In this document: positions 1 through 64,000 of the stretch, piece after piece
How positions within the stretch are numbered: the stretch's first letter is position 1
Layout: every line of letters begins with the position of its first letter
Assembly (NCBI RefSeq): GCF_900098745.1
Contig: NZ_FQTT01000013.1
Coordinates: 124,001-188,000 of the forward strand
From: Actinomyces glycerinitolerans
GTDB taxonomy: Bacteria > Actinomycetota > Actinomycetes > Actinomycetales > Actinomycetaceae
Direction: 5' to 3'
DNA: 64,000 nucleotides
Notes under the pieces: generated by a model
What the model was told of the DNA's origin: nothing
Seen by the model: only the letters and a program-made list of their open reading frames with translations
Databases searched by the model: none
Position numbers and translations under genes: made by a program

Positions 1-826
1 CGTGGAAGACCTGGACGGCGGCGGTGAGCTCGTCCCGGGCCAGCGCGAAAACGTCCACGTCGGTGGCCTCCGGCAGCACCACCGCGTTCTGCTCGATGAC
101 CTTGCGCAGAGCCTCGGCGTCGTCACGCAGGCGGGCCGCCTTCTCGAAGTCGAGCGCCTGGGCGGCGGCCCGCATCTGTGCCTCGACCTCGCGCAGGTAG
201 GGGCCGGTGCGCCCGGCCATGAAGGCGCAGAAGTCCTCGGCCAGGGCCCGGTGGTCGGCGGGGCCGATGCGGCCCACGCAGGGGGCGGAGCACTTGTCGA
301 TGTAGCCCAGCAGGCAGGGGCGCCCGGAGGCGTGCGCGCGCTTGAACACGCCGGCCGAGCAGGAGCGGATGGGAAACACGCGCAGCAGTTGATCGAGGGT
401 CTCGCGGATGGACCACACCTGCACGAAGGGCCCGAAGTAGCGCACACCTGGACGCCGGGCGCCGCGGACGATCTGCGCGCGGGGGAAGGTCTCCTGCATG
501 GTGACCGCCAGGTACGGGTAGGACTTGTCATCCTTGTACTTGACGTTGAAACGCGGGTTGAACTCCTTGATCCAGGAGTACTCCAGGGCGAGGGACTCGA
601 CCTCGGTGGAAACCACCGTCCACTCCACCGCGCAGGCGGTGGTGACCATCTTCTGGGTGCGCGGGTGCAGTGCACTCAGATCCTGGAAGTAGTTGCTCAA
701 CCGCTGGCGCAGGTTCTTGGCCTTGCCGACGTAGATGACGCGTCCCTCGGCGTCCAGGAACCGATACACGCCCGGCGAGGTCGGGATATCGCCGGGGGCA
801 GGACGGTATGTCGACGGGTCGGCCAT
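1..826 (-). CDS. uvrC: Excinuclease ABC subunit C, N-terminal part (runs off the left edge)
   Basis: UvrC makes the dual incisions of nucleotide-excision repair after UvrA2B has loaded UvrB on damaged DNA. About 275 residues are present, from an ATG at 826 to the window edge. The N-terminal GIY-YIG nuclease domain is visible (GVYRF near residue 19, then [10 protein letters not shown] near residue 35). A C-x6-C-x3-C cysteine group, probably metal-binding, lies near residues 155-185. The UVR motif that contacts UvrB ([17 protein letters not shown]) is near residues 222-240. It follows the MFS gene on the same strand by 9 bp and may be co-transcribed. uvrA and uvrB are both in this window. Confidence 0.97.
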
Positions 827-835
827 GGCAGGAGA

Positions 836-2029
836 TTATGCGCCCGCGTCGCCACCCGCCATCGCGGCCAGGACACCGCCGCAGGCGGCCGTCCCGATTC
901 CCGCCGCAAGCACGCCCCACCCCGGGCCGAGCGAGCCCAGCAGGGCGCCGAGGCCGCTCCCCAGGGGCGCGCCCGCAAACACGATGGAGCGGTACAGGGT
1001 GGTGATGCCGTGCAGTCCCGGGCCGCGCGCGGAGCGAAGCAGCGCGCTGGAGGTGCCCGAGTTCCAGCCTCCCAGCCCGATTCCATACAGCCCGGTACAG
1101 ACGAGCAGCAGCGGAACGAGACGCGTCGTGGACATCGCGATCATCGCCATGCCGCTGAGCGCGCCGGCGAAGGCGGCGATCCGCCAACTGGGTACACGTG
1201 CGACGATCGCCAGGTACGCGGCATTGGCCAGCACCACGCCGACCGAGACGATGGAGGAATTCGCGCCGTAAACCTGCGGCGGCATCTGCACAATCTTCAA
1301 CAGGTACAGCGGAATCACCGCGGAGTAGCAGCCGGCGAACACGTTCGAGAGAAAACCACTGATACTGAGCGCCAACGCCAGGCGATTAGCACGCAACAGC
1401 CTCCAGGAGGACTCCACTTCCCGCACGTCGGTCCGTTCCGGGCGCCTCACGCCCGCGATACGCAATGCACATGCGAGCGCGACGACCGCGAAGACGATCG
1501 CGGCGAACAGTGGCGATACCCGGGACCAGGCGAACAGCGTGCCGGCCAGCGCCGGCCCCGCGATCCCGCCGAGGCTTTGGCCGGTGGACAGTACGCCGTT
1601 GGTCCGCTCAATCGCGGCGGCTCTGGAGCTTTCAACAATCAGGATATTTACCGCGTTGTCGACGAACGGACGGGCGATTCCAAAGCCCGTTGAGAATGCC
1701 CAGTACACCCAGGTGGCCCGCGCTCCCACCGCCACCGGGATGAGCGCCGCGTACAGGCCGATGTTCGTGAAGATGCCGCACAGTGCAGCGCCTCTAGCAC
1801 CGTAGCGGTCCGCGACCCGGGCAACCGCGGGCCCCATCAGCACCGTGGGGAGTACCGCCCCGGCTCCGATCAGCGCCGTCGTGATCGCGTTTCCTCCCGC
1901 GGATACCGCCAGCAGCATCAACGCTGTTGCACGCAGGCTGAACTCCAGGCGCGAGATGGTGCCCAGCGCGACGACCGGCACGGCCTGTCTGCTTATGGCG
2001 GGGGCAGATGCTTGAGATTCGGGCGGCAC
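836..2029 (-). CDS. MFS transporter
   Basis: A 397-residue polytopic membrane protein of the major facilitator superfamily. Hydrophobic segments of about 20 residues run through its whole length, consistent with 10 to 12 helices. The loop after helix 2 carries an MFS motif-A-like sequence (ARVADRYGARG, near residue 70), which is the strongest family evidence. The start is a GTG at 2029 with no clear ribosome-binding site, so the N-terminus is uncertain. The substrate cannot be read from the sequence; the general layout is that of proton-driven drug or metabolite exporters. It lies just upstream of uvrC and is divergent from the HAD gene. Confidence 0.85.
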   Translation of the reverse strand: MPPESQASAPAISRQAVPVVALGTISRLEFSLRATALMLLAVSAGGNAITTALIGAGAVLPTVLMGPAVARVADRYGARGAALCGIFTNIGLYAALIPVAVGARATWVYWAFSTGFGIARPFVDNAVNILIVESSRAAAIERTNGVLSTGQSLGGIAGPALAGTLFAWSRVSPLFAAIVFAVVALACALRIAGVRRPERTDVREVESSWRLLRANRLALALSISGFLSNVFAGCYSAVIPLYLLKIVQMPPQVYGANSSIVSVGVVLANAAYLAIVARVPSWRIAAFAGALSGMAMIAMSTTRLVPLLLVCTGLYGIGLGGWNSGTSSALLRSARGPGLHGITTLYRSIVFAGAPLGSGLGALLGSLGPGWGVLAAGIGTAACGGVLAAMAGGDAGA

Positions 2030-2184
2030 GGCGGGAACCCTATCGCCGTATCAACCGACCTCGGCGGTTATTTCGACCGGTCTCGGTGAGTCCTGGCCGG
2101 CGGCAGGGACGTCACCTATGCTGTGAGCGCCGCCTCAACCGCGGCAGGCCTCCACCCACGCGTCAAGGCAGCCCAGGAGTTTTC

Positions 2185-3024
2185 GTGTCTGTTCCGCCAC
2201 CCCCGGCCCGGCCTCCGGATCTGCGCCTGGTGGCGGTGGATATGGACGGCACCTTCCTGCGCACCGGCTCCACTTACGACCGGGGCCGCTTCGCACCGCT
2301 GCGCCGCCGGATGCGCGAGGCCGGCGTGCGCTTCGTGGTCGCCTCCGGCAATCAGGAGGCGCAGCTGCTCGGCTTCTTCCCGGCCGCGGAGGGCCCGGCT
2401 CCCGACGGCGTGGTCTCCGACAACGGGGCGATCGTCCTGGCCGACGGCGTCCGGCTGTTGGAGACGCACGTGCCCATGGACGCGCTGGCGCGGGTGCTGG
2501 CGGTGCTCGACGGTGACGCCGGGCTGACCTTCATCGCCTCCGGCCCGGACGGCGCCTACCTGCGCGAGTCGGAGACGCCCGAGATGCGGGAGCTGCTGAC
2601 CTTCTACCACCCCCGGTACCAGTACGTCGCCCGCACCGCCGACATTAACGGTCACCGCGTATCCAAGATCGCGCTGGTGGACGAGCACGGCTTCACGCAG
2701 GCGTTCCTGGACCGGTTGTCCGAGGCGCTGGACGGCGCGATGGTGCCGGTGGTCTCGGGACACGACAGCGTGGACCTGATCGTGCCCGGGCAGCACAAGG
2801 CCTCGGGGCTGGGCGTGCTGCTGGACCACTGGGGCCTGGTGCCGGGGCAGGTGGCGGCCTTCGGAGACTCCGGGAACGATGCGGAGATGCTGGCTCGCGC
2901 GGGCTACGGGATTGCGATGGCCAACGCCTCCGCCGCCGCCCGCGACGCCGCCGACTTCATGGCGCCCGCCAATGATGACGACGGCGTGCTGCAAGTACTG
3001 GAGGGCTGGTTCCCGGCGGACTGA
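2185..3024 (+). CDS. HAD-superfamily hydrolase, Cof-type phosphatase
   Basis: A 279-residue cytoplasmic sugar-phosphate or nucleotide phosphatase of the Cof/YidA branch. HAD motif I is VAVDMDGTFL near residue 17, with the nucleophilic and acid/base aspartates. Motif IV is FGDSGNDAEML near residue 230. The cap region between them is of the C2 size. I chose the GTG at 2185 because an AGGAG at 2175-2179 sits at good spacing and the protein then begins just before motif I; an open frame extends further upstream to 2008 but has no family sequence. The substrate is unknown. A TATGCT hexamer near 2117 may be its -10 element. Confidence 0.9.
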   Translation: MSVPPPPARPPDLRLVAVDMDGTFLRTGSTYDRGRFAPLRRRMREAGVRFVVASGNQEAQLLGFFPAAEGPAPDGVVSDNGAIVLADGVRLLETHVPMDALARVLAVLDGDAGLTFIASGPDGAYLRESETPEMRELLTFYHPRYQYVARTADINGHRVSKIALVDEHGFTQAFLDRLSEALDGAMVPVVSGHDSVDLIVPGQHKASGLGVLLDHWGLVPGQVAAFGDSGNDAEMLARAGYGIAMANASAAARDAADFMAPANDDDGVLQVLEGWFPAD

Positions 3025-3048
3025 ACACGGGAAGAGCGAAGGCGATGG

Positions 3049-3120
3049 TGGGCGATACTGGGATCGAACCAGTGACCTCTTCCGTGTCAGGGAAGCGCGC
3101 TCCCGCTGCGCCAATCGCCC
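3049..3120 (-). tRNA. tRNA-Val (GAC)
   Basis: A complete cloverleaf reads on the minus strand. The 7-bp acceptor stem GGGCGAT/ATCGCCC closes, the anticodon loop carries GAC, and the T-arm has GGTTCGATCCC-like sequence. CCA is not encoded. It is the first of three minus-strand tRNAs packed in 250 bp. Confidence 0.97.
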
Positions 3121-3121
3121 G

Positions 3122-3192
3122 AGGTGGGTACCGGATTCGAACCGGTGTAAACGGCTTTGCAGGCCGGTGCCTAACCTCTCGGCCAACCCACC
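3122..3192 (-). tRNA. tRNA-Cys (GCA)
   Basis: Cloverleaf on the minus strand with acceptor stem GGTGGGT/ACCCACC, anticodon GCA and discriminator U, which is the usual cysteine identity base. It lies one base from the tRNA-Val gene, so the two are surely processed from one transcript. Confidence 0.97.
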
Positions 3193-3224
3193 AATGAGAG
3201 GCTGGGAGGACCCCCGCTCCTCGG

Positions 3225-3297
3225 AGCGGATGACGGGACTCGAACCCGCGACCCTCACCTTGGCAAGGTGATGCTCTACCAACTGAGCCACATCCGC
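3225..3297 (-). tRNA. tRNA-Gly (GCC)
   Basis: Cloverleaf on the minus strand with acceptor stem GCGGATG/CATCCGC, anticodon GCC in a CACCTTGCCAAGGTG arm, and T-arm CGGGTTCGAGTCCCG. It is the first gene of the minus-strand order Gly-Cys-Val. Confidence 0.97.
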
Positions 3298-3451
3298 ATG
3301 TTCAACGCCTTGGGGCCCATGCGTTCCCCTGAGCGCTGCTGAACCATACCATCCAGCCGGGGCCGGGTGGCAAATGCACGGGCGGTGATCCACCTCACCG
3401 GTCCTCCGTTTGCCGCGGGGGCCTCGGTCCCGCTAGTGTCTGCACCGCACC

Positions 3452-3524
3452 GGGCGATTGGCTCAGGGGTTAGAGCGCCTCGTTCACACCGAGGAGGTCA
3501 CTGGTTCGATTCCAGTATCGCCCA
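3452..3524 (+). tRNA. tRNA-Val (CAC)
   Basis: Cloverleaf on the plus strand with acceptor stem GGGCGAT/ATCGCCC and anticodon CAC. Its acceptor and T-arm are almost the same as in the minus-strand tRNA-Val (GAC) 330 bp away, so the two valine genes are close paralogues in opposite orientation. A strong hairpin follows 14 bp downstream. Confidence 0.97.
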
Positions 3525-3538
3525 CCGGAAGCATGCAT

Positions 3539-3572
3539 GTGAGGCCCCGGACCAAGCGGTCCGGGGCCTCAC
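3539..3572 (+). terminator. Hairpin terminator of tRNA-Val (CAC)
   Basis: A perfect 15-bp stem (GTGAGGCCCCGGACC with its complement) closes a 4-base loop (AAGC). It begins 14 bp after the tRNA. There is no U-tract, as is common for actinobacterial terminators. Confidence 0.85.
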
Positions 3573-3750
3573 TCGTGTGCAGGCTCAGGAGCTGCGGGTT
3601 ATCGGCTCGAGCGCGTGCGGTTCGGGGGCGTAGTGAGTTCGTCGGCGCGAATGTGTTGCTCGAGACCGGTGTTGTGGCCTCTGCCGGCTGGTTCGTTCGG
3701 CCTGGCCTTTGTGCGGGTGGCAGTGTCCGGCGCCGGGGCCGGGACGGCTT

Positions 3751-3854
3751 TGCACGACCCGGGCGACACTGCACGACCCTGGTGCACATTCCACGACCCC
3801 GGGGTGGTCGTGCAACACACACCAAGGTCGTGGAACGCGGCCCGAGGTCGTGCA
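3751..3854. repeat. Dyad-symmetric array of six 9-bp words, about 20-bp phased (array A)
   Basis: Three copies of TGCACGACC or TCCACGACC start at 3751, 3770 and 3790. Three copies of the reverse complement start at 3806, 3826 and 3846. Steps within each arm are 19-20 bp. The halves mirror each other around about 3802, and parts of the spacers match as well. The array lies in the 480-bp gap between tRNA-Val and the 3' end of the pyrophosphorylase gene. I see no credible gene in this gap, although open frames exist on both strands. The function is unknown. Confidence 0.85.
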
Positions 3855-3918
3855 AAACGCAGGACCATTCAGGCAGTCCAAGTAGACGCAGGCAGTCCAC
3901 ACGAGTTTGCGTCATAGT

Positions 3919-3973
3919 CACGAGTCTTGGAGCTTTACAGGTGCAGGGCGCATGCGAAGCTCCAAGACTCGTG
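3919..3973. repeat. Perfect 17-bp inverted repeat with 21-bp loop
   Basis: CACGAGTCTTGGAGCTT at 3919-3935 is matched exactly by its reverse complement at 3957-3973. It is less GC-rich than its surroundings. It lies about 80 bp beyond the stop of the leftward pyrophosphorylase gene, so it could end that transcript, but it has no U-tract and the loop is long. It could also be a remnant of a small mobile element. Confidence 0.7.
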
Positions 3974-4054
3974 TATTTGCGATGGAAACGTGTGTGAAGC
4001 ACGTACCGGGCCCACGTGTGCCCGGGGGGCGCCCCTAAGCCGCCGTCGGGCAGC

Positions 4055-5434
4055 TCAGCCCAGCCGGGCGCCGTCGGCGATCACCCCGGGTGCCCCCGTC
4101 TCGGTCACGGTCGCGTCCCCGGTGGCGACGACGTCGGCCCCGAAGGTCCAGTCGCCCCGCACCGTCAGGCTGCGTGCGTCGCGGATGGAGGGGACCCCGT
4201 GCGGGAAGCGCGCCTCGAAGTCGGCGATCCGCTTGTAGTAGCGCGGATCCAGGTCGACCACGCAGGCCTGCTCGGGCACCTGCTGCAGCAGCCCGTCGGC
4301 ATCCACCGCATACACGTCCGAACGGACCAGCAGCAGGTCATTGGTGGTCTTGACCGGCAGGAAGCGGCTGCGCGGCACCTCCACGGCGGTGGCGCCGTCG
4401 AAGGCCTCCACGGCGGCGCCCATGGCGGTTTCCAGCTGGATGACCGGCGTCGACTCGGGGTCGGCGGGGTCGACCGTCTTGGCGTTGCGGATCAGCGGCA
4501 GCCCCAGAATGCCGTTTCGCTCGGTCAGCGTGTCCCGCAGCACCTCCAGGTCGAACCAGAGGTTATTGGTGTGGAAGAAGGGGTGGCGGAACTGGTCGGT
4601 GAAGTAGTGCATCTCCTCGGGCGGGGTCTGCGCGGTGTCGCGCAGGATGATGCGGCCGTCCGCCTTGCGCACCGCCAGGTGGCCGCCCTTGACGTCGGCG
4701 GGGGTGCGCCTGCACAGCTCGGGGGCGTAGGGGGCGCCGGAGGCGGCGAACCAGCCGGCGATGCGGGCGCTCGGGGCCGCGCCCAGGTTGTCCGAGTTGG
4801 AGGTCATCGCGTACTTGTAGCCGCGTTCCAGCAGTGCGTCCAGCACGCCGGAGGCCACCAGGGCGGTGTAGATGTCGCCGTGGCCGGGCGGGCACCACTC
4901 CAGGCTCGGGTCCGCCTCCCACTGCACCGGGGTGAGGTCGTCGGCGCGCAACTTGGGCTCCCGGTTCTGCAGGAAGTCCAGCGGGATCCCCTCCACCTCG
5001 ATGCCCGGGTGGGCGGCGAGGGCCGCCAGCGTGTCCTCGCGGGTGCGGAAGGAGTCCATGAAGATCAGTGGCAGGGTGACGTCATAGCGGGCACGGGCGG
5101 TCATCACCTGATCCACCAGCAGGTCCAGGAAGCTCTTGCCGTCGCGCACCGGCAGCAGCGACTTGGCCCGGTCCATGCCCATGGAGGTGCCGAGCCCCCC
5201 GTTGAGCTTGATCAGGACGGTCTTGCTCAGTGCCTCGCGGGCCGCGGCGTCGTCGACCTCGACGTCGTCGATCGAGTCGATCTGCGTAAGCGGCTCGATG
5301 GTGTCCTCGGGGACGAGCCCGGTGGCTCCCTCCTCAAGGGCGCGGTAGTAGTGGCTGAAAACGTCGATGGCCTGCTCGGCGACGCCGGCGTCGCGCATCT
5401 TTGCCTGGGCAGCGGCCAATCCGGTGGTGCTCAT
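4055..5434 (-). CDS. UTP-glucose-1-phosphate uridylyltransferase (UDPGP family)
   Basis: This enzyme makes UDP-glucose from UTP and glucose-1-phosphate for cell-wall and capsule sugars and trehalose. The 459-residue protein is of the large, eukaryote-like UDPGP family rather than the short bacterial GalU type. The nucleotide-binding motif KLNGGLGTSMGMDRAKS is at residues 76-92. NSDNLG near residue 218 and the later KTTNDLLLVRSDVY are also family features. The C-terminus is the expected left-handed beta-helix region. The ATG at 5434 is the only reasonable start. The gene stands alone, with phased palindromic arrays in the gaps on both sides. Confidence 0.93.
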   Translation of the reverse strand: MSTTGLAAAQAKMRDAGVAEQAIDVFSHYYRALEEGATGLVPEDTIEPLTQIDSIDDVEVDDAAAREALSKTVLIKLNGGLGTSMGMDRAKSLLPVRDGKSFLDLLVDQVMTARARYDVTLPLIFMDSFRTREDTLAALAAHPGIEVEGIPLDFLQNREPKLRADDLTPVQWEADPSLEWCPPGHGDIYTALVASGVLDALLERGYKYAMTSNSDNLGAAPSARIAGWFAASGAPYAPELCRRTPADVKGGHLAVRKADGRIILRDTAQTPPEEMHYFTDQFRHPFFHTNNLWFDLEVLRDTLTERNGILGLPLIRNAKTVDPADPESTPVIQLETAMGAAVEAFDGATAVEVPRSRFLPVKTTNDLLLVRSDVYAVDADGLLQQVPEQACVVDLDPRYYKRIADFEARFPHGVPSIRDARSLTVRGDWTFGADVVATGDATVTETGAPGVIADGARLG

Positions 5435-5447
5435 GGGAAAAGGCTAT

Positions 5448-5477
5448 CCCACCGCGCCCAAGTCTCCGTATCAAAGT
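5448..5477 (+). repeat. 30-bp direct repeat, copy 1
   Basis: This copy matches 5790-5819 at 29 of 30 positions; both contain CAAGTCTCCGTATCAAAGT. The two copies enclose 312 bp that hold the phased array B. This copy lies 14 bp upstream of the pyrophosphorylase start codon. Confidence 0.9.
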
Positions 5478-5613
5478 GGCCGCTCGCGCTTGTAGGGGTG
5501 GTCGGCCGCCAGGCGAAGGCTGTACGTGGGGAAGGAGAGGCAACGGGACGTTCTCACCGGACAAAGGACCTCCTCGGGCCAATGAGGACGTTGCCGGAAC
5601 TGCGTCGGGGGTG

Positions 5614-5766
5614 GACGGTTCGTGTGTTCCAGTGACGGTTCGTCAGGTAGCAGCAACGATTCGGCATGAACCGCGACGGTTCGTACCCCTACCCCACGAA
5701 CCGTCGCAAGAAGTGCCGAATCGTCGACCGCAACGTACGAACCGTCAGGCCAACACACAAACCGTC
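5614..5766. repeat. Dyad-symmetric array of eight 10-bp words, exactly 20/21-bp phased (array B)
   Basis: Four GACGGTTCGT-like words start at 5614, 5634, 5655 and 5675. Four reverse-complement words start at 5696, 5716, 5737 and 5757. The steps are 20, 21, 20, 21, 20, 21, 20, an average of 20.4 bp or two helical turns. Each left word has its partner at the same distance from position 5690. The one divergent word, ACGATTCGGC (third), is mirrored by a divergent sixth word. The array sits between divergent genes. The rest of the 421-bp gap holds only the flanking direct repeats; a leftward 102-codon frame across it looks like chance. Confidence 0.92.
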
Positions 5767-5789
5767 GCGCCTGATCCACCGCCCATCAG

Positions 5790-5819
5790 CCCACCGCGTC
5801 CAAGTCTCCGTATCAAAGT
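5790..5819 (+). repeat. 30-bp direct repeat, copy 2
   Basis: Second copy of the repeat at 5448-5477, with one mismatch (T for C near the left end). It ends 36 bp before the start codon of the first DUF2339-like gene. Confidence 0.9.
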
Positions 5820-5855
5820 CGTGACAACGCCGCGACCTTGCCGGATCCTTGAATC

Positions 5856-8156
5856 ATGGATTCCCAAGAGCGCGCACGATTCCATGAGGTGATCGCGCGT
5901 CTGGACGCCCTGGAGCGTGAGGTCGGACGGTTGGAGGGACAAGTCGCCCGGCTGTCCTCCGGGCCCGCCACCACGCTGCCCTCCGGACCCGCCACCCGGC
6001 AGCCCGCCCGGGACATGCCCACTACCGCCTACGCTCCCGATCCGTATGCACCCCCACAGCAGCAGCCACCGCAGCCGTTGTGGGCGCCGCAGCCGACGCC
6101 GCCGCGCTCCCCCGACGCCGGAGCCCCGCCCGCCACCCAATTGCCTCCGGCGCGGGAGGGTAACTTGGGCGCCTATCTGCTGTCCGGCGCGGCGGCGCTG
6201 CTGGTGCTGCTGGCCGCGGTGAGCCTCATTGCGCTGGTTTGGGAGCAGATTCCCGACGGCTGGAAGGTCGGCGGGCTCGGACTGTTGTCCCTCGCCATGG
6301 TCTCCGCGGGCACCACGCTGGCGGAGAATCGGCCCCGCCTGCGGGTGGCGGCGGCCACCGTAACCGGTACGGGTGGGGCGTTGGGCTTCGTAACCATCAT
6401 TGGCGCGGTCCTGCTCGTGCACCTACAAACCCCCGTGGCCATGGCGCTGATGGCCGCCTGGGGGTTCGTGCTCCTACTGGTGTCCTGGACCGCCGGGCAA
6501 TTCTTCACCGCCGTGATTTCCGCCCTTGGCGCCCTGGTCGCGGTTGATTTCGCGTGGGTGCAGGCCAATGCGCATCCGGGCCGGGCGGCGTTGGTGTGGA
6601 TGCTCGTGAACGGCTACTTGATCGCCCTCGCGGCGGTGTCCGCGCTGCTGGCGCACTTTGCGCGGCGGATGCGCCATGCCGTCTGGCTGCCCACCACCTC
6701 CATGGTGGTCACGGCGACGGCGCTGGTGATCGGGCCGACCGTTCTTCTGCGCGGTGGGTCCCCGACCGGGGTCGCCCTGCTGTGTCTACCGGCCGTCGTG
6801 CTGCTGGTTCAGGCGCATCACTCCGGGCGGCTGCTGTCACGCACGGTCGGGCGCGCCGCGGCCGCTTGGGAATGGGGCGCCGTGGGTGTCGCAATGGTGC
6901 TGGCCGTGCTGCACCTGGGACTGGATCCGGCGGCCCCGCCGGCGGCCCGTGCCCTGACCGGCGTGGTGCTCCTGGTGGCTGCGGTCGCCTCCACCGCGGC
7001 GCTGCTTCCCGACGGCGGTACGGCTGCCTGGCCGCGGAACGTGGCCGGGGTGAACCTTGGGGTGATGGTGGGCATCGGTGCCGCCGTCTTCGCCGTGGAG
7101 CCCCGCCTGCTCCTGCCTGCGGTGCTGGCGGTGGGGCTGGCCGGCGCCCCGGTGGTCCGCGTCGGGCAAGCCGCGCCGATCCCGATACTGCCACTGGCGG
7201 GTCTGCCGGCGTTCGCGCTCGCCACCCGAGCACATTCAGACAGGGACGCCGTCGGACTCGCACTCGTCGCGGTGGCCACCGCCGCCGGCCTGAGCCTGCT
7301 GCTGGAGAGCCGACTAACCCCGGCCCGGAGCCCCGGGCGCGCGCAACAGGCACGCGTCGACCTGCTGACCGCGGCCGTCTGGCTGATCGGCGCGGACCTG
7401 GTGGTGGTGCTGCCCGCGCTGGTCGCGCGGCTGGTCCCGGGCGGCTCCGCAGCCCCGCTGGTGGGTGGTGTGTGCGCCCTGGCGCTGACGGGCCTGGGGC
7501 TGTTCACCCGTGGATGCACTCCACTCGCGCTCGCCTCGGGGACCCACGCCGGCGCCATCGAGGGCGCAAATGGGCCGCGCACGCCGCGAATTCCCGCGAC
7601 TCCGGTCATCGGCTGGGTGGGGTTCGCGCTGCTGTGCCTGCAGGCGCTCGTCATCCTGGCGCGCGCGGATTCCGCGGGCGACCGGCTGGTGGCGGCACCG
7701 CTGGTGGTGCTGGGCCTGGTGCTCGCGGTGGCGGCGGCCCGCCTGTTGCTGCCCTGGCTGCGGCGCGCGGGCGCCGGCACGGCCACCGCCATCTCGCTCA
7801 GCGTGGCGCTGTGGTGGTCGGTAATGGTCCTCACCGGTGCGTCGGCGACCTCGTTGCTGGTCACCGGTGTGGTGCTGGCGACCGGCGCAGTGGGCATTGT
7901 GCTCGGCTTCCGGGCGCGGGCGGTCGCACTGCGCCACTACGGGCTGACACTGGTGATGCTGGTGGTGGTCAAGCTCGCGGTGCTGGACCTGGCGGACGGG
8001 AACTCGCTCACCCAGATCCTGGCACTGCTGGTGGCCGGGCTGGCGTGTTTCTGCCTGTCTTTGGCATACAACCGCTTCGCGCGCGAGCAGGCCCGATATG
8101 CTGCCGGGACGGGCCCGGCGCCGGCCGACGATCATCGGGTGCCGCCCTACGCCTGA
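5856..8156 (+). CDS. DUF2339-like polytopic membrane protein, first of two tandem paralogues
   Basis: A 766-residue protein. Residues 5-36 form a short coiled coil (LDALEREVGRLEGQVARL), followed by a proline-rich linker to about residue 105. The rest is a long run of about 20 hydrophobic helices. The ending, LRHYGLTLVMLVVVKLAVLDL followed by a helix and a short basic tail, resembles the C-terminus of DUF2339 and related predicted membrane proteins. No function is established for the family. The next gene is a full-length paralogue with the same layout. The ATG at 5856 is preceded by CCGGATCCTTGA, which also precedes the paralogue's ATG. Confidence 0.85.
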   Translation: MDSQERARFHEVIARLDALEREVGRLEGQVARLSSGPATTLPSGPATRQPARDMPTTAYAPDPYAPPQQQPPQPLWAPQPTPPRSPDAGAPPATQLPPAREGNLGAYLLSGAAALLVLLAAVSLIALVWEQIPDGWKVGGLGLLSLAMVSAGTTLAENRPRLRVAAATVTGTGGALGFVTIIGAVLLVHLQTPVAMALMAAWGFVLLLVSWTAGQFFTAVISALGALVAVDFAWVQANAHPGRAALVWMLVNGYLIALAAVSALLAHFARRMRHAVWLPTTSMVVTATALVIGPTVLLRGGSPTGVALLCLPAVVLLVQAHHSGRLLSRTVGRAAAAWEWGAVGVAMVLAVLHLGLDPAAPPAARALTGVVLLVAAVASTAALLPDGGTAAWPRNVAGVNLGVMVGIGAAVFAVEPRLLLPAVLAVGLAGAPVVRVGQAAPIPILPLAGLPAFALATRAHSDRDAVGLALVAVATAAGLSLLLESRLTPARSPGRAQQARVDLLTAAVWLIGADLVVVLPALVARLVPGGSAAPLVGGVCALALTGLGLFTRGCTPLALASGTHAGAIEGANGPRTPRIPATPVIGWVGFALLCLQALVILARADSAGDRLVAAPLVVLGLVLAVAAARLLLPWLRRAGAGTATAISLSVALWWSVMVLTGASATSLLVTGVVLATGAVGIVLGFRARAVALRHYGLTLVMLVVVKLAVLDLADGNSLTQILALLVAGLACFCLSLAYNRFAREQARYAAGTGPAPADDHRVPPYA

Positions 8157-8182
8157 TGGACCTGCGTGACCGACGTACCCGA

Positions 8183-8204
8183 CGAGCCGGACATGTCCGG
8201 CTCG
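8183..8204. terminator. Perfect 22-bp palindrome between the DUF2339-like paralogues
   Basis: CGAGCCGGACATGTCCGGCTCG is fully self-complementary and starts 27 bp after the stop codon. It is probably a factor-independent terminator or processing hairpin. It has no U-tract. Confidence 0.6.
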
Positions 8205-8281
8205 ATCACAATCCGGGCCGAGGGAAGTACTCCCCGTCGCGACGGCGTGACTTTGGCCCGCCAGGACCGGATCCTTGAGAC

Positions 8282-10714
8282 ATGGATACGGTCAGCAGTG
8301 AGCAGCTCGAAGAGATCATCGGGCGCCTGACAACCCTCGAACGCAAACTCGACTGGGTGGCCAAACGGATCTCCCGTGACGGGTACCCCCTCGATTCTGC
8401 GGCGCGTCCGCAGCCGCGCCCCGCGCCGGTCGCCTCCCCACCCGCCCGGCCGATAACTACGCGGACGTCGTCCTCCTCACCGGCCGCGGCTCCCGCGGTG
8501 CAACAGCCCCGGACCCCGGCCCTGGCCACATACCCGCCGTCCAAGCCCGTTCTGAAGGCGCCCTCCACCCCATCGCAGAAGGCCCCGACGGCAGTGGCCC
8601 CCAGCGGCGCCACGAGCGCCGCCGACAGCGACCCGTTCGCCATGCGGCCCATGCGGGAGAAGCGCAACGAGGGCAATATCGGCAGATACGTCCTGTCCGG
8701 GGCGGCCGCGTTCCTGATCGTGTCCGCCGCCGTGAGCCTCATAGCCCTGGTCTGGGACCAGATTCCCGACGTCGTGAAGGTAACGGCGCTGGGCGTCGTC
8801 GCCGTCTCCCTGGTCGCCGCGGGCACGGTCGTCAACCAGAAGCGGGAGCGGCTGCAGGTGGCGGCCGCCACCCTCACGGGCACGGGCGGTGCGCTCGGCT
8901 TCGTCGCCGTCATCGGTGCCGCCCTGATCGCCGGACTAAGCCCGGTCGCCGCCCTGGGACTGATGGTGGCCTGGGCCTTCGTGCTGCTGCTGGTGTCCTG
9001 CGTCACCGCGCAGTTCTTCACCGCCGTCATCTCCATGCTGGGGGCGCTGGTGACCGTCGGCTTCACCACCTGGCAGGTGGCAACGCACCCGGAACAGGCG
9101 GTCCTGGCCTGGACCCTGATCGATATCTACACCGTCACCCTGGCCGTGGTGGCGGCGATACTGCCGCGCTTCACGCCGCGCATGCGCCTGGCGCCCTGGC
9201 TGCCGACCACCTCCATGGTGGTCACCGGCACCGTGCTGCTGGCCGGCCCCTCCCGGCTGCTGGTGGCTCAGCCGCTCACCGGCATCGTGCTGCTCGCAGC
9301 GCCCTGCGCGGTGCTCCTGGCGCAAGCGCATCACTCCACGCGTCTGCTGGCCGGAGCCGGAGCAAGGGAGGCCGCCGGATACGAGTGGGCGGTCACCGGC
9401 ATCATCCAGGCGCTGGCGTTGCTAATCCTCGCGTCCGCTAACGACGTGACGTCGTCCACGCGCAATGGCATGGCCATGTCCTTCCTGGTCCTGGTCTGCC
9501 TGGCCACCGCCGCCCTGCTCCCGCAGCGAGCCACCTCCCCGTGGCTGCGCGTCGTCGCGGCCGTGAACCTGGGTACGGTGGTCTGCGTCGCGGCGGCCGT
9601 CTTCGCTTTGAATATCGCGCTGCTACCGCCTGCGGTGGCAGCGGTGGCACTGGCCGCCGTTCCCGTGGTACGTGTCGGTTACAGCGCCCCCGTGCTGGTG
9701 CTCCCGCTGTTCAGCACAGCCGCGCTGCTGGCAGTGTTCTCCCCCGATCGCAGCACCGTGATGCTGGCCATTCTGGCCGTACTCATCGGCGTGCTTCCGA
9801 CCGCTCCTCTGGAGGCGCTGCTGGCTCCGCCCCCGCATTCCGAGGAGCACGCGAACCGGCCCTCGTGGCTGTCCGCGGGGATGTGGGTCGCGGCCGGTCA
9901 GTTGGTGCTGATCATCCCCCGGCTGCTGGACCGGCTGGTTCCCGCCGGCGGTCTCGGCGGGGCCGGCCGGATCGCGGCGCCGCTACTGGCGGGTGCCCTG
10001 GCGCTGGCGTTGGCCGGCATGGGCGCGTTCACGCCCCAATGCAGCCCGCGCATGCTCGTCTCGGGTCGGCGCGCAGGACAGCTGGCGGGCGCAACCGACC
10101 TGCGCAGCCCGCTCGTGCCCACACCACCGGCTCTGGCGTGGCTGGGCGAGGCACTGTTGACGGCGCTGGCCGTCGCGGTGCTGGTACGCGCCGACTCCCT
10201 GGGCTCTCCGCTGCTGGCGGCGCCGTTGGTTGCCCTGGCGCTGGCCCTCGTGGTGGTCGGCGGGCGAATGCTGCTGCCCTGGCTGCGGCACTCCGCAATG
10301 TCACTCACCGTGACACTGACCATTGCGCTCTCGCAGAGCCTCGCCCTGTGGTGGTCGGTGATGATCCTCACCGGCGCATCCGCAGCTTCTCTGCTGATCA
10401 CCGGTGTGGTGCTGGCGACCGGTGCCGCCTGCATCGTCATCGGATTCCGGCTGCGCGCCACCACACTGCGCCACTACGGGCTCACCCTGGTACTGCTGGT
10501 GGTGTTCAAGCTGGCCGTGGTGGATCTGGCCGGACAAAACTCGCTGTCGCGGATCCTGGCGCTCATGGTCGCCGGCGTCGTGTGCTTCGGGCTGTCGCTC
10601 GCATACAACCATTTCGCGCAGGAGCAGGAGCAGGCGGAGCACGGCGCGATCGGAGCCGACTCCGCCGGCGGCATCAGTCCAGCAGGTCGCGGTGGATCGT
10701 CGTATCCCCGGTGA
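8282..10714 (+). CDS. DUF2339-like polytopic membrane protein, second paralogue
   Basis: An 810-residue paralogue of the preceding gene, aligned along its whole length. It has an N-terminal coiled coil (LEEIIGRLTTLERKLDWVAKR), a Ser/Pro/Ala-rich linker to about residue 130, then about 20 helices. Shared blocks include GAAAFLIVSAAVSLIALVWD and LRHYGLTLVLLVVFKLAVVDL. The duplication covers gene and leader, since CCGGATCCTTGA precedes both start codons. The linkers differ most, so the membrane part is the conserved functional unit. Its last 41 bp overlap the 3' end of the convergent pdxT gene. Function is unknown. Confidence 0.85.
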   Translation: MDTVSSEQLEEIIGRLTTLERKLDWVAKRISRDGYPLDSAARPQPRPAPVASPPARPITTRTSSSSPAAAPAVQQPRTPALATYPPSKPVLKAPSTPSQKAPTAVAPSGATSAADSDPFAMRPMREKRNEGNIGRYVLSGAAAFLIVSAAVSLIALVWDQIPDVVKVTALGVVAVSLVAAGTVVNQKRERLQVAAATLTGTGGALGFVAVIGAALIAGLSPVAALGLMVAWAFVLLLVSCVTAQFFTAVISMLGALVTVGFTTWQVATHPEQAVLAWTLIDIYTVTLAVVAAILPRFTPRMRLAPWLPTTSMVVTGTVLLAGPSRLLVAQPLTGIVLLAAPCAVLLAQAHHSTRLLAGAGAREAAGYEWAVTGIIQALALLILASANDVTSSTRNGMAMSFLVLVCLATAALLPQRATSPWLRVVAAVNLGTVVCVAAAVFALNIALLPPAVAAVALAAVPVVRVGYSAPVLVLPLFSTAALLAVFSPDRSTVMLAILAVLIGVLPTAPLEALLAPPPHSEEHANRPSWLSAGMWVAAGQLVLIIPRLLDRLVPAGGLGGAGRIAAPLLAGALALALAGMGAFTPQCSPRMLVSGRRAGQLAGATDLRSPLVPTPPALAWLGEALLTALAVAVLVRADSLGSPLLAAPLVALALALVVVGGRMLLPWLRHSAMSLTVTLTIALSQSLALWWSVMILTGASAASLLITGVVLATGAACIVIGFRLRATTLRHYGLTLVLLVVFKLAVVDLAGQNSLSRILALMVAGVVCFGLSLAYNHFAQEQEQAEHGAIGADSAGGISPAGRGGSSYPR

Positions 10715-11237
10715 GCTCGGGGTGGAAGGAGACGCCGATGATCCGCTGCTCCCCCTCCCCCTGCTCGACGCCGACGATCGCCGGCTCGGCCCCATAGCGG
10801 CCGCCGCCCTGCCAGGTTGAGCAGACGCGCACGCCGCCGCCCACCCGGGTCACGCGCGGTGCACGGATGAAGGCGGCCACGACGCTCCCGTGCTTCCAGG
10901 GCAGGCGGGCGGTGGCGGAGTCCGCCTGAGGGCCGAAGGCGTTGCGCTCGACGTCGACGTCCAGCACCCCCAGCGTCGCCAGGAGGATCAGGCCCGCACA
11001 GGTGCCGAGCGTCGGCACCCTGCGGGCGGCATCCCTGATGCCCTTGGTCAGGTCGAAGGCGGTCAGCAGCCGGTGCAGCGTCGTCGACTCCCCGCCTGGC
11101 AGCACGAGCGCCTCAATGCCCTCCAGGTCGCCGAGCCGGCGTACCGGCCGGGGACGGTGGCCGAGCGCCTCGATCATGCGGGCGTGCTCGGCCACCCCTC
11201 CCTGAAGCGCCAGGACGCCGACGACGCGCCCGCTCAC
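10674..11237 (-). CDS. pdxT: Pyridoxal 5'-phosphate synthase glutaminase subunit
   Basis: PdxT releases ammonia from glutamine and passes it to PdxS for de novo pyridoxal phosphate synthesis. The 187-residue protein has every class-I glutaminase landmark: LPGGESTT at 47-53, the nucleophile Cys80 in [10 protein letters not shown], and the His172/Glu174 pair in SFHPEL. It overlaps the pdxS stop by 4 bp on the same strand, so the two are translationally coupled. Its 3' end overlaps the convergent membrane-protein gene by 41 bp. Confidence 0.97.
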
Positions 11238-12163
11238 CAGCCGCGCTCCGCCAGCCGGTGCGGCGCGGGCAGGTCGGCCACGTTGATGCCCACCATCGCC
11301 TCGCCCAGCCCCCGGGACACCTCCGCGATCACGGCCGGGTCGTCGTAGGCGGCGGTGGCCCGGACGATCGCGGCCGCGCGGGCGGCGGGGTCGCCGGACT
11401 TGAATATGCCGGATCCGACGAAGACGCCGTCGGCACCCAACTGCATCATCATGGCGGCGTCAGCGGGGGTGGCGATCCCGCCGGCGGTGAACAGCACCAC
11501 CGGCAGGTCCCCGCTGCGGGCTACCTCGGCCACCAGGTCGTAGGGAGCAGCCAGCTCCTTGGCGGCAACGTAGAGCTCGTCCTCACGCAGGCCGCGCAGG
11601 CGGGCGATCTCCTCCTTGATGGTGCGGATGTGACGGGTCGCCTCGGACACGTCCCCGGTGCCGGCTTCACCCTTGGAGCGGATCATGGCGGCGCCCTCGG
11701 CGATGCGCCGCAGGGCCTCGCCCAGGTTCGTGGCGCCGCAGACGAAGGGCACGGTGAAGCGCTGCTTGTCGATGTGGTGGGCGTAGTCCGCCGGCGACAG
11801 GACCTCGGACTCGTCGATGTAGTCCACGCCCAGGTGCTGTAGGACCTGTGCCTCGACGAAGTGGCCGATGCGGGCCTTGGCCATCACGGGGATGGAGACG
11901 GCGTCGATGATGGCGGCGATCAGGTCGGGGTCGGACATGCGGGCCACGCCGCCCTGGGCGCGGATATCGGCGGGGACGCGCTCAAGTGCCATGACGGCGA
12001 CGGCGCCGGCGTCCTCGGCGATGCGCGCCTGCTCCGGGGTAACCACATCCATGATCACGCCGCCCTTGAGCATGTCGGCCAGGCCCCGTTTGACCAGGGG
12101 CGAGCCGGTGCCCGCGGGAATGGCAGCGGAATCGGGGACGGCGGGAGTTTCGCGTGTGCTCAT
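11234..12163 (-). CDS. pdxS: Pyridoxal 5'-phosphate synthase lyase subunit
   Basis: PdxS builds pyridoxal phosphate from ribose-5-phosphate, glyceraldehyde-3-phosphate and ammonia in a dodecameric complex with PdxT. The 309-residue product has the catalytic lysine region VMAKARIGH, the second lysine loop [10 protein letters not shown], and the phosphate-binding [13 protein letters not shown] and [10 protein letters not shown] chose the ATG at 12163 (MSTRETPAV), since the upstream extension to 12229 runs through the promoter region. It is divergent from pdxR and probably activated by it when pyridoxal phosphate is scarce. Confidence 0.97.
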
Positions 12164-12191
12164 GGCGCCATGCTCGCGACACCGGTGGGCC

Positions 12192-12239
12192 ATTGTCCGG
12201 TCCACAACGGGGACAATTCTTTGGACCACCGGCTAGTCT
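12192..12239. promoter_or_regulatory. pdxS/pdxR intergenic operator and promoter region
   Basis: The divergent gap holds an inverted repeat ATTGTCC (12192-12198) / GGACAAT (12211-12217). It also holds a second pair GGTCCA (12199-12204) / TGGACC (12222-12227). The hexamer TAGTCT at 12234-12239 could be the pdxR -10 element. MocR-type PdxR proteins bind repeated sites in this position, so these are the likely PdxR sites. No binding data are implied. Confidence 0.55.
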
Positions 12240-12305
12240 GTGTCGGAGATGGCAGCGGTTTGCGCAGCCGACGTGCTCGGTTCAACAGGTATGGGAGGCG
12301 GTCGG

Positions 12306-13673
12306 GTGATCATCGACCACGGGCGGCCACTCCCCCAGCAGGTCGTGGTGGACATCCGCGGCCGCGTGGCGCGCGGCGAGCTCGCACCCGGGGACCCGCT
12401 CCCCGCCACCCGACTGCTCGCACGGGAGCTCGGCATATCGCGTGGGAGCGTAGTGACCGCCTACGAGCAGCTCGTGGCCGAGGGCTTTCTCACCGCCACG
12501 CACGGCGGCACCCGCGTCAACCCGGAGCTGCCCCGGCCGTTGCCGCAACGGCGTGCACGCCCCGCCGGCGCGCCGGCGGACTTTCAACCCACCGAGCTGA
12601 GGCCGGGCGCACCGGTCACCGGGGTCCTCACCACCGGCCTGTGGCGCTCCGCCTGGCGGGCCGCCGCCGCGGATCCGCGACCGCACCCCGCCTCCGGCTC
12701 CGCCGAGCTGCGCGAGCTCCTGGCCACCCATATTCGGCGCGCCCGCCAGGTCGACGTCGATCCGGAACGCATTCTGGTGACGGCGGGGGCGCGCGATGGC
12801 CTGCGGCTGGCCCTGGGCGCGCTGGGCGGCCGCGGGGGCGTCTCAGGCACGGGGACGCTGGCGGTCGAGGAGCCCGGCTACCCCTCACTCACCGGCATTC
12901 CCCGGGCGCTGGGCTGGCGCACGGTCCCGGTCGACACCGCCGCCTTCCGGGAGGCTCCCACATCGCCGGCACTTCCCGCCGGGGCGCAGGCGGTGCTGGT
13001 CACGCCGAATCACCAGTTCCCGTGGGGCGAGCGCATGCCCGCCGGGCAGCGCCTGTCCCTGTTGGGGGCGGCGCGCCGGGCGGAGGCGATGATCATTGAG
13101 GATGACTACGACGCCGAGCTGCGCAGCGCGCCCACGCCCCTGCTGTCCCTGGACCCCGGCGAGCGGGTCATCATGCTCGGCTCCTTTGCGAAGACCCTGA
13201 GTCCCGCCGTCGGCCTGGGCTACCTGGTGGCGCCCGCGCCGCTGCTGGAGCGGATGCGCCCGCTGTGCGTGCCCGTGTCCGGGATCGTGCAGGACGCGAT
13301 GACCCGCTTCCTGGCCCAGGACGGCCTGCGCCGGCACGTGGCCCGGGCGCGTCGGATCGAGCGGCAGCGGCGGGCGCTGTTCACGGAGGTGTTCCCGGAG
13401 GGCGTGCCCATGGAGGGTGGGCTCCACGCCGTCGTCCTGCTGGCGCCGCAGGCGGATGAGGCGGGCGCCGTGGCCGCGTGTCACCGCGCGGGTTTGGGAG
13501 TCGCCGGAATGTCCGCGTACTGGGCCTCCCCGGGAGCGGCGGCCGGCCCGGGCGTGGTGCTCGGCCTGGGCGCGCGCACGCCCGAGCGCCTGCGGGAACT
13601 GCTGGTGCGCCTGCGGGAGGCGCTCACCCCCTACGGCCCTAGGCCCCGGCCGGAGCGCGCCGCCCGGGACTAG
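12306..13673 (+). CDS. pdxR: MocR-family PLP-responsive regulator of pdxST
   Basis: The protein has a GntR-type winged helix at residues 8-75 (RVARGELAPGDPLPATRLLA, then SRGSVVTAYEQLVAEGFL). An aminotransferase fold-type-I domain follows, with the PLP-binding lysine in LGSFAKTLSP. This is the MocR architecture, and its place divergent from pdxS identifies it as PdxR. I prefer the GTG at 12306 because GGGAGG at 12293-12298 lies 7 bp upstream and the product then starts where MocR proteins usually start. In-frame GTG 12240, ATG 12249 and ATG 12291 are alternatives without a ribosome-binding site. Confidence 0.9.
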   Translation: MIIDHGRPLPQQVVVDIRGRVARGELAPGDPLPATRLLARELGISRGSVVTAYEQLVAEGFLTATHGGTRVNPELPRPLPQRRARPAGAPADFQPTELRPGAPVTGVLTTGLWRSAWRAAAADPRPHPASGSAELRELLATHIRRARQVDVDPERILVTAGARDGLRLALGALGGRGGVSGTGTLAVEEPGYPSLTGIPRALGWRTVPVDTAAFREAPTSPALPAGAQAVLVTPNHQFPWGERMPAGQRLSLLGAARRAEAMIIEDDYDAELRSAPTPLLSLDPGERVIMLGSFAKTLSPAVGLGYLVAPAPLLERMRPLCVPVSGIVQDAMTRFLAQDGLRRHVARARRIERQRRALFTEVFPEGVPMEGGLHAVVLLAPQADEAGAVAACHRAGLGVAGMSAYWASPGAAAGPGVVLGLGARTPERLRELLVRLREALTPYGPRPRPERAARD

Positions 13674-13708
13674 CGGAGCCGGTCCGCAGCCCCGGGCGGC
13701 GGAGCCGG

Positions 13709-16561
<2,853 letters not shown>

Positions 16562-16592
16562 GGGGTCAGAGTGTAGGGCCAAGGCCCCGCTT

Positions 16593-16608
16593 TCGTACAC
16601 CCGTTCGA
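16593..16608. promoter_or_regulatory. LexA (SOS) box-like operator upstream of uvrA
   Basis: TCGTACACCCGTTCGA differs at one position from the actinobacterial LexA consensus TCGAACNNNNGTTCGA. It lies 32 bp upstream of the chosen uvrA start, and uvrA is a classical SOS gene. Confidence 0.65.
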
Positions 16609-16725
16609 CTGTGTGAGGCGGGGTGCCGCCGATGCCTTGGACACGAGTAGGACCCGACGCGGCGCAGGCCTTCAACGTGGCGCGAGTCTTTGCGTGTGTT
16701 GCGGCGGCTAGGAGCGGACTCACAA

Positions 16726-16747
16726 CTATGTTTGTTCAGACACATAG
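16726..16747. promoter_or_regulatory. Operator-like inverted repeat before the ABC exporter
   Basis: CTATGT (16726-16731) and ACATAG (16742-16747) form a perfect dyad with a 10-bp spacer, 35 bp upstream of the ATPase start. ATGT...ACAT half-sites are typical of PadR-type repressors, but no regulator gene is adjacent, so the binding protein is unknown. Confidence 0.4.
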
Positions 16748-16782
16748 GCGTTGCCGTTCTCCAACCACCGAAACGGATCCCC

Positions 16783-17511
16783 ATGGACGCAAACCCGTCA
16801 GCAACGGCTTCACGGCCCGCGAATGAAGTACTGGTCGTCCAGGGCCTCACCGTCTCCTTCGGGGAGCGCACCGTCCTGGACGCCCTGGACCTGACTCTGC
16901 AGGCGGGCAGTACCACCGCACTGATCGGCCCCTCAGGCGCCGGCAAGAGCACCCTGCTGTCCGCCATCCTCGGGCTGCTGCGCGCCGACGCCGGCTCCAT
17001 CACCATCTGCGGCGAGGCCATGCAGGCCGGCAACAGCGCAGCCACCGCCCGCATCCGCCGCGAGCACATCGGCATGGTCTTCCAGGACGGCTACCTCATC
17101 GATGAGCTGACCCCTGTGAAGAACATCATCGTGCCGGCGCTCGTGGCGGGCGTGCCCGCCGCCGACGCCGAGGAGCGCGCCCGCGCGATCCTGGCCGAAC
17201 TGGGACTGACCGTGCAGGAGCGGGCCACGTCCTCCTTCTCCGGTGGTGAGCGCCAGCGCATCGCCATCGCCCGCGCACTCATCAACTCCCCACAACTGCT
17301 CATCGCCGACGAGCCCACCGGTTCGCTGGACCCCGCCAACCGCGACCGCGTCATGGACACGTTGGTGGCCCTACCGCAGCAGCTGGGCTGCGCCATCCTG
17401 CTGGTCACCCACGACCCCATGGTTGCACAGCGCGCGGGCCGCATCATGGCGCTGACCGACGGGAAACTGGCCGCGACGGTTCACCAGTCCGGGCAGGCGG
17501 CGGGCCGATGA
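16783..17511 (+). CDS. ABC transporter ATP-binding protein (MacB/LolD type)
   Basis: A 242-residue ATPase with Walker A GPSGAGKST near residue 48, a Q-loop in MVFQDGYLI, signature FSGGERQR and Walker B LLIADEP followed by the H-loop VTHD. The pattern is that of the LolD/MacB/BceA group that partners FtsX-fold permeases. The ATG at 16783 is in frame and starts 15 codons before the ABC domain. The stop overlaps the next gene's ATG by 4 bp, so the pair is translationally coupled. Confidence 0.93.
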   Translation: MDANPSATASRPANEVLVVQGLTVSFGERTVLDALDLTLQAGSTTALIGPSGAGKSTLLSAILGLLRADAGSITICGEAMQAGNSAATARIRREHIGMVFQDGYLIDELTPVKNIIVPALVAGVPAADAEERARAILAELGLTVQERATSSFSGGERQRIAIARALINSPQLLIADEPTGSLDPANRDRVMDTLVALPQQLGCAILLVTHDPMVAQRAGRIMALTDGKLAATVHQSGQAAGR

Positions 17512-19724
17512 ACCGCCGCCTGTTTTCCGGCCTGCTGCGCATCGGCACCAGCCTGCGGCACTCGGAGTCCCGGCTGCTCGCACGCACCCAGACCGTGGCC
17601 TTGTTCCTGGGGACCTGTCTGCTGTGCCTGAGCCTGGTCGGCCTCGCGCTGACCTGGTTCGGGGATGCCCTGCATCGGGAACGCGCAGAGTCCATCGCCC
17701 CACAGCTGTGCGACGCGCAGGAGGCGACCGTCCTATACCGCTTCGGCGGGTTCACCCAGGTGAACAACCGCCCGGTCACCGTCATCGTCCTCTCCCCGCT
17801 GAGCGACGACGCCCCGCTGCCCCCGGGCGTGGACCAGTGGCCCGAACCCGGCGGGGCCGTGGTCTCCCCCGCCCTCGCCCGGGACCTGACCGGGGAGTTG
17901 GAGGGGCTGTTCGGCCCCATCTCCGCCGAGATCGGCCTGGACGGCCTGGAGGTGCCACAAGAGCGGCGCATGTACCTGCGCCCAACCGAACAGGCACTCA
18001 ACGCGGATGGGATGGAGCCGATCTGCGGCTTCGGCGCAGTGGTTGAGGGCGGCGCCTACGCCGGCTCCGGCTCGCTGAACGCCTCGCCCGTGGCTGAGGT
18101 ACTGCTGCTGGTGGCCGGGGTGCTGCTGCTCCCCGCCATCGGGGCCACCGCCTCCGCCTCCTCGCTGCGTGGGGAGGAGAACCGGCGGCGTATCACCGCC
18201 CTGGTGACCTCCGGCCTGCGCCGCCGCGACCTGGCGGTCATCGACCTGGCGGAAACCTGGCCGGGAGTCCTCGGCGGCTTTGTGCTCGCGGGGGCGCTCA
18301 CCGGCGTTGCCATGTACGTGGATGTGCGCGTGCCGTGGGTGGACGCCTGGTTCCCGGCCGCGGATACGCGCCGGTTGGCCGGCCCCATTGTTGCCGCCCT
18401 GCTGATCGGCGCGGTGCTTACCGTCACCATTGTGCTGCTCGGCCGCGGGCGCGGCCGCCACGTCGCCGCTCCCCGGCGGCATCACCGCCGCTGGAAGAAA
18501 GCCAGCCCGACGCTGCTGCTCATCTGCGGTTTGCTTCTGGCGATTTGGTTCCCGCTGTGGAATCCCTCCTCCGTGTTCAAGCAGTTCGCCTATGCAATAG
18601 GCGTGGTGCTCACGGTGCTGGGGCTGCCCGGCGTGGTGACGGCGCTGTCCGCCTGGTGCGGGCGGATGCTGGCCCGCTGGGGCTACCGTCGCGGTCACGC
18701 CGGGCGCCTGATTGCAGGCCGTCAGTTGGTGTCCTTGTCCGAGGCGAGTAGCCATCTGGCACTGGCGATGACGCTGGCGCTGCTGGCCGGAGGCCAGATC
18801 CAGCTGTGGGCGGGATCCATGTCCCCGCAGTACTTCGAGTCAGTAGAAACCCTGAACAGGTGGGGTGAGAAGGTCGCCGTCCTTGACCATCTGGACGCGG
18901 CCGCTGCTTCCGAGGATCTGGTTGTGCTCTTGCCCAATGGGGTTGAGGCATTCTCGGCCGGATTCGACTTCGACGAGTCGGATGCGGCCGACGCCGAACC
19001 GGTGCCCCATATCGAAGTCGGCTGCGAGCTGCTGTCCTCCTGGGGTCTGGACTGCACCCAGCACCAGGTCTCGGCCACCGAACTGTTGACGGATGTTCCC
19101 GTCCTCGGGCAGGTGTACGAACTCGCCGGTGCAACCGACATTGAGATCACTCCAACGGCCGACCCCGCCCAGATCATGCGCGGTTACGAGACCGGCAGTA
19201 CCGTTTATCTCATGTCCGTGAACGGCGCGGACCTCGATATGCGCGGGATCGAGCGGATGCTGCATGCCAATGCCCCTGGTGTGCAGATCATCACCCAGCC
19301 TCAGGACTGGATCACCGCCGGTCAGGTGCAGTACATCCGCGCCCGCTGGACCGTGACCTTGGGCGCGGTGGGCCTGTCGGTGCTGGCGATCGTGCTCGGG
19401 CTGGCGCTGGCACACGACTCCGCGCGGGCCGCTAGCAATCTGGCACCCGTTGGGGCCCTGTCCGGCTCGGTGTCCTGCGCGGCCGCGACGGCCCGGTGGC
19501 GCACCGGCGTGATCGTGCTCGTGTCCGGCCTGACCGCAACGGTCCTCTACCGCGTTTTGCCGATTGGCATGGCTCGAATCTCCACGGACAACGACATCGC
19601 CACCTGGCAGCCCAGCACCGCCTATATCGCCGTCTGTTTGGCGATTACGGTATTGGTGGCAGCCGTTGCCAGCATCAGTGCGGGACGCGCCACCGGCCGG
19701 GCTACCCGCCGCTGGCGCCCCTGA
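17508..19724 (+). CDS. FtsX-type ABC transporter permease
   Basis: A 738-residue membrane protein. One helix near residues 28-50 precedes an extracytoplasmic domain to about residue 185. Two FtsX-like membrane bundles follow (about 190-430 and 620-735), with a second large external region between them. This is the general layout of MacB/BceB-like mechanotransmission permeases, so the complex probably moves or senses a lipid, peptide or antibiotic at the membrane surface. The substrate is unknown. It is coupled to the ATPase gene by a 4-bp overlap. No sensor kinase pair is adjacent. Confidence 0.88.
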   Translation: MNRRLFSGLLRIGTSLRHSESRLLARTQTVALFLGTCLLCLSLVGLALTWFGDALHRERAESIAPQLCDAQEATVLYRFGGFTQVNNRPVTVIVLSPLSDDAPLPPGVDQWPEPGGAVVSPALARDLTGELEGLFGPISAEIGLDGLEVPQERRMYLRPTEQALNADGMEPICGFGAVVEGGAYAGSGSLNASPVAEVLLLVAGVLLLPAIGATASASSLRGEENRRRITALVTSGLRRRDLAVIDLAETWPGVLGGFVLAGALTGVAMYVDVRVPWVDAWFPAADTRRLAGPIVAALLIGAVLTVTIVLLGRGRGRHVAAPRRHHRRWKKASPTLLLICGLLLAIWFPLWNPSSVFKQFAYAIGVVLTVLGLPGVVTALSAWCGRMLARWGYRRGHAGRLIAGRQLVSLSEASSHLALAMTLALLAGGQIQLWAGSMSPQYFESVETLNRWGEKVAVLDHLDAAAASEDLVVLLPNGVEAFSAGFDFDESDAADAEPVPHIEVGCELLSSWGLDCTQHQVSATELLTDVPVLGQVYELAGATDIEITPTADPAQIMRGYETGSTVYLMSVNGADLDMRGIERMLHANAPGVQIITQPQDWITAGQVQYIRARWTVTLGAVGLSVLAIVLGLALAHDSARAASNLAPVGALSGSVSCAAATARWRTGVIVLVSGLTATVLYRVLPIGMARISTDNDIATWQPSTAYIAVCLAITVLVAAVASISAGRATGRATRRWRP

Positions 19725-19776
19725 CCGCCCGTACACGTCTCACCAGTCCCTCACCCGGCTCCATAAGCCAGCCCCG

Positions 19777-20574
19777 TCAGCGGTTGATCAGGAACACCGG
19801 CTCCGGAGATTGCGCTGAGCCGTCGACGAGCACATAGCCGATCCCGTCCAGGCAGAAGTTCGCGATCTCAACGCTTCCGTCCTCCGGATAGACCTCAGCG
19901 GCGCCCTCGCGCGCAGGACCCACGGGGTGCGAGTCTGCGTAGGCCTGCACTGCGCCGATGGGATCGACCACCTTCAGCGCGGTGTCGAGCTGGAGTACCA
20001 AGTGCCAGTCCCCTCCTTCGGTGAGAACCGTGCCGCCGGAGTACCGGAAGGCCACGGTCCCGTTCGCCGTCCAGTAGGGAAGGCCGCCGACCTTGGTCTG
20101 GAGCGCGAAGTCGAAGTCGTGCGGGTACGCGATACCCTCGGGCATCGCGTCATGCCGGGCATCGAAGAACGCGGGCTCCAGGGACGCATCCACGCCGTCG
20201 TCATGCTCGCGCCACCGCCGTGCCCACAGCTCGAGCAGCACCGGCGTACCCTCGGGGGCGGTAGCCGCTGCATCACTCAGATCTTCGAAGTCGAGCAGCG
20301 CAACACAGTTGCGGCCCGTGCCCGGCTCCCAGAAGGCACAGACACTGCCGCGCTCGCACTTGAACACGAACATGACCTGACCCGCAGGCGTGTGAGGCAG
20401 CTGCGCCGACTCGCCGGCCTGGAGGAGGAAGGACATCGGCAGGCCGCACTCGGCGCACAACGGCCAATCCCTGCCGACAGGCCAGCCGAGCGGCAGACCA
20501 CCCACCTTCACGACCTCGCGGGGAACCGGCGACTGCGGCGCCTCGATAGTCCACTCCGGAATAAGGCTCAGCAT
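19777..20574 (-). CDS. DUF1963-like (YwqG-type) protein
   Basis: A 265-residue soluble protein with no signal peptide. The opening KVGGLPLGWP-VGRDWPLC-AECGLPMSFLLQ resembles the conserved start of DUF1963/YwqG proteins, and a second KVGGLPYW occurs near residue 175, which suggests two repeated halves. The CxxC in the first block could bind metal. The function of the family is not known. I chose the ATG at 20574, where the similarity begins; the open frame extends back to 20901 but overlaps the divergent YciI gene. Confidence 0.65.
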   Translation of the reverse strand: MLSLIPEWTIEAPQSPVPREVVKVGGLPLGWPVGRDWPLCAECGLPMSFLLQAGESAQLPHTPAGQVMFVFKCERGSVCAFWEPGTGRNCVALLDFEDLSDAAATAPEGTPVLLELWARRWREHDDGVDASLEPAFFDARHDAMPEGIAYPHDFDFALQTKVGGLPYWTANGTVAFRYSGGTVLTEGGDWHLVLQLDTALKVVDPIGAVQAYADSHPVGPAREGAAEVYPEDGSVEIANFCLDGIGYVLVDGSAQSPEPVFLINR

Positions 20575-20649
20575 GGCGCGAGCGTAGCCGATCGAGGACG
20601 CGAATCCCGGAGGCCGACGTCCTGGCCGGAGGATGGCTAGGCTGACGGC

Positions 20650-20934
20650 ATGAGCAAGATCTTCGCCGTCGAGTACCACTACGTCACCGACCAGGACGAG
20701 GCCATGGCCGACCTCCGCCCCACCCACCGCGCCTTCAACGCCGCGCTGGCCGAGCAGGACCGGCTGCTCGCCGCCGGCCCCTACGTGGGCACGCACGACG
20801 CGCTCATCGTGGTGCGCGCAGACGACGCCGCCGGCGCCCTGGCCCTGCTGGAGGAGGACCCCTTCAACCAGGCGGGCTTCATCGCCGAGCGCATTCCCCA
20901 CGAGTGGAACCCGGTGATCGGCGTCCTGGCCTGA
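20650..20934 (+). CDS. YciI-like (YCII domain) protein
   Basis: A 94-residue dimeric alpha/beta-barrel protein. The YCII domain covers the whole length, with the expected R-x2-H pair (LRPTHRAFNAAL) and the closing GFIAERIPHEWNPVIG. Members are small ligand-binding or dehydratase-like proteins of unclear function. It is divergent from the DUF1963-like gene and stands alone. Confidence 0.88.
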   Translation: MSKIFAVEYHYVTDQDEAMADLRPTHRAFNAALAEQDRLLAAGPYVGTHDALIVVRADDAAGALALLEEDPFNQAGFIAERIPHEWNPVIGVLA

Positions 20935-20996
20935 CGGTCCTCCGGCCTCCCTGTCTCACGGCCAGGCTCCCCCGCGCCCGCCGCGGTTAAGCAGGT

Positions 20997-23525
20997 TCAG
21001 TTCACCAGGCCGCGGCCATGCAGGTACGCGACCAGGCGCGGGCGCGCCAGGTACACCGCCTCAATGCCGGCCACGGCGGCGGCGGACACGATCAGCACGA
21101 CCCACCAGGTGCCCGCCGCGGGCCAGGCCAGCAGGAAGAAGTCGCGCACCGCGGGCACGAACACGCCCAGCACCGCGATCCCGGCCATCGCCGCCACCAG
21201 GCCGAGCCGCCAGCCCAGCAGCGGCCGGGCCGTCAAGGTGAGCAGCCACAGTCCGGAGCACACCAGCACCAGGGTGGCGCCGGTGGTCACCTGCGCCTGC
21301 TCCGCCCCGGAGGCCACCAGCCAGGTGCGGGCCGCCAGCGTGGCGCAGCCGGCCACCAGCCAGGTGCGGGCCGCCAGCGTGGCGCAGCCGGCCACCAGCC
21401 CGGCCGGCACCGCCAGGGTCAGCACCCGCCCCAGGAAGCCCGCCCGGTAGCGGCGGGAGTTGGGCGCCAGCGCGAGGATGAAGGCGGGGATGCCGATGGT
21501 CAGGGACGACACGATGGTGAGCTGCCGCGGCAGGAACGGGTAGGCGATGGCGGTCAGGGACACCACCACGGCGATCAGCGAGGCGTAGACCGTCTTGGCC
21601 AGGAACAGGGAGGCGATGCGCTCGGTGTTGGCCATGACCCGCCGCCCCTGCGCCACCACGCCCGGCAGGGCGGAGAACTCCCCCTTCAGCAGCACCAGGC
21701 GGGCGACCGCCTTGGTGGCGGGCGCCCCGTTGCCCATGGCGATGCCCAGGTCGGCGTCTTTCAGAGCCAGGGCGTCGTTGACGCCGTCGCCGGTCATGGC
21801 CACCACCCGGCCCCGCGACTTGAGCGCCCGCACGAAGGCGCGCTTCTGCTCGGGAGTCACCCGCCCCAGCACGCTCGCACCCTCCAGGGCGTCGGCCAGG
21901 CGCTCGGCCTCCGGGCCGTCCGGGTCCGGCTCCTGCGACAGGGTGCGGGCGTCGACGGCGACCGGCGCCCCGCCGTCCGGGCCGGTTACGCCCGCCCGAC
22001 GGGCGACGGCGGCCACGGTGTCCGGGTTGTCCCCGGAGATCACCTTCACCTCCACGCCCTGCTGCCGGAAGTAGTCGAGGGTCCGGGCGGCGTCGGGGCG
22101 GATCTCCTCGGCCAGCACCGCCAGCGCCGCCGGCTCCAGTCCGCCGGGCAGCAGGTGGTCCTCGGCGTCCTCGCCGCAGGGTTCGCTCGAGCAGGCCAAC
22201 GCCACCACCCGGGCGCCGTCGGCGGCGCGCTCACGCGCCCGCGCCAGCACGACGTCCGCCCCCGGGGCGGTAGCCAGGATGATCTCGGGGGCGCCGAGCA
22301 CCCAGGTGACGCCGTCGTAGCGGACCGCCGACCACTTGCGCCGTGAGGAGAAGGGCACGGCCGCCTCCACCGTGCGAGCTCGGGCCGCGGCGGCCCGCTC
22401 CCCCAGGTACCGCTCCTCGGTCAGGCCACGGGCAATGGCGACGGCGGTGGCGTTGGGATCCTCGCCGTCGCTGAGGGCGGCCAGGGCCTCCAGGACCCCC
22501 CGGCCCGGGGCGCCACCGTCGGGGCCGGTGACCTCCTCCAGGCGGATGGATCCGGTGGTGACGGTGCCGGTCTTGTCCAGGCACAGGGTGTCCACGCGGG
22601 CCAGCACCTCGACCGCGGGCAGCTCCTGCACCAGCACGTTGCGGCGGGCCAGAGCCAGGGAGGCCGTGGCGAAGTTGACGGAGGTGAGCAGCACCAGCCC
22701 CTGCGGCACCATGCCGACCACGCCCGCGATGCCCGCCACCAGTGCCGCCTGCCACTGCCCGGAGGTGAGCGCCTGCGCCACGCCGCCGTTCTGCCGCAAC
22801 TGCGACCAGAACAGCAGCAGGGCGACGGGCACGATCACCCAGGAGATCCAGCGCAGCACCCGGTTGGTGCCCTCCTGCAGTTCGGAGGTGACCACCGAGT
22901 AGCGGCGCGCCTCCCGGGCCAGCCGGTGGGCGTAGGCGTCGGCGCCGACCGCCGTCGTCCGCACCAGAGCCGTGCCGGCGGTGACGGTGGTACCGGACAT
23001 GACCCGGTCCCCCGGACCGGGACGGACGGAGGCGGACTCGCCGGTGAGAATGGACTCATCCAGCTCCAGGTTGTCACTGGCCAGAACGACGGCGTCCGCG
23101 GGCACCTGCTCGCCGCTGCGCAGCCGCAGCACGTCGTCGAGCACCACCTCCGCCACCTCCACGTCCTGCTCGACGCCGTCACGCAGGACATGCGCGCGGG
23201 GGGCATCCAGCACCGACAGGCGGTCGAGGGCCCGCTTGGCGCGCACCTCCGCGATGGTGCCGGTGGCCGTGTTCAGCAGCAGCACGAAGCCGAACAGGGC
23301 GTCCTTCCAGGAGCCGAACAGGAGGATCAGCACCAGGGCCGTGCCCAGGATCGCGTTGAACACCGTGAAGACATTGGCGCGCAGGATCGCGACCGCCGAA
23401 CGCGAGGTCGTGTCCCGGAAGGCGTTGGTCTGCCCCGCCGCTACGCGCTGAGCGACCTCCCGGCTCGTCAGCCCGGTCGTATCCGCGGCCTCTGCGGGCA
23501 CGGTAGCGGTGGATGTCGGGTTCAC
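20997..23525 (-). CDS. ctpE: P-type cation ATPase, CtpE-like
   Basis: An 842-residue P2-type ATPase that follows the Mycobacterium CtpE pattern (Ca2+ uptake) closely. It has the actuator TGES at 161-164, the phosphorylated Asp317 in DKTGT, VKVISGDNPDTVAAVARR, and the hinge TGDGVNDALALKDADLG. The usual PEGL motif in helix 4 reads PQGL (residues 274-277), so a cation-ligand glutamate is replaced. A 13-residue tandem repeat lies in a C-terminal helix. It follows terC by 60 bp on the same strand, with only a 6-bp hairpin between them, so the terC Mn2+ riboswitch may also control it. The start is GTG. Confidence 0.9.
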   Translation of the reverse strand: MNPTSTATVPAEAADTTGLTSREVAQRVAAGQTNAFRDTTSRSAVAILRANVFTVFNAILGTALVLILLFGSWKDALFGFVLLLNTATGTIAEVRAKRALDRLSVLDAPRAHVLRDGVEQDVEVAEVVLDDVLRLRSGEQVPADAVVLASDNLELDESILTGESASVRPGPGDRVMSGTTVTAGTALVRTTAVGADAYAHRLAREARRYSVVTSELQEGTNRVLRWISWVIVPVALLLFWSQLRQNGGVAQALTSGQWQAALVAGIAGVVGMVPQGLVLLTSVNFATASLALARRNVLVQELPAVEVLARVDTLCLDKTGTVTTGSIRLEEVTGPDGGAPGRGVLEALAALSDGEDPNATAVAIARGLTEERYLGERAAAARARTVEAAVPFSSRRKWSAVRYDGVTWVLGAPEIILATAPGADVVLARARERAADGARVVALACSSEPCGEDAEDHLLPGGLEPAALAVLAEEIRPDAARTLDYFRQQGVEVKVISGDNPDTVAAVARRAGVTGPDGGAPVAVDARTLSQEPDPDGPEAERLADALEGASVLGRVTPEQKRAFVRALKSRGRVVAMTGDGVNDALALKDADLGIAMGNGAPATKAVARLVLLKGEFSALPGVVAQGRRVMANTERIASLFLAKTVYASLIAVVVSLTAIAYPFLPRQLTIVSSLTIGIPAFILALAPNSRRYRAGFLGRVLTLAVPAGLVAGCATLAARTWLVAGCATLAARTWLVASGAEQAQVTTGATLVLVCSGLWLLTLTARPLLGWRLGLVAAMAGIAVLGVFVPAVRDFFLLAWPAAGTWWVVLIVSAAAVAGIEAVYLARPRLVAYLHGRGLVN
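21312..21400. repeat. 39-bp tandem repeat inside ctpE
   Basis: An identical 39-bp unit starts at 21312 and 21351, with 11 bp of a third copy from 21390. It is in frame and duplicates 13 residues (AGCATLAARTWLV) in a membrane segment. Confidence 0.95.
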
Positions 23526-23558
23526 GGGTTCAGCATGTACTTTCCAGCCCGGAAATTC

Positions 23559-23573
23559 CTGAGAAGCTCTCAG
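23559..23573 (-). other. Short hairpin between terC and ctpE
   Basis: CTGAGA-AGC-TCTCAG is a perfect 6-bp stem with a 3-base loop, and no U-tract follows. It may partially attenuate or protect the terC message rather than fully terminate it. Confidence 0.4.
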
Positions 23574-23585
23574 CGTGTCCGCGGC

Positions 23586-24653
23586 TCAGGCGCCGGACTG
23601 TGCCGTGACGGCGCCCTCGGATTCGCCGATGGCGTTGCTGCTGCCCGCGGCCTCCCGTGCGGCCCGGCGGGCCCGGTGCCGGGAGACGAGCACGGAGGCG
23701 GCCACAGTGATCAGGATGACCACCACGATGAAGCCGAGCGAGGCGCCGATGTCCGGCTCGGGGACGATCTCCCAGGGCTCGCCACCGTTGATGAAGGGCA
23801 CCTCGTTGGTGTGCAGGGCGTGGTTGACCAGCTTGAATCCGATGAAGGCCAGGATGGCGGCCAGTCCGTAGTGCAGGAAGATCAGCCGGTCCAGCAGCCC
23901 GTCGATCAGGAAGTACAGCTGCCGCAGGCCCAGCAGGGAGAAGGCGTTCGCGGCGAAGACCAGGTAGGGCTCACTGGTCAGGGAGTAGATCGCCGGGATG
24001 GAGTCGACGGCGAACATGACGTCGGCGGTGCCGATGGCGATCACGCACAGCAGCATGGGGGTGATCATGGTGCGTCCGGCGTGGCGGTGAATGAGCTTGC
24101 CGCCGACGAATCCGTCGGTCATGGGCACGACCTTGGCCACCATGCGCACAAAGCCGGTGGGGTGGTACTCCTCATCCTGGTGCGCGTCGGGCTCCTCCAG
24201 GCCCTCACGGGCCTGGGAGAAGGCGGTCCACAGCAGCCAGGCGCCGAACAGGTAGAAGATCCAGGAGAAGTTCTCAATCAGCGCGGCACCGGCGAGGATG
24301 AATGCCAGGCGCAGCACCAGGGAGATGATGATGCCGGCCAGCAGCACCTCCTGCTGGTACTTCCGGGGCACCCGGAAGGCGGAGATCATGATGACGAACA
24401 CGAAGAGGTTGTCGATGCTCAGCGCCTTCTCGGTGAGGTACCCGGCGAAGTACTCCTGGCCGTAAGTGCCGCCCCAAATCGCCCAGACGATCCCGCCGAA
24501 GGCGACGGCCATGGCGATATAGCCGATCGACCACTGGGCCGCCTCTTTGAGAGTGGGCTCGTGCGGGGTGCGGACGTGACCGACGATGTCGATCGTGATC
24601 ATCGTGATGATGATGGCGGCCAGGGCGAGCCAGCCGAGGGCGTGGACATCCAC
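23586..24653 (-). CDS. TerC-family membrane protein (probable Mn2+ exporter)
   Basis: A 355-residue protein with eight or nine membrane helices. The TerC signatures are EKALSIDNLFVFVIM near residue 76 and VMFAVDSIPAIYSL near residue 205; their acidic residues are thought to bind the cation. Several TerC proteins export Mn2+, often to metallate secreted enzymes. The GTG at 24653 is fixed by the riboswitch and by a GGAGG 8 bp upstream. The CtpE-like ATPase gene lies downstream in the same orientation. Confidence 0.92.
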   Translation of the reverse strand: MDVHALGWLALAAIIITMITIDIVGHVRTPHEPTLKEAAQWSIGYIAMAVAFGGIVWAIWGGTYGQEYFAGYLTEKALSIDNLFVFVIMISAFRVPRKYQQEVLLAGIIISLVLRLAFILAGAALIENFSWIFYLFGAWLLWTAFSQAREGLEEPDAHQDEEYHPTGFVRMVAKVVPMTDGFVGGKLIHRHAGRTMITPMLLCVIAIGTADVMFAVDSIPAIYSLTSEPYLVFAANAFSLLGLRQLYFLIDGLLDRLIFLHYGLAAILAFIGFKLVNHALHTNEVPFINGGEPWEIVPEPDIGASLGFIVVVILITVAASVLVSRHRARRAAREAAGSSNAIGESEGAVTAQSGA

Positions 24654-24654
24654 T

Positions 24655-24826
24655 GCATGTACCTCCGGTACGGTGCTGGTACCGGAGGTCTCCCCCCGCC
24701 AGGGGCGCGACTGCGTGCCGCGCCTGCTGGCCTGCGACGCCGGGGGCCGGGGCTGCCGCGGTGCGGTTGCCGTCCGGTCCGCCGTGATGACGACGTCGCC
24801 GTTGCTGGGAGTACTCCCCTCCGTAT
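24655..24826 (-). promoter_or_regulatory. yybP-ykoY (Mn2+) riboswitch controlling terC
   Basis: On the minus strand the leader starts with CGGAGG then GGAGTA (24818-24823 and following) and closes with GAGACC then CCTCCG. These are the conserved ends of the yybP-ykoY aptamer, with P1 formed by CGGAGG/CCTCCG. The same ACCTCCGGTAC strand can instead pair perfectly (11 bp, 24679-24689 with 24661-24671) with GTACCGGAGGT, which carries the terC ribosome-binding site. Metal binding should therefore free the site and turn translation on. The remaining gap, 24827-24966, shows nothing beyond a possible promoter (TAGACT near 24845). Confidence 0.85.
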
Positions 24827-24966
24827 GGGCTTATGGGCCGAGTCTATCGCCGCGGGGTGCCGGACCCGCCACCCCCGCGCGGCCGGAAACGGTGTGTGTT
24901 TGCCGACGTCGACGACGCCGCGGCCCGCTGCGCAGCACGCCCGGGCGCGGCGGACGCACCGCCGCA

Positions 24967-27063
<2,097 letters not shown>

Positions 27064-27105
27064 GGCCCAAGGCTACGTCGCAGCCCTCCACGCGTTCCAC
27101 GTGCC

Positions 27106-27837
27106 TCAGGACGTCGTTGTGCGCTGGTCGCAGCCGCCCCACTCCACGGCGGTGAACCCCTCACGTGAGGGGCCGGGGATCAGTTCCTGCTCGGGAACCG
27201 GATCGGCGGGGACGTCGCCGATCACCAGGTAGAGGCGGATGAAGACCTCGGGGGTTAGGGGCTCTCCATCCGTGGTGAAGCTGTAGCTGGCGATCGCCGC
27301 GTGCTGCTCGGCGGCAAAGGTGATGAGCACCTGTTCGGTGGCCTGAATCCGCGGAGCCCAGAAGGTGATGAACTCGGCGGCCTCGCGCTCCGTCAGCCCC
27401 AACACGGCTAGCTTGTCCTCCAGGAATGCGGTGACCTCGTGCGTCTGGACCACGAATCCCTCGGTCTGTGTCATGAGCGCGGGGTTGATGCCCTCCCAGA
27501 ACAGGTAGGGGTAGCTGCGCGAGCCGGCGTCGGTGAGGGTCCCGTCGGGACTGGCGGTGACCTGCCAGCTCACGCCCGTGGATGTGGCTGCCGGCTCGGG
27601 GTAGGTGAAGGTGAGTTCGCCGGCGTAGTCCAGTGCCACCTCGATGTCGGTCTGCTCGGGCGGGTAGAGGTAGAGCACCGGCTTGTATGACACCGGCTCC
27701 TCCGTCTGCCGGTCACGGTGACCGTGATCATCTTCACGATCGTCCTGGTCGGCGGTGGCGCAGGCCGCCAGACCGGCGATGAGGGCCGCGGAGGTCAGTG
27801 TGAGGGCGGCTCGTCGGGTCAGAAGCGGGGCGCGCAT
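27106..27837 (-). CDS. Putative secreted lipoprotein with a KPVLYLYP domain
   Basis: A 243-residue protein with a lipoprotein signal (Arg-rich start, hydrophobic helix, lipobox LAAC, Cys26). A short acidic/histidine-rich linker follows (DQDDREDDHGHRDR). The folded domain starts KPVLYLYPPEQTDIEV and continues with LTFTYPEP, W-V-A-pDG and YPYLFWEG. This block is shared by many surface proteins of Gram-positive gut and oral bacteria; its function is unknown. I chose ATG 27837 rather than 27861 because AAGGAAGG lies 9 bp upstream. It follows coaE on the same strand after a 100-bp gap. Confidence 0.75.
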   Translation of the reverse strand: MRAPLLTRRAALTLTSAALIAGLAACATADQDDREDDHGHRDRQTEEPVSYKPVLYLYPPEQTDIEVALDYAGELTFTYPEPAATSTGVSWQVTASPDGTLTDAGSRSYPYLFWEGINPALMTQTEGFVVQTHEVTAFLEDKLAVLGLTEREAAEFITFWAPRIQATEQVLITFAAEQHAAIASYSFTTDGEPLTPEVFIRLYLVIGDVPADPVPEQELIPGPSREGFTAVEWGGCDQRTTTS

Positions 27838-27939
27838 GGTGGAGGTCCTTCCTTGGTCCATTACCGGCCGGCCCGGTCGGGGCCTGGCAATGAGGCTATT
27901 GCGCCCGCGCTGGTATTCCTATGGGGAGCACTTCCCGGC

Positions 27940-28608
27940 CTACCTGCATCCCGCCCGCATGGCGGAGAGCCGCTGCCAGAGCTCCCCCACGGCCAGTGCC
28001 AGCTGCCCCCGGGTGCCGGAGTTGGACAGTACGACGTCGGCGACGGCGCGGCGCTCGGCGTCGGAAGCCTGGGAGGAGATCCGCGCCAGGGCCTGCTCAC
28101 GCTCCAGGCCGCGCTGCGTCAGACGCGTCAGCCGGGCCTCCAGCTCGGCCTCCACCACGACGACGACGTCGAACAGATCCTGCATCTGCTCCTCCACCAG
28201 GAGGGGCACGTCGTAGACGGCCACCTGCCCGGCAGGGACCGCTTCCAACCGAGCCCACGCCTGCTCGGCGATACGTGACAGCAGAATCTCCTCCAGCCGG
28301 GCGCGCCGCACCGGGTCTGCAAAGACGATCCGCCCCAGCGCGGCCCGGTCCAGGGCTCCGTCGGCATTGAGCAGCTGCTGCCCGAACTCGGCCACCACGG
28401 CGTTCAGGCCATCGGTGCCGGGTGCGACCACCTCTCGGGAGACGGCGTCGGCGTCCACGACCACCGCGCCGTGCTCGGCCAGCAGTCGGGCGACCTCCGA
28501 CTTGCCCGCGCCGATACCGCCGGTCAGCCCCACGTACAGGGCGCGGCCTTCGGGGCTGTGCGCGGGCAGGCGGCGCGGGCGGTGGGCGGCGTGCGGGGCG
28601 TTAGTCAT
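27940..28608 (-). CDS. coaE: Dephospho-CoA kinase
   Basis: CoaE phosphorylates dephospho-CoA, the last step of coenzyme A synthesis. The 222-residue protein has the P-loop GLTGGIGAGKS near residue 27, DADAVSREVV, and VPLLVEEQMQDLFDVVVVVE, which form the substrate site. I chose the ATG at 28608; upstream codons up to 28761 overlap the gdx gene. The coaE-rpsA-polA neighbourhood is as in Mycobacterium. Confidence 0.95.
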   Translation of the reverse strand: MTNAPHAAHRPRRLPAHSPEGRALYVGLTGGIGAGKSEVARLLAEHGAVVVDADAVSREVVAPGTDGLNAVVAEFGQQLLNADGALDRAALGRIVFADPVRRARLEEILLSRIAEQAWARLEAVPAGQVAVYDVPLLVEEQMQDLFDVVVVVEAELEARLTRLTQRGLEREQALARISSQASDAERRAVADVVLSNSGTRGQLALAVGELWQRLSAMRAGCR

Positions 28609-28625
28609 GGCACCATCATGCCCGC

Positions 28626-28943
28626 CTAGCCCTCGGCCAGTTTCAAGCCGGCCACACACGCTACCAGCCCCGTGAGCAGCAATATCCGTACCAGGGACAC
28701 CGGTTCGGCGCCGGTGGCCATGGCCCACACCGCGGTCGTGGCGGCCCCCACCGCGGTCCACACCGCGTAGCCGGTACCGACGGGGATCTCACGCAGCGCG
28801 TATGCGAGCCCACCCATGGAGGTAAAGCACGCGGCGAAGAAGACGAGCGTCGGCACCAGGCGTGTGAGCCCCTCTGAACGGCTCAGCGCGGTTGCCCAGA
28901 CGGCCTCGAACAGGCCGGAACCGATCAAAATCAGCCAGGACAT
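28626..28943 (-). CDS. SMR-family transporter, probable guanidinium exporter (Gdx)
   Basis: A 105-residue four-helix small multidrug resistance protein. The membrane-embedded glutamate is Glu13 in GSGLFEAVWA, which exchanges protons for the cation. It reads like the SugE/Gdx branch (VWATALSRSEGLTRL; IPVGTGYAVWTAVGA), whose natural substrate is guanidinium. The guanidine-II riboswitch directly upstream confirms this reading better than the protein alone. The ATG at 28943 has GGAAGGGG just upstream. A longer open frame to 29075 runs through the riboswitch and is rejected. Confidence 0.93.
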   Translation of the reverse strand: MSWLILIGSGLFEAVWATALSRSEGLTRLVPTLVFFAACFTSMGGLAYALREIPVGTGYAVWTAVGAATTAVWAMATGAEPVSLVRILLLTGLVACVAGLKLAEG

Positions 28944-28956
28944 GTATGCCCCTTCC

Positions 28957-29005
28957 ATGGGGCCGTCCCCGAGTGTTACCCATGGGCTCCGGGTCGTCCC
29001 GGGCA
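28957..29005 (-). promoter_or_regulatory. Guanidine-II (mini-ykkC) riboswitch
   Basis: Two small hairpins on the minus strand each present an ACGR tetraloop: CCGGG-ACGA-CCCGG (28989-29002) and GGGG-ACGG-CCCC (28959-28970). Paired ACGR hairpins are the defining feature of this riboswitch. The second hairpin ends 15 bp before the exporter start and adjoins its purine-rich ribosome-binding site, so guanidine probably frees translation. Confidence 0.88.
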
Positions 29006-29095
29006 GCGCCAGGTTATCAGCGGTCCAAACAGAGGGAAGTAATCCATACAGAGAAAAGCGGTCCAGACGCGCCACACACCGAACCGGCCCACACG

Positions 29096-29137
29096 CGATT
29101 GGGGCCCGCCCACCGGGTGGTGGACGGGCCCCAATCG
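29096..29137 (-). terminator. Hairpin terminator of rpsA
   Basis: A perfect 13-bp outer stem (CGATTGGGGCCCG with its complement) continues into an inner CCACC/GGTGG stem. It lies 54 bp past the rpsA stop and separates rpsA from the riboswitch of the next gene. Confidence 0.85.
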
Positions 29138-29190
29138 TGGTTGCTCATCGGCCGCGAGGGCCGAGGCGAGTGCCGCCTGTGCGGCCGAGG

Positions 29191-30642
29191 TCAGTTACCG
29201 GTCAGCTTCTCACGCAGCGCGGCGAGCGCCTCGTCGGAGGCCAGCGTGCCGGTGGCCTCGGGCTGAGCCGAGGAGAAGGAGGTGGCGTCCGCGGGGGCGG
29301 CGCTGCCGTCCTCCTGGTCCTCCTCCAGAGCGCGCGCGACCTGGGCCTTGTGGGCCTCCCACCGGGCCTGCGCGGCCGCGTACTCGGCCTCCCAGGCCTC
29401 GCGCTGCGCCTCGTAGCCCTCGAGCCACTCGTTGGTCTCCGGGTCGAAGCCCTCGGGGTACTTGTAGTTGCCGTTCTCGTCGTACTCGGCGGCCATACCG
29501 TACAGCGACGGGTCGAAGTCGTCGGAGTTCGGGTCGACGCCGTCGTTGGCCTGCTTGAGCGACAGAGAGATGCGGCGGCGGTCCAGGTCGATGTCGATGA
29601 CCTTGACGAAGACCTCGTCACCGACCTTGACGACCTGCTCGGGCACCTCCACGTGGCGCTGAGCCAGCTCGGAGATGTGCACCAGGCCCTCGATGCCGTC
29701 CTCGACGCGCACGAACGCGCCGAAGGGGACGAGCTTGGTGACCTTGCCGGGCACGACCTGGCCGATGGCGTGCGTGCGGGCGAAGGCCTGCCACGGGTCC
29801 TCCTGGGTCGCCTTCAGCGACAGGGAGACGCGCTCGCGGTCGAAGTCGACGTCGAGCACCTCGACGGTGACCTCCTGGCCCACCTCGACGACCTCGGACG
29901 GGTGGTCGATGTGCTTCCAGGACAGCTCGGAGACGTGGACGAGGCCGTCCACGCCGCCCAGGTCCACGAAAGCGCCGAAGTTGACGATGGAGGAGACCAC
30001 GCCGGTGCGCACCTGGCCCTTCTGCAGGGTCTGCAGGAAGTTGGTGCGAACCTCGGACTGGGTCTGCTCCAGCCAGGCGCGGCGGGACAGGACCACGTTG
30101 TTGCGGTTCTTGTCCAGCTCGATGATCTTGGCCTCGAGCTCGCGGCCAACGTAGGGCTGCAGATCGCGCACGCGACGCATCTCCACCAGGGAGGCGGGCA
30201 GGAAGCCGCGCAGGCCGACGTCGAGGATGAGGCCGCCCTTGACGACCTCGATGACGGTGCCGGACACGACGCCGTCCTCCTCCTTGATGCGTTCGATGGT
30301 GCCCCAGGCGCGCTCGTACTGGGCGCGCTTCTTGCTCAGCAGTAGGCGGCCCTCCTTGTCCTCCTTCTGGAGAACCAGGGCCTCGATCTCGTCGCCGACG
30401 GAGACAATCTCCTCGGGGTCGACATCGTGCTTGATCGACAGTTCGCGAGCGAGGATGACGCCCTCGGTCTTGTAGCCGATGTCAAGCAGGACCTCATCGC
30501 GGTCCACCTTGACAACGGTGCCCTCGACGATGTCGCCGTCATCGAAGTACTTGATGGTCTCGTCGACGGCGGCGAGGATCTCCTCGGTCGAGCCGATGTC
30601 GTTGACGGCGACCGGGGCGGGGCTGGGCGTGGTTGTGGTCAT
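29191..30642 (-). CDS. rpsA: 30S ribosomal protein S1
   Basis: RpsA helps recruit mRNA to the 30S subunit. The 483-residue protein has four S1 RNA-binding repeats, at about residues 33-105, 123-190, 207-277 and 294-365; the last two carry FGAFV-x-VHISEL-type sequences. A variable acidic/alanine-rich tail follows. Four repeats rather than the six of Escherichia coli is usual in actinobacteria. The 245-bp gap upstream (30643-30887) holds a possible extended -10 (TGGTATGGT, near 30778-30786) and nothing else I can support. Confidence 0.97.
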   Translation of the reverse strand: MTTTTPSPAPVAVNDIGSTEEILAAVDETIKYFDDGDIVEGTVVKVDRDEVLLDIGYKTEGVILARELSIKHDVDPEEIVSVGDEIEALVLQKEDKEGRLLLSKKRAQYERAWGTIERIKEEDGVVSGTVIEVVKGGLILDVGLRGFLPASLVEMRRVRDLQPYVGRELEAKIIELDKNRNNVVLSRRAWLEQTQSEVRTNFLQTLQKGQVRTGVVSSIVNFGAFVDLGGVDGLVHVSELSWKHIDHPSEVVEVGQEVTVEVLDVDFDRERVSLSLKATQEDPWQAFARTHAIGQVVPGKVTKLVPFGAFVRVEDGIEGLVHISELAQRHVEVPEQVVKVGDEVFVKVIDIDLDRRRISLSLKQANDGVDPNSDDFDPSLYGMAAEYDENGNYKYPEGFDPETNEWLEGYEAQREAWEAEYAAAQARWEAHKAQVARALEEDQEDGSAAPADATSFSSAQPEATGTLASDEALAALREKLTGN

Positions 30643-30887
30643 TGAGTGGTTGCTCCGAATATGGACAGAAGGGTCGGGTCAGTAGATTCCACACGTCCCC
30701 CGCCGCACGGGCCGGCCCGGACCGGCACCGCACCACGGTTGGGTGCCGCGAACGGCGCCCAGGGGCGTGCGCGTCAGACCATACCAGCACGTTCCCAATC
30801 CGTGACTTGTAGGCGGGTCACAAACCGTGCCCGCATTTGCGTGGAATACCTCACGCCGTACTCCTGAAACACGCCCACGGCGAAGGA

Positions 30888-33659
30888 TCAGTGGGCAGCG
30901 TCACGCCAGGTGGCGCCGCGTCCCACGGACACGTCCAGGGGCACGGACAGTTCGGCCGCCCCGCTCATGCGCGTGCGCACCAGCTCCTCGACGGCGTCGG
31001 CCTCCCCGGGAGCGACCTCCAGCAGCAGCTCGTCATGGATCTGCAGCAGAATGCGCGAGCGCAGGCCGGCGGCGACCAGGCTCTCGGCGACGTCAACCAT
31101 GGCCTGCTTAACGATGTCGGCGGCGCTGCCCTGGATGGGGGCGTTCAGGGCGGCGCGCTCGGCCATCTCCCGGCGCTGCCGATTGTCGCTGTTCAGGTCC
31201 GGCAGGTAGCGGCGGCGACCGAACATGGTTTCGGTCCATCCATCGCGGCGCGCCTGCTCGACCACGTGCTCCAGGTAGTCGCGCACGCGGCCGAAGCGGG
31301 CGAAGTACGCCTCCCGCAACGCGGCCGCCTCGGCGGTGTCCACACCCAGCTGCCGGGCCAGCCCGAAGGTGGACAGCCCATAGGCCAGCCCGTAGCTCAT
31401 GGCCTTGACGTGGCTGCGCTGCTGGGGGGTGACCTCGTCGACGCCGATGCCGTGCACCATGGCTGCGACGTAGCGGTGCAGGTCCTCCCCGGAGCGGAAT
31501 GCCTCGATCAGGGCGGCGTCGCCGGACAGGTGCGCCATGATGCGCATTTCGATCTGGGAGTAGTCGGCCGTCAGCAGGCACTCGTAGCCGGCCCCGACGG
31601 TGAAGGCCTCGCGGATGCGCATGCCCTCCTCGGTACGGGCGGGAATGTTCTGCAGGTTCGGGTCGGTGGAGGACAGCCGGCCGGTGGCGGCGATGGTCTG
31701 CTGGAAGGTGGTGTGGATGCGACCGTCGGGGAGGATGGCCTTGCGCAGCCCCTCCACGGTCTGGCGCAGCTTGATGGCGTCGCGGTGCTCGAGCAGGTGC
31801 TCCAGGAACGGGTGACTGGTCTTGGCGTACAGGGAGGCCAGCGCGTCGGCGTCGGTGGTGTAGCCGGTCTTGGTACGGCGGGTCTTGGGCATCTTCAGTT
31901 CGTCGAAGAGCACCGTCTGCAGCTGTTTGGGGCTGGAGAGGTTGAGTTCGTGCCCGGCGGCGGCGAAGGCACCCTCGGCGGCGTGGGTGACGCGGGCGTC
32001 CAGTTCGGTCTCGCGCGCGGCCAGGACGTCGTCGTCGACGGCGATGCCGGCGTCCTCCATTTGCGTCAGGGTGGCGGCCACCGGCATCTCCAGGTCGGTG
32101 AACAGTTCCAGCACGCCCCGCCGGCGCATCTGCTCCTCCAGAGCCCGCTGCAGGGGCAGCAGCACGGCGGCGCGGCGCGCGGCGGCCAGCGCCGCGGCCG
32201 CCGGGGCGTCGCCGGCCAGGGAGTCCAGGTCGAAGGCGGTCTGCGGCTGGTCGTCGGGCGCGGCGGCCAGCGCCTCCAGGTCGATGCCGAGCCACCGTTG
32301 CGCCAGCGAGCCGACGTCGTAGGAGCGCTGTTCGGGGCGGCACAGGTAGCCGGCGAGCGACGGGTCGGCCACCACCCCGTCCAGGTCGATGCCGCGTGCG
32401 TGCAGGGCGTGCCAGGACCCCTTGGCGTCGGCCACAACCTTGGGGCGGTCGGCGTCGGTGAGCAGGGAGAAGAGGGCCCGTTCATCGGTGGGGTCGAGCA
32501 GGGACAGGTCCGCGACCAGGGCGACGACGCCGTCGGAGACGGCGACCATGGTCGCGTCCCCCCGGCCGGGGTGCAGGGTGCCGACCACGTCCAGCCCGAG
32601 CGAGCCGCCCTCGCCCGAGGGCAGGTTCGTCTCCAGCCAAGCGGCAACGTCGCCCGGGTCGACGTCATGCCCGACGGCGGCGATGCGCAGATCCTCCAGG
32701 CGGGCGGCGGGCGAGTCGGGGTCACCGGGCCGATCGGCGGCGTCGGCGAAGGGCAGGACTCGCTCGGAGCGCTGCTGGAGGTTGCGGAACTCCAAAGCGT
32801 CCATGATGCGGGCGAGTTCCTCCCGGTTGGCTCCGGTGAGCTTGAGGTCGACGGCGGGGTCGAGTCCCAGGTCCAGGTCGGTGAGCAGATGGTTCAGGCG
32901 GCGGTTGCGCACCACGTCGTCGAGGTGGTCGCGCAGGGACTGGCCGGCCTTGCCCTTGATCTGGTCGGCGTTGGCGATGACCCCCTCGAGTCCGTCATAC
33001 AGGCGGATCCACTTGGCGGCGGTCTTGGGGCCAACCCCGGGGACGCCCGGCAGGTTGTCGGAGGTCTCGCCTACCAGCGCGGCCAGGTGCGGGTAGCGCT
33101 CGGGGGTGACGCCGTAGCGTTCCTCCACCTCGGCGGGGGTCATGCGCCGCAGCGTGGACACGCCCTTGATCGGGTACAGCACGGTGCAGTGCTCGGTGAC
33201 CGTCTGGAAGGAGTCGCGGTCCCCGGAGCACACCAGCACCTCCATGCCCTCGTGCTGCCCCTGAGCGGCCAGGGTGGCCAGGATGTCGTCCGCCTCGTAT
33301 CCGGGGGAGGTCACGGTGGGGACGCCCATGGCGTTCAGCACGTCCTGCAGTAGTTCCACCTGTCCGGCGAAGGCGGGCGGGGTCTCATCGCGGGTGCTCT
33401 TGTACTCGGCGTACTCGCGGGTGCGGAAGGTGCCACCGGGCAGGTCGAAGGCAACCGCGACGTGAGTGGGCTGCTCCTGCTCCAGCAGGGACAGGAACAT
33501 GGACACGAAGCCGTACACCGCGTTGGTGGACTGGCCGGTGGTGGTGGTGAAGTTCTCGACCGGCAGGGCGTAGAAGGCGCGGAAGGCCATGGAGTGCCCG
33601 TCGATCAGGAGGAGCGTTCCGGCGTCCGGGGCGGCGGGGCTGGTCTCAATGGTGCTCAC
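30888..33659 (-). CDS. polA: DNA polymerase I
   Basis: Pol I fills excision-repair gaps and removes RNA primers. The 923-residue protein has an N-terminal 5'-3' flap nuclease (LLIDGHSMAFRAFYAL near residue 16; VCSGDRDSFQ; GVPGVGPKTAAKWI). The C-terminal polymerase has motif A (LLTADYSQIEMRIMAHLSG), the O-helix region (VKAMSYGLAYGLSTFGLA) and motif C (LLQIHDELLLEV). The central 3'-5' proofreading domain is present but lacks its acidic metal ligands (the DxE motif reads LGLDVVG), as in other actinobacteria. It is 17 bp from a divergent thioesterase gene. Confidence 0.98.
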   Translation of the reverse strand: MSTIETSPAAPDAGTLLLIDGHSMAFRAFYALPVENFTTTTGQSTNAVYGFVSMFLSLLEQEQPTHVAVAFDLPGGTFRTREYAEYKSTRDETPPAFAGQVELLQDVLNAMGVPTVTSPGYEADDILATLAAQGQHEGMEVLVCSGDRDSFQTVTEHCTVLYPIKGVSTLRRMTPAEVEERYGVTPERYPHLAALVGETSDNLPGVPGVGPKTAAKWIRLYDGLEGVIANADQIKGKAGQSLRDHLDDVVRNRRLNHLLTDLDLGLDPAVDLKLTGANREELARIMDALEFRNLQQRSERVLPFADAADRPGDPDSPAARLEDLRIAAVGHDVDPGDVAAWLETNLPSGEGGSLGLDVVGTLHPGRGDATMVAVSDGVVALVADLSLLDPTDERALFSLLTDADRPKVVADAKGSWHALHARGIDLDGVVADPSLAGYLCRPEQRSYDVGSLAQRWLGIDLEALAAAPDDQPQTAFDLDSLAGDAPAAAALAAARRAAVLLPLQRALEEQMRRRGVLELFTDLEMPVAATLTQMEDAGIAVDDDVLAARETELDARVTHAAEGAFAAAGHELNLSSPKQLQTVLFDELKMPKTRRTKTGYTTDADALASLYAKTSHPFLEHLLEHRDAIKLRQTVEGLRKAILPDGRIHTTFQQTIAATGRLSSTDPNLQNIPARTEEGMRIREAFTVGAGYECLLTADYSQIEMRIMAHLSGDAALIEAFRSGEDLHRYVAAMVHGIGVDEVTPQQRSHVKAMSYGLAYGLSTFGLARQLGVDTAEAAALREAYFARFGRVRDYLEHVVEQARRDGWTETMFGRRRYLPDLNSDNRQRREMAERAALNAPIQGSAADIVKQAMVDVAESLVAAGLRSRILLQIHDELLLEVAPGEADAVEELVRTRMSGAAELSVPLDVSVGRGATWRDAAH

Positions 33660-33676
33660 CGTGACAGCCTAAGGGC

Positions 33677-34201
33677 ATGTGCGAAAAGGAACCCGCATCC
33701 GGCGGCCCCGACGTGCCCGTGGCCTTCCCCGCCGCTTCCGTCCGCCCGTTCCCGGTGCCCAGGCCGGCCGGCTCCGCGGTTTCGGCCACCAGTGCGCTGG
33801 GAACTTCTGGACTGGCGGACGCGCAGGCCGGCACACTCATGTCGACCCTGCACATGGAGCTTCAGGAGCGTTCGGCCGAGCACACCGTGGCGCGCATGCC
33901 GGTGGACGGCGCCCGGCAGGTCACCGGGGTACTGCACGGCGGAGCCAGCGCCGCGCTGATAGAGACGGCCGCCTCCGTGGCGGCGCGGGAGAGCGCGCCC
34001 ACCGGCACGGCCCCGGTGGGCACCGACCTGCAGGTCAGCCACCTGCGGCCGGCGCGACGCGGCTGGGTGACGGCGGTGGCCACCCCCCTGCACCGCGGTC
34101 GGCGCACCGCCGTTTACCGGGTGGAGGTCAGCGACGAGAGCGGACGCATCGTTGCGCACGGCACTCTGCGCTGCCTGTATGTGGAGGTCGACGGCGCCTG
34201 A
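33677..34201 (+). CDS. PaaI-type hotdog-fold thioesterase
   Basis: A 174-residue acyl-CoA thioesterase of the 4HBT/PaaI group. The central helix carries VLHGGASAALIETAASVAA, in which the HGG and the following acidic residue form the active site. TDLQVSHLRPAR is the usual second strand block. The first 50 residues are low-complexity, so a later start (ATG 33839, MSTLHMELQE) is possible. Members close to polA and pdtaR are common in actinobacteria; the acyl substrate is not known. Confidence 0.88.
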   Translation: MCEKEPASGGPDVPVAFPAASVRPFPVPRPAGSAVSATSALGTSGLADAQAGTLMSTLHMELQERSAEHTVARMPVDGARQVTGVLHGGASAALIETAASVAARESAPTGTAPVGTDLQVSHLRPARRGWVTAVATPLHRGRRTAVYRVEVSDESGRIVAHGTLRCLYVEVDGA

Positions 34202-34253
34202 ACCGTCCGGGCCGTATCCCCGTCCGGACGCCGGCGGCCGTCCGTGACCGCGT

Positions 34254-34874
34254 TCAGGACTCCTTCTTGGCGCCCTTGGCGCCGCCGATCTGCTCGATCA
34301 CGGCGTCGGCGACCTCACGCATGGTCAGGCGCCGGTTCATGGAGGTCTTCTGCAGCCAGCGGAAGGCCTCCGGTTCGCTCAGCCCCATCTGCTCCATGAG
34401 CAGGCCCTTGGCGCGATCCACGCGCTTGCGGGTCTCGAAGCGCTCCTGCAGATCGGAGATCTCCGCCTCCAGGGAGCGGATCTCGTCGTGGCGGGACATG
34501 GCGATCTCAATGGCGGGGATCAGTTCGGCCGGGGTGAAGGGCTTGACCACGTAGGCCATGGCACCGGCCGCACCGGCCCGCTCGACCAGCTCGGTCTGTG
34601 AGAAGGCCGTCAGCATCACGACGGCGCAGCCGTGCGCGTCGATGATGCGCTCGGCAGCCGTGATGCCGTCCAGCACGGGCATCTTCACGTCCATGACGCA
34701 CAGGTCGGGCTCGTACTCGTCGGCGAGGCGAATCGCCTCCTCCCCGTTCGCGGCCTCGGCGACGACCTCGTAGCCGGCATCGGTCAGGGTCTCGACGATG
34801 TCCAGGCGGATGAGGGTCTCGTCCTCGGCGACAAGGACTCTGCGGGTTCGGGAAGTAGCGGACTCGTTGCTCAC
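34254..34874 (-). CDS. pdtaR: ANTAR-domain response regulator (PdtaR-like)
   Basis: A 206-residue RNA-binding response regulator. The receiver domain at residues 10-125 has the phospho-acceptor aspartate in LCVMDVKMP and the conserved KPF near residue 112. A linker coiled coil (LEAEISDLQERFETRKR) leads to the ANTAR domain at about 140-195 (VDRAKGLLMEQMGLSEPEAFRWL). ANTAR proteins prevent transcription termination by binding paired-loop RNA. Its partner kinase, PdtaS in Mycobacterium, is not in this window. Confidence 0.93.
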   Translation of the reverse strand: MSNESATSRTRRVLVAEDETLIRLDIVETLTDAGYEVVAEAANGEEAIRLADEYEPDLCVMDVKMPVLDGITAAERIIDAHGCAVVMLTAFSQTELVERAGAAGAMAYVVKPFTPAELIPAIEIAMSRHDEIRSLEAEISDLQERFETRKRVDRAKGLLMEQMGLSEPEAFRWLQKTSMNRRLTMREVADAVIEQIGGAKGAKKES

Positions 34875-34940
34875 GGCTAAATCCTAGTATGCTCGGCGAC
34901 GTTGCGAGGCCCGCGCGCCGCCCCGCGTGCGAGCGAGCAC

Positions 34941-35014
34941 GCCTCCGTAGCCCAATTGGCAGAGGCATCCGACTCAAAATCGGAGTGTTGTGGGTTCGAG
35001 TCCCACCGGAGGTA
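34941..35014 (+). tRNA. tRNA with CAA anticodon (tRNA-Leu by anticodon)
   Basis: A full cloverleaf: acceptor GCCTCCG/CGGAGGT with a first G-U pair, anticodon stem TCCGA/TCGGA around loop CTCAAAA, T-arm GTGGG-TTCGAGT-CCCAC, discriminator A. The anticodon CAA reads the leucine codon UUG. The variable loop is only 5 nt, whereas bacterial tRNA-Leu normally has a long variable arm. The gene is divergent from pdtaR. Confidence 0.93.
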
Positions 35015-35094
35015 CCGACGCGCCCACTGGCGCTACTGGCCCCACCGCGCCGCCACGCCCGGGCCCCCTCATTTAACTGACAGGTCGTCAATCG

Positions 35095-35140
35095 TTCACA
35101 AATCGATCACGACAATTTAGGGTAGGCAGCACTAACTAAA
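35095..35140 (+). promoter_or_regulatory. Promoter with iron-box-like operator for the ABC importer
   Basis: A -35 TTCACA (35095-35100) and -10 TAGGGT (35118-35123) are 17 bp apart. The -10 lies inside an inverted repeat, TTTAG (35116-35120) ... CTAAA (35136-35140), reading TTTAGGGTAGGC-AGC-ACTAACTAAA. Half-sites resemble DtxR/IdeR boxes, but the spacing is 5 bp longer than the 19-bp consensus. The operon at 58.3 kb has the same pattern. Confidence 0.5.
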
Positions 35141-35167
35141 CCGTCCCGGGGTATTACCTAGGGACGG
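35141..35167 (+). other. Leader hairpin before the iron-type importer
   Basis: CCGTCCC (35141-35147) pairs with GGGACGG (35161-35167) in the 5' leader. The loop contains a weak inner GGTA/TACC pair. It lies 16 bp before the ribosome-binding site GAAGGAG and may stabilise the message. Confidence 0.4.
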
Positions 35168-35193
35168 GTCTCCCTCAGCCCTGAAGGAGCCTC

Positions 35194-36351
35194 ATGCACG
35201 TGCATTCCTACCCACGGCGCACCGTGATGCGAGCGGCCGCCGGAATCACCGCGGCCCTGCCCGTCATCCTGGCCGTCGGCGCCTGTTCCTCCCGCTCCGG
35301 CCAGGACGTGGCCGCCGAGGACGGCGCCACCCTGGCCGAGCCGATCGTCATCACCGACCAGCGCGACAAGACCCACACCTTCACCCGGCCGATCACCAGT
35401 ATCGTCACCACGGTCATCCCCTCGCCTTCGATCCTCACCGCGATCGACCAGAGCTACGACCGCATCGACGGGGTCAACGAGTCCACTGTCAAACGCGACC
35501 GGGGCTCGGTGTTCGAGACGATGTTCCCTGCGGCGGTCTCGAACAACACTGTCGCCAACTCGGACTTCATCCCGAATGTGGAGGAGATCACCCGCATCAA
35601 CCCCGACGTGGTCATCCAGTGGGCCGATCAGGGAGACTCCTCCACCTACATCGATCCCATTGAGGCCGCCGGGTACCCAGTGATCGGCCTGCGTTACGGC
35701 ACGCAGGAGTACCTGGAGCAGTGGATCCAAATGTTCGCGGCCCTGCTGCAACGCCGGGACCGCGGCCAGCAGATCCTCCAGCGCATGCATGACACCATCG
35801 CCTCATTGGAGGCCTTCGCCGCCAAGCAGGACGCCTCGCCCACGGTTCTGTTCCTGCGCTCGGCCGGTGACTCCGGCTACAACGCCGGCATGAGCTCCAC
35901 CCGCGGTTATATGAACACCTGGATGACGCTGTGCGGGGCCACGAACGTCGGCGCCGACATCGACTACTCGACCTCCAATGCCACCAGCGTGGAGCAATTA
36001 CTCACCTGGGATCCGGAGATCATCTTCGTCTCCTCCATGACGGCCCTGACACCGGCGGACTTGTACGCCGACTCCGCCCTGTCCGAGCTGCAGGCCGTCA
36101 AGAATCACAGGGTGTACGCGGTCCCCTCCGGAGGCTTCTGGTGGGATCCGCCCAGCGCCGAATCGCATCTGACGATGATGTGGGCGGCCCAGGTCGCCTA
36201 CCCGGACACCGCCACCTACGACCTGCGCGAGCAGATACGGGAGAACTACGAATTCCTCTACGGCTACTCCCTTTCGGAGGACGAGATCGACCAGATCCTG
36301 CGATTCGATGACAACGCCGAGGCACAGGGCTATGACCAGTTCTCCCGCTGA
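35194..36351 (+). CDS. ABC transporter substrate-binding lipoprotein, iron-chelate/B12 type
   Basis: A 385-residue class-III periplasmic-binding-like lipoprotein of the FecB/BtuF family. It has a signal peptide with lipobox VGAC (Cys30). Two lobes are joined by a long helix. NVEEITRINPDVVIQWA and LLTWDPEIIFV are the typical paired 'EEI/DP' blocks that face the permease. The substrate is probably a ferric chelate, since the promoter carries an iron-box-like dyad. The ATG at 35194 has GAAGGAG upstream. It heads an operon of five overlapping or closely spaced genes. Confidence 0.9.
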   Translation: MHVHSYPRRTVMRAAAGITAALPVILAVGACSSRSGQDVAAEDGATLAEPIVITDQRDKTHTFTRPITSIVTTVIPSPSILTAIDQSYDRIDGVNESTVKRDRGSVFETMFPAAVSNNTVANSDFIPNVEEITRINPDVVIQWADQGDSSTYIDPIEAAGYPVIGLRYGTQEYLEQWIQMFAALLQRRDRGQQILQRMHDTIASLEAFAAKQDASPTVLFLRSAGDSGYNAGMSSTRGYMNTWMTLCGATNVGADIDYSTSNATSVEQLLTWDPEIIFVSSMTALTPADLYADSALSELQAVKNHRVYAVPSGGFWWDPPSAESHLTMMWAAQVAYPDTATYDLREQIRENYEFLYGYSLSEDEIDQILRFDDNAEAQGYDQFSR

Positions 36352-37393
36352 AGCCCCCTCCTCCGGGCGACACCGCTCGGGCATGCCCTGGCTGACCGTG
36401 GCCGTGATCGGGATGATCACGCTGACTGTGTGCCTGCTGGCGCTGGCTGCGGGCCGCTTCAGCATCCCGGTGGTGGAGGTGGCACGCATGCTGCTCGGCC
36501 GCGTGTTCCCGTTGGAGCGCACCTGGTACGCCCAGGAGGCGAGCATCGTGTTCGAGGTGCGACTGCCGCGGGTAGTCCTGTCCTTCCTGGTCGGTGCGGC
36601 CCTGGCGACGGCGGGAGCCGTGCTGCAATCGGTGTTCCGCAACCCGCTGGTGAGCCCGCAGGTGCTCGGCGTTTCCGCCGGCGCCTCCTTTGGCGGTGTG
36701 CTGACCATGGTGCTCGGGCTCGGTTCCGCCTGGTTGGTGGGTGGGGCCTTCCTGTTCGGGCTCGGGGCACTCGGGTGTGTGATGGCCTTCAGCCGCATCG
36801 TCTCCAGCGCGCCGCTGCTGATGATCGTGCTCGGCGGCGTGGTCATCAGCGCTCTGTTCAGCGCATTGACCTCGCTACTCACCTATGTCGCCGACCCGTA
36901 CCGGGACCTGCCCGCCATCACGTTCTGGTTGCTCGGCTCCCTGGCAACAGCCGGCTGGGGCAGCGTACTCACGGCCCTACCACCGATCCTGCTGGGCGCA
37001 CTCGCCGTCTTCCTGCTGCGCTGGCGGCTCAACATTCTGTCCCTCGGCGACGACGACGCCCGCGCCCTGGGTGTGCCTCCCGCTCCCTACCGCAATGCGG
37101 CACTGCTGGCGGTGGCCCTGCTGACGGCCGCAGCCATCTCCGTCTCCGGCGTGATCGGCTGGGTCGGGCTGCTCGTACCGCATCTGGCGCGCCTGCTCGT
37201 GGGCAGCGACAACCGCGTACTGCTGCCCGCCTCCTTCCTGCTGGGCGGCGGCTATCTGACCGCGGTGGACACGCTGGCCCGCTCGATCGCCTCGGTCGAG
37301 GTGCCGCTGGGCATCCTCACCGCGATCATCGGCGCCCCATTCTTCGTGGTCCTGCTGGTGCGATTCAGAAGGCGGGTGTGGCTCAGTGACTAG
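36332..37393 (+). CDS. ABC transporter permease, FecCD family
   Basis: A 353-residue permease with about ten helices. Family landmarks are RLPRVVLSFLVGAALATAGAV near residue 75, RNPLVSPQVLGVSAGASFGG, and the ATPase-contact loop AISVSGVIGWVGLLVPHLAR near residue 258. Only one permease gene is present, so it should act as a homodimer. I chose the ATG at 36332, in frame with 36308; it overlaps the binding-protein gene by 20 bp. The next gene overlaps its end by 8 bp. Confidence 0.93.
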   Translation: MTSSPAEAPSSGRHRSGMPWLTVAVIGMITLTVCLLALAAGRFSIPVVEVARMLLGRVFPLERTWYAQEASIVFEVRLPRVVLSFLVGAALATAGAVLQSVFRNPLVSPQVLGVSAGASFGGVLTMVLGLGSAWLVGGAFLFGLGALGCVMAFSRIVSSAPLLMIVLGGVVISALFSALTSLLTYVADPYRDLPAITFWLLGSLATAGWGSVLTALPPILLGALAVFLLRWRLNILSLGDDDARALGVPPAPYRNAALLAVALLTAAAISVSGVIGWVGLLVPHLARLLVGSDNRVLLPASFLLGGGYLTAVDTLARSIASVEVPLGILTAIIGAPFFVVLLVRFRRRVWLSD

Positions 37394-38207
37394 CACAACC
37401 GGCACAACAACAATCGAACCGGACTGCGCGAGCCACTCCACGACGGTGCTCGACGCCACCGGCCTCGGCTTCCGCTACGGACGCGGCGAGTGGATCTTCC
37501 GCGACGTCGACCTGCAGGTGGAGGCCGGGGAGGTACTGGCCGTACTGGGGCCGAATGCCCGTGGAAAGACCACACTGGTCACCTGCCTGGCCGGGTTGCG
37601 CAAGCCCACCAAGGGTGAGGTGATCCGGCGTGAGGTAGTCGGCTATGTCCCGCAGTCGCACGGCGCGGCGGCCGCCTTCTCCGTGCTCAACATGGTGTTG
37701 ATGGGCCGGGCCCGATTCATACGCGCCTACGCCAGTCCGGGCCCCGCCGACCACGAGGCCGCCGCAGCGGCATTGGATCGCGTCGGCATCAGCCACCTGC
37801 GCGACCGCGACTACCAGGCCCTATCCGGCGGTGAACGGCAGCTGGTGCTCATCGCCCGCGCCCTGGCCACCGGCTGCCGGGCACTCGTCCTGGACGAGCC
37901 CGCCTCCGCCCTCGACCTGCGCAACCAGGCCCGCGTACTGGGCGTCCTGCACGCCCTGGCCGAGGACGGCATGGCCGTGGTGATGACCAGTCATCACCCG
38001 GAGCACGCCTTGCGGATCGCCGACCAGACCCTACTGATCGTGGACGCCGCTGACATTCGCGTCGGCGCCACCACCGAGCTGCTGACCGGCGCCACCCTCT
38101 CCTCCCTTTACGGCCTGCCGGTCGCCACCCCCGAAGTGAGCATCGGTGGTCTGTCGCAACGCGTCGTCGTCCCGGACTACGGCATACGTCGCCGTGATGC
38201 CGACTAG
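37386..38207 (+). CDS. ABC transporter ATP-binding protein, FecE type
   Basis: A 273-residue ATPase that powers the FecCD-type permease. Walker A is GPNARGKTT near residue 58, with Ala where most FecE proteins have Gly. The signature is LSGGERQLV, Walker B is ALVLDEP, and the H-loop is VVMTSHHPEHA. The GTG start at 37386 overlaps the permease stop. The short C-terminal extension contains no known regulatory domain. Confidence 0.93.
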   Translation: MTSTTGTTTIEPDCASHSTTVLDATGLGFRYGRGEWIFRDVDLQVEAGEVLAVLGPNARGKTTLVTCLAGLRKPTKGEVIRREVVGYVPQSHGAAAAFSVLNMVLMGRARFIRAYASPGPADHEAAAAALDRVGISHLRDRDYQALSGGERQLVLIARALATGCRALVLDEPASALDLRNQARVLGVLHALAEDGMAVVMTSHHPEHALRIADQTLLIVDAADIRVGATTELLTGATLSSLYGLPVATPEVSIGGLSQRVVVPDYGIRRRDAD

Positions 38208-38261
38208 GCCGCCGACCGCCTACACACCATTGGAAGCAGACAAGCAGAACGGAGCTCACTC

Positions 38262-38915
38262 ATGGCACATGACGAACCGCTTTGGCTCGTGCCCGCGCCC
38301 GAAGGACACTCCCCCACCATGGGGGCCGCCGCCGTGCCGGACGGATTTCGCCCCCTCGATCCCTACGACCTGGATGCCGCAGCACTGGCGCATACGCCCG
38401 GCATTCTCGTCTCCGGCATGTGCGACCAGCGTCACCTCGCCCGCTGGCGCGAACAGTTCGATGCGTTCCTGCACGCCGGCGGCCGCATGCTGGTCAACGG
38501 CCACGTCGTCGACCCGTGGGTGACCGGCCTGCCCAGATGGCGGCTGTTGGAATATCACGGCCCACGCGACCTGGGTATCACCCGCCTGGCCTCGCATCCG
38601 GTGTGGGACGGCATCGACGTCGATGAGCTGCTGTACCGCTCCGGGCCGTATATTCCCCGCACCCGTGATTCCCTGGAACAGTTCGGCGTGGCCGGCTTCT
38701 ACGGTCGGGGATACCTGCTGGACCTGCCTGAGGATGTGACGATCATTAACGGTCTGGGGCCGCTGCGCGCGCCGATCGACGTGGAGATGCCGGTCGGCGA
38801 AGGTCGCGTAGTCGTGCACGCCGGCCTGGACCTGGCCATCTTCGCCCGTACCCCGGGAACCACGCTGACTCGATTCACCGACAACATCCGCAACTGGCTC
38901 GGAGGTGCAGTATGA
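38262..38915 (+). CDS. Unknown GATase-like protein, first of a pair in the importer operon
   Basis: A 217-residue soluble protein I cannot assign to a named family. The strand-helix-strand block ILVSGMCDQRHLARWREQFDAFLHAGGRMLVNGH resembles the flavodoxin-like core of class-I glutamine amidotransferase or ThuA folds, split here for length: ILVSGMC then FLHAGGRMLVNGH. A cysteine sits at the expected elbow, but no clear His-Glu pair follows. The next gene has the same kind of core, and the two overlap by 4 bp (ATGA). Their place behind the importer suggests work on the imported compound. Function is unknown. Confidence 0.7.
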   Translation: MAHDEPLWLVPAPEGHSPTMGAAAVPDGFRPLDPYDLDAAALAHTPGILVSGMCDQRHLARWREQFDAFLHAGGRMLVNGHVVDPWVTGLPRWRLLEYHGPRDLGITRLASHPVWDGIDVDELLYRSGPYIPRTRDSLEQFGVAGFYGRGYLLDLPEDVTIINGLGPLRAPIDVEMPVGEGRVVVHAGLDLAIFARTPGTTLTRFTDNIRNWLGGAV

Positions 38916-39547
38916 ACCCCACACCCACCATCGGTTTCGCCCACACCGGAACCGGATCACAGCTCAAGACCCTTGCCGACCCGGCGCTGCGCCCCTACCG
39001 GCCGGCGGACCTGTACCTGCCCGACGCGTCGGCCGCCGACTTCGCCGATCTCGACGTCCTGCTCGTCGCGGACCGCTCCCACCCCCGGATGCTTATGCGG
39101 CACGCCGCCGCCATGCGGGACGTCGCTGAACGCGGCGGTACGCTGATCGTCTTCGGGGAGAATTCCGTTCACGAATGGCTGCCGGACCTGCGATGGCAAC
39201 CCCGAGCCACCAACTTCTGGTGGTGGCGCACCGGGGAGGACTCCGGCATGCGGCGTCGCAGCTTGGAACACCCCATCTGGGAGTACCTGTCCAAGCGCGC
39301 CGTGATCTGGCACCACCACGGCATCTTCCGATTGCCCGACGGCGCGGTGCCGCTGGTGGCACTGGAGGAGGACGGCCTTGAGGCGGGCGTGACCACCTTC
39401 TTGGACGAGTCCAGTACACCGGGCGCGATCCTGATTACAACCATGGACCCCTGCTATCACCACGGGGCGGGCTTCATGCCCGGCGCCACGCAACTGCTCT
39501 ACTGCGTGCTGCGGTGGGCCGATGCCCGGTCCATCCGCGCAGCGTAA
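38912..39547 (+). CDS. Unknown GATase-like protein, second of the pair
   Basis: A 211-residue soluble protein with the same core pattern as its neighbour: LDVLLVADRSHPRMLM, then VAERGGTLIVFGENSVHEW. It lacks the elbow cysteine but has a distinctive NFWWWRTGEDSGM block and the ending MDPCYHHGAGFMPGA, whose Cys, two His and Asp could bind metal. It is translationally coupled to the upstream gene and ends the operon 18 bp before the convergent pyk stop. I do not recognise a named family, and the function is open. Confidence 0.7.
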   Translation: MNPTPTIGFAHTGTGSQLKTLADPALRPYRPADLYLPDASAADFADLDVLLVADRSHPRMLMRHAAAMRDVAERGGTLIVFGENSVHEWLPDLRWQPRATNFWWWRTGEDSGMRRRSLEHPIWEYLSKRAVIWHHHGIFRLPDGAVPLVALEEDGLEAGVTTFLDESSTPGAILITTMDPCYHHGAGFMPGATQLLYCVLRWADARSIRAA

Positions 39548-39565
39548 CCGCACCGGGTCCGGCGT

Positions 39566-40996
39566 TCACACCCGGTAGTCGCTGCGCTCGCCCACCGTGT
39601 GGACGCGGATGGAGTTGGTGGAGCCGGGCGTGCCCGGCGGCATGCCGGCGACGATGATCACCTCGTCGCCCGGCTTGGCCAGGTGCTTGGCCTGCAGCAC
39701 CTCATCCACCTGATCGACCATGTCGTCGGTGTGCTTGACCTCGGGCACCTCGTAGGTCTGCACGCCCCAGGAGACCGACAGCTGGTTGCGGGTGGAGCGC
39801 AGTGGCGTGAAGGCCAGCAGCGGGATGGTTGAACGCAGGCGGGACAGGCGGCGGGCGGTGTCACCGGACTGGGTGAAGGTCACCAGGTAGGTGGCGTCCA
39901 ACTGCTCGCCCATCTCGGCGGCCGCCCGGGTGATGGCGCCGCCGCGGGTCTGCGGGTAGGAGCCCAGCGGGGCGATGCGCTCGCCGCCGTTCTCCTCCAC
40001 GTTCTCGATGATGTTGGCCATGGTGCGCACGGCCTCGATCGGGTAGGCGCCCACGGAGGTCTCCCCGGAGAGCATGACGGCGTCGGCGCCGTCGAGAATC
40101 GCGTTGGCGCAGTCGGAGGCCTCGGCGCGGGTGGGGCGCGGGTTCTGGATCATCGACTCCAGCACCTGGGTGGCCACGATCACCGGCTTCGCGGCGCGCC
40201 GGGCCAGCTCGATGGCGCGCTTCTGTACCAGCGGCACAGCCTCCAGGGGCATCTCCACACCGAGGTCACCACGGGCCACCATGATGCCGTCGAAGGCGGA
40301 GACAATGTCCATCAGGTTCTCCACCGCCTGCGGCTTCTCGATCTTGGCGATCACCGGTATGCGCACGCCGACCTCGTCCATGATCTCGTGGACGTCCTTG
40401 ATGTCCTCGGCGTTGCGCACGAAGGACAGGGCGATCAGGTCGGCGCCGATCTTGAGCGCCCAGCGCAGGTCCTCGCGGTCCTTCTCACTCAGAGCGGGCA
40501 CGGACACGGCCATACCCGGCAGGTTGATGCCCTTGTGGTTGGACACGTACCCGGGCACCTCCACGCGGGTGACGACGTCGGTGTCGGTGACGGCGGTGAC
40601 GCGGACGGCCACGTTGCCGTCGTCGATCAGCAGCCGGTCGCCGGGGCGGCAGTCACCGGGCAGGCCCTTGAAGGTGGTGGAGACGCGCTTGACGGTGCCC
40701 AGGACGTCGTCGGTGGTGATGGTGAACTCGTCGCCCTTGTTGAGCATGACCTTCTGGTCGTCCACGAAGTTGCCCAGGCGGATCTTCGGGCCCTGCAGGT
40801 CCACCAGGATCGCGACGGCGCGTCCCGAGGCCTCGGCGGCCGCGCGCACGCGGGCGATGACCTCCTCCTGGTCCTCGGCACGGCCGTGGGAACGGTTGAT
40901 GCGGCATACGTTCATGCCGGCGTCGACGAGCGCCTGCACCTGCTCGGGTGAGTCGGTGGCGGGCCCCAGGGTGCATACGATCTTCGCTCTGCGCAT
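39566..40996 (-). CDS. pyk: Pyruvate kinase
   Basis: Pyruvate kinase transfers phosphate from phosphoenolpyruvate to ADP in the last step of glycolysis. The 476-residue protein starts MRRAKIVCTLGPATDSPEQV. It has the catalytic lysine region IPVIAKIEKPQAVENL near residue 210, the metal ligands in MVARGDLGVEMPLE, and MLSGETSVGAYP. The C-terminal allosteric domain is complete. A single gene with its own ATG, 26 bp beyond lgt on the same strand. Confidence 0.97.
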   Translation of the reverse strand: MRRAKIVCTLGPATDSPEQVQALVDAGMNVCRINRSHGRAEDQEEVIARVRAAAEASGRAVAILVDLQGPKIRLGNFVDDQKVMLNKGDEFTITTDDVLGTVKRVSTTFKGLPGDCRPGDRLLIDDGNVAVRVTAVTDTDVVTRVEVPGYVSNHKGINLPGMAVSVPALSEKDREDLRWALKIGADLIALSFVRNAEDIKDVHEIMDEVGVRIPVIAKIEKPQAVENLMDIVSAFDGIMVARGDLGVEMPLEAVPLVQKRAIELARRAAKPVIVATQVLESMIQNPRPTRAEASDCANAILDGADAVMLSGETSVGAYPIEAVRTMANIIENVEENGGERIAPLGSYPQTRGGAITRAAAEMGEQLDATYLVTFTQSGDTARRLSRLRSTIPLLAFTPLRSTRNQLSVSWGVQTYEVPEVKHTDDMVDQVDEVLQAKHLAKPGDEVIIVAGMPPGTPGSTNSIRVHTVGERSDYRV

Positions 40997-41022
40997 GGGG
41001 CAAGCCTAAATGACTCTCCCTC

Positions 41023-41895
41023 CTACGACGAACCTCCCACGCGAGACACTTCGTCGCTGAGCGGTCGACGCGAAGTCACGATGAAGCAGACCAGTCCCAC
41101 CAGGAAGATCAGGATGGAGGTCCACACGTTCAACCGCAGGCCGGCGATCAGCTGCGCCTCGTCGATGCGCAGGCACTCGATCCACACGCGGCCGGCCGTG
41201 TACACCATCACGTAGGCCCACAGCAGCCGCCCGCCCACGGCGCCGTCACGCTGCCGCAGCCTCCGCTCCAACCAAACCAGGAAGACGGCGCCGGCCAGGT
41301 TCCACAGCGCCTCGTACAGGAAGGTGGGGTGGAACAGGGTGTCGGAGGCATAGCCCGCCGGCAGATGCGCGTCGTCGATGCGCAGCCCCCACGGCAGGGT
41401 GGTCGGGGAGCCGAACAGCTCCTGGTTGAACCAGTTGCCCAGCCGGCCGATGGCCTGGGCCACCAGCAGTGTGGGGGCGACGGCGTCGGCGAACGGCGCC
41501 CACCGCAGCCCCCGGCGGTGCACCATCCAGGCGGCGGCCAGCGCGCCGAAGAAGATGCCGCCCCACACGCCCAGGCCGCCGCGCCAGATCTGCGGGATCA
41601 GCGCCGGGTTGCCGTACGCGCCGAAGTAGGCGTCCGGGGAGGTGACCACGTGGTACAGGCGGGCGCCGACGATGCCGGCCGGAACCGCCAGCAGGGCGAC
41701 GTCCAGCACCTGGTCGGCTGCCCCGCCGACGGCGCGGTAGCGGCGGTCGCCCCACCACACGGAAACGAACACGCCGGCGAGGATGCACAGGGCGTAGGCG
41801 CGCAGGGGGAACGGTCCGAGATACCACACCCCGCAGGCGGGGCTGGGGATGGCGGCCGCGAGCATGGCGGCGGGGCTGAGCAGGGCTACGGGCAC
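41023..41895 (-). CDS. lgt: Prolipoprotein diacylglyceryl transferase
   Basis: Lgt moves diacylglycerol from phosphatidylglycerol to the lipobox cysteine of pre-lipoproteins. The 290-residue protein has seven membrane helices, the Lgt signature GRLGNWFNQELFG near residue 148, and the upstream GGLGVWGGIFFGALAA. It starts at the stop of the trpC-like gene and lies in the hisF-hisI-trpC-lgt-pyk order common in actinobacteria. At least three lipoprotein substrates are encoded in this window. Confidence 0.97.
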   Translation of the reverse strand: MPVALLSPAAMLAAAIPSPACGVWYLGPFPLRAYALCILAGVFVSVWWGDRRYRAVGGAADQVLDVALLAVPAGIVGARLYHVVTSPDAYFGAYGNPALIPQIWRGGLGVWGGIFFGALAAAWMVHRRGLRWAPFADAVAPTLLVAQAIGRLGNWFNQELFGSPTTLPWGLRIDDAHLPAGYASDTLFHPTFLYEALWNLAGAVFLVWLERRLRQRDGAVGGRLLWAYVMVYTAGRVWIECLRIDEAQLIAGLRLNVWTSILIFLVGLVCFIVTSRRPLSDEVSRVGGSS

Positions 41896-42720
41896 TTACG
41901 GCGCCTCTCGGTGGGTGGCGGGAAACAATGCCGGGTGGCTGCCGGCGGCAACCAGCTCGGCCACGAACTGTTGGGGGTCGGCGGAGCGGATGACGGCCTC
42001 GCCGACCAGTACGACGTCGGCGCCGGCGCGCGCATAGCTCATGACGTCGTGGGGGCCGCGCACGCCGCCGGTGGCGATCCGAGTAATGCCCGCGGGCAGC
42101 ACCTCGGCGACCCGCTCGAAGCGGGAGCGGTCCACCTTGCGGGTCTCCGGGTCGCGGGCGTCGACGGCGATGAGGCGGGCACCGGACTGTGCGGCGGTGA
42201 TGGCCTCGGCCCGCGAGTGAGCCTCGACAACGGCCACCATGCCCAGGGAGTGGGTGCGCTCGATCAGGGACTCAAGGATCAGGGGCTGCAGGCGGGCGTC
42301 GAGCATGAGCAGGTCGGCGCCGTGGGCGCGGGCCTCATGCACCTGGTAGGGGGTGACCACGACGTCGTTGACCAGCACGGGCACGTCCACGGCGGCGCGC
42401 ACGGCATCCAGGTCGGCCAGCCGACCGTGGGAGCGGGCGGGCTCGGTGACCACGGAAACGCAGGCGGCCCCGCCGGCGGCGTAGAAGCCGGCCAGAATGG
42501 CCACATCCCCGACGCCGGACAGGTCCGCGAAGGTGGCAGTGGCGCGCTTGACCTCCGCTATCACCGAGACGGCCCGGCCCTCACCGTGCAGGGCGGCGAC
42601 GGCGTCGCGGCAGGCGGGGGCGGCGCGCACGGCCTCCTTGAGCTGCGCCAGCGGGACGCGTCGTTCGCGCTGCGCCACGCAGGCGCGGGCCGTGGCGGCG
42701 AGCTCCTCGAAGGTGTTCAC
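41896..42720 (-). CDS. trpC: Indole-3-glycerol-phosphate synthase homologue with degenerate active site
   Basis: The 274-residue protein aligns end to end with actinobacterial TrpC, a tryptophan-pathway beta/alpha-barrel enzyme. Glu and Lys in AEVKRA and Glu in VVEAH are kept. However, the catalytic-lysine block, usually VLRKDF, reads VLVNDV. NARDL reads DARDP, AESG reads ATGG, and the SPS of the first loop is lost. The general-acid lysine, the Asn and the Glu-Ser pair are therefore absent. It is unlikely to make indole-glycerol phosphate. No other trp gene is near. It is contiguous with lgt and follows hisI by 23 bp. Confidence 0.88.
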   Translation of the reverse strand: MNTFEELAATARACVAQRERRVPLAQLKEAVRAAPACRDAVAALHGEGRAVSVIAEVKRATATFADLSGVGDVAILAGFYAAGGAACVSVVTEPARSHGRLADLDAVRAAVDVPVLVNDVVVTPYQVHEARAHGADLLMLDARLQPLILESLIERTHSLGMVAVVEAHSRAEAITAAQSGARLIAVDARDPETRKVDRSRFERVAEVLPAGITRIATGGVRGPHDVMSYARAGADVVLVGEAVIRSADPQQFVAELVAAGSHPALFPATHREAP

Positions 42721-42743
42721 CGTCGGTCACCCCCTTACGTTTC

Positions 42744-43196
42744 TCAACCCTCATGGTTACCGGACGGGGCCGTACAGGCAAATCCGTCCCGGCTGGAGGG
42801 ACGCTCCCCCACCACCGCGCCCAGGTCCCCGCCGGCCTGGAAGCAGGTGCGCGTGCCGGTGTGGCAGGCGGCCCCCACCTGGTCGACTTCAACCAGCAGG
42901 GCGTCGCCGTCGCAGTCCAGGGAGACGGCCTTGACGTACTGGTAATGGCCGGAGGTATCGCCCTTACGCCAGTACTCCTGGCGGGAGCGCGACCAGTAGG
43001 TCACGCGCCCCTCACTCAGGGTGCGGCGCAGGGCCTCATCGTTCATCCAGCCCACCATGAGCACCTCGCGGGTGTCGTACTGCTGGACGACGGCGGCCAC
43101 CAGGCCGTTCGCGTCTCGCTTCAGGCGTGCGGCCAGTTCGGACGGCAGCGGGGAGGGCTCATTGGCCACGGCGTGGGACTCGGTCACGGGTGCCAT
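42744..43196 (-). CDS. hisI: Phosphoribosyl-AMP cyclohydrolase
   Basis: HisI opens the purine ring of phosphoribosyl-AMP in histidine synthesis. The 150-residue protein has [36 protein letters not shown] split across two conserved blocks, and the zinc/magnesium site [13 protein letters not shown] followed by [10 protein letters not shown]. The ATG at 43196 has GGAGGGG upstream; an upstream start at 43235 would overlap hisF by 4 bp. HisE is not fused to it. Confidence 0.95.
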
Positions 43197-43231
43197 TGTG
43201 GCACCCCTCCGGCGGGCTCCGGTGCCGCCGC

Positions 43232-44002
<771 letters not shown>

Positions 44003-44004
44003 GT

Positions 44005-45309
44005 CTACTGCTCCTCCTTGCCGGCGGGTGCGGCCGCGGCGGGCTGTGCCGCGCCGGGGCTCGGGGTTACGCGTACCACGCCGTCGGCGGTGGGCGTGGC
44101 CTGCGGGCTGGGGGCGGCGGTGGCGTCGGTGAGAGTGCCGTCGGCTACGACGGCGAGGATGTCGATGACCACGGCCAGGGCGTCGTCGCCGGCGGCCTGG
44201 TCCGCCGGCAGCACCAGCACGATGCGACTGCCAACGGTGGCATCCACCAGCTGTTGAGCAAGGCCGGACATGGTGTCGGACATGTCGATGATGCCGGGGA
44301 CGGTGGTGGCGCCGTAGCTGGAGGTGCGCAGGCTGTTGTCGGACCAGTTGGCGAAGGCGTAGCGGGCGACGATGACGTCGCCGGAGTTGATCTGCTGCCC
44401 GGTGCCGGCCACCAGCACACTCGCGGCGGCCCGGGTGGGGGCGTCCAGATCCTGCACGGACAGGGAGACGGTGCCGTCGTCGGCGAAGGCGACGGTGGGC
44501 ATGCCCGCGGCGGGGGCTCGCTCCTCGCCGGACGCGGTGGTGGGCAGCACGTCGACGACGGTGATCTCGGTGGCCACGGCGCCGTCGTCCGCGGAGACGG
44601 GGGCGCGCAGCACCAGGCGGGAGCCCTCGGTGGCGCCGGTGACCGTATCGGCCAGCACGTCGCCGAGAGAGGCGGCGTCGACGGTGCCGCGGTAGATGCG
44701 CGCACCGGTGGAGGTGCCGGTGGTGTTTTCACCGCTGGTCCCGGAGAAGGTGGAGACGGACAGCAGCACGGCGTCGCCGGTGGCGAGGGTGCGGCCGTCC
44801 CCGGTGACCAGCGTGTCGGTGGTGACGGCGGTGGCGGGGGCCAGGGGGGCGAGCAGGGAGACGACGGGGACGGCGCCGACCCGGCCGGCGACCTCGAGCA
44901 CCGCCTCGATGGGTGCGTCGGCGGCGGTCGGCTGCCCGGTGGCGACGATTGTCGGGGTGTCGCCGTGGCCGAGGCGGGAGACGACGACGGGCACCAGCAC
45001 GATGGCGGCCACGACGATGGCCGCCAGCACGACGGCGGCGTGTCCACGGGGACGGGGGCGGCCCAGGGCGGCACCGATGGCGCGCTGAGCACCGGTGATG
45101 GCCGGCGGCTCCTCGGGCTCCGGCTCGGGCTCCGGCGGCGGAGGTGGAGCGGGCACGGCGGGCGCATTGCCCTCACGCTCGCGGGCACGTTCCCTTTCCC
45201 GCTCGCGGGCACGCTCCCTTTCCCGCTCGCGCAGCTGGCGGCGGGTCAAGGGCTTGCCGTCCGGCCCGAGGGCCGGCAGCGGCGTGGTGTCGTCGGCGTG
45301 AGAAGTCAT
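44005..45309 (-). CDS. Membrane-anchored FKBP-like protein
   Basis: A 434-residue protein with a cytoplasmic, very charged N-terminus (Arg/Glu repeats, residues 24-45, then a Pro/Glu stretch) and one membrane helix near residues 95-117. An extracytoplasmic region with two FKBP-like halves follows. The last half, [20 protein letters not shown] then [12 protein letters not shown], matches the prolyl-isomerase fold, but the aromatic active-site residues are poorly kept, so activity is doubtful. FKBP-type genes follow pafA in several actinobacteria. The ATG overlaps the pafA stop by 4 bp; upstream codons to 45810 are antisense-like and rejected. Confidence 0.8.
45176..45233. repeat. 24-bp tandem repeat in the FKBP-like gene
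   Basis: About 2.4 copies of a 24-bp unit start at 45176, 45200 and 45224. They encode alternating Arg-Glu with one Ala per unit, which should form a highly charged helix. Confidence 0.9.
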
Positions 45310-46772
45310 GGGCTGGTAACGAGTATGCCAGAGCGCGGCGGCTCGGGCTCGTCCATGGCGGCCAGCAGCGCATCCACCCGCGCGTCCACGGCGGCGAAGG
45401 GATCGCGCAGGGCGACGGGGCGGGTGTGTCCGTCGTCGAGCTTGAGGTTGACCCAGTCCACCGACAGGTCGCGGCGCAGCTCCTCGGCACGGGCCACGGC
45501 GGTGCCCCGCAGGTGCGCGCGGGTGGTGGCCGGCGGCGTGTCGACGGCGGCACGGCAGGCGGGCTCGTCCACGATGCGCTTGAGCAGTCCGGCGGTCTCC
45601 AGACGCAGGCGCAGTCCGTCGGTCGGGTCGACGTCGTGGTAGGCCAGGGCCAGGCGGGCCACCCGCGGATCGTCCAGACCGGTGCCGGCGCGCTGCGCGT
45701 AGCGGGTCAGCAGCTGCTGCTTGGCGGCCCAGTCCAGTTCGGTCGCCACCAGCGCCGGGTTGCCGGTGCGCACGGCCTCCAGGCCGCGCTCCCACAGCTC
45801 CAGCACGCACCGATGTGCGTCGGTCAGGTCCAGTTCGGCGTCGACGTGGGCGCGCACGCGCTCCAAGTGCTCGGACTGCAGCTCGACGGGGGTGATGGTG
45901 CGTCCGTCCGCCAGCTCGAGCAGCACGGTGCCGGTCAGGTCGTGGCAGGTGTCGCGGATGGCCCGCATGGGGTTGGCCAGGCGCAGGTCGGACAGGTCGC
46001 CGCCGCCCTCCAGGTAGTCCAGGAGCAGGTCCATGGCCCCGACCTTGAGCAGGGTGGAGCCCTGGGCGATGTTGGAGTCCCCCACGATCACGTGCATGCG
46101 CCGGTACTTCTCGGCGTCCGCATGCGGCTCGTCGCGGGTGTTGATGAGCGGACGGGAGCGGGTGGTGGCCGAGGAGACGGCATCCTCCATCTGGTCGGCG
46201 CGCTGGGAGAAGACGTAGCGGGCGGGGCGCTTCCCGGCCGGGTCGGTGAGGATGTGGCCGGCACCGACCAGGATCTGCCGGGTGACCAGGTGGGGTACCA
46301 GGGTGCGGGCGTCGTTCCAGTAATCGCCGCGGCGGCGCACCAGGTAGTTCTCGTGGCAGCCGAAGCCGGCGCCCTCGGCGTCGAGGTTGTTCTTGAGCAG
46401 GTGGATGCGGCCGGGCACGTCCTGGGCGGCCAGGCGCGCGTTCGCCTGCGCGGCCAGATCGGCCATGGTCAGCTCACCGGCCCGGTCCTGGGCGAGCAGG
46501 TCCGTGAGGCTGTCGCATTCGGCGGTGGCGAACTCGGGATGGGAGCCGACGTCCAGGTACAGGCGGGCGCCGCCGCGGGTGAACACGTTGGAGGAGCGGC
46601 CGCGGGCGATCAGGGGGGCGAACAGCTCCCGGGCGGCGTGGTCGGCGTCCAGCGGCGGCGGGCCGCCGGCCGTGGAGGCGCAGGTGATGCCGTACTCGGT
46701 TTCGACGCCGATGATCCGCCTGACGGGGGCGCGCCGGGCGGTGGGGGCGGCCGGGGAGGCCGTCACTCTCAC
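45306..46772 (-). CDS. pafA: Pup-protein ligase
   Basis: PafA joins the C-terminal glutamate of Pup to lysines of target proteins. The 488-residue protein has the glutamine-synthetase-like catalytic start IIGVETEYGITC near residue 20, the ATP/Mg residues in LLKNNLDAEGAGFGCHENYL, and the conserved RPLINTRDEPHADAE. The GTG start at 46770-46772 overlaps the pup stop by 3 bp. No prcA or prcB lies between pup and pafA. Confidence 0.97.
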   Translation of the reverse strand: MRVTASPAAPTARRAPVRRIIGVETEYGITCASTAGGPPPLDADHAARELFAPLIARGRSSNVFTRGGARLYLDVGSHPEFATAECDSLTDLLAQDRAGELTMADLAAQANARLAAQDVPGRIHLLKNNLDAEGAGFGCHENYLVRRRGDYWNDARTLVPHLVTRQILVGAGHILTDPAGKRPARYVFSQRADQMEDAVSSATTRSRPLINTRDEPHADAEKYRRMHVIVGDSNIAQGSTLLKVGAMDLLLDYLEGGGDLSDLRLANPMRAIRDTCHDLTGTVLLELADGRTITPVELQSEHLERVRAHVDAELDLTDAHRCVLELWERGLEAVRTGNPALVATELDWAAKQQLLTRYAQRAGTGLDDPRVARLALAYHDVDPTDGLRLRLETAGLLKRIVDEPACRAAVDTPPATTRAHLRGTAVARAEELRRDLSVDWVNLKLDDGHTRPVALRDPFAAVDARVDALLAAMDEPEPPRSGILVTSP

Positions 46773-46951
46773 TGCCCGCCCTTCTGTACGAAGCCCTGGA
46801 CGAAGGCGGCGGCGTTGGTCTCCAGGACGGCGTCGATCTCGTCGAGGATGTCGTCAACACCGGCGGCCTGCGTCTGGCCGGAGCCGGCGGCCGGCGCCGG
46901 GTCGGGGGCGGCGGGCTCGGGAGTGGGTTGGATCTGCTCGTTGAGGCTCAT
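46769..46951 (-). CDS. pup: Prokaryotic ubiquitin-like protein Pup
   Basis: A 60-residue disordered tagging protein. The central helix VDDILDEIDAVLETNAAAFV (residues 32-51) is the part bound by Mpa, PafA and Dop. The ending is FVQKGGQ, so the terminal Gln must first be deamidated by Dop. It overlaps dop by 4 bp upstream and pafA by 3 bp downstream. A long open frame continues upstream in the same phase but runs antisense-like through dop, and the ATG at 46951 is the true start. Confidence 0.97.
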   Translation of the reverse strand: MSLNEQIQPTPEPAAPDPAPAAGSGQTQAAGVDDILDEIDAVLETNAAAFVQGFVQKGGQ

Positions 46952-48684
46952 GCGCGTGACTGACTTCCTGATTCTTCCGGTTCCGCGGGGGTGACGGCGT
47001 CTTGGACGGCGCCCAGGATACGTGCCGACTCGGCTTCCGATACCGCCACGGCGTCGGGCAATGGCAGGCGCAGCAGCTGCGCGCGCCCGGGCACGTCCAG
47101 CACCAGGCTGGTCCAGGAGGCGGCGACGACGGCGGCGTGGTTGGCCACCGCAGTGCCGCGGACGGCGGCGCGCGTGCCGGCGGGCGGCCGGTCGGCGGCG
47201 GCCTCCACCTCGGCGTCGGTGACCAGGCGGCGGGTGTGGCCGGCGGCAATGAGCTTCTCGGCCAGCCCGCGGCCGGCACGCAGGTCGGCCCACTGAATGT
47301 CGGCGGCGGCCAGACGCGGGTCGTCCCAGCCGGTGCCGGCTCGCTCGCGTAGGCGCTCGCACAGCTGCAGTTTGGCGACCCATTCGACCAGCTGTGCGGC
47401 CCGAGCGGTGGCCTGTGGCTGGGCGGGGGTGCCGTGAGCGGCGGCGTAGGCGTCCAGCGCCTCCAGGGTCTCGTCCCATAGGGCTAGCGCCTGGGCGGTT
47501 TCGGCGCCGACGTGTTCGGCGTCGATGCCGCCGTAGTCCTCCTCCAGGGCGGCGGTGATGGCCTGCAGGTGGGCGCGCTGGATCTCCAGTGCGGTCAGGC
47601 GGCCGCGGGCGGTGGCGAGCGCGTAGGTGAGCGTCGGGTCGTGGGACATGGCCCAGTGCTCCTCCACCGGGTCGGCGGTGATGCGCAGGTCGGCCAGCGC
47701 CCCCAGGCCCTGGCCGCGGTCGTGGGCGCGCTCCAGGTACCACAGCAGCAGGTCGGTGCTGGCGACCTTCAGATAGGTGGGCACGTCGAAGCGGTTGGCG
47801 TCCCCGTTGATCACGTGCAGGCGCCGGAAGCGGGCGGCGTCGGCGTGCGGCTCGTCGCGGGTGTTGACGATGGGACGATTGAAGGTGGTTTGCAGGGCGA
47901 TGTCTGTGCCCACGTAGTCGGCGCGCTGGCTGATCTGGAAGCCGGGGCGTTCGCTGCGCTGCCCGATGCCCACCCGGCCGGCCCCGGCGAATACGGGTCG
48001 GGTCACCAGGAAGGGGATCAGGGCGGCGGCCAGCGTGTCGAAGGGCAGGTCCCGGCGCACCAGGTAGTTCTCGTGGGAGCCGTACGCGGCGCCCTTGCCG
48101 TCGACGTTGTTCTTGTACAGAACCACCTCGGCGGGGGTGTCCTGCGACAGTCCCGTGTCTCCTGCACCCCGGGCCAGCGCCGTCATGGCGCGGCGGGCGA
48201 TCACCTCCCCGGCCCGGTCCCACACCAGGGCGTCGTGGGGAGTGAGTACCTCCGGGGAGGAGTACTCGGGGTGGGCGTGGTCCACGTATAGGCGGGCGCC
48301 GTTGGCGAGCACCGCGGTGGTGGCCTGAGGCAGGGCGGCCTCGGCGGCGCTGGGACGCGGGCGCGTGCCCCATGGGGCCGGCGGGACGTCGCCGGAGGGC
48401 GCAGGGCGGTCGGGGTCGTCGGTCAGTTGGCTGGGGTGGGCGGCGGCCCGCTCCAGGCGGCCGCCGCGCAGGTCGGCGAGCGGGTCCTCCCCCTCGTAGT
48501 CCCAGCGGACGGCCTGCCGCGTGCCGGCATCGGGGCGGGCGGCCGCCCCATAGGCGGACACGATGCGGCTGGCCATGACCACCGCGTTGGCGTAGGGGTT
48601 GCCCGGCTCAAGCACCCCGAATTCGGTCTCCAGGCCGACGGGGCGCCGTACCGGAGTGAACTGGCTGGGCTCGGGCACGCTCAT
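46948..48684 (-). CDS. dop: Pup deamidase/depupylase
   Basis: Dop converts the Gln end of Pup to Glu and also removes Pup from tagged proteins. The 578-residue protein is a PafA paralogue, with the start PVGLETEFGVLEPG near residue 16, LYKNNVDGKGAAYGSHENYL and RPIVNTRDEPHADAAR. The insert near residues 60-115 before LPQATTAVLANGARLY corresponds to the regulatory Dop loop. It overlaps mpa and pup by 4 bp each. Confidence 0.96.
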   Translation of the reverse strand: MSVPEPSQFTPVRRPVGLETEFGVLEPGNPYANAVVMASRIVSAYGAAARPDAGTRQAVRWDYEGEDPLADLRGGRLERAAAHPSQLTDDPDRPAPSGDVPPAPWGTRPRPSAAEAALPQATTAVLANGARLYVDHAHPEYSSPEVLTPHDALVWDRAGEVIARRAMTALARGAGDTGLSQDTPAEVVLYKNNVDGKGAAYGSHENYLVRRDLPFDTLAAALIPFLVTRPVFAGAGRVGIGQRSERPGFQISQRADYVGTDIALQTTFNRPIVNTRDEPHADAARFRRLHVINGDANRFDVPTYLKVASTDLLLWYLERAHDRGQGLGALADLRITADPVEEHWAMSHDPTLTYALATARGRLTALEIQRAHLQAITAALEEDYGGIDAEHVGAETAQALALWDETLEALDAYAAAHGTPAQPQATARAAQLVEWVAKLQLCERLRERAGTGWDDPRLAAADIQWADLRAGRGLAEKLIAAGHTRRLVTDAEVEAAADRPPAGTRAAVRGTAVANHAAVVAASWTSLVLDVPGRAQLLRLPLPDAVAVSEAESARILGAVQDAVTPAEPEESGSQSRA

Positions 48685-50342
48685 GCGTTCTCCTGTCGGT
48701 TTGTGGCGGTCGTGTCAGTCAGGCGGCGCACCGCGCGCACCATCTCACCGCGGTGGCCGACGACGCGGGCCGCCGCCTCGGGGGCGGTGGCGGCGGTGAT
48801 CTCCTCGTTCTGCTGGGCCTCGACGGCGACCGCCGCGCGCAGCCGCTCGGTGGACAAGCCGCCGTCCCCGCCGGCCAGCTCGTCCTTGATGGCGGCGGTC
48901 TTGGCGCGGGCGACGACGGCGGCGAGCATCGCGCCGGAGACGAAGTCGGCCAGGTACAGGGTCTCGCGCCGCCCGGAGACGTAGGTCAACTCCAGCACCG
49001 CCCGCTCGGGGATGCGTGCGTACAGGTCGGCGACGACGGCGCGGCGCATGGCCGCCGCGGCGACCTCCCGGTCGCCTCCGGCCGCAGCCAGTTCCGCCGG
49101 ATCCAGGGGCAGGTCGGCCCGCAGGTGCTTGCCGAGGATCTCCTGCGCCCCGACGGCGTCGGGGCGGTCGATGCGGATCTTCACGTCGAAGCGGCCGGGC
49201 CGCAGGATCGCCGGATCGATCATGTCCTCCCGGTTGGAGGCGCCGATGATGACCACATTGTTCAGCGACTCGACGCCGTCGATCTCGGTGAGTACCTGCG
49301 GCACGATCATGGTCTCCACGTCGGAGGAGACACCGCTGCCACGGGTGCGGAACAGGGCCTCCATCTCATCGAAGAAGATCACCACGGGCCGGTCCTCGGC
49401 GGCGACCTTGCGGGCCTGGTCGAAGATGGCGCGGATCTGCCGTTCGGTCTCGCCCACGAACTTGCTCAGCAGCTCCGGGCCCTTGATGTTCAGGAAGGCG
49501 GCGTCGTGGACGCCGGCGCCCGTCGAGCGGGCCAGGGAGGTGGCGACCGCCTTGGCGATCAGGGTCTTGCCGCAGCCGGGCGGACCATACAGGAGCATGC
49601 CCTTGGGGGCCTGCAGCCCGTAGGCGCGGTACAGCTCGGGATGCGCGAAGGGCAGTTCGAGGGAGTCGCGGATCTGCTGAATCTGCGGGCCCAGGCCGCC
49701 GATGTCGTCCCAGGACACGTCCGGGGTTTCGGCGACGACCAGCTGCTGGACGCTGGTGCGGGCGATGCGGGCGGTTACCAGGTCCGCGCGCAGGTCGGCG
49801 GCGAGCGTGTCGCCGGGCCGCAGCGCGTCGGCGTCGAGGTGCCCGGCCAGCCGCACCACGCGGGTGGCGCCGGAACCGGTCGTGACCAGGGCGCGGGCCG
49901 CGGGCACCGCGGTGCGCTCATCGGCCGCCGCGGCGTCGTCGCCGTCGGCCAGCACCTCGTCCAGGGTGACGGCCTCACCGGTGTCGGGCGCGGGCAGGGC
50001 GTCGACCACCAGCATCTGGTCGTTGACGGCCACGCGCTGCCCCACCCGCAGGTCGGCCGCCTGCAGATCGGGGTGAAGTCCCAGCCGCAGGTGACGTCCG
50101 CCCAGGGATACGTCGGCCTCGGCGGGGCCGGGCAGGCCCGTGAGCAGGCCGAGCGTGACGGGCGGGCGGGTGACGGCGTCGAGCTGGGTGCCGAGTTCCG
50201 CGATGCGTTCGCGGGCGGCGTTCAGGGCCGTTGCGAGGCGCTCGTTCTTGGCGGACAGGCTGATGGCCTCGGCGCGGGCCTCACGCAGCTGGTGGCTGGT
50301 GAAGTCGCGCGCCGGCATGCCCAGGGGTTGGGAGTCACTCAT
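48681..50342 (-). CDS. mpa: Proteasomal ATPase-like AAA protein (Mpa/ARC)
   Basis: Mpa/ARC is a hexameric AAA unfoldase that takes up Pup-tagged proteins. The 553-residue protein has an N-terminal coiled coil (residues 16-57), two OB domains (about 60-215), and one AAA module with Walker A GPPGCGKT near residue 257, Walker B VIFFDEME and SNREDMIDPAILRPGR. The C-terminus is TDTTATNRQENA. It lacks the Gln-Tyr-Leu tail by which Mpa docks on the 20S proteasome. It overlaps trmI by 8 bp and dop by 4 bp. Confidence 0.94.
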   Translation of the reverse strand: MSDSQPLGMPARDFTSHQLREARAEAISLSAKNERLATALNAARERIAELGTQLDAVTRPPVTLGLLTGLPGPAEADVSLGGRHLRLGLHPDLQAADLRVGQRVAVNDQMLVVDALPAPDTGEAVTLDEVLADGDDAAAADERTAVPAARALVTTGSGATRVVRLAGHLDADALRPGDTLAADLRADLVTARIARTSVQQLVVAETPDVSWDDIGGLGPQIQQIRDSLELPFAHPELYRAYGLQAPKGMLLYGPPGCGKTLIAKAVATSLARSTGAGVHDAAFLNIKGPELLSKFVGETERQIRAIFDQARKVAAEDRPVVIFFDEMEALFRTRGSGVSSDVETMIVPQVLTEIDGVESLNNVVIIGASNREDMIDPAILRPGRFDVKIRIDRPDAVGAQEILGKHLRADLPLDPAELAAAGGDREVAAAAMRRAVVADLYARIPERAVLELTYVSGRRETLYLADFVSGAMLAAVVARAKTAAIKDELAGGDGGLSTERLRAAVAVEAQQNEEITAATAPEAAARVVGHRGEMVRAVRRLTDTTATNRQENA

Positions 50343-51402
50343 GTTCCGGCTCCTGTGGTTCGGGCAGGCCCGGCTGAACCGGGGTCGCGTCCTCGGGCTG
50401 CTTGGCCCGGCAGTCGCGCAGCACGCGGCGGACCTTGCGGTCGGTGCTGGTGCGCTCCCCCACGTCCTCGATGGTCCAGTAGCCGGCGTCGTCGTAGGCG
50501 CCGCGGGTGGGCGGGCGTTTACGGGTCAGTGGGGCGGAGTCGGCGGCGAGGCGGCGGGCGGAGATCAGGAAGCCGGTGTGGGCGACCATGCGGTGGTCGG
50601 GACGCACGGCCAGGCCGTCGACGTGCCAATTGCGTACCGCCGACTCCCAGGACTCGGGCTCGGTGAAGCGCCTGGACTGGCGCAGTGCCTCCACGGTGCG
50701 CGACAGCTGCGGGACCGTGGCGACGTAGGCGAGGAACACGCCGCCGGGCACCAGCGCACGGGCGGCGGCGTCGACGTTCTCCCAGGGGGCGAGCATGTCC
50801 AGCACCACCCGGTCCACGCTTGCCTCGGCGACGTGGGTGGCAACCACGTCGGCGAAGTCACCGGTGCGCAGCTCCCAGGCGGGGTGGTGGCGGCCGAACC
50901 AGGCGTCGACGTTGGAGGCGGCGATCGCCGCGAAGTCATGTCGCCGCTCAATGGACAGCAGGTGGCCGCCCTCCCCGATCGCGGACAGCAGGCTCATGGT
51001 CAGGGCACCGGAGCCCACCCCCGCCTCCAACACCCGGGCACCGGGAAAAATGTCCGCGAAGGCAATGATCTGGCCGGCGTCCTTGGTGTAGACGACCTGT
51101 GCGCCACGCGGCATGGACAGCACGTAGTCCGCCAGCAGCGGTCGCAGCAGCAGCAGCTCATGCCCGGACTCGGTGGTGATCACCGTGCCCTCATCGCGGC
51201 CGACCACGTCCCGGTGGTAGAAGCTGCCGCGCTGGGACTGGAAGTAGCCGCCGGGGTCGAGCACGAAGGTGTGCTTGCGGCCCTTGGAGTCGGTGACCTG
51301 CACGCGTTCGCCGTAGCGGAGGGGGCCGCGGCGCCCGGCCTGCCCCAGTACCTGCTGGGTGGCTACGCGCGGCTGCGCGGCGGGAGTGGTCTGCTCGCTC
51401 AT
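50335..51402 (-). CDS. trmI: tRNA (adenine-58-N1)-methyltransferase
   Basis: TrmI methylates A58 in the T-loop of tRNAs and acts as a tetramer. The 355-residue protein has the SAM-binding motif VLEAGVGSGALTMSLL near residue 124, YVLSMPRGAQVVYTKDAG just before it, and DRVVLDMLAPWE for the substrate. The C-terminal 60 residues are a variable extension. It is the first gene of the leftward Pup block, as in Mycobacterium. The ATG at 51402 faces the divergent yjdF leader. Confidence 0.95.
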   Translation of the reverse strand: MSEQTTPAAQPRVATQQVLGQAGRRGPLRYGERVQVTDSKGRKHTFVLDPGGYFQSQRGSFYHRDVVGRDEGTVITTESGHELLLLRPLLADYVLSMPRGAQVVYTKDAGQIIAFADIFPGARVLEAGVGSGALTMSLLSAIGEGGHLLSIERRHDFAAIAASNVDAWFGRHHPAWELRTGDFADVVATHVAEASVDRVVLDMLAPWENVDAAARALVPGGVFLAYVATVPQLSRTVEALRQSRRFTEPESWESAVRNWHVDGLAVRPDHRMVAHTGFLISARRLAADSAPLTRKRPPTRGAYDDAGYWTIEDVGERTSTDRKVRRVLRDCRAKQPEDATPVQPGLPEPQEPEHE

Positions 51403-51451
51403 CGCGTCCGAGTCTAATAAGCCCCGAAGACGGTGGCGTTACGCTGTTACC

Positions 51452-51648
51452 GGCGTCCCAACCGCGGGCGCCGACCCGGTTGCACGAATTGCACGGTCCG
51501 GAGGAAGTCCGGATGGCGCCGCTCCCCGAGGGGAAAACACAATCAGGCGCTCGTCACCGCGGTCCTGCGGAAATTCGGGCACGTGCCCGGCCGCGGGCCA
51601 AGGACTCCAGTTGCACCGGGTGCGTTTTTCGCACCCGTAGGAGTCCTC
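51452..51648 (+). promoter_or_regulatory. Structured leader of yjdF with sequestered ribosome-binding site (candidate riboswitch)
   Basis: The ~200-nt leader holds at least five hairpins: TCCGGA-GGAAG-TCCGGA (51497-51513), GGCGC (51515) with GGCGC-complement near 51546 enclosing TCCC-CGAG-GGGA, CCGC/GCGG near 51558, CGGGCACGTGCCCG (51577-51590), and a final stem. In the last, CGGGTGCG-TTTTT-CGCACCCG (51617-51637) stacks on GGACTCC (51602-51608) / GGAGTCC (51640-51646). That outer strand contains the yjdF AGGAG. Firmicute yjdF genes have the 'yjdF motif' riboswitch; whether this is the same RNA cannot be told by eye. A TACGCT at 51440 may be the -10. Confidence 0.6.
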
Positions 51649-52119
51649 ATGCCGCATACACCGCCGACGTCTGTTCCGCCCACAGTGCCCAATACCTCAG
51701 CGGAGAGCAGCGTCTACTTCGACGGCCAGTTCTGGGTGCTGGTCCTGACCATCACTTCCGGTGGCCACGTGTACGCCGCCCGCCAGATACTCGGCGCCCT
51801 GCCCAGCGACGCCGAGCTGTACGCGTGGCTACTGGCCCACGGCGGACAGCTGATCGACGCCGCACTTGCCGGTCCCGGAGTGCAATCCACCTCCCGGGGC
51901 GGGCCGCAGCGCGTCAATCCCAAACGCGCCGCCCGCCAGGCGGCCAAGCAGGCGGCCCAACACGCGCCCTCGACGGCCTCGCAGGAGGCCTTGGCACGCG
52001 CCCGAGAACAGCAGGCCGCCACGCGAGCGCAGGCGTCGACCGCCGCACGACGTCGCCGTGAACAGGAGCGCTATGAGCAACGTCGGATTCGGGCTAAACG
52101 CCGCCACCGGGGTCACTGA
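51649..52119 (+). CDS. yjdF: YjdF-family (DUF2992) protein
   Basis: A 156-residue protein that fits DUF2992. After a short tail it has SVYFDGQFWVLVLTITSGGH, ARQILGALPSDAELYAWLL and RVNPKRAARQAAKQAA. A long basic, Arg-rich helix ends in RRIRAKRRHRGH, the family's typical KHRGH-like end. YjdF is small, soluble and of unknown function; in Firmicutes it is linked to azaaromatic compounds through its riboswitch. I chose ATG 51649 with AGGAG 5 bp upstream. Its last 7 bp overlap the convergent methyltransferase gene. Confidence 0.85.
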   Translation: MPHTPPTSVPPTVPNTSAESSVYFDGQFWVLVLTITSGGHVYAARQILGALPSDAELYAWLLAHGGQLIDAALAGPGVQSTSRGGPQRVNPKRAARQAAKQAAQHAPSTASQEALARAREQQAATRAQASTAARRRREQERYEQRRIRAKRRHRGH

Positions 52120-52994
52120 CCTCCGGTTTGCTCCGGCAAGTGGGCCACCACCGCGAGCTGAAGCGGAAGCCGGTCGCGCAGCGCCGCATCGCTGAAGCGG
52201 TATCCCTCCGCACCTCGTTCCATGAGCTCGGGCCAGCGGCACCAGGCGGAGAAACGGGTCTCGGTCACCTCGTCGATGACCAGACCGGCTTCGAGCAGCG
52301 CGGTGAGGATCTCGCCTACGCCGTGATTCCACTGGTGGCTGACCGTATGGGTGATGGTGGGCGACCCGTCGGCGGCGGCGACGTAGGAGCCCTCGTCCTC
52401 CCAAGTCATGGGTTCAGTGCGTTGGAAGTAGGGCTCGTGAAGCGTCAGGCCGTGGGTGGTGTCGTCCCCCACCGCCTGCAGCACAGGGTGGTCGTCGCGC
52501 AACACCAGGCGGCCCCCGGGCCGCAGCAGCGAGGCGACCACGCGGGCCCATGCCGCCACGTCGGGCAGCCAGCACAGCACCCCCAGAGAGGTGTACACGA
52601 GGTCGAAGTCTCCCGTGAGCGCCTGACGGGCGTCATAGACATTGGCCTGCACGAAGTCGATGTCGGCGCCGGCGCGCTCGGCAATGGACCTAGCGCGGCG
52701 CAGGGATTCCCCCGACAGGTCTAGCCCCACCACCCGGCGGGCGCCCAGACGGGCCAGGCTCACCGTGTCCAGACCGAGATGGCATTGCAGGTGAACTACG
52801 TCCAATCCGTTCAGGTCGCCCAGGCGCTCGCGGTCCGGGGCGATCTCCGCGGTGATGGCGGTCGGGGAGGCGAGCAGTTCATCAATGCCGTAGCCGCTGG
52901 CCTCGTGTAGGGCCGCACGGTCATCCCAGTTGGCACGGTTGTCGGTGAAGCGACCGGCATGATCGGCCAAGTCGGCCCGGACGGCGTCGTTCAT
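52113..52994 (-). CDS. Class I SAM-dependent methyltransferase
   Basis: A 293-residue methyltransferase. Motif I is VVHLQCHLGLDTVSLARLG near residue 66, with Q-C-H-x-G in place of the usual D-x-G-x-G, a known variant. Motif II is VVGLDLSGES, and the loop FDLVYTSLGVLCWLPD precedes LRPGGRLVL. The C-terminal part (QRTEPMTWEDEGSY; HQWNHGVGEILTALLEAGL) fits the family of small-molecule methyltransferases. The substrate is unknown. It is convergent with yjdF. Confidence 0.9.
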   Translation of the reverse strand: MNDAVRADLADHAGRFTDNRANWDDRAALHEASGYGIDELLASPTAITAEIAPDRERLGDLNGLDVVHLQCHLGLDTVSLARLGARRVVGLDLSGESLRRARSIAERAGADIDFVQANVYDARQALTGDFDLVYTSLGVLCWLPDVAAWARVVASLLRPGGRLVLRDDHPVLQAVGDDTTHGLTLHEPYFQRTEPMTWEDEGSYVAAADGSPTITHTVSHQWNHGVGEILTALLEAGLVIDEVTETRFSAWCRWPELMERGAEGYRFSDAALRDRLPLQLAVVAHLPEQTGGQ

Positions 52995-53042
52995 GGCGCC
53001 AGTGTCCCATGCCCGCGCGATGTGCGGCCGGGCGCCGTCGAG

Positions 53043-54158
53043 TCAGCGGGCGCCGGTGGGGACGGTGCCGGTGACGCGCCCGCCCTCCACCAGCACCAGC
53101 CACCGGGAGACCGTGCGCGCCCGCGCCAGGGCGTCGGCGGCCGGTTGCCCGGTCATCTGGGTGGTGACCGCGGCCGCCGGCAGCACGGTGCATACCTGGC
53201 CGACGGTGACGGCGGTGGCGTCGGGCAGGCCGGATCGCTCCAGCTCGGCCAGGGCGGGACCGTCCAGCGTGCCCAGAATCCGCGCGCCGTCGGCCACGAG
53301 CACCAGCCCCGCTCCGGCGTCGAGCTGCTCACGCGCAGCGACCAGAGGTGTTTCGGCGCCGACGACGGCGACCGGCCGGGCCAGGGCGCGCAGGTCGAGC
53401 CGGGCGGCGGCGCGGGTGCCCCGCCCCAGGCCGAGCACCCGCCAGGAGGTGGTGGCGATGGGCCAGGCGACCATAACTGCCAGGATCAGGCTGAAGGAGT
53501 CGGGCCGTGCGCCGGCCAGCAGCGGCGCCAGCACCCAGCGCCAGGCGATACCGACCACGACGGCAAGCCCGCCGACGGCGGCCACCCGCTGGCCCATTCG
53601 ACGCCGGCCGCTCAGCTGCTCGACCAGTGCGGCCAGCGCATGGCCGCCGTCGAGTGGCAGCCCCGGCAGGGCATTGAAGACGCCCAGGGCGAGGTTGACC
53701 CAGGTCAGTGCCCACGCCGCCACGTAAACGGGTGCGGAGGAGGCCCGATCCAGCAGGCCGTGCCCGACGGCCCACAGGGCCAGGTTCACGGCCGGCCCGG
53801 CCAGGGAGGTGAGCACGTCCTTCCAGGGGCGCCACCGGGACGACGGGCCGAAGCTGGTGCGTCCGCCCCACAGGTACAGCTCGTAGCGCACCGGCCTGCG
53901 CCCCAGCAGCGCACCGACCGCCCCATGGGCGAACTCGTGACACATCACACTCACCCCCACGCCCAGCACCGTGGCCGCCACCGTTCCGAGCACGATGGCG
54001 GGGCTATATCCGGCCAGTGCAGAGGACACCAGCGGATACCAGCTCCCGGCGATGAGCAGGCCCAGCAGCAGCGAGGTGGGGGCGACCACCACGGGGGCAC
54101 CACCGAGCGTGAACAGCGTCCAGGAGTCCGAACGGCGTCGGGCAGCAGATGCAGTCAT
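53043..54158 (-). CDS. Site-2 protease family (M50) with CBS-like domain
   Basis: A 371-residue membrane metalloprotease. The zinc motif HEFAHG is near residue 75, and the third ligand lies in NALPGLPLDGGHAL near residue 164. About six helices end near residue 245. The C-terminal 120 residues are a degenerate pair of CBS modules (LVLVADGARILGTLDG; WLVLVEGGRVTGTV). The Rip3/SpoIVFB-type layout suggests intramembrane cleavage controlled by a ligand on the CBS part. M50 and RecB-like genes next to trmI-mpa are common in actinobacteria. Confidence 0.93.
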   Translation of the reverse strand: MTASAARRRSDSWTLFTLGGAPVVVAPTSLLLGLLIAGSWYPLVSSALAGYSPAIVLGTVAATVLGVGVSVMCHEFAHGAVGALLGRRPVRYELYLWGGRTSFGPSSRWRPWKDVLTSLAGPAVNLALWAVGHGLLDRASSAPVYVAAWALTWVNLALGVFNALPGLPLDGGHALAALVEQLSGRRRMGQRVAAVGGLAVVVGIAWRWVLAPLLAGARPDSFSLILAVMVAWPIATTSWRVLGLGRGTRAAARLDLRALARPVAVVGAETPLVAAREQLDAGAGLVLVADGARILGTLDGPALAELERSGLPDATAVTVGQVCTVLPAAAVTTQMTGQPAADALARARTVSRWLVLVEGGRVTGTVPTGAR

Positions 54159-54297
54159 GCCCCGACCCTAGCGGCGGTGCCTATGGGAGCACCGCCGCCG
54201 TCCACAGGACCCGCCCGGAGCAGGGCGTCACGTCGACCTGTGGATGCACGGGCTGCTCGCCAACATTGATGTCGGCCGACGGCGGTAGGTTCGCACC

Positions 54298-55257
54298 GTG
54301 AGTGAGCAACCAGACCGCCCCGACGCAACCCCCGCTGCCGCACCCGCCGAAACGCCCGCCGCGGGTCCCGCCGTCGGCGTGCGCCCCACGGGCCCCGGCG
54401 GGAGCGCCCGCCGCCGCGGTTCGGGGCGTACGGCGCTGTCGCCGTCGCGGGCGAAGGACTTCATGCAGTGCCCGCTGCTGTTCCGCCTGCGCACCGTGGA
54501 CCGCCTCCCGGAGCCCGGCTCCCTGGCCACCCACAAGGGCACGCTCGTACATGCGATTCTGGAGCGCCTGTACGACCTGCCGGCCCGCGAGCGCACCCGC
54601 GAGGCCGCCCTGGACATGCTGCCCGGACAGTGGGAGACGCACCGGGAGAAGCATCCGGAGGTCATGACCCTGTTCCCGGACTCCGCCGCGATCGATCCCT
54701 GGCTGGACGAGGCCAGGACGCTGATCAGCGCCTACTTCCAGCTGGAGAACCCCACGCGTCTGGAGCCGGCCGAGCGGGAGCTGTTCGTGCAGACCGAGAC
54801 GCGCGACGGGCTGCTGCTGCGCGGTTTCGTCGACCGCCTGGACGTGGCCCCGGGCGGCGCCATGCGGGTAGTCGACTACAAGACCGGCCGCTCCCCCAGC
54901 CCACGCTTCCAGGAGGATGCGCTGTTCCAGATGCGCTTTTACGCCCTGGTGCTCTGGCGGCTGCGCGGGCGGGCTCCGGCGCGCTTGCAGATCGTCTATC
55001 TCAAGGACGGCCGCACCCTCACCCACGATCCGCGCCTGCCGGAGCTGGAGGCGACCGAGACCAAGCTCGCCCACATCTGGGACGAGGTGGAGGACTGTGC
55101 CGCCGCCGGCGAGTTCGCCCCGCGCCGCTCCCGCCTGTGCGACTGGTGCGCCTACCAGGCCCAGTGCCCGCTGTTCGGCGGGACCACCCCCGAGCTGCCC
55201 GCCGACGGCGTCGCGCGGCTGCTCACCGCCCGGCGCGCGCCTACAGCCCGAGCCTGA
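54298..55257 (+). CDS. RecB-family PD-(D/E)XK nuclease
   Basis: A 319-residue Cas4/AddB-like nuclease. A disordered Ala/Pro-rich start (residues 1-45) leads to SRAKDFMQCPLLFRLR. The active site includes His in THKGTLVHAILERLY, Asp in GFVDRLDV and the Asp/Lys in VVDYKTG near residue 197. Four cysteines (one in MQCPLL, three in LCDWCAYQAQCPLFG) match the 4Fe-4S cluster of this group. The GTG start follows the divergent protease by 139 bp. The biological role of stand-alone RecB-like nucleases here is not known. Confidence 0.9.
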   Translation: MSEQPDRPDATPAAAPAETPAAGPAVGVRPTGPGGSARRRGSGRTALSPSRAKDFMQCPLLFRLRTVDRLPEPGSLATHKGTLVHAILERLYDLPARERTREAALDMLPGQWETHREKHPEVMTLFPDSAAIDPWLDEARTLISAYFQLENPTRLEPAERELFVQTETRDGLLLRGFVDRLDVAPGGAMRVVDYKTGRSPSPRFQEDALFQMRFYALVLWRLRGRAPARLQIVYLKDGRTLTHDPRLPELEATETKLAHIWDEVEDCAAAGEFAPRRSRLCDWCAYQAQCPLFGGTTPELPADGVARLLTARRAPTARA

Positions 55258-55289
55258 TCCGGCCCCGCGTCTCACAAAGTGGTATCCCC

Positions 55290-55320
55290 TTGGCATGAGG
55301 CCACCGCCCGCGCCTACGAT
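55290..55320 (+). promoter_or_regulatory. Possible promoter of the sulfur-uptake operon
   Basis: TTGGCA (55290-55295) and TACGAT (55315-55320) are 19 bp apart, a little wider than ideal. They lie 70 bp before the leader peptide start. This assignment rests on hexamer similarity only. Confidence 0.35.
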
Positions 55321-55389
55321 TCCGGCCACCGCTGCCGACCTCAGTCGGTGACGGTCATCAACCCCTCCCCTGCACGGAAGAAAGCACTC

Positions 55390-55473
55390 ATGAGCTCCCA
55401 GATCGCAGCCCGCAACCTTCGCGCCCGGCGCGGAGCGTGTTGCTGCATGCTCGACCTGGCCAGGGCTCACTGA
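55390..55473 (+). CDS. Cysteine leader peptide (27 aa) of the sulfur-uptake operon
   Basis: A 27-residue open frame, MSSQIAARNLRARRGA-CCC-MLDLARAH, with three consecutive Cys codons (TGT TGC TGC, 55438-55446). The basic start and the Cys run are typical of actinobacterial cysteine-responsive leader peptides. It lies 253 bp upstream of a YedE/TusA sulfur operon and is followed by RNA elements that could respond to ribosome stalling. It is preceded by GGAAGAAAG. It is too short for routine gene finding, but the context supports it. Confidence 0.75.
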   Translation: MSSQIAARNLRARRGACCCMLDLARAH

Positions 55474-55701
55474 GGCAGCAGCACCCAAATACAGCACACT
55501 CGAGCGAGTACGTAACCCTGCTTCTTCCCCCGGCCCACCGGCGCAACGGCACGCGCCGGTAGGCATCCCTGGCCAGGCCAAAGCCCAACCCCCATCACAG
55601 TCGCGGGTGGGCCACGCCTGTGGCCGACGGCGTCATCGCGCCGAAGCAGTCGCCCCACCTGCGTCCTTGACCACAGATTGCAGGCCGCTCTCCCAGCGGC
55701 C
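55455..55701 (+). promoter_or_regulatory. Candidate attenuator after the cysteine leader peptide
   Basis: CCTGGCCAGGG (55455-55465), just after the Cys codons, is exactly complementary to CCCTGGCCAGG at 55567-55577. A separate strong hairpin, GGCCGCT-CTCCC-AGCGGCC (55683-55701), lies 25 bp before the YedE start. Ribosome stalling on cysteine codons would cover the first element and change the pairing. The core is itself palindromic, so self-pairing is also possible. Confidence 0.45.
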
Positions 55702-55726
55702 CGGACAGTCGGACAAAGGACCTCCA

Positions 55727-56845
55727 TTGATATTCACCGGACTACTCGTCGGCGGCGTGCTCGGACTCGTCCTCCAACGCGGCCGCTTCTGCATCACCGG
55801 CGCCTTCCGAGACCTTTGGGTCTCCGGATCCTGGCGGTGGATGACCGCCTTCCTGCTGGCCATCGCCGTCCAGGCCGTCGGCGTCACCCTGCTTACGGCT
55901 ACCGGCGCCATCACCCCCGAGGTGCCCACGCTGTCGGTCGTAGCGACAGCGGTCGGCTCTCTACTGTTCGGCGTCGGCATTGTGCTGGCCGGGGGCTGCG
56001 CCACCGGCACCTACTACCGCGCCGGAGAGGGCCTGGTGGGGTCCTGGTTCGCGCTCATCGCCTATGCCGGCACGGCGGCGGCTTCGAAGACCGGCGTGCT
56101 CGCCCCGGTGACCACCTGGATCAAGGGCCTGTGGACCACGCAGCTGACCACGATTCCCGCCGCCTTCGGGCTACCCGACTGGGTCGGCGTGCTCGCACTG
56201 GTGGCGGCAGTCGCTCTTCTGGTGCGTTGGCAGCTCCGGCTTGCGGCGGACCGGCCCGCCGTACTACAGCTGGCTCCCCAGCGCACGGGCCTGAACCACC
56301 TGCTGTTCGAACGCGCTTGGAACCCGCTGGTGACCGGCGTGCTCGTCGGACTCGTGGCGATCATCGCTTGGCCGACCTCGTGGGCCAGCGGCCGCCACGA
56401 CGGGCTGGGAATCACCACGCCGTCGTCGAACCTGGTCGGCTGGTTGGTGACCGGGGATGCCGACCGGCTCGACTGGGGCGTGCTGCTGGTGCTCGGCATC
56501 CTCCTCGGCTCCCATCTCAGCGCCCGCGCCTCGGGCGAGTTCCGCGTCCGCGTACCCTCCGCCACCGTCATTCGCCGTTCGATCGCCGGTGGGCTGCTCA
56601 TGGGCGTGGGCGCGGCCTGGGCCGGCGGCTGCTCCATTGGCAACGCCCTGGTGCAGACCTCCCTGCTGTCCTGGCAGGGCTGGACCGCGCTCGTCTTCCA
56701 GGTGCTGGGCGTGGGCACCGCCGCGTACGTCACCCTTATCCGCCCACGCAATCAGCGGCGTGCCGCGCGCGCAGCAGCGGCCTCCGCCGCCTCCTCCGAG
56801 CGCCTGGGTGAGTCCGAGGCGGCAGGCGCACTCGCGAGCCGCTGA
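55727..56845 (+). CDS. YeeE/YedE-family sulfur (thiosulfate) transporter
   Basis: A 372-residue membrane protein with about ten helices in two homologous halves. Each half carries the Cys motif that hands on thiosulfate or sulfide sulfur: LAGGCATGTYYR near residue 87 and WAGGCSIGNALVQ near residue 300. The frame begins IFTGLLVGGVLGLVLQRGRF, so I chose the TTG at 55727, which has AAAGGA 6 bp upstream; the open frame upstream to 55607 is not family-like. tusA follows 52 bp downstream, and the pair imports sulfur into the cell. Confidence 0.9.
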   Translation: MIFTGLLVGGVLGLVLQRGRFCITGAFRDLWVSGSWRWMTAFLLAIAVQAVGVTLLTATGAITPEVPTLSVVATAVGSLLFGVGIVLAGGCATGTYYRAGEGLVGSWFALIAYAGTAAASKTGVLAPVTTWIKGLWTTQLTTIPAAFGLPDWVGVLALVAAVALLVRWQLRLAADRPAVLQLAPQRTGLNHLLFERAWNPLVTGVLVGLVAIIAWPTSWASGRHDGLGITTPSSNLVGWLVTGDADRLDWGVLLVLGILLGSHLSARASGEFRVRVPSATVIRRSIAGGLLMGVGAAWAGGCSIGNALVQTSLLSWQGWTALVFQVLGVGTAAYVTLIRPRNQRRAARAAAASAASSERLGESEAAGALASR

Positions 56846-56897
56846 CCACGCACCCCCCGTCATCCCATCCTCATTCACTCATCGAAAGGACCCAGTC

Positions 56898-57119
56898 ATG
56901 CGTACCGTGTTGGAGACCGAGGGCCTCGTCTGCCCCTTCCCCGTTATGGAGGCCGAGGAGGCGATGGCCGATCTGGAGATCGGCGACGAGCTCGTCATCG
57001 CCTTCGACTGCACCCAGGGCACCCAGTCACTGCCCGCCTGGGCGGCGGACAACGGTTACACCGTCACCGAGTTCACCAAGACCGGCGAGGCCTCCTGGAC
57101 CATCACCGTCCGCAAGTGA
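56898..57119 (+). CDS. TusA-family sulfur carrier
   Basis: A 73-residue sulfur-transfer protein. The CPxP motif CPFPVMEAEEAM near residue 12 holds the persulfide cysteine, followed by LEIGDELVIAFDCTQGTQSL. The rest matches the two-layer TusA fold. It has a good AAAGGA before the ATG at 56898 and lies next to the YedE gene, the usual pairing in which TusA receives the imported sulfur. It is missed if only long frames are considered. Confidence 0.93.
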   Translation: MRTVLETEGLVCPFPVMEAEEAMADLEIGDELVIAFDCTQGTQSLPAWAADNGYTVTEFTKTGEASWTITVRK

Positions 57120-57228
57120 GTCGGAGGGCGCCCCGCCACCCGCCTCCGAATGTCAATCGAGGCGAGTGACGGGGCGCGCCGTCGGCGGCCTGCCCGGTAT
57201 GGCGCCGACGACGCCATACGGTTGGGCC

Positions 57229-58206
57229 ATGGAACACAGGCGGCTCGGGCGCACCGGATTGCGCGTCTCGGCGGTCGGCCTCGGCACCATGACTTGGGGC
57301 CGGGACACCGACGAGTTGGAGGCCAAGGACCAGTTGGAGATCTTCCTCGACGCCGGCGGCACCCTGCTGGACACGGCTGCCTCCTACTGCGAGGGCGCCT
57401 CGGAGGAGGTGATCGGCGGTCTGCTCGCCGGGACGGTGGAGCGGCGCGACGTGGTGCTGGTATCCAAGGCGGGTGTGCGCACCTGGCGCACCGGCGCCCG
57501 CTCGACGGCGGCCGATGCCTCTCGCGGCACCCTGCTTGACACGCTGGATGACTCGCTGACGCGTCTGGGCACCGACCACCTGGATCTATGGCTGGTGCAG
57601 GTCCCCGATGCGACCACTCCGTTTGAGGAGACCGCCGACGCGCTACGAATCGCCGTCGCCAGCGGCCGCACCCGCTACGTGGGGGTGTCTAACCACCCCG
57701 CCTGGGCGAGCGTGCACCTGGCGGACCTGCTGCGTGAGGCCGGCGGGCCGGGGCTGGCCGCCGTGGAGGTGGAGCACTCGCTCCTGGCACGCGGCATCGA
57801 GCGGGAACTGCTGCCGGCGGCGGCGGGCCTTGGCTTCGGCGTGATCGGCTACGCCCCGCTGGGACGCGGAGTATTGACCGGCAAGTACCGGGCCACCACT
57901 CCCCCGGACTCCCGCGGCGCCTCCCCCCACCTGCGCTCCTACGTGGCCCCCTACCTGGGTGAGTCCCATCGCGGGGTAGTCGAGGCGGTGGCGACGGCCG
58001 CCACCGGGTTGGACCGCAGGCCCGTGGAAGTGGCCCTGGCATGGGCGCGCGACGCCGCCGGGATGGCCTCCACCGTGGTCGGGGCGCGTACCCCCGCCCA
58101 GTTGCGCGGCGCCCTGGCCGCCGAGGACCTGGACCTGCCGGCGCAGATCCGCCACGTCCTTAACGAGGTGACGGCGCCGGAGGTCGGCTACCCCGAGCGC
58201 TTCTGA
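57229..58206 (+). CDS. Aldo/keto reductase family protein
   Basis: A 325-residue barrel protein. The start RRLGRTGLRVSAVGLGTM and LLDTAASYCEGASEEVIG (Asp and Tyr of the tetrad) are typical, as is VLVSKAG (Lys). The fourth catalytic position, normally His in a (V/I)HxxD block, reads WLVQVPD, so Gln replaces it. NADPH binding (SNHPAWASV; STVVGARTPAQL) looks intact. I chose the ATG at 57229. It stands alone, divergent in function from both neighbours. Activity may differ from standard reductases. Confidence 0.92.
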   Translation: MEHRRLGRTGLRVSAVGLGTMTWGRDTDELEAKDQLEIFLDAGGTLLDTAASYCEGASEEVIGGLLAGTVERRDVVLVSKAGVRTWRTGARSTAADASRGTLLDTLDDSLTRLGTDHLDLWLVQVPDATTPFEETADALRIAVASGRTRYVGVSNHPAWASVHLADLLREAGGPGLAAVEVEHSLLARGIERELLPAAAGLGFGVIGYAPLGRGVLTGKYRATTPPDSRGASPHLRSYVAPYLGESHRGVVEAVATAATGLDRRPVEVALAWARDAAGMASTVVGARTPAQLRGALAAEDLDLPAQIRHVLNEVTAPEVGYPERF

Positions 58207-58254
58207 CACTCGGCCGGAACGAGAGTTCGAACGTGACCGGCTGCCGGGACCGCG

Positions 58255-58284
58255 TTGACGCGTAGGTTAAGCCATCCTAACCTG
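58255..58284 (+). promoter_or_regulatory. Promoter with iron-box-like operator for the DUF4418 operon
   Basis: TTGACG (58255-58260) and TAACCT (58278-58283) are 17 bp apart. Between and over them lies TAGGTTAAGCC-ATC-CTAACCT, an inverted repeat AGGTTA ... TAACCT. Half-sites equal those of the DtxR/IdeR box, but the spacer is 8 bp instead of 3. The pattern TAGGnTAnGC-n4-CTAAC recurs at 35117-35136. Confidence 0.6.
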
Positions 58285-58347
58285 CCTCTGGTCGTGGTTG
58301 CCGAGGTCCGTCCGACGGCACGGAAGCAGTGACACAGGAGAACGCTC

Positions 58348-58773
58348 ATGCCGAAGAAACTCAAGAACAGCATCCTCATCCCCCTGATCCCGGCGGCCTT
58401 GAGCCTTCTGCTCGTCATTGGGGTGCTGACGGCCTTCTCCGCATGCGGGCCGAAGGATGACGGCACCTGGATGCACTGCCACGACTGTCAGAACGCGGTG
58501 GCCGCCGGCGGAGCGGGTCTCCTCGTGCTCTTCGGCGCGTCTGCCTGGGTGAAGAACCCTCCCCTCCGGATCGCGCTGCAAGTCGTCGCCACCGTTGGCG
58601 GCGTCGTCGTGTTCCTCATCCCCGGCGTCATCTGCCCCTTGTGCATGATGCGCACCATGCGCTGCTACACGGTTTTCCAGCCCTTCGTCAGAATCATGGC
58701 GGTGCTCATCGTCGGCTCCGGCATCGGCGCGCTCATCGGATCGCTGCGGACGACCGGGCCGAGCGCCGCCTGA
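58348..58773 (+). CDS. DUF4418 membrane protein
   Basis: A 141-residue protein with four helices (about 9-30, 49-65, 73-93, 108-130). The cysteine-rich external loops, FSACGPKDDGTWMHCHDCQ and CPLCMMRTMRC, match DUF4418 and could bind metal. The family commonly appears next to paired FtsX permeases and an ATPase, as it does here. It heads the operon behind an iron-box-like promoter. Its exact role is unknown. Confidence 0.85.
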   Translation: MPKKLKNSILIPLIPAALSLLLVIGVLTAFSACGPKDDGTWMHCHDCQNAVAAGGAGLLVLFGASAWVKNPPLRIALQVVATVGGVVVFLIPGVICPLCMMRTMRCYTVFQPFVRIMAVLIVGSGIGALIGSLRTTGPSAA

Positions 58774-58797
58774 CTCCTCCGGACGGCGACGCGGGCG

Positions 58798-59676
58798 ATG
58801 ACCGCAAGAATGACCACTCACAGGACCAGCCTCATTGCCTGCGTGGCGGCCCTGCTCGTGCTGACCGCGGCGCTGCTGATGACTGCGGCGGCATGCCAGC
58901 AGCGGCGATCGAGCTACCAGCAGGCCGTGCGCCTGTCCGCATCCGGTAACGCCGCAGAGGCCTACCGGATCTTCGATGGGCTCGGCGACTACCGCGACGC
59001 CGCGGAGCGGGCGGCCGCACTGGCCCAGGCCGACCCCGCCCTGCCCTACCGGGACTCCCAGAAGGGCGACGTCATCGCCTTCGGCGCCTACGAGCAGGAT
59101 GGCGACGCCGCCGACGGCGCCGAGCCGGTCGAGTGGTTCGTGCTCGACCGGATAGACGACCGGCTGCTGCTACTGAGCGTCGACTGCCTGGCCTCCCGCC
59201 GGTACAACGCCGAGCCCTTCGCATCCGTCACCTGGGAGGACAGCGAGCTGCGCACCTGGCTGAACGACGCCTTCCTCCAGGCCGCCTTCAGCCCGACCGA
59301 GCGGCAGATCATCCGGGCCACGCGGTTGCGGAACGACGACCAGTCCGTGGTCGGCACCGACGGCGGCGTGGACACCACGGACCGAGTTTTCGCGCTCAGC
59401 CACACCGAGGCACTGATCTACCTGCACGACGACGCCGACCGGGACTACCTGGGCAGGGCGGCCGCCTCCGACGCTGCCGCGACCGGGCAGGCATATGTCG
59501 ACGCGGACGGGATGGCCGACTGGTGGCTGCGCTCGCCGGGCGGCTACCCCTACGCCGCCCAGTACGTCTCCACCACCGGGGAGACCGCCGAGGCGGGTGC
59601 CTACGTGGACGCCGAGTACGGGGTGCGCCCGGCCCTCTGGATGGACGTGTCCGAGGCCGGTGACGGCGAGCCGTGA
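58798..59676 (+). CDS. Secreted/lipoprotein with DUF6273 domain
   Basis: A 292-residue exported protein. The N-terminal helix ends in TAAAC (possible lipobox, Cys33). A TPR-like segment follows (ASGNAAEAYRIFDGLGDYRDAAERAAAL). The DUF6273 fold comes next: VIAFGAYEQ, EWFVLDRIDDRLLLLS, VTWEDSELRTWLNDAF and the closing WWLRSPGGYP and GVRPALWMD. This domain is found in many surface proteins of Gram-positive commensals and has no defined activity. It overlaps the following permease gene by 4 bp, so it is part of the operon. Confidence 0.85.
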   Translation: MTARMTTHRTSLIACVAALLVLTAALLMTAAACQQRRSSYQQAVRLSASGNAAEAYRIFDGLGDYRDAAERAAALAQADPALPYRDSQKGDVIAFGAYEQDGDAADGAEPVEWFVLDRIDDRLLLLSVDCLASRRYNAEPFASVTWEDSELRTWLNDAFLQAAFSPTERQIIRATRLRNDDQSVVGTDGGVDTTDRVFALSHTEALIYLHDDADRDYLGRAAASDAAATGQAYVDADGMADWWLRSPGGYPYAAQYVSTTGETAEAGAYVDAEYGVRPALWMDVSEAGDGEP

Positions 59677-60872
59677 ACCGTAGCCTCTCCCTGCGGACGA
59701 TACCGCTGAAGAACCTGAGCGCGCATCCGGCCCGGACGGCGATACTACTGGCCCTGGTGCTCGTCCAGGCGGCATGCGTGTTCAGCGGGCTGCTGCTGGT
59801 GCAGAGTCTGCGGCAGGAGGCCGCCCTGGCGGAGCAGCGCCTCGGCGCCGACGTGCTGGTGTATCCGACCGCCGCCATGAACCGGCTCTACCAGGATCAG
59901 CTGCTCATGCAGGGCACCCCGGTGGAGTGCTACCGGCAGCGCTCCACGCTCTCCCGCCTGTCCGCCAACGATGACATCACCGCCCTCTCCTACCAGCTGT
60001 ACCTGTCCGACACGCGGGCGGACGGCCAGCGGGTCTGGATCGTCGGCTTCGACCCGGAAACGGACTTCGTCATCTCCCCCTGGCTGGCCGAGGGCGCCGA
60101 CTTCACGCTGGGCGACGGCGTCGTCGCGGTCGGCCCCGAGGTGGACGCCGCGGCGGCGTCCGGCCCGGAGACGGTGGAGCTGTTCGGGCGTGAGCGGCCG
60201 GTGGCCGCGCACCTGCTACCCACCGGCTCCGAGCTGGACGGCGCGGTCTTCGTCACCATGAATACCCTGTCGGAGTTGATCGACGACTCGCTCGCCGCCG
60301 GCGTCGACACCTATGCCGATGTCGACCCGCAGCGCGACTACTCCGTCGCCCTGCTGCAGGTGGAGGACAGGCAGGACGTGGAGAGCGTGACCGCCTGGAT
60401 CAACATCTACGTGCGCAGGGTAACCGCCGTGGGCGCAGACGCGAGCCTGACGTCCACCGCCAATGACATCGGCGGGCAGACGGCCGTGCTCGCAGCGGCC
60501 GCCGCCGGCACCTGGCTGCTCCTGCTGCTCGCCCTCGCCGTCGCCCAGTGGCTGCTTTTGCGCGAGCGCGAACCCGAGCTGCGCGTGTGGCGCGTGATCG
60601 GCGCATCGCGCCGGACCTTAAGCCGCGTAATCATGTCGGAGGCCGTGCTCGTCTACACGGCGGGCGCCGGCGTCGGCGTGCTGGTCGCCGCCCTGTTGTT
60701 CATCGGGGCGGGCGGGAGCCTGCTGGCCGAGGGCACGGCGACGCCGGCGCACATGCTGTCGGCGGCCGGGCTCACCCTGCTGGTCACGCTCGGCACCGGG
60801 GGCCTGAGCACCGGGCTGGCAACCGGATGGGCCGCGCGCAGGAATGACCGACGGAGGCCACCGGCCGGATGA
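59673..60872 (+). CDS. FtsX-type ABC permease, first of two
   Basis: A 399-residue permease with one N-terminal helix (about 18-40), an external MacB-type domain to about residue 270, and three C-terminal helices. The start PLKNLSAHPARTAILLALVLVQA and the LGADVLVYPTAAM block recur in the next protein, so the two form a heterodimer. GTG start overlaps the lipoprotein stop. The substrate is not known; the operator suggests iron or heme. Confidence 0.9.
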   Translation: MNRSLSLRTIPLKNLSAHPARTAILLALVLVQAACVFSGLLLVQSLRQEAALAEQRLGADVLVYPTAAMNRLYQDQLLMQGTPVECYRQRSTLSRLSANDDITALSYQLYLSDTRADGQRVWIVGFDPETDFVISPWLAEGADFTLGDGVVAVGPEVDAAAASGPETVELFGRERPVAAHLLPTGSELDGAVFVTMNTLSELIDDSLAAGVDTYADVDPQRDYSVALLQVEDRQDVESVTAWINIYVRRVTAVGADASLTSTANDIGGQTAVLAAAAAGTWLLLLLALAVAQWLLLREREPELRVWRVIGASRRTLSRVIMSEAVLVYTAGAGVGVLVAALLFIGAGGSLLAEGTATPAHMLSAAGLTLLVTLGTGGLSTGLATGWAARRNDRRRPPAG

Positions 60873-62095
60873 GGAGACGAACGCACATGCTTTCACTGAA
60901 CAGGCTCCCGTGGCTCAACCTGCGCGGCTACCCCGCCCGGACGGCGGCGCTGGTCGCCATCGCGGCCCTAATGTCCAGCGTGCTCTTCGGCGGCACGCTA
61001 CTCGTCCGGGGCATCCGGGAGGGCCTGGAGACCACCCGGTCCCGCCTGGGGGCGGACATCCTGGTCACGCCGACGGAGGCCGCGAATGAGTTCGACGCCC
61101 AGAACGTCCTGGTACAGGCCGAGCCGGGCTACTTCTACATGCCGGCGGACACGCTCGACGCCGTCGCGGCCGTCCCCGGCGTGGAGGCCACCTCGCCGCA
61201 GCTGTTCCTGGCGTCCGCCAAGGCGAGCTGCTGCTCGGGGCACTACCAGATCATCGCCTTCGACCCCGGCAGCGACTTCGTCATCCAGCCCTGGATCACC
61301 GACACGCTCGCGGATGCCGACCTGGGCCCGCTGGGCATCATCGTCGGCAGTAACGTCGCGCTGACCGACGGGGACGACTTCCGCCTGTTCGACAACGACT
61401 ACCACGTGGTCGGGCAGTTCGCGGCCACCGGCTCCACCCTGGACAACGCCATATACACCGACTTCGACACCGCCAAGGTACTCATCGCATCCTCCGTCGC
61501 GAAGGGACTGAACAAGTACGGCGACGTCGATACCGACAACGTGGTCTCCTCCGTCCTGGTGCGGGTCGCACCCGGTCACGACGCCGCGGCCGTCGCCGCA
61601 GACATCGCCAGCCAGGTCGACGGGGTCAGCGTCGCCACGTCCGCGAGCATGGTCGCGGGTATCACGGACAGCCTCGACAGGATCTCGGACACGGTAGGGA
61701 TACTCGTGGGCGTTGTGTGGGTGATCGGCCTGGTGATGACCGTCCTGGTGTTCGGCATGCTGATCAACGAGCGCAAGCGGGAGTTCGCCTGCCTCGTGGC
61801 GATGGGGGCGGCCCGCGGCACGCTCTCAAGGATCGTGGTGCGGGAGTCGGTGGCTGCCAACCTCGGCGGTGGGGTCCTCGGCGTCGTCATCGCGGGTGTC
61901 GGACTCGGGGCCTTCAGGGGCGCTGTTTCTCAGGGCCTGAACGTCGGCTTCGTGCTTCCCGGACTCGGCGCGCTGGCCACACTCGCGGGCCTCGCGCTCG
62001 CTGCGGCGATCCTCGCCGCCGGGATGTCCACGTGGATCGGGGTCCGCATCCTGAATCGGATGGATACGAGCCTACTGCTGCAGGAGGGCGAGTGA
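60869..62095 (+). CDS. FtsX-type ABC permease, second of two
   Basis: A 408-residue paralogue of the previous permease. The common elements are WLNLRGYPARTAALVAIAAL, RLGADILVTPTEAANEF and the C-terminal three-helix bundle (MTVLVFGMLINERKREFACL near residue 292). The external domain contains a Cys-Cys pair (KASCCSGHYQ) absent from its partner. Start at ATG 60869 overlaps the upstream stop; ATG 60887 behind GAGGAG is an alternative. Confidence 0.9.
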   Translation: MRRRTHMLSLNRLPWLNLRGYPARTAALVAIAALMSSVLFGGTLLVRGIREGLETTRSRLGADILVTPTEAANEFDAQNVLVQAEPGYFYMPADTLDAVAAVPGVEATSPQLFLASAKASCCSGHYQIIAFDPGSDFVIQPWITDTLADADLGPLGIIVGSNVALTDGDDFRLFDNDYHVVGQFAATGSTLDNAIYTDFDTAKVLIASSVAKGLNKYGDVDTDNVVSSVLVRVAPGHDAAAVAADIASQVDGVSVATSASMVAGITDSLDRISDTVGILVGVVWVIGLVMTVLVFGMLINERKREFACLVAMGAARGTLSRIVVRESVAANLGGGVLGVVIAGVGLGAFRGAVSQGLNVGFVLPGLGALATLAGLALAAAILAAGMSTWIGVRILNRMDTSLLLQEGE

Positions 62096-62096
62096 C

Positions 62097-62783
62097 ATGG
62101 AGCTGAGAGCAAGGGAGTTGGCGAAGGACTTCTCCCGGGGACGGAGCCGCCGGACATTCACGGCGGTGCGGCCGGTGGACCTCGAGCTGGAGGCGGGAAC
62201 GCTCACGGTCATCACGGGTCGCTCCGGCAGCGGCAAGAGCACGCTGCTGAGCATGCTGGCCGGGATGCTGACGCCCACCGCCGGCAGCGTCATGGTCGGC
62301 GAGGAGAATCTGTACGCCTTGGGTGAGGCCGAGCGCTCGCGGCTGCGCAACCGGAGAATCGGCCTGGTGCCGCAGGGGCACACGGCCCTGCGCAGCCTGA
62401 CGGTGCTGGAGAACGTGCTGCTTCCGGCGGTCCTGTACGGCCGCGCGGAGCCCCCGCAGCAGCGAGCGGAGGAGCTGCTGGAGGCGGTCGGCCTGGCCGA
62501 GCTGAGGGAGGCCCGGCCCAGCGAGCTGTCGGGCGGCGAGCTGCGGCGGATGGCCGTGGCCAGGGCCCTGCTGCTGCAGCCGCGAATCGTGCTGGCCGAC
62601 GAGCCCACGGCCGGACTGGACGGGGAGAACACCGTGGCGGCACTGGAGCTGTTGCGTGAAGCGGCGAACGCCGGGGCGGCGGTGCTGGTGGTCACGCACG
62701 AGAGCGAGGCGGACCGGTTCGCGGACCGGGCCTTCACCATGGGTGGCGGGAGTCTGTCCCCGCAGGCCGATCAGCCCTCGTAG
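62097..62783 (+). CDS. ABC transporter ATP-binding protein for the FtsX pair
   Basis: A 228-residue LolD-type ATPase. Walker A is GRSGSGKST near residue 41, Q-loop VPQGHTAL, signature LSGGELRRM, Walker B IVLADEP, H-loop VVTHESEA. It starts 1 bp after the second permease and completes the operon. Its last codons overlap the 3' end of the convergent acidic protein gene by 13 bp. Confidence 0.93.
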   Translation: MELRARELAKDFSRGRSRRTFTAVRPVDLELEAGTLTVITGRSGSGKSTLLSMLAGMLTPTAGSVMVGEENLYALGEAERSRLRNRRIGLVPQGHTALRSLTVLENVLLPAVLYGRAEPPQQRAEELLEAVGLAELREARPSELSGGELRRMAVARALLLQPRIVLADEPTAGLDGENTVAALELLREAANAGAAVLVVTHESEADRFADRAFTMGGGSLSPQADQPS

Positions 62784-63106
62784 TCGTCGTCGACCTCCCG
62801 GTCGTCGTAGTCGTCGTAGTCGTCCTCGTCCACGTCTTCGTCGTCGTAGTCGTCCTCGGCACCCTCGTCCTCGTCGTCCTCCGCCTCATCGTCGTCCTCG
62901 TCTTCATCGGAGTCGAAGGCGTCGAAGGGCAGTTCGATGCCGTAGGCGGTGAACAGGGCGTCGTCGTAGGTGAAGAAGGCGTCCTGGAGGGCGTCCTCCG
63001 CCGCGACAACGGCCGGGGACGTCTCGTCACCCGTCGCGGCGGCGTCCAGGTGCGCCTCGAAGGCGGCAATGAGTCGGTTGAGCGCGGACCGCGGGTCATT
63101 CGTCAT
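62771..63106 (-). CDS. Conserved acidic protein
   Basis: A 111-residue protein. The first 60 residues are an amphipathic, folded part (SALNRLIAAFEAHLDAAATG; AVVAAEDALQDAFFTYDDAL), and the rest is almost only Asp, Glu and Tyr. Similar small acidic proteins occur in many actinobacteria, sometimes labelled primosomal protein without clear proof. The tail could mimic nucleic acid or bind metal. Function is unknown. Confidence 0.75.
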   Translation of the reverse strand: MTNDPRSALNRLIAAFEAHLDAAATGDETSPAVVAAEDALQDAFFTYDDALFTAYGIELPFDAFDSDEDEDDDEAEDDEDEGAEDDYDDEDVDEDDYDDYDDREVDDDYEG

Positions 63107-63160
63107 GTGGGCAAGGATACCGGCTCAACCGTGGGCCGCGTCTACCGCCAAGGCCACGAT

Positions 63161-64000
63161 CTAGTTCAGCCCGCGGCGCCGCAGCAGCGGTTCGATCTTG
63201 GGGTCGCGGCCGCGGTAGGCGCGGTAGGAGACGAGCGGGTCGCGGGAGTCCCCACGGGAGAGGAACTCACGGCGGAAGCGCTCCCCGGCCCGGCGATTCA
63301 GGCCCAGGTCGCCGCCGCGGCCGCCCTCGCCGTCGGTGCGGAACCATTCGGTGGTGTCCGCGTCCATGACCTCGCTCCAGATGTAGGCGTAGTAGGCGGC
63401 CGCGTAGCCGCCGCCGAAGACGTGGGCGAAGTAGGTGGTGCGGTAACGGGGCGGGACCAGGGCGTCGTCAATGCCGGCGTCGGCCAGGGCGGCGTGCTCG
63501 AAGGCCTCGACCGCGGTCACGTCGTCGGGCACGTCCTGTGCCTCCAGGGTGTGCCAGGCCTGGTCGAGCAGGGCCGCCCCCAAGTACTCGGTGGTGGCGT
63601 AGCCCTGGCCGAAGGCGCCCTGGCTGCGCAGCTGCTCGGCGAGGGACTGCGGCAAGGGTGCGCCGGTGTCCACGTGGCGGGCGTAGGAGGCGATGACCTG
63701 CGGGTGCAGTGCCCACTTCTCGTTGACCTGGGAGGGGAACTCGACGACGTCGCGGGGCACGTTGGTGCCCGACGCGCTGGGCCAGCGGGTATCGGCGAAC
63801 AGTCCGTGCAGGGCGTGGCCGAACTCGTGGAAGGCGGTGATGACGTTGTCCCAGCTCAGCAGCGTCGGCCCGGATTCGGGCTTGGTCAGGTTCAGGCAGT
63901 TGATGACCACCGGCCTGCGGCCGGTCAGGTGGCTCTGCTCCACCAGGGAGTCCATCCAAGCGCCACCGTGCTTGCCCTCGCGGGCGTAGTAGTCGCCGAC
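63161..64000 (-). CDS. M3-family peptidyl-dipeptidase (Dcp-like), C-terminal part
   Basis: The last 279 residues of an oligopeptidase of the Dcp/oligopeptidase-A family; the frame runs off the right edge. The zinc motif HEFGHALHG (HExxH) is near the start of the visible part, and the third ligand lies in FPSQVNEKW. The Dcp-type opening YYAREGKHGGAWMDSL precedes it, and FAHVFGGGYAAAYYAYIWSE is the substrate-tyrosine region. It degrades short peptides in the cytoplasm or cell surface. It is 54 bp downstream of the acidic-protein gene start, on the same strand. Confidence 0.95.
   Translation of the reverse strand, partial: VGDYYAREGKHGGAWMDSLVEQSHLTGRRPVVINCLNLTKPESGPTLLSWDNVITAFHEFGHALHGLFADTRWPSASGTNVPRDVVEFPSQVNEKWALHPQVIASYARHVDTGAPLPQSLAEQLRSQGAFGQGYATTEYLGAALLDQAWHTLEAQDVPDDVTAVEAFEHAALADAGIDDALVPPRYRTTYFAHVFGGGYAAAYYAYIWSEVMDADTTEWFRTDGEGGRGGDLGLNRRAGERFRREFLSRGDSRDPLVSYRAYRGRDPKIEPLLRRRGLN

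Follow-up and report, generated by a model that had tools for sequence, protein, structure and literature searches.

Between two divergent genes of the 64-kb stretch of genome G000 that was analysed (hereafter the window; locus identifiers L and genome identifiers G are used as given), eight words of 10 bp, four forward and then four reverse, are laid out over 153 bp. This raises the question of how such an array came to lie there, and whether its words serve as docking sites for a protein, as the arms of a hairpin, as a segregation site or only as the cargo of a mobile element. Word starts follow one another at steps of 20/21/20/21/20/21/20 bp and the centre is crossed without interruption of the phase; on re-reading the sequence, the eight starts and the unbroken alternation across the centre at 5690, which an earlier note on this DNA had described, proved exact (Table 1). 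The divergent setting given in that note also held, the left neighbour being a UTP-glucose-1-phosphate uridylyltransferase gene (4055-5434, minus strand) and the right neighbour a DUF2339 membrane protein gene (5856-8156, plus strand).

According to the chain finder, the array is the single chain of at least four words at 20/21-bp steps in the 64-kb window, and none of 12 simulated first-order Markov windows contained a chain of at least four phased words. Three further features of the window were observed. The flank at about 5530-5613 matches itself at a lag of 20 (0.36) and equally well at a lag of 17; the frames 5856-8156 and 8282-10714 (plus strand) are adjacent and resemble DUF2339-type membrane paralogues, the Pfam check applying to the first frame; and a Guanidine-II riboswitch lies at 28958-29005 on the minus strand (36.6 bits vs a gathering score of 32).

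Table 1. Coordinates of the array, its parts and the surrounding element in the window
Feature	Position	Strand	Basis
Word 1, GACGGTTCGT	5614..5623	+	sequence
Word 2, GACGGTTCGT	5634..5643	+	sequence
Word 3, variant, AACGATTCGG	5655..5664	+	sequence
Word 4, GACGGTTCGT	5675..5684	+	sequence
Array centre, 11 bp, ACCCCTACCCC	5685..5695	.	sequence
Word 5, reverse, ACGAACCGTC	5696..5705	-	sequence
Word 6, reverse variant, CCGAATCGTC	5716..5725	-	sequence
Word 7, reverse, ACGAACCGTC	5737..5746	-	sequence
Word 8, reverse, ACAAACCGTC	5757..5766	-	sequence
15-bp equivalent of the IS481-like target (GT + centre + AC), unoccupied	5683..5697	.	inference from other copies
312-bp inserted element containing the array	5478..5789	.	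comparison with the empty site of G012
Possible degenerate ISL3-type left terminal repeat	5478..5504	+	by-eye comparison; weak, unscored
30-bp direct repeat, left copy	5448..5477	.	repeat search and locus comparison
30-bp direct repeat, right copy	5790..5819	.	repeat search and locus comparison

A dispersed array family with ISL3-type ends

A three-word pattern (at most 3 mismatches) was found in seven of 49 genus genomes (57, 53, 47, 35, 32, 24 and 6 matches), while the arrays were undetected by this pattern in the other 42 and the reversed-pattern control gave no match in any of the 49. The seven array genomes are G000, G005, G012, G051, G053, G056 and G058, among them A. ruminis (G012), A. 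ruminicola (G053) and A. succiniciruminis (G058), so that the array is not unique to one strain; uniqueness would have spoken against the earlier note. Searched as DNA, the window region had matches in three of 39 relatives, counting the window genome. Alternating steps (match length 50) were present in 29 of 32 Actinomyces three-word loci, as counted from the listing. Three pattern matches on viral contigs keep to a step of 20 bp throughout (match length 49), and 38 loci outside Actinomyces have uniform steps too (length 49 or 51) and were taken as unrelated on that listing alone.

Gathered from G000, G051 and G005, 98 chains of at least four words, with half arrays and a small number of overlapping ones among them, are intergenic in 97 cases according to our own gene caller, and the family is thus, like REP/BIME, a many-copy intergenic palindromic repeat. 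The gene pairs around the 82 chains with two called neighbours are 30 convergent, 39 tandem and 13 divergent, and the divergent setting of the window copy is atypical for the family. The genome-wide search for phased words that the earlier note had proposed returned many copies in relatives, and the family favours convergent over divergent pairs. This preference, the mobility of the arrays and the centre as a target of insertion sequences (IS) had no place in that note.

Many of the arrays lie within elements of 0.3-1 kb that bear ISL3-type ends. The ISL3-family IS of G005 (PF01610) ends in GGCTCTTCGCGTTTAGGGGTGTAGTAG and, inverted, GGCTCTTCGTGTTTGAGGGTGTGGTGG, and a terminus of this type with no more than 8 mismatches turned up in 118 of 196 correctly oriented searches, vs 7 of 196 for the wrong orientation; both ends accompany 45 of the 98 chains, so that ISL3-family terminal repeats are present at the level of the family. 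So are the 8-bp target duplications of an ISL3-family MITE, which are exact in 9 of 44 distinct two-ended elements and carry 1 mismatch in 7 more, with 0.18 exact duplications expected from shuffled partners. A scan for ISL3 transposases gave matches in four array genomes out of seven (G005, G051, G053 and G058), none in G000, G056 or G012 (82% complete), and further matches in G014 and G061, both of which are without the type-1 array, as the array of the window is called here. A terminator-like hairpin, CCCGAAACCCTCCCGAATGTGGAGGGTTTCGG, recurs with close variants in element flanks (L022, L026), and a similar stretch is present in L062.

At the window site itself, insertion can be read from the related species. 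The same gene junction in G012 (L069) has no array and a single copy of the 30-bp sequence that stands, with 1 mismatch, as a direct repeat on both sides of the window element, and is an empty site, and the junction in G058 (L068) is filled with an orthologous array of nine words. The 30-bp repeat, which the earlier note did not mention as bracketing the array, is present in G058 too and greatly exceeds the 8 bp that the carrier family duplicates; such a duplication is outside what an ISL3-type mechanism explains. Compared with ISL3-family MITEs, the window copy has at best a degenerate left end, no right end and no 8-bp duplication, and by the resemblance of its array alone it is treated here as a presumptive relic of an ISL3-type carrier. 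An origin of the 312-bp element from a plasmid or phage was rejected, as none of 72,556 plasmid and 50,697 phage records matched it.

Given that the words are phased, look cooperative and are dispersed genome-wide, a site for chromosome segregation or nucleoid-domain organisation of the parS kind, as the earlier note had suggested, has to be considered. A slight origin bias of the arrays was seen in G051 (KS p 0.03), in G005 (KS p 0.14) and in G056 (KS p 0.01, for 14 zero-mismatch hits among the matches listed). However, arrays occur all round the chromosome, they were undetected in most genomes of the genus, and in G005, where the control was made, their distribution is that of the ISL3 elements (mean 0.398 vs 0.387, p 0.89), so that clustering at the origin beyond that of mobile DNA was not found. 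The segregation claim is therefore not supported, and a role of the parS kind appears highly improbable.

Phasing and conservation of the words

Since the chain finder permits phased steps alone (20, 21 and 40-42 bp), the step table is partly a product of construction, and most of its loci were obtained with a pattern that itself prescribes 21/20 steps (within halves, 20 bp in 406 cases, 21 bp in 224 and 40-41 bp in 3; at the centre, 21 bp in 82, 20 bp in 2 and 40 bp in 1). The phase was therefore rechecked in loci found without the words. Same-strand word distances of at most 60 bp were 20 or 21 bp in 63 of 73 cases at 31 loci found through flanking genes, with or without arrays, in 52 of 62 at ten loci found through the IS, and in 507 of 563 at loci that were mostly pattern-found. 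The first two of these counts, together with the higher conservation of words than of spacers and flanks, uphold the earlier proposal that the words face one side of the helix, as expected of sites for a DNA-binding protein.

The inverted layout is common to nearly all chains. Four G005 copies (L219, L231, L232 and L233) have an 18-bp centre step and are out of phase, and this subfamily offers a natural test of how much the phase matters across the centre; one G056 ortholog has 6 bp deleted within the array. Both observations count against the docking of a protein at the words. Many of the 29 raw indels within arrays are 20, 21 or 41 bp long, and 1-, 6-, 9- and 39-bp ones occur too. A second word, approximately GGACGTTYTCGGGC, often seems to be present at 20-bp steps in one outer flank, as judged by eye in L032 (2950-3080), L021 and L029.

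Arrays are kept at orthologous sites in several species, which allows the rate of change of words to be compared with that of their surroundings. An earlier ortholog test (words 462/479, spacers 440/487, flanks 2785/3127) was biased because its loci had been selected by the word pattern, and it was replaced by a test with flank-located loci. There, words were identical at 943 of 974 positions (96.8%), spacers at 801 of 885 (90.5%) and flanks, coding sequence included, at 7304 of 8013 (91.1%), in 14 pairs that represent 6 sites and were hand-picked after alignment out of 31 pairs; words exceeded spacers in 13 and flanks in 12 of the 14 pairs. The 17 pairs that were dropped mostly had no alignable array, L240 and L256 having a small aligned part, and among the nine G000 sites that were tried, L182, L184 and L196 yielded no usable flank-located pair. 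Inclusion of L240, whose partial array is identical at 16/20 word and 28/33 spacer positions, gives 96.5% for words and 90.3% for spacers. With one ortholog per site, the counts are 404/420 for words, 333/385 for spacers and 3175/3514 for flanks, and in a looser pool, for which alignment of half or more of the word positions sufficed with or without an array, identity is 0.873, 0.826 and 0.879, respectively. Information per position over 40 non-redundant arrays amounts to 1.42 bits in words and 0.60 bits in spacers. From these comparisons, the words look selected as putative protein-binding sites.

The same data bear on the possibility that the array is an internal passenger repeat of a purely selfish MITE and has no binding role: ISL3-type transposition would spread it, and recombination between copies would keep its words alike. 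This would agree with the ISL3-type ends and target duplications, with the gain and loss of whole units between orthologs, as from slippage, and with the window site of G000 and G058, where spacers (58/73 identical) differ more than flanks (570/595), a hint of copy exchange. Nevertheless, the lower rate of change in words than in the spacers between them is explained neither by slippage nor by conversion, the arrays last at orthologous sites, and three array genomes, including that of the window, gave no ISL3 match, so that a purely selfish element seems unlikely.

Insertion sequences at the array centre

Several G000 arrays are interrupted at or near the centre by foreign DNA, most commonly by an IS of about 1.46 kb (type 1). 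Its transposase of 437 aa has the HTH and integrase-core domains of the IS481 family (PF13551, PF00665, PF13683) and scores 199.9 bits against the NCBIfam IS481 model NF033577, below the cut-off of 224; this model is the best-scoring family, and the IS is therefore called IS481-like. Each of the six full copies in G056 is flanked by a half array on either side, five of them lying at the array centre and one (L281) one word off, and the type-1 IS ends at G000 contig ends, together with one in G058, abut half arrays as well. The 15-bp duplications of the six G056 copies are exact in three and have one mismatch in two, and the sixth (L285, G056:C1 about 1435133) has 15-bp flanks that are reverse-complementary instead of direct, which suggests a rearrangement between two IS copies. 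A left half array apparently precedes the IS remnant of G012 (L271). No array was detectable at five diverged IS fragments (L272, L273, L276, L277 and L280), of which L276, at the G053 junction orthologous to the array site L183, retains word remnants only. In L029, another insert of about 535 bp (3142-3677), one end of which carries repeats like TGTGTCAGGACATCGGTGACACTTGG, interrupts an array one word off centre.

In G005, arrays are present and an IS of this type was not detected; landing is therefore not the sole cause of word conservation. At the right end of the type-1 IS, three repeats fit the array unit minus one base and rank 3, 12 and 19 of 253,526 background scores, the one-base deletion having been allowed after the sequence was viewed. 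The type-1 transposase may read the array words itself.

Insertion at the dyad is also what targeting of a hairpin loop predicts, and a long imperfect RNA or cruciform hairpin had been named in the earlier note as the alternative to protein binding. The array would then be kept for the fold of its transcript or of single-stranded DNA, with the IS aiming at the loop. In a repeat search the window array forms an inverted repeat with arms of 71 nt, 11 nt apart and 72% complementary, its RNA is predicted to fold very stably from both strands (-90 and -98.8 kcal/mol; z -10.4 and -8.3), and the inverted layout of nearly all chains would suit a hairpin as well. However, over the 40 non-redundant arrays the complementarity of mirror spacers was 0.429 vs 0.445 for permuted partners and that of mirror words 0.784 vs 0.787. 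Spacers 1 and 3, on the side of a hairpin, and word 4 were slightly above their permuted partners (9-10% of permutations as high), and spacer 2 was lower (0.393 own vs 0.503 permuted). Since mirror partners do not exceed permuted ones, pairing as such is not maintained, and the overall lack of covariation between paired positions in this test, which a structured RNA should have, weakens the hairpin; given the strong folding of the window copy on both strands, it is weakened and no more. Further points against it are that pairing does not need word steps of 20/21 bp, that Rfam gave no match at the window array and that the insertion at L281 lies off the loop by one word. A hairpin as the reason for the array can thus be regarded as decidedly unlikely, its strong predicted fold notwithstanding.

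A second array family

Transposases 61% identical to that of type 1 are encoded in G007 (4 copies) and G003 (1 copy), and one with 52% identity, with two stop codons, in G061. All six of these type-2 relatives are centred in palindromes of another kind, in which words such as TCGTAGGGTAGGTCGC recur at 20-bp steps, and the duplications beside them are exactly 15 bp in four cases and 14 and 16 bp with one mismatch in the other two. Among 12 genomes searched, a pattern derived from these G007 sites gives 10 to 25 matches on each strand of G007, G003, G061, G022, G006 and G010, a single one in G044 and none in the remaining five, with three matches of the reversed pattern in all; a rough scan suggests that type-2 arrays mostly have two or three words per side. 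The more distant relatives L302 and L303 (44% identity) have no such palindrome at the one end that was viewed; still other transposase relatives have 36-38% identity. The architecture and the habit of the IS recur with another word, though not in all relatives.

The right end of the type-2 IS fits the type-1 unit to some extent (ranks 20 and 59), and its ends do not fit their own type-2 unit (ranks 720 and worse). As a general rule, the identity of the IS-end motif with the array word was therefore rejected, as it fits type 1 and fails type 2.

A putative docking platform and its reader

A separate word-reading protein is, in general, at least as likely as the transposase to be the reader of the words, and the arrays of G005, where no such IS was detected, also favour it. 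No partner gene emerged beside the arrays, no Pfam family being present in more than 3 of the 132 neighbouring proteins scanned (147 frames listed). A DUF559-like gene lies between two arrays, beside a folD-like gene, in G051 (L055, 2914-4543), G005 (L065, 2532-4295) and G000 (L185, 19-1626); it was rejected as a specific partner, with relatives in 45 of 49 genus genomes.

On the combined evidence, the window feature is probably an unoccupied copy of a dispersed protein-docking array, which an IS exploits as a landing site. We infer that a sequence-specific DNA-binding protein would sit on each word along one face of the helix and that the bound proteins would build a complex of two-fold symmetry on the array. 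The IS481-type transposase could then insert at the dyad, either by direct binding to the words or through the protein that occupies them. If the docking reading holds, the arrays combine a constrained platform delivered by a MITE, selection on its words and the landing of a separate IS at the dyad, features usually seen apart, and at least two word specificities exist within one genus. The arrays would offer a natural test system for the target choice of IS481-like transposases and a lead to the DNA-binding protein.

A bolder version of this proposal, which we put forward as doubtful, is that Actinomyces has at least two families of docking arrays, each with a dedicated host protein under selection, and that IS481-type transposons find safe intergenic sites through the complex at the dyad. 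Target choice would then be guided by protein, via dispersed platforms, and not by a fixed DNA sequence or a guide RNA, and the platforms of the first family would have been spread by a different transposon.

Comparison with known systems

A search of the open literature, with subscription papers and preprints outside its scope, found no description of such an array, and the features of the arrays are shared piecemeal with several known systems. With ISL3-family MITEs they have in common the 8-bp duplications and ends resembling those of the resident ISL3 IS of G005, but the interior of the element is a phased word array under constraint, and we know of no ISL3-family MITE with such an interior. 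Eukaryotic Foldback elements have long inverted repeats made of short tandem subunits, as the arrays do; the units of Foldback elements are the ends of the element, whereas the Actinomyces array lies inside its element, separate from the ISL3-type ends. Plasmid partition centromeres (ParR/parC) carry 10- or 20-bp repeats for cooperative binding, and the words of the arrays likewise come every two helical turns; unlike these centromeres, the arrays are chromosomal, dispersed and without specific clustering at the origin.

Small mobile sequences that bear protein-binding motifs such as IHF sites have been described (PMC2229807), and they resemble the array elements in being non-autonomous and in bringing a binding motif to many sites, but differ in carrying single motifs, in contrast to many phased words in two-fold symmetry here. 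By analogy, the closest parallel is offered by REP/BIME sequences and their insertion sequences. According to two papers (PMC1525189, PMC2817692), REP/BIME are dispersed intergenic palindromic repeats with reported binding of IHF, gyrase and Pol I, and IS1397, ISKpn1 and IS621 are insertion sequences that target their units. The Y1 (RAYT) transposase associated with such systems (PF01797) was found in none of the seven array genomes. Both systems consist of dispersed intergenic palindromes into which certain IS insert. Nevertheless, the Actinomyces unit is a phased multi-word array, carried with ISL3-type ends, instead of the one palindrome of a REP, and the IS that targets it is IS481-like and thus outside the five families named in a passage of PMC1525189.
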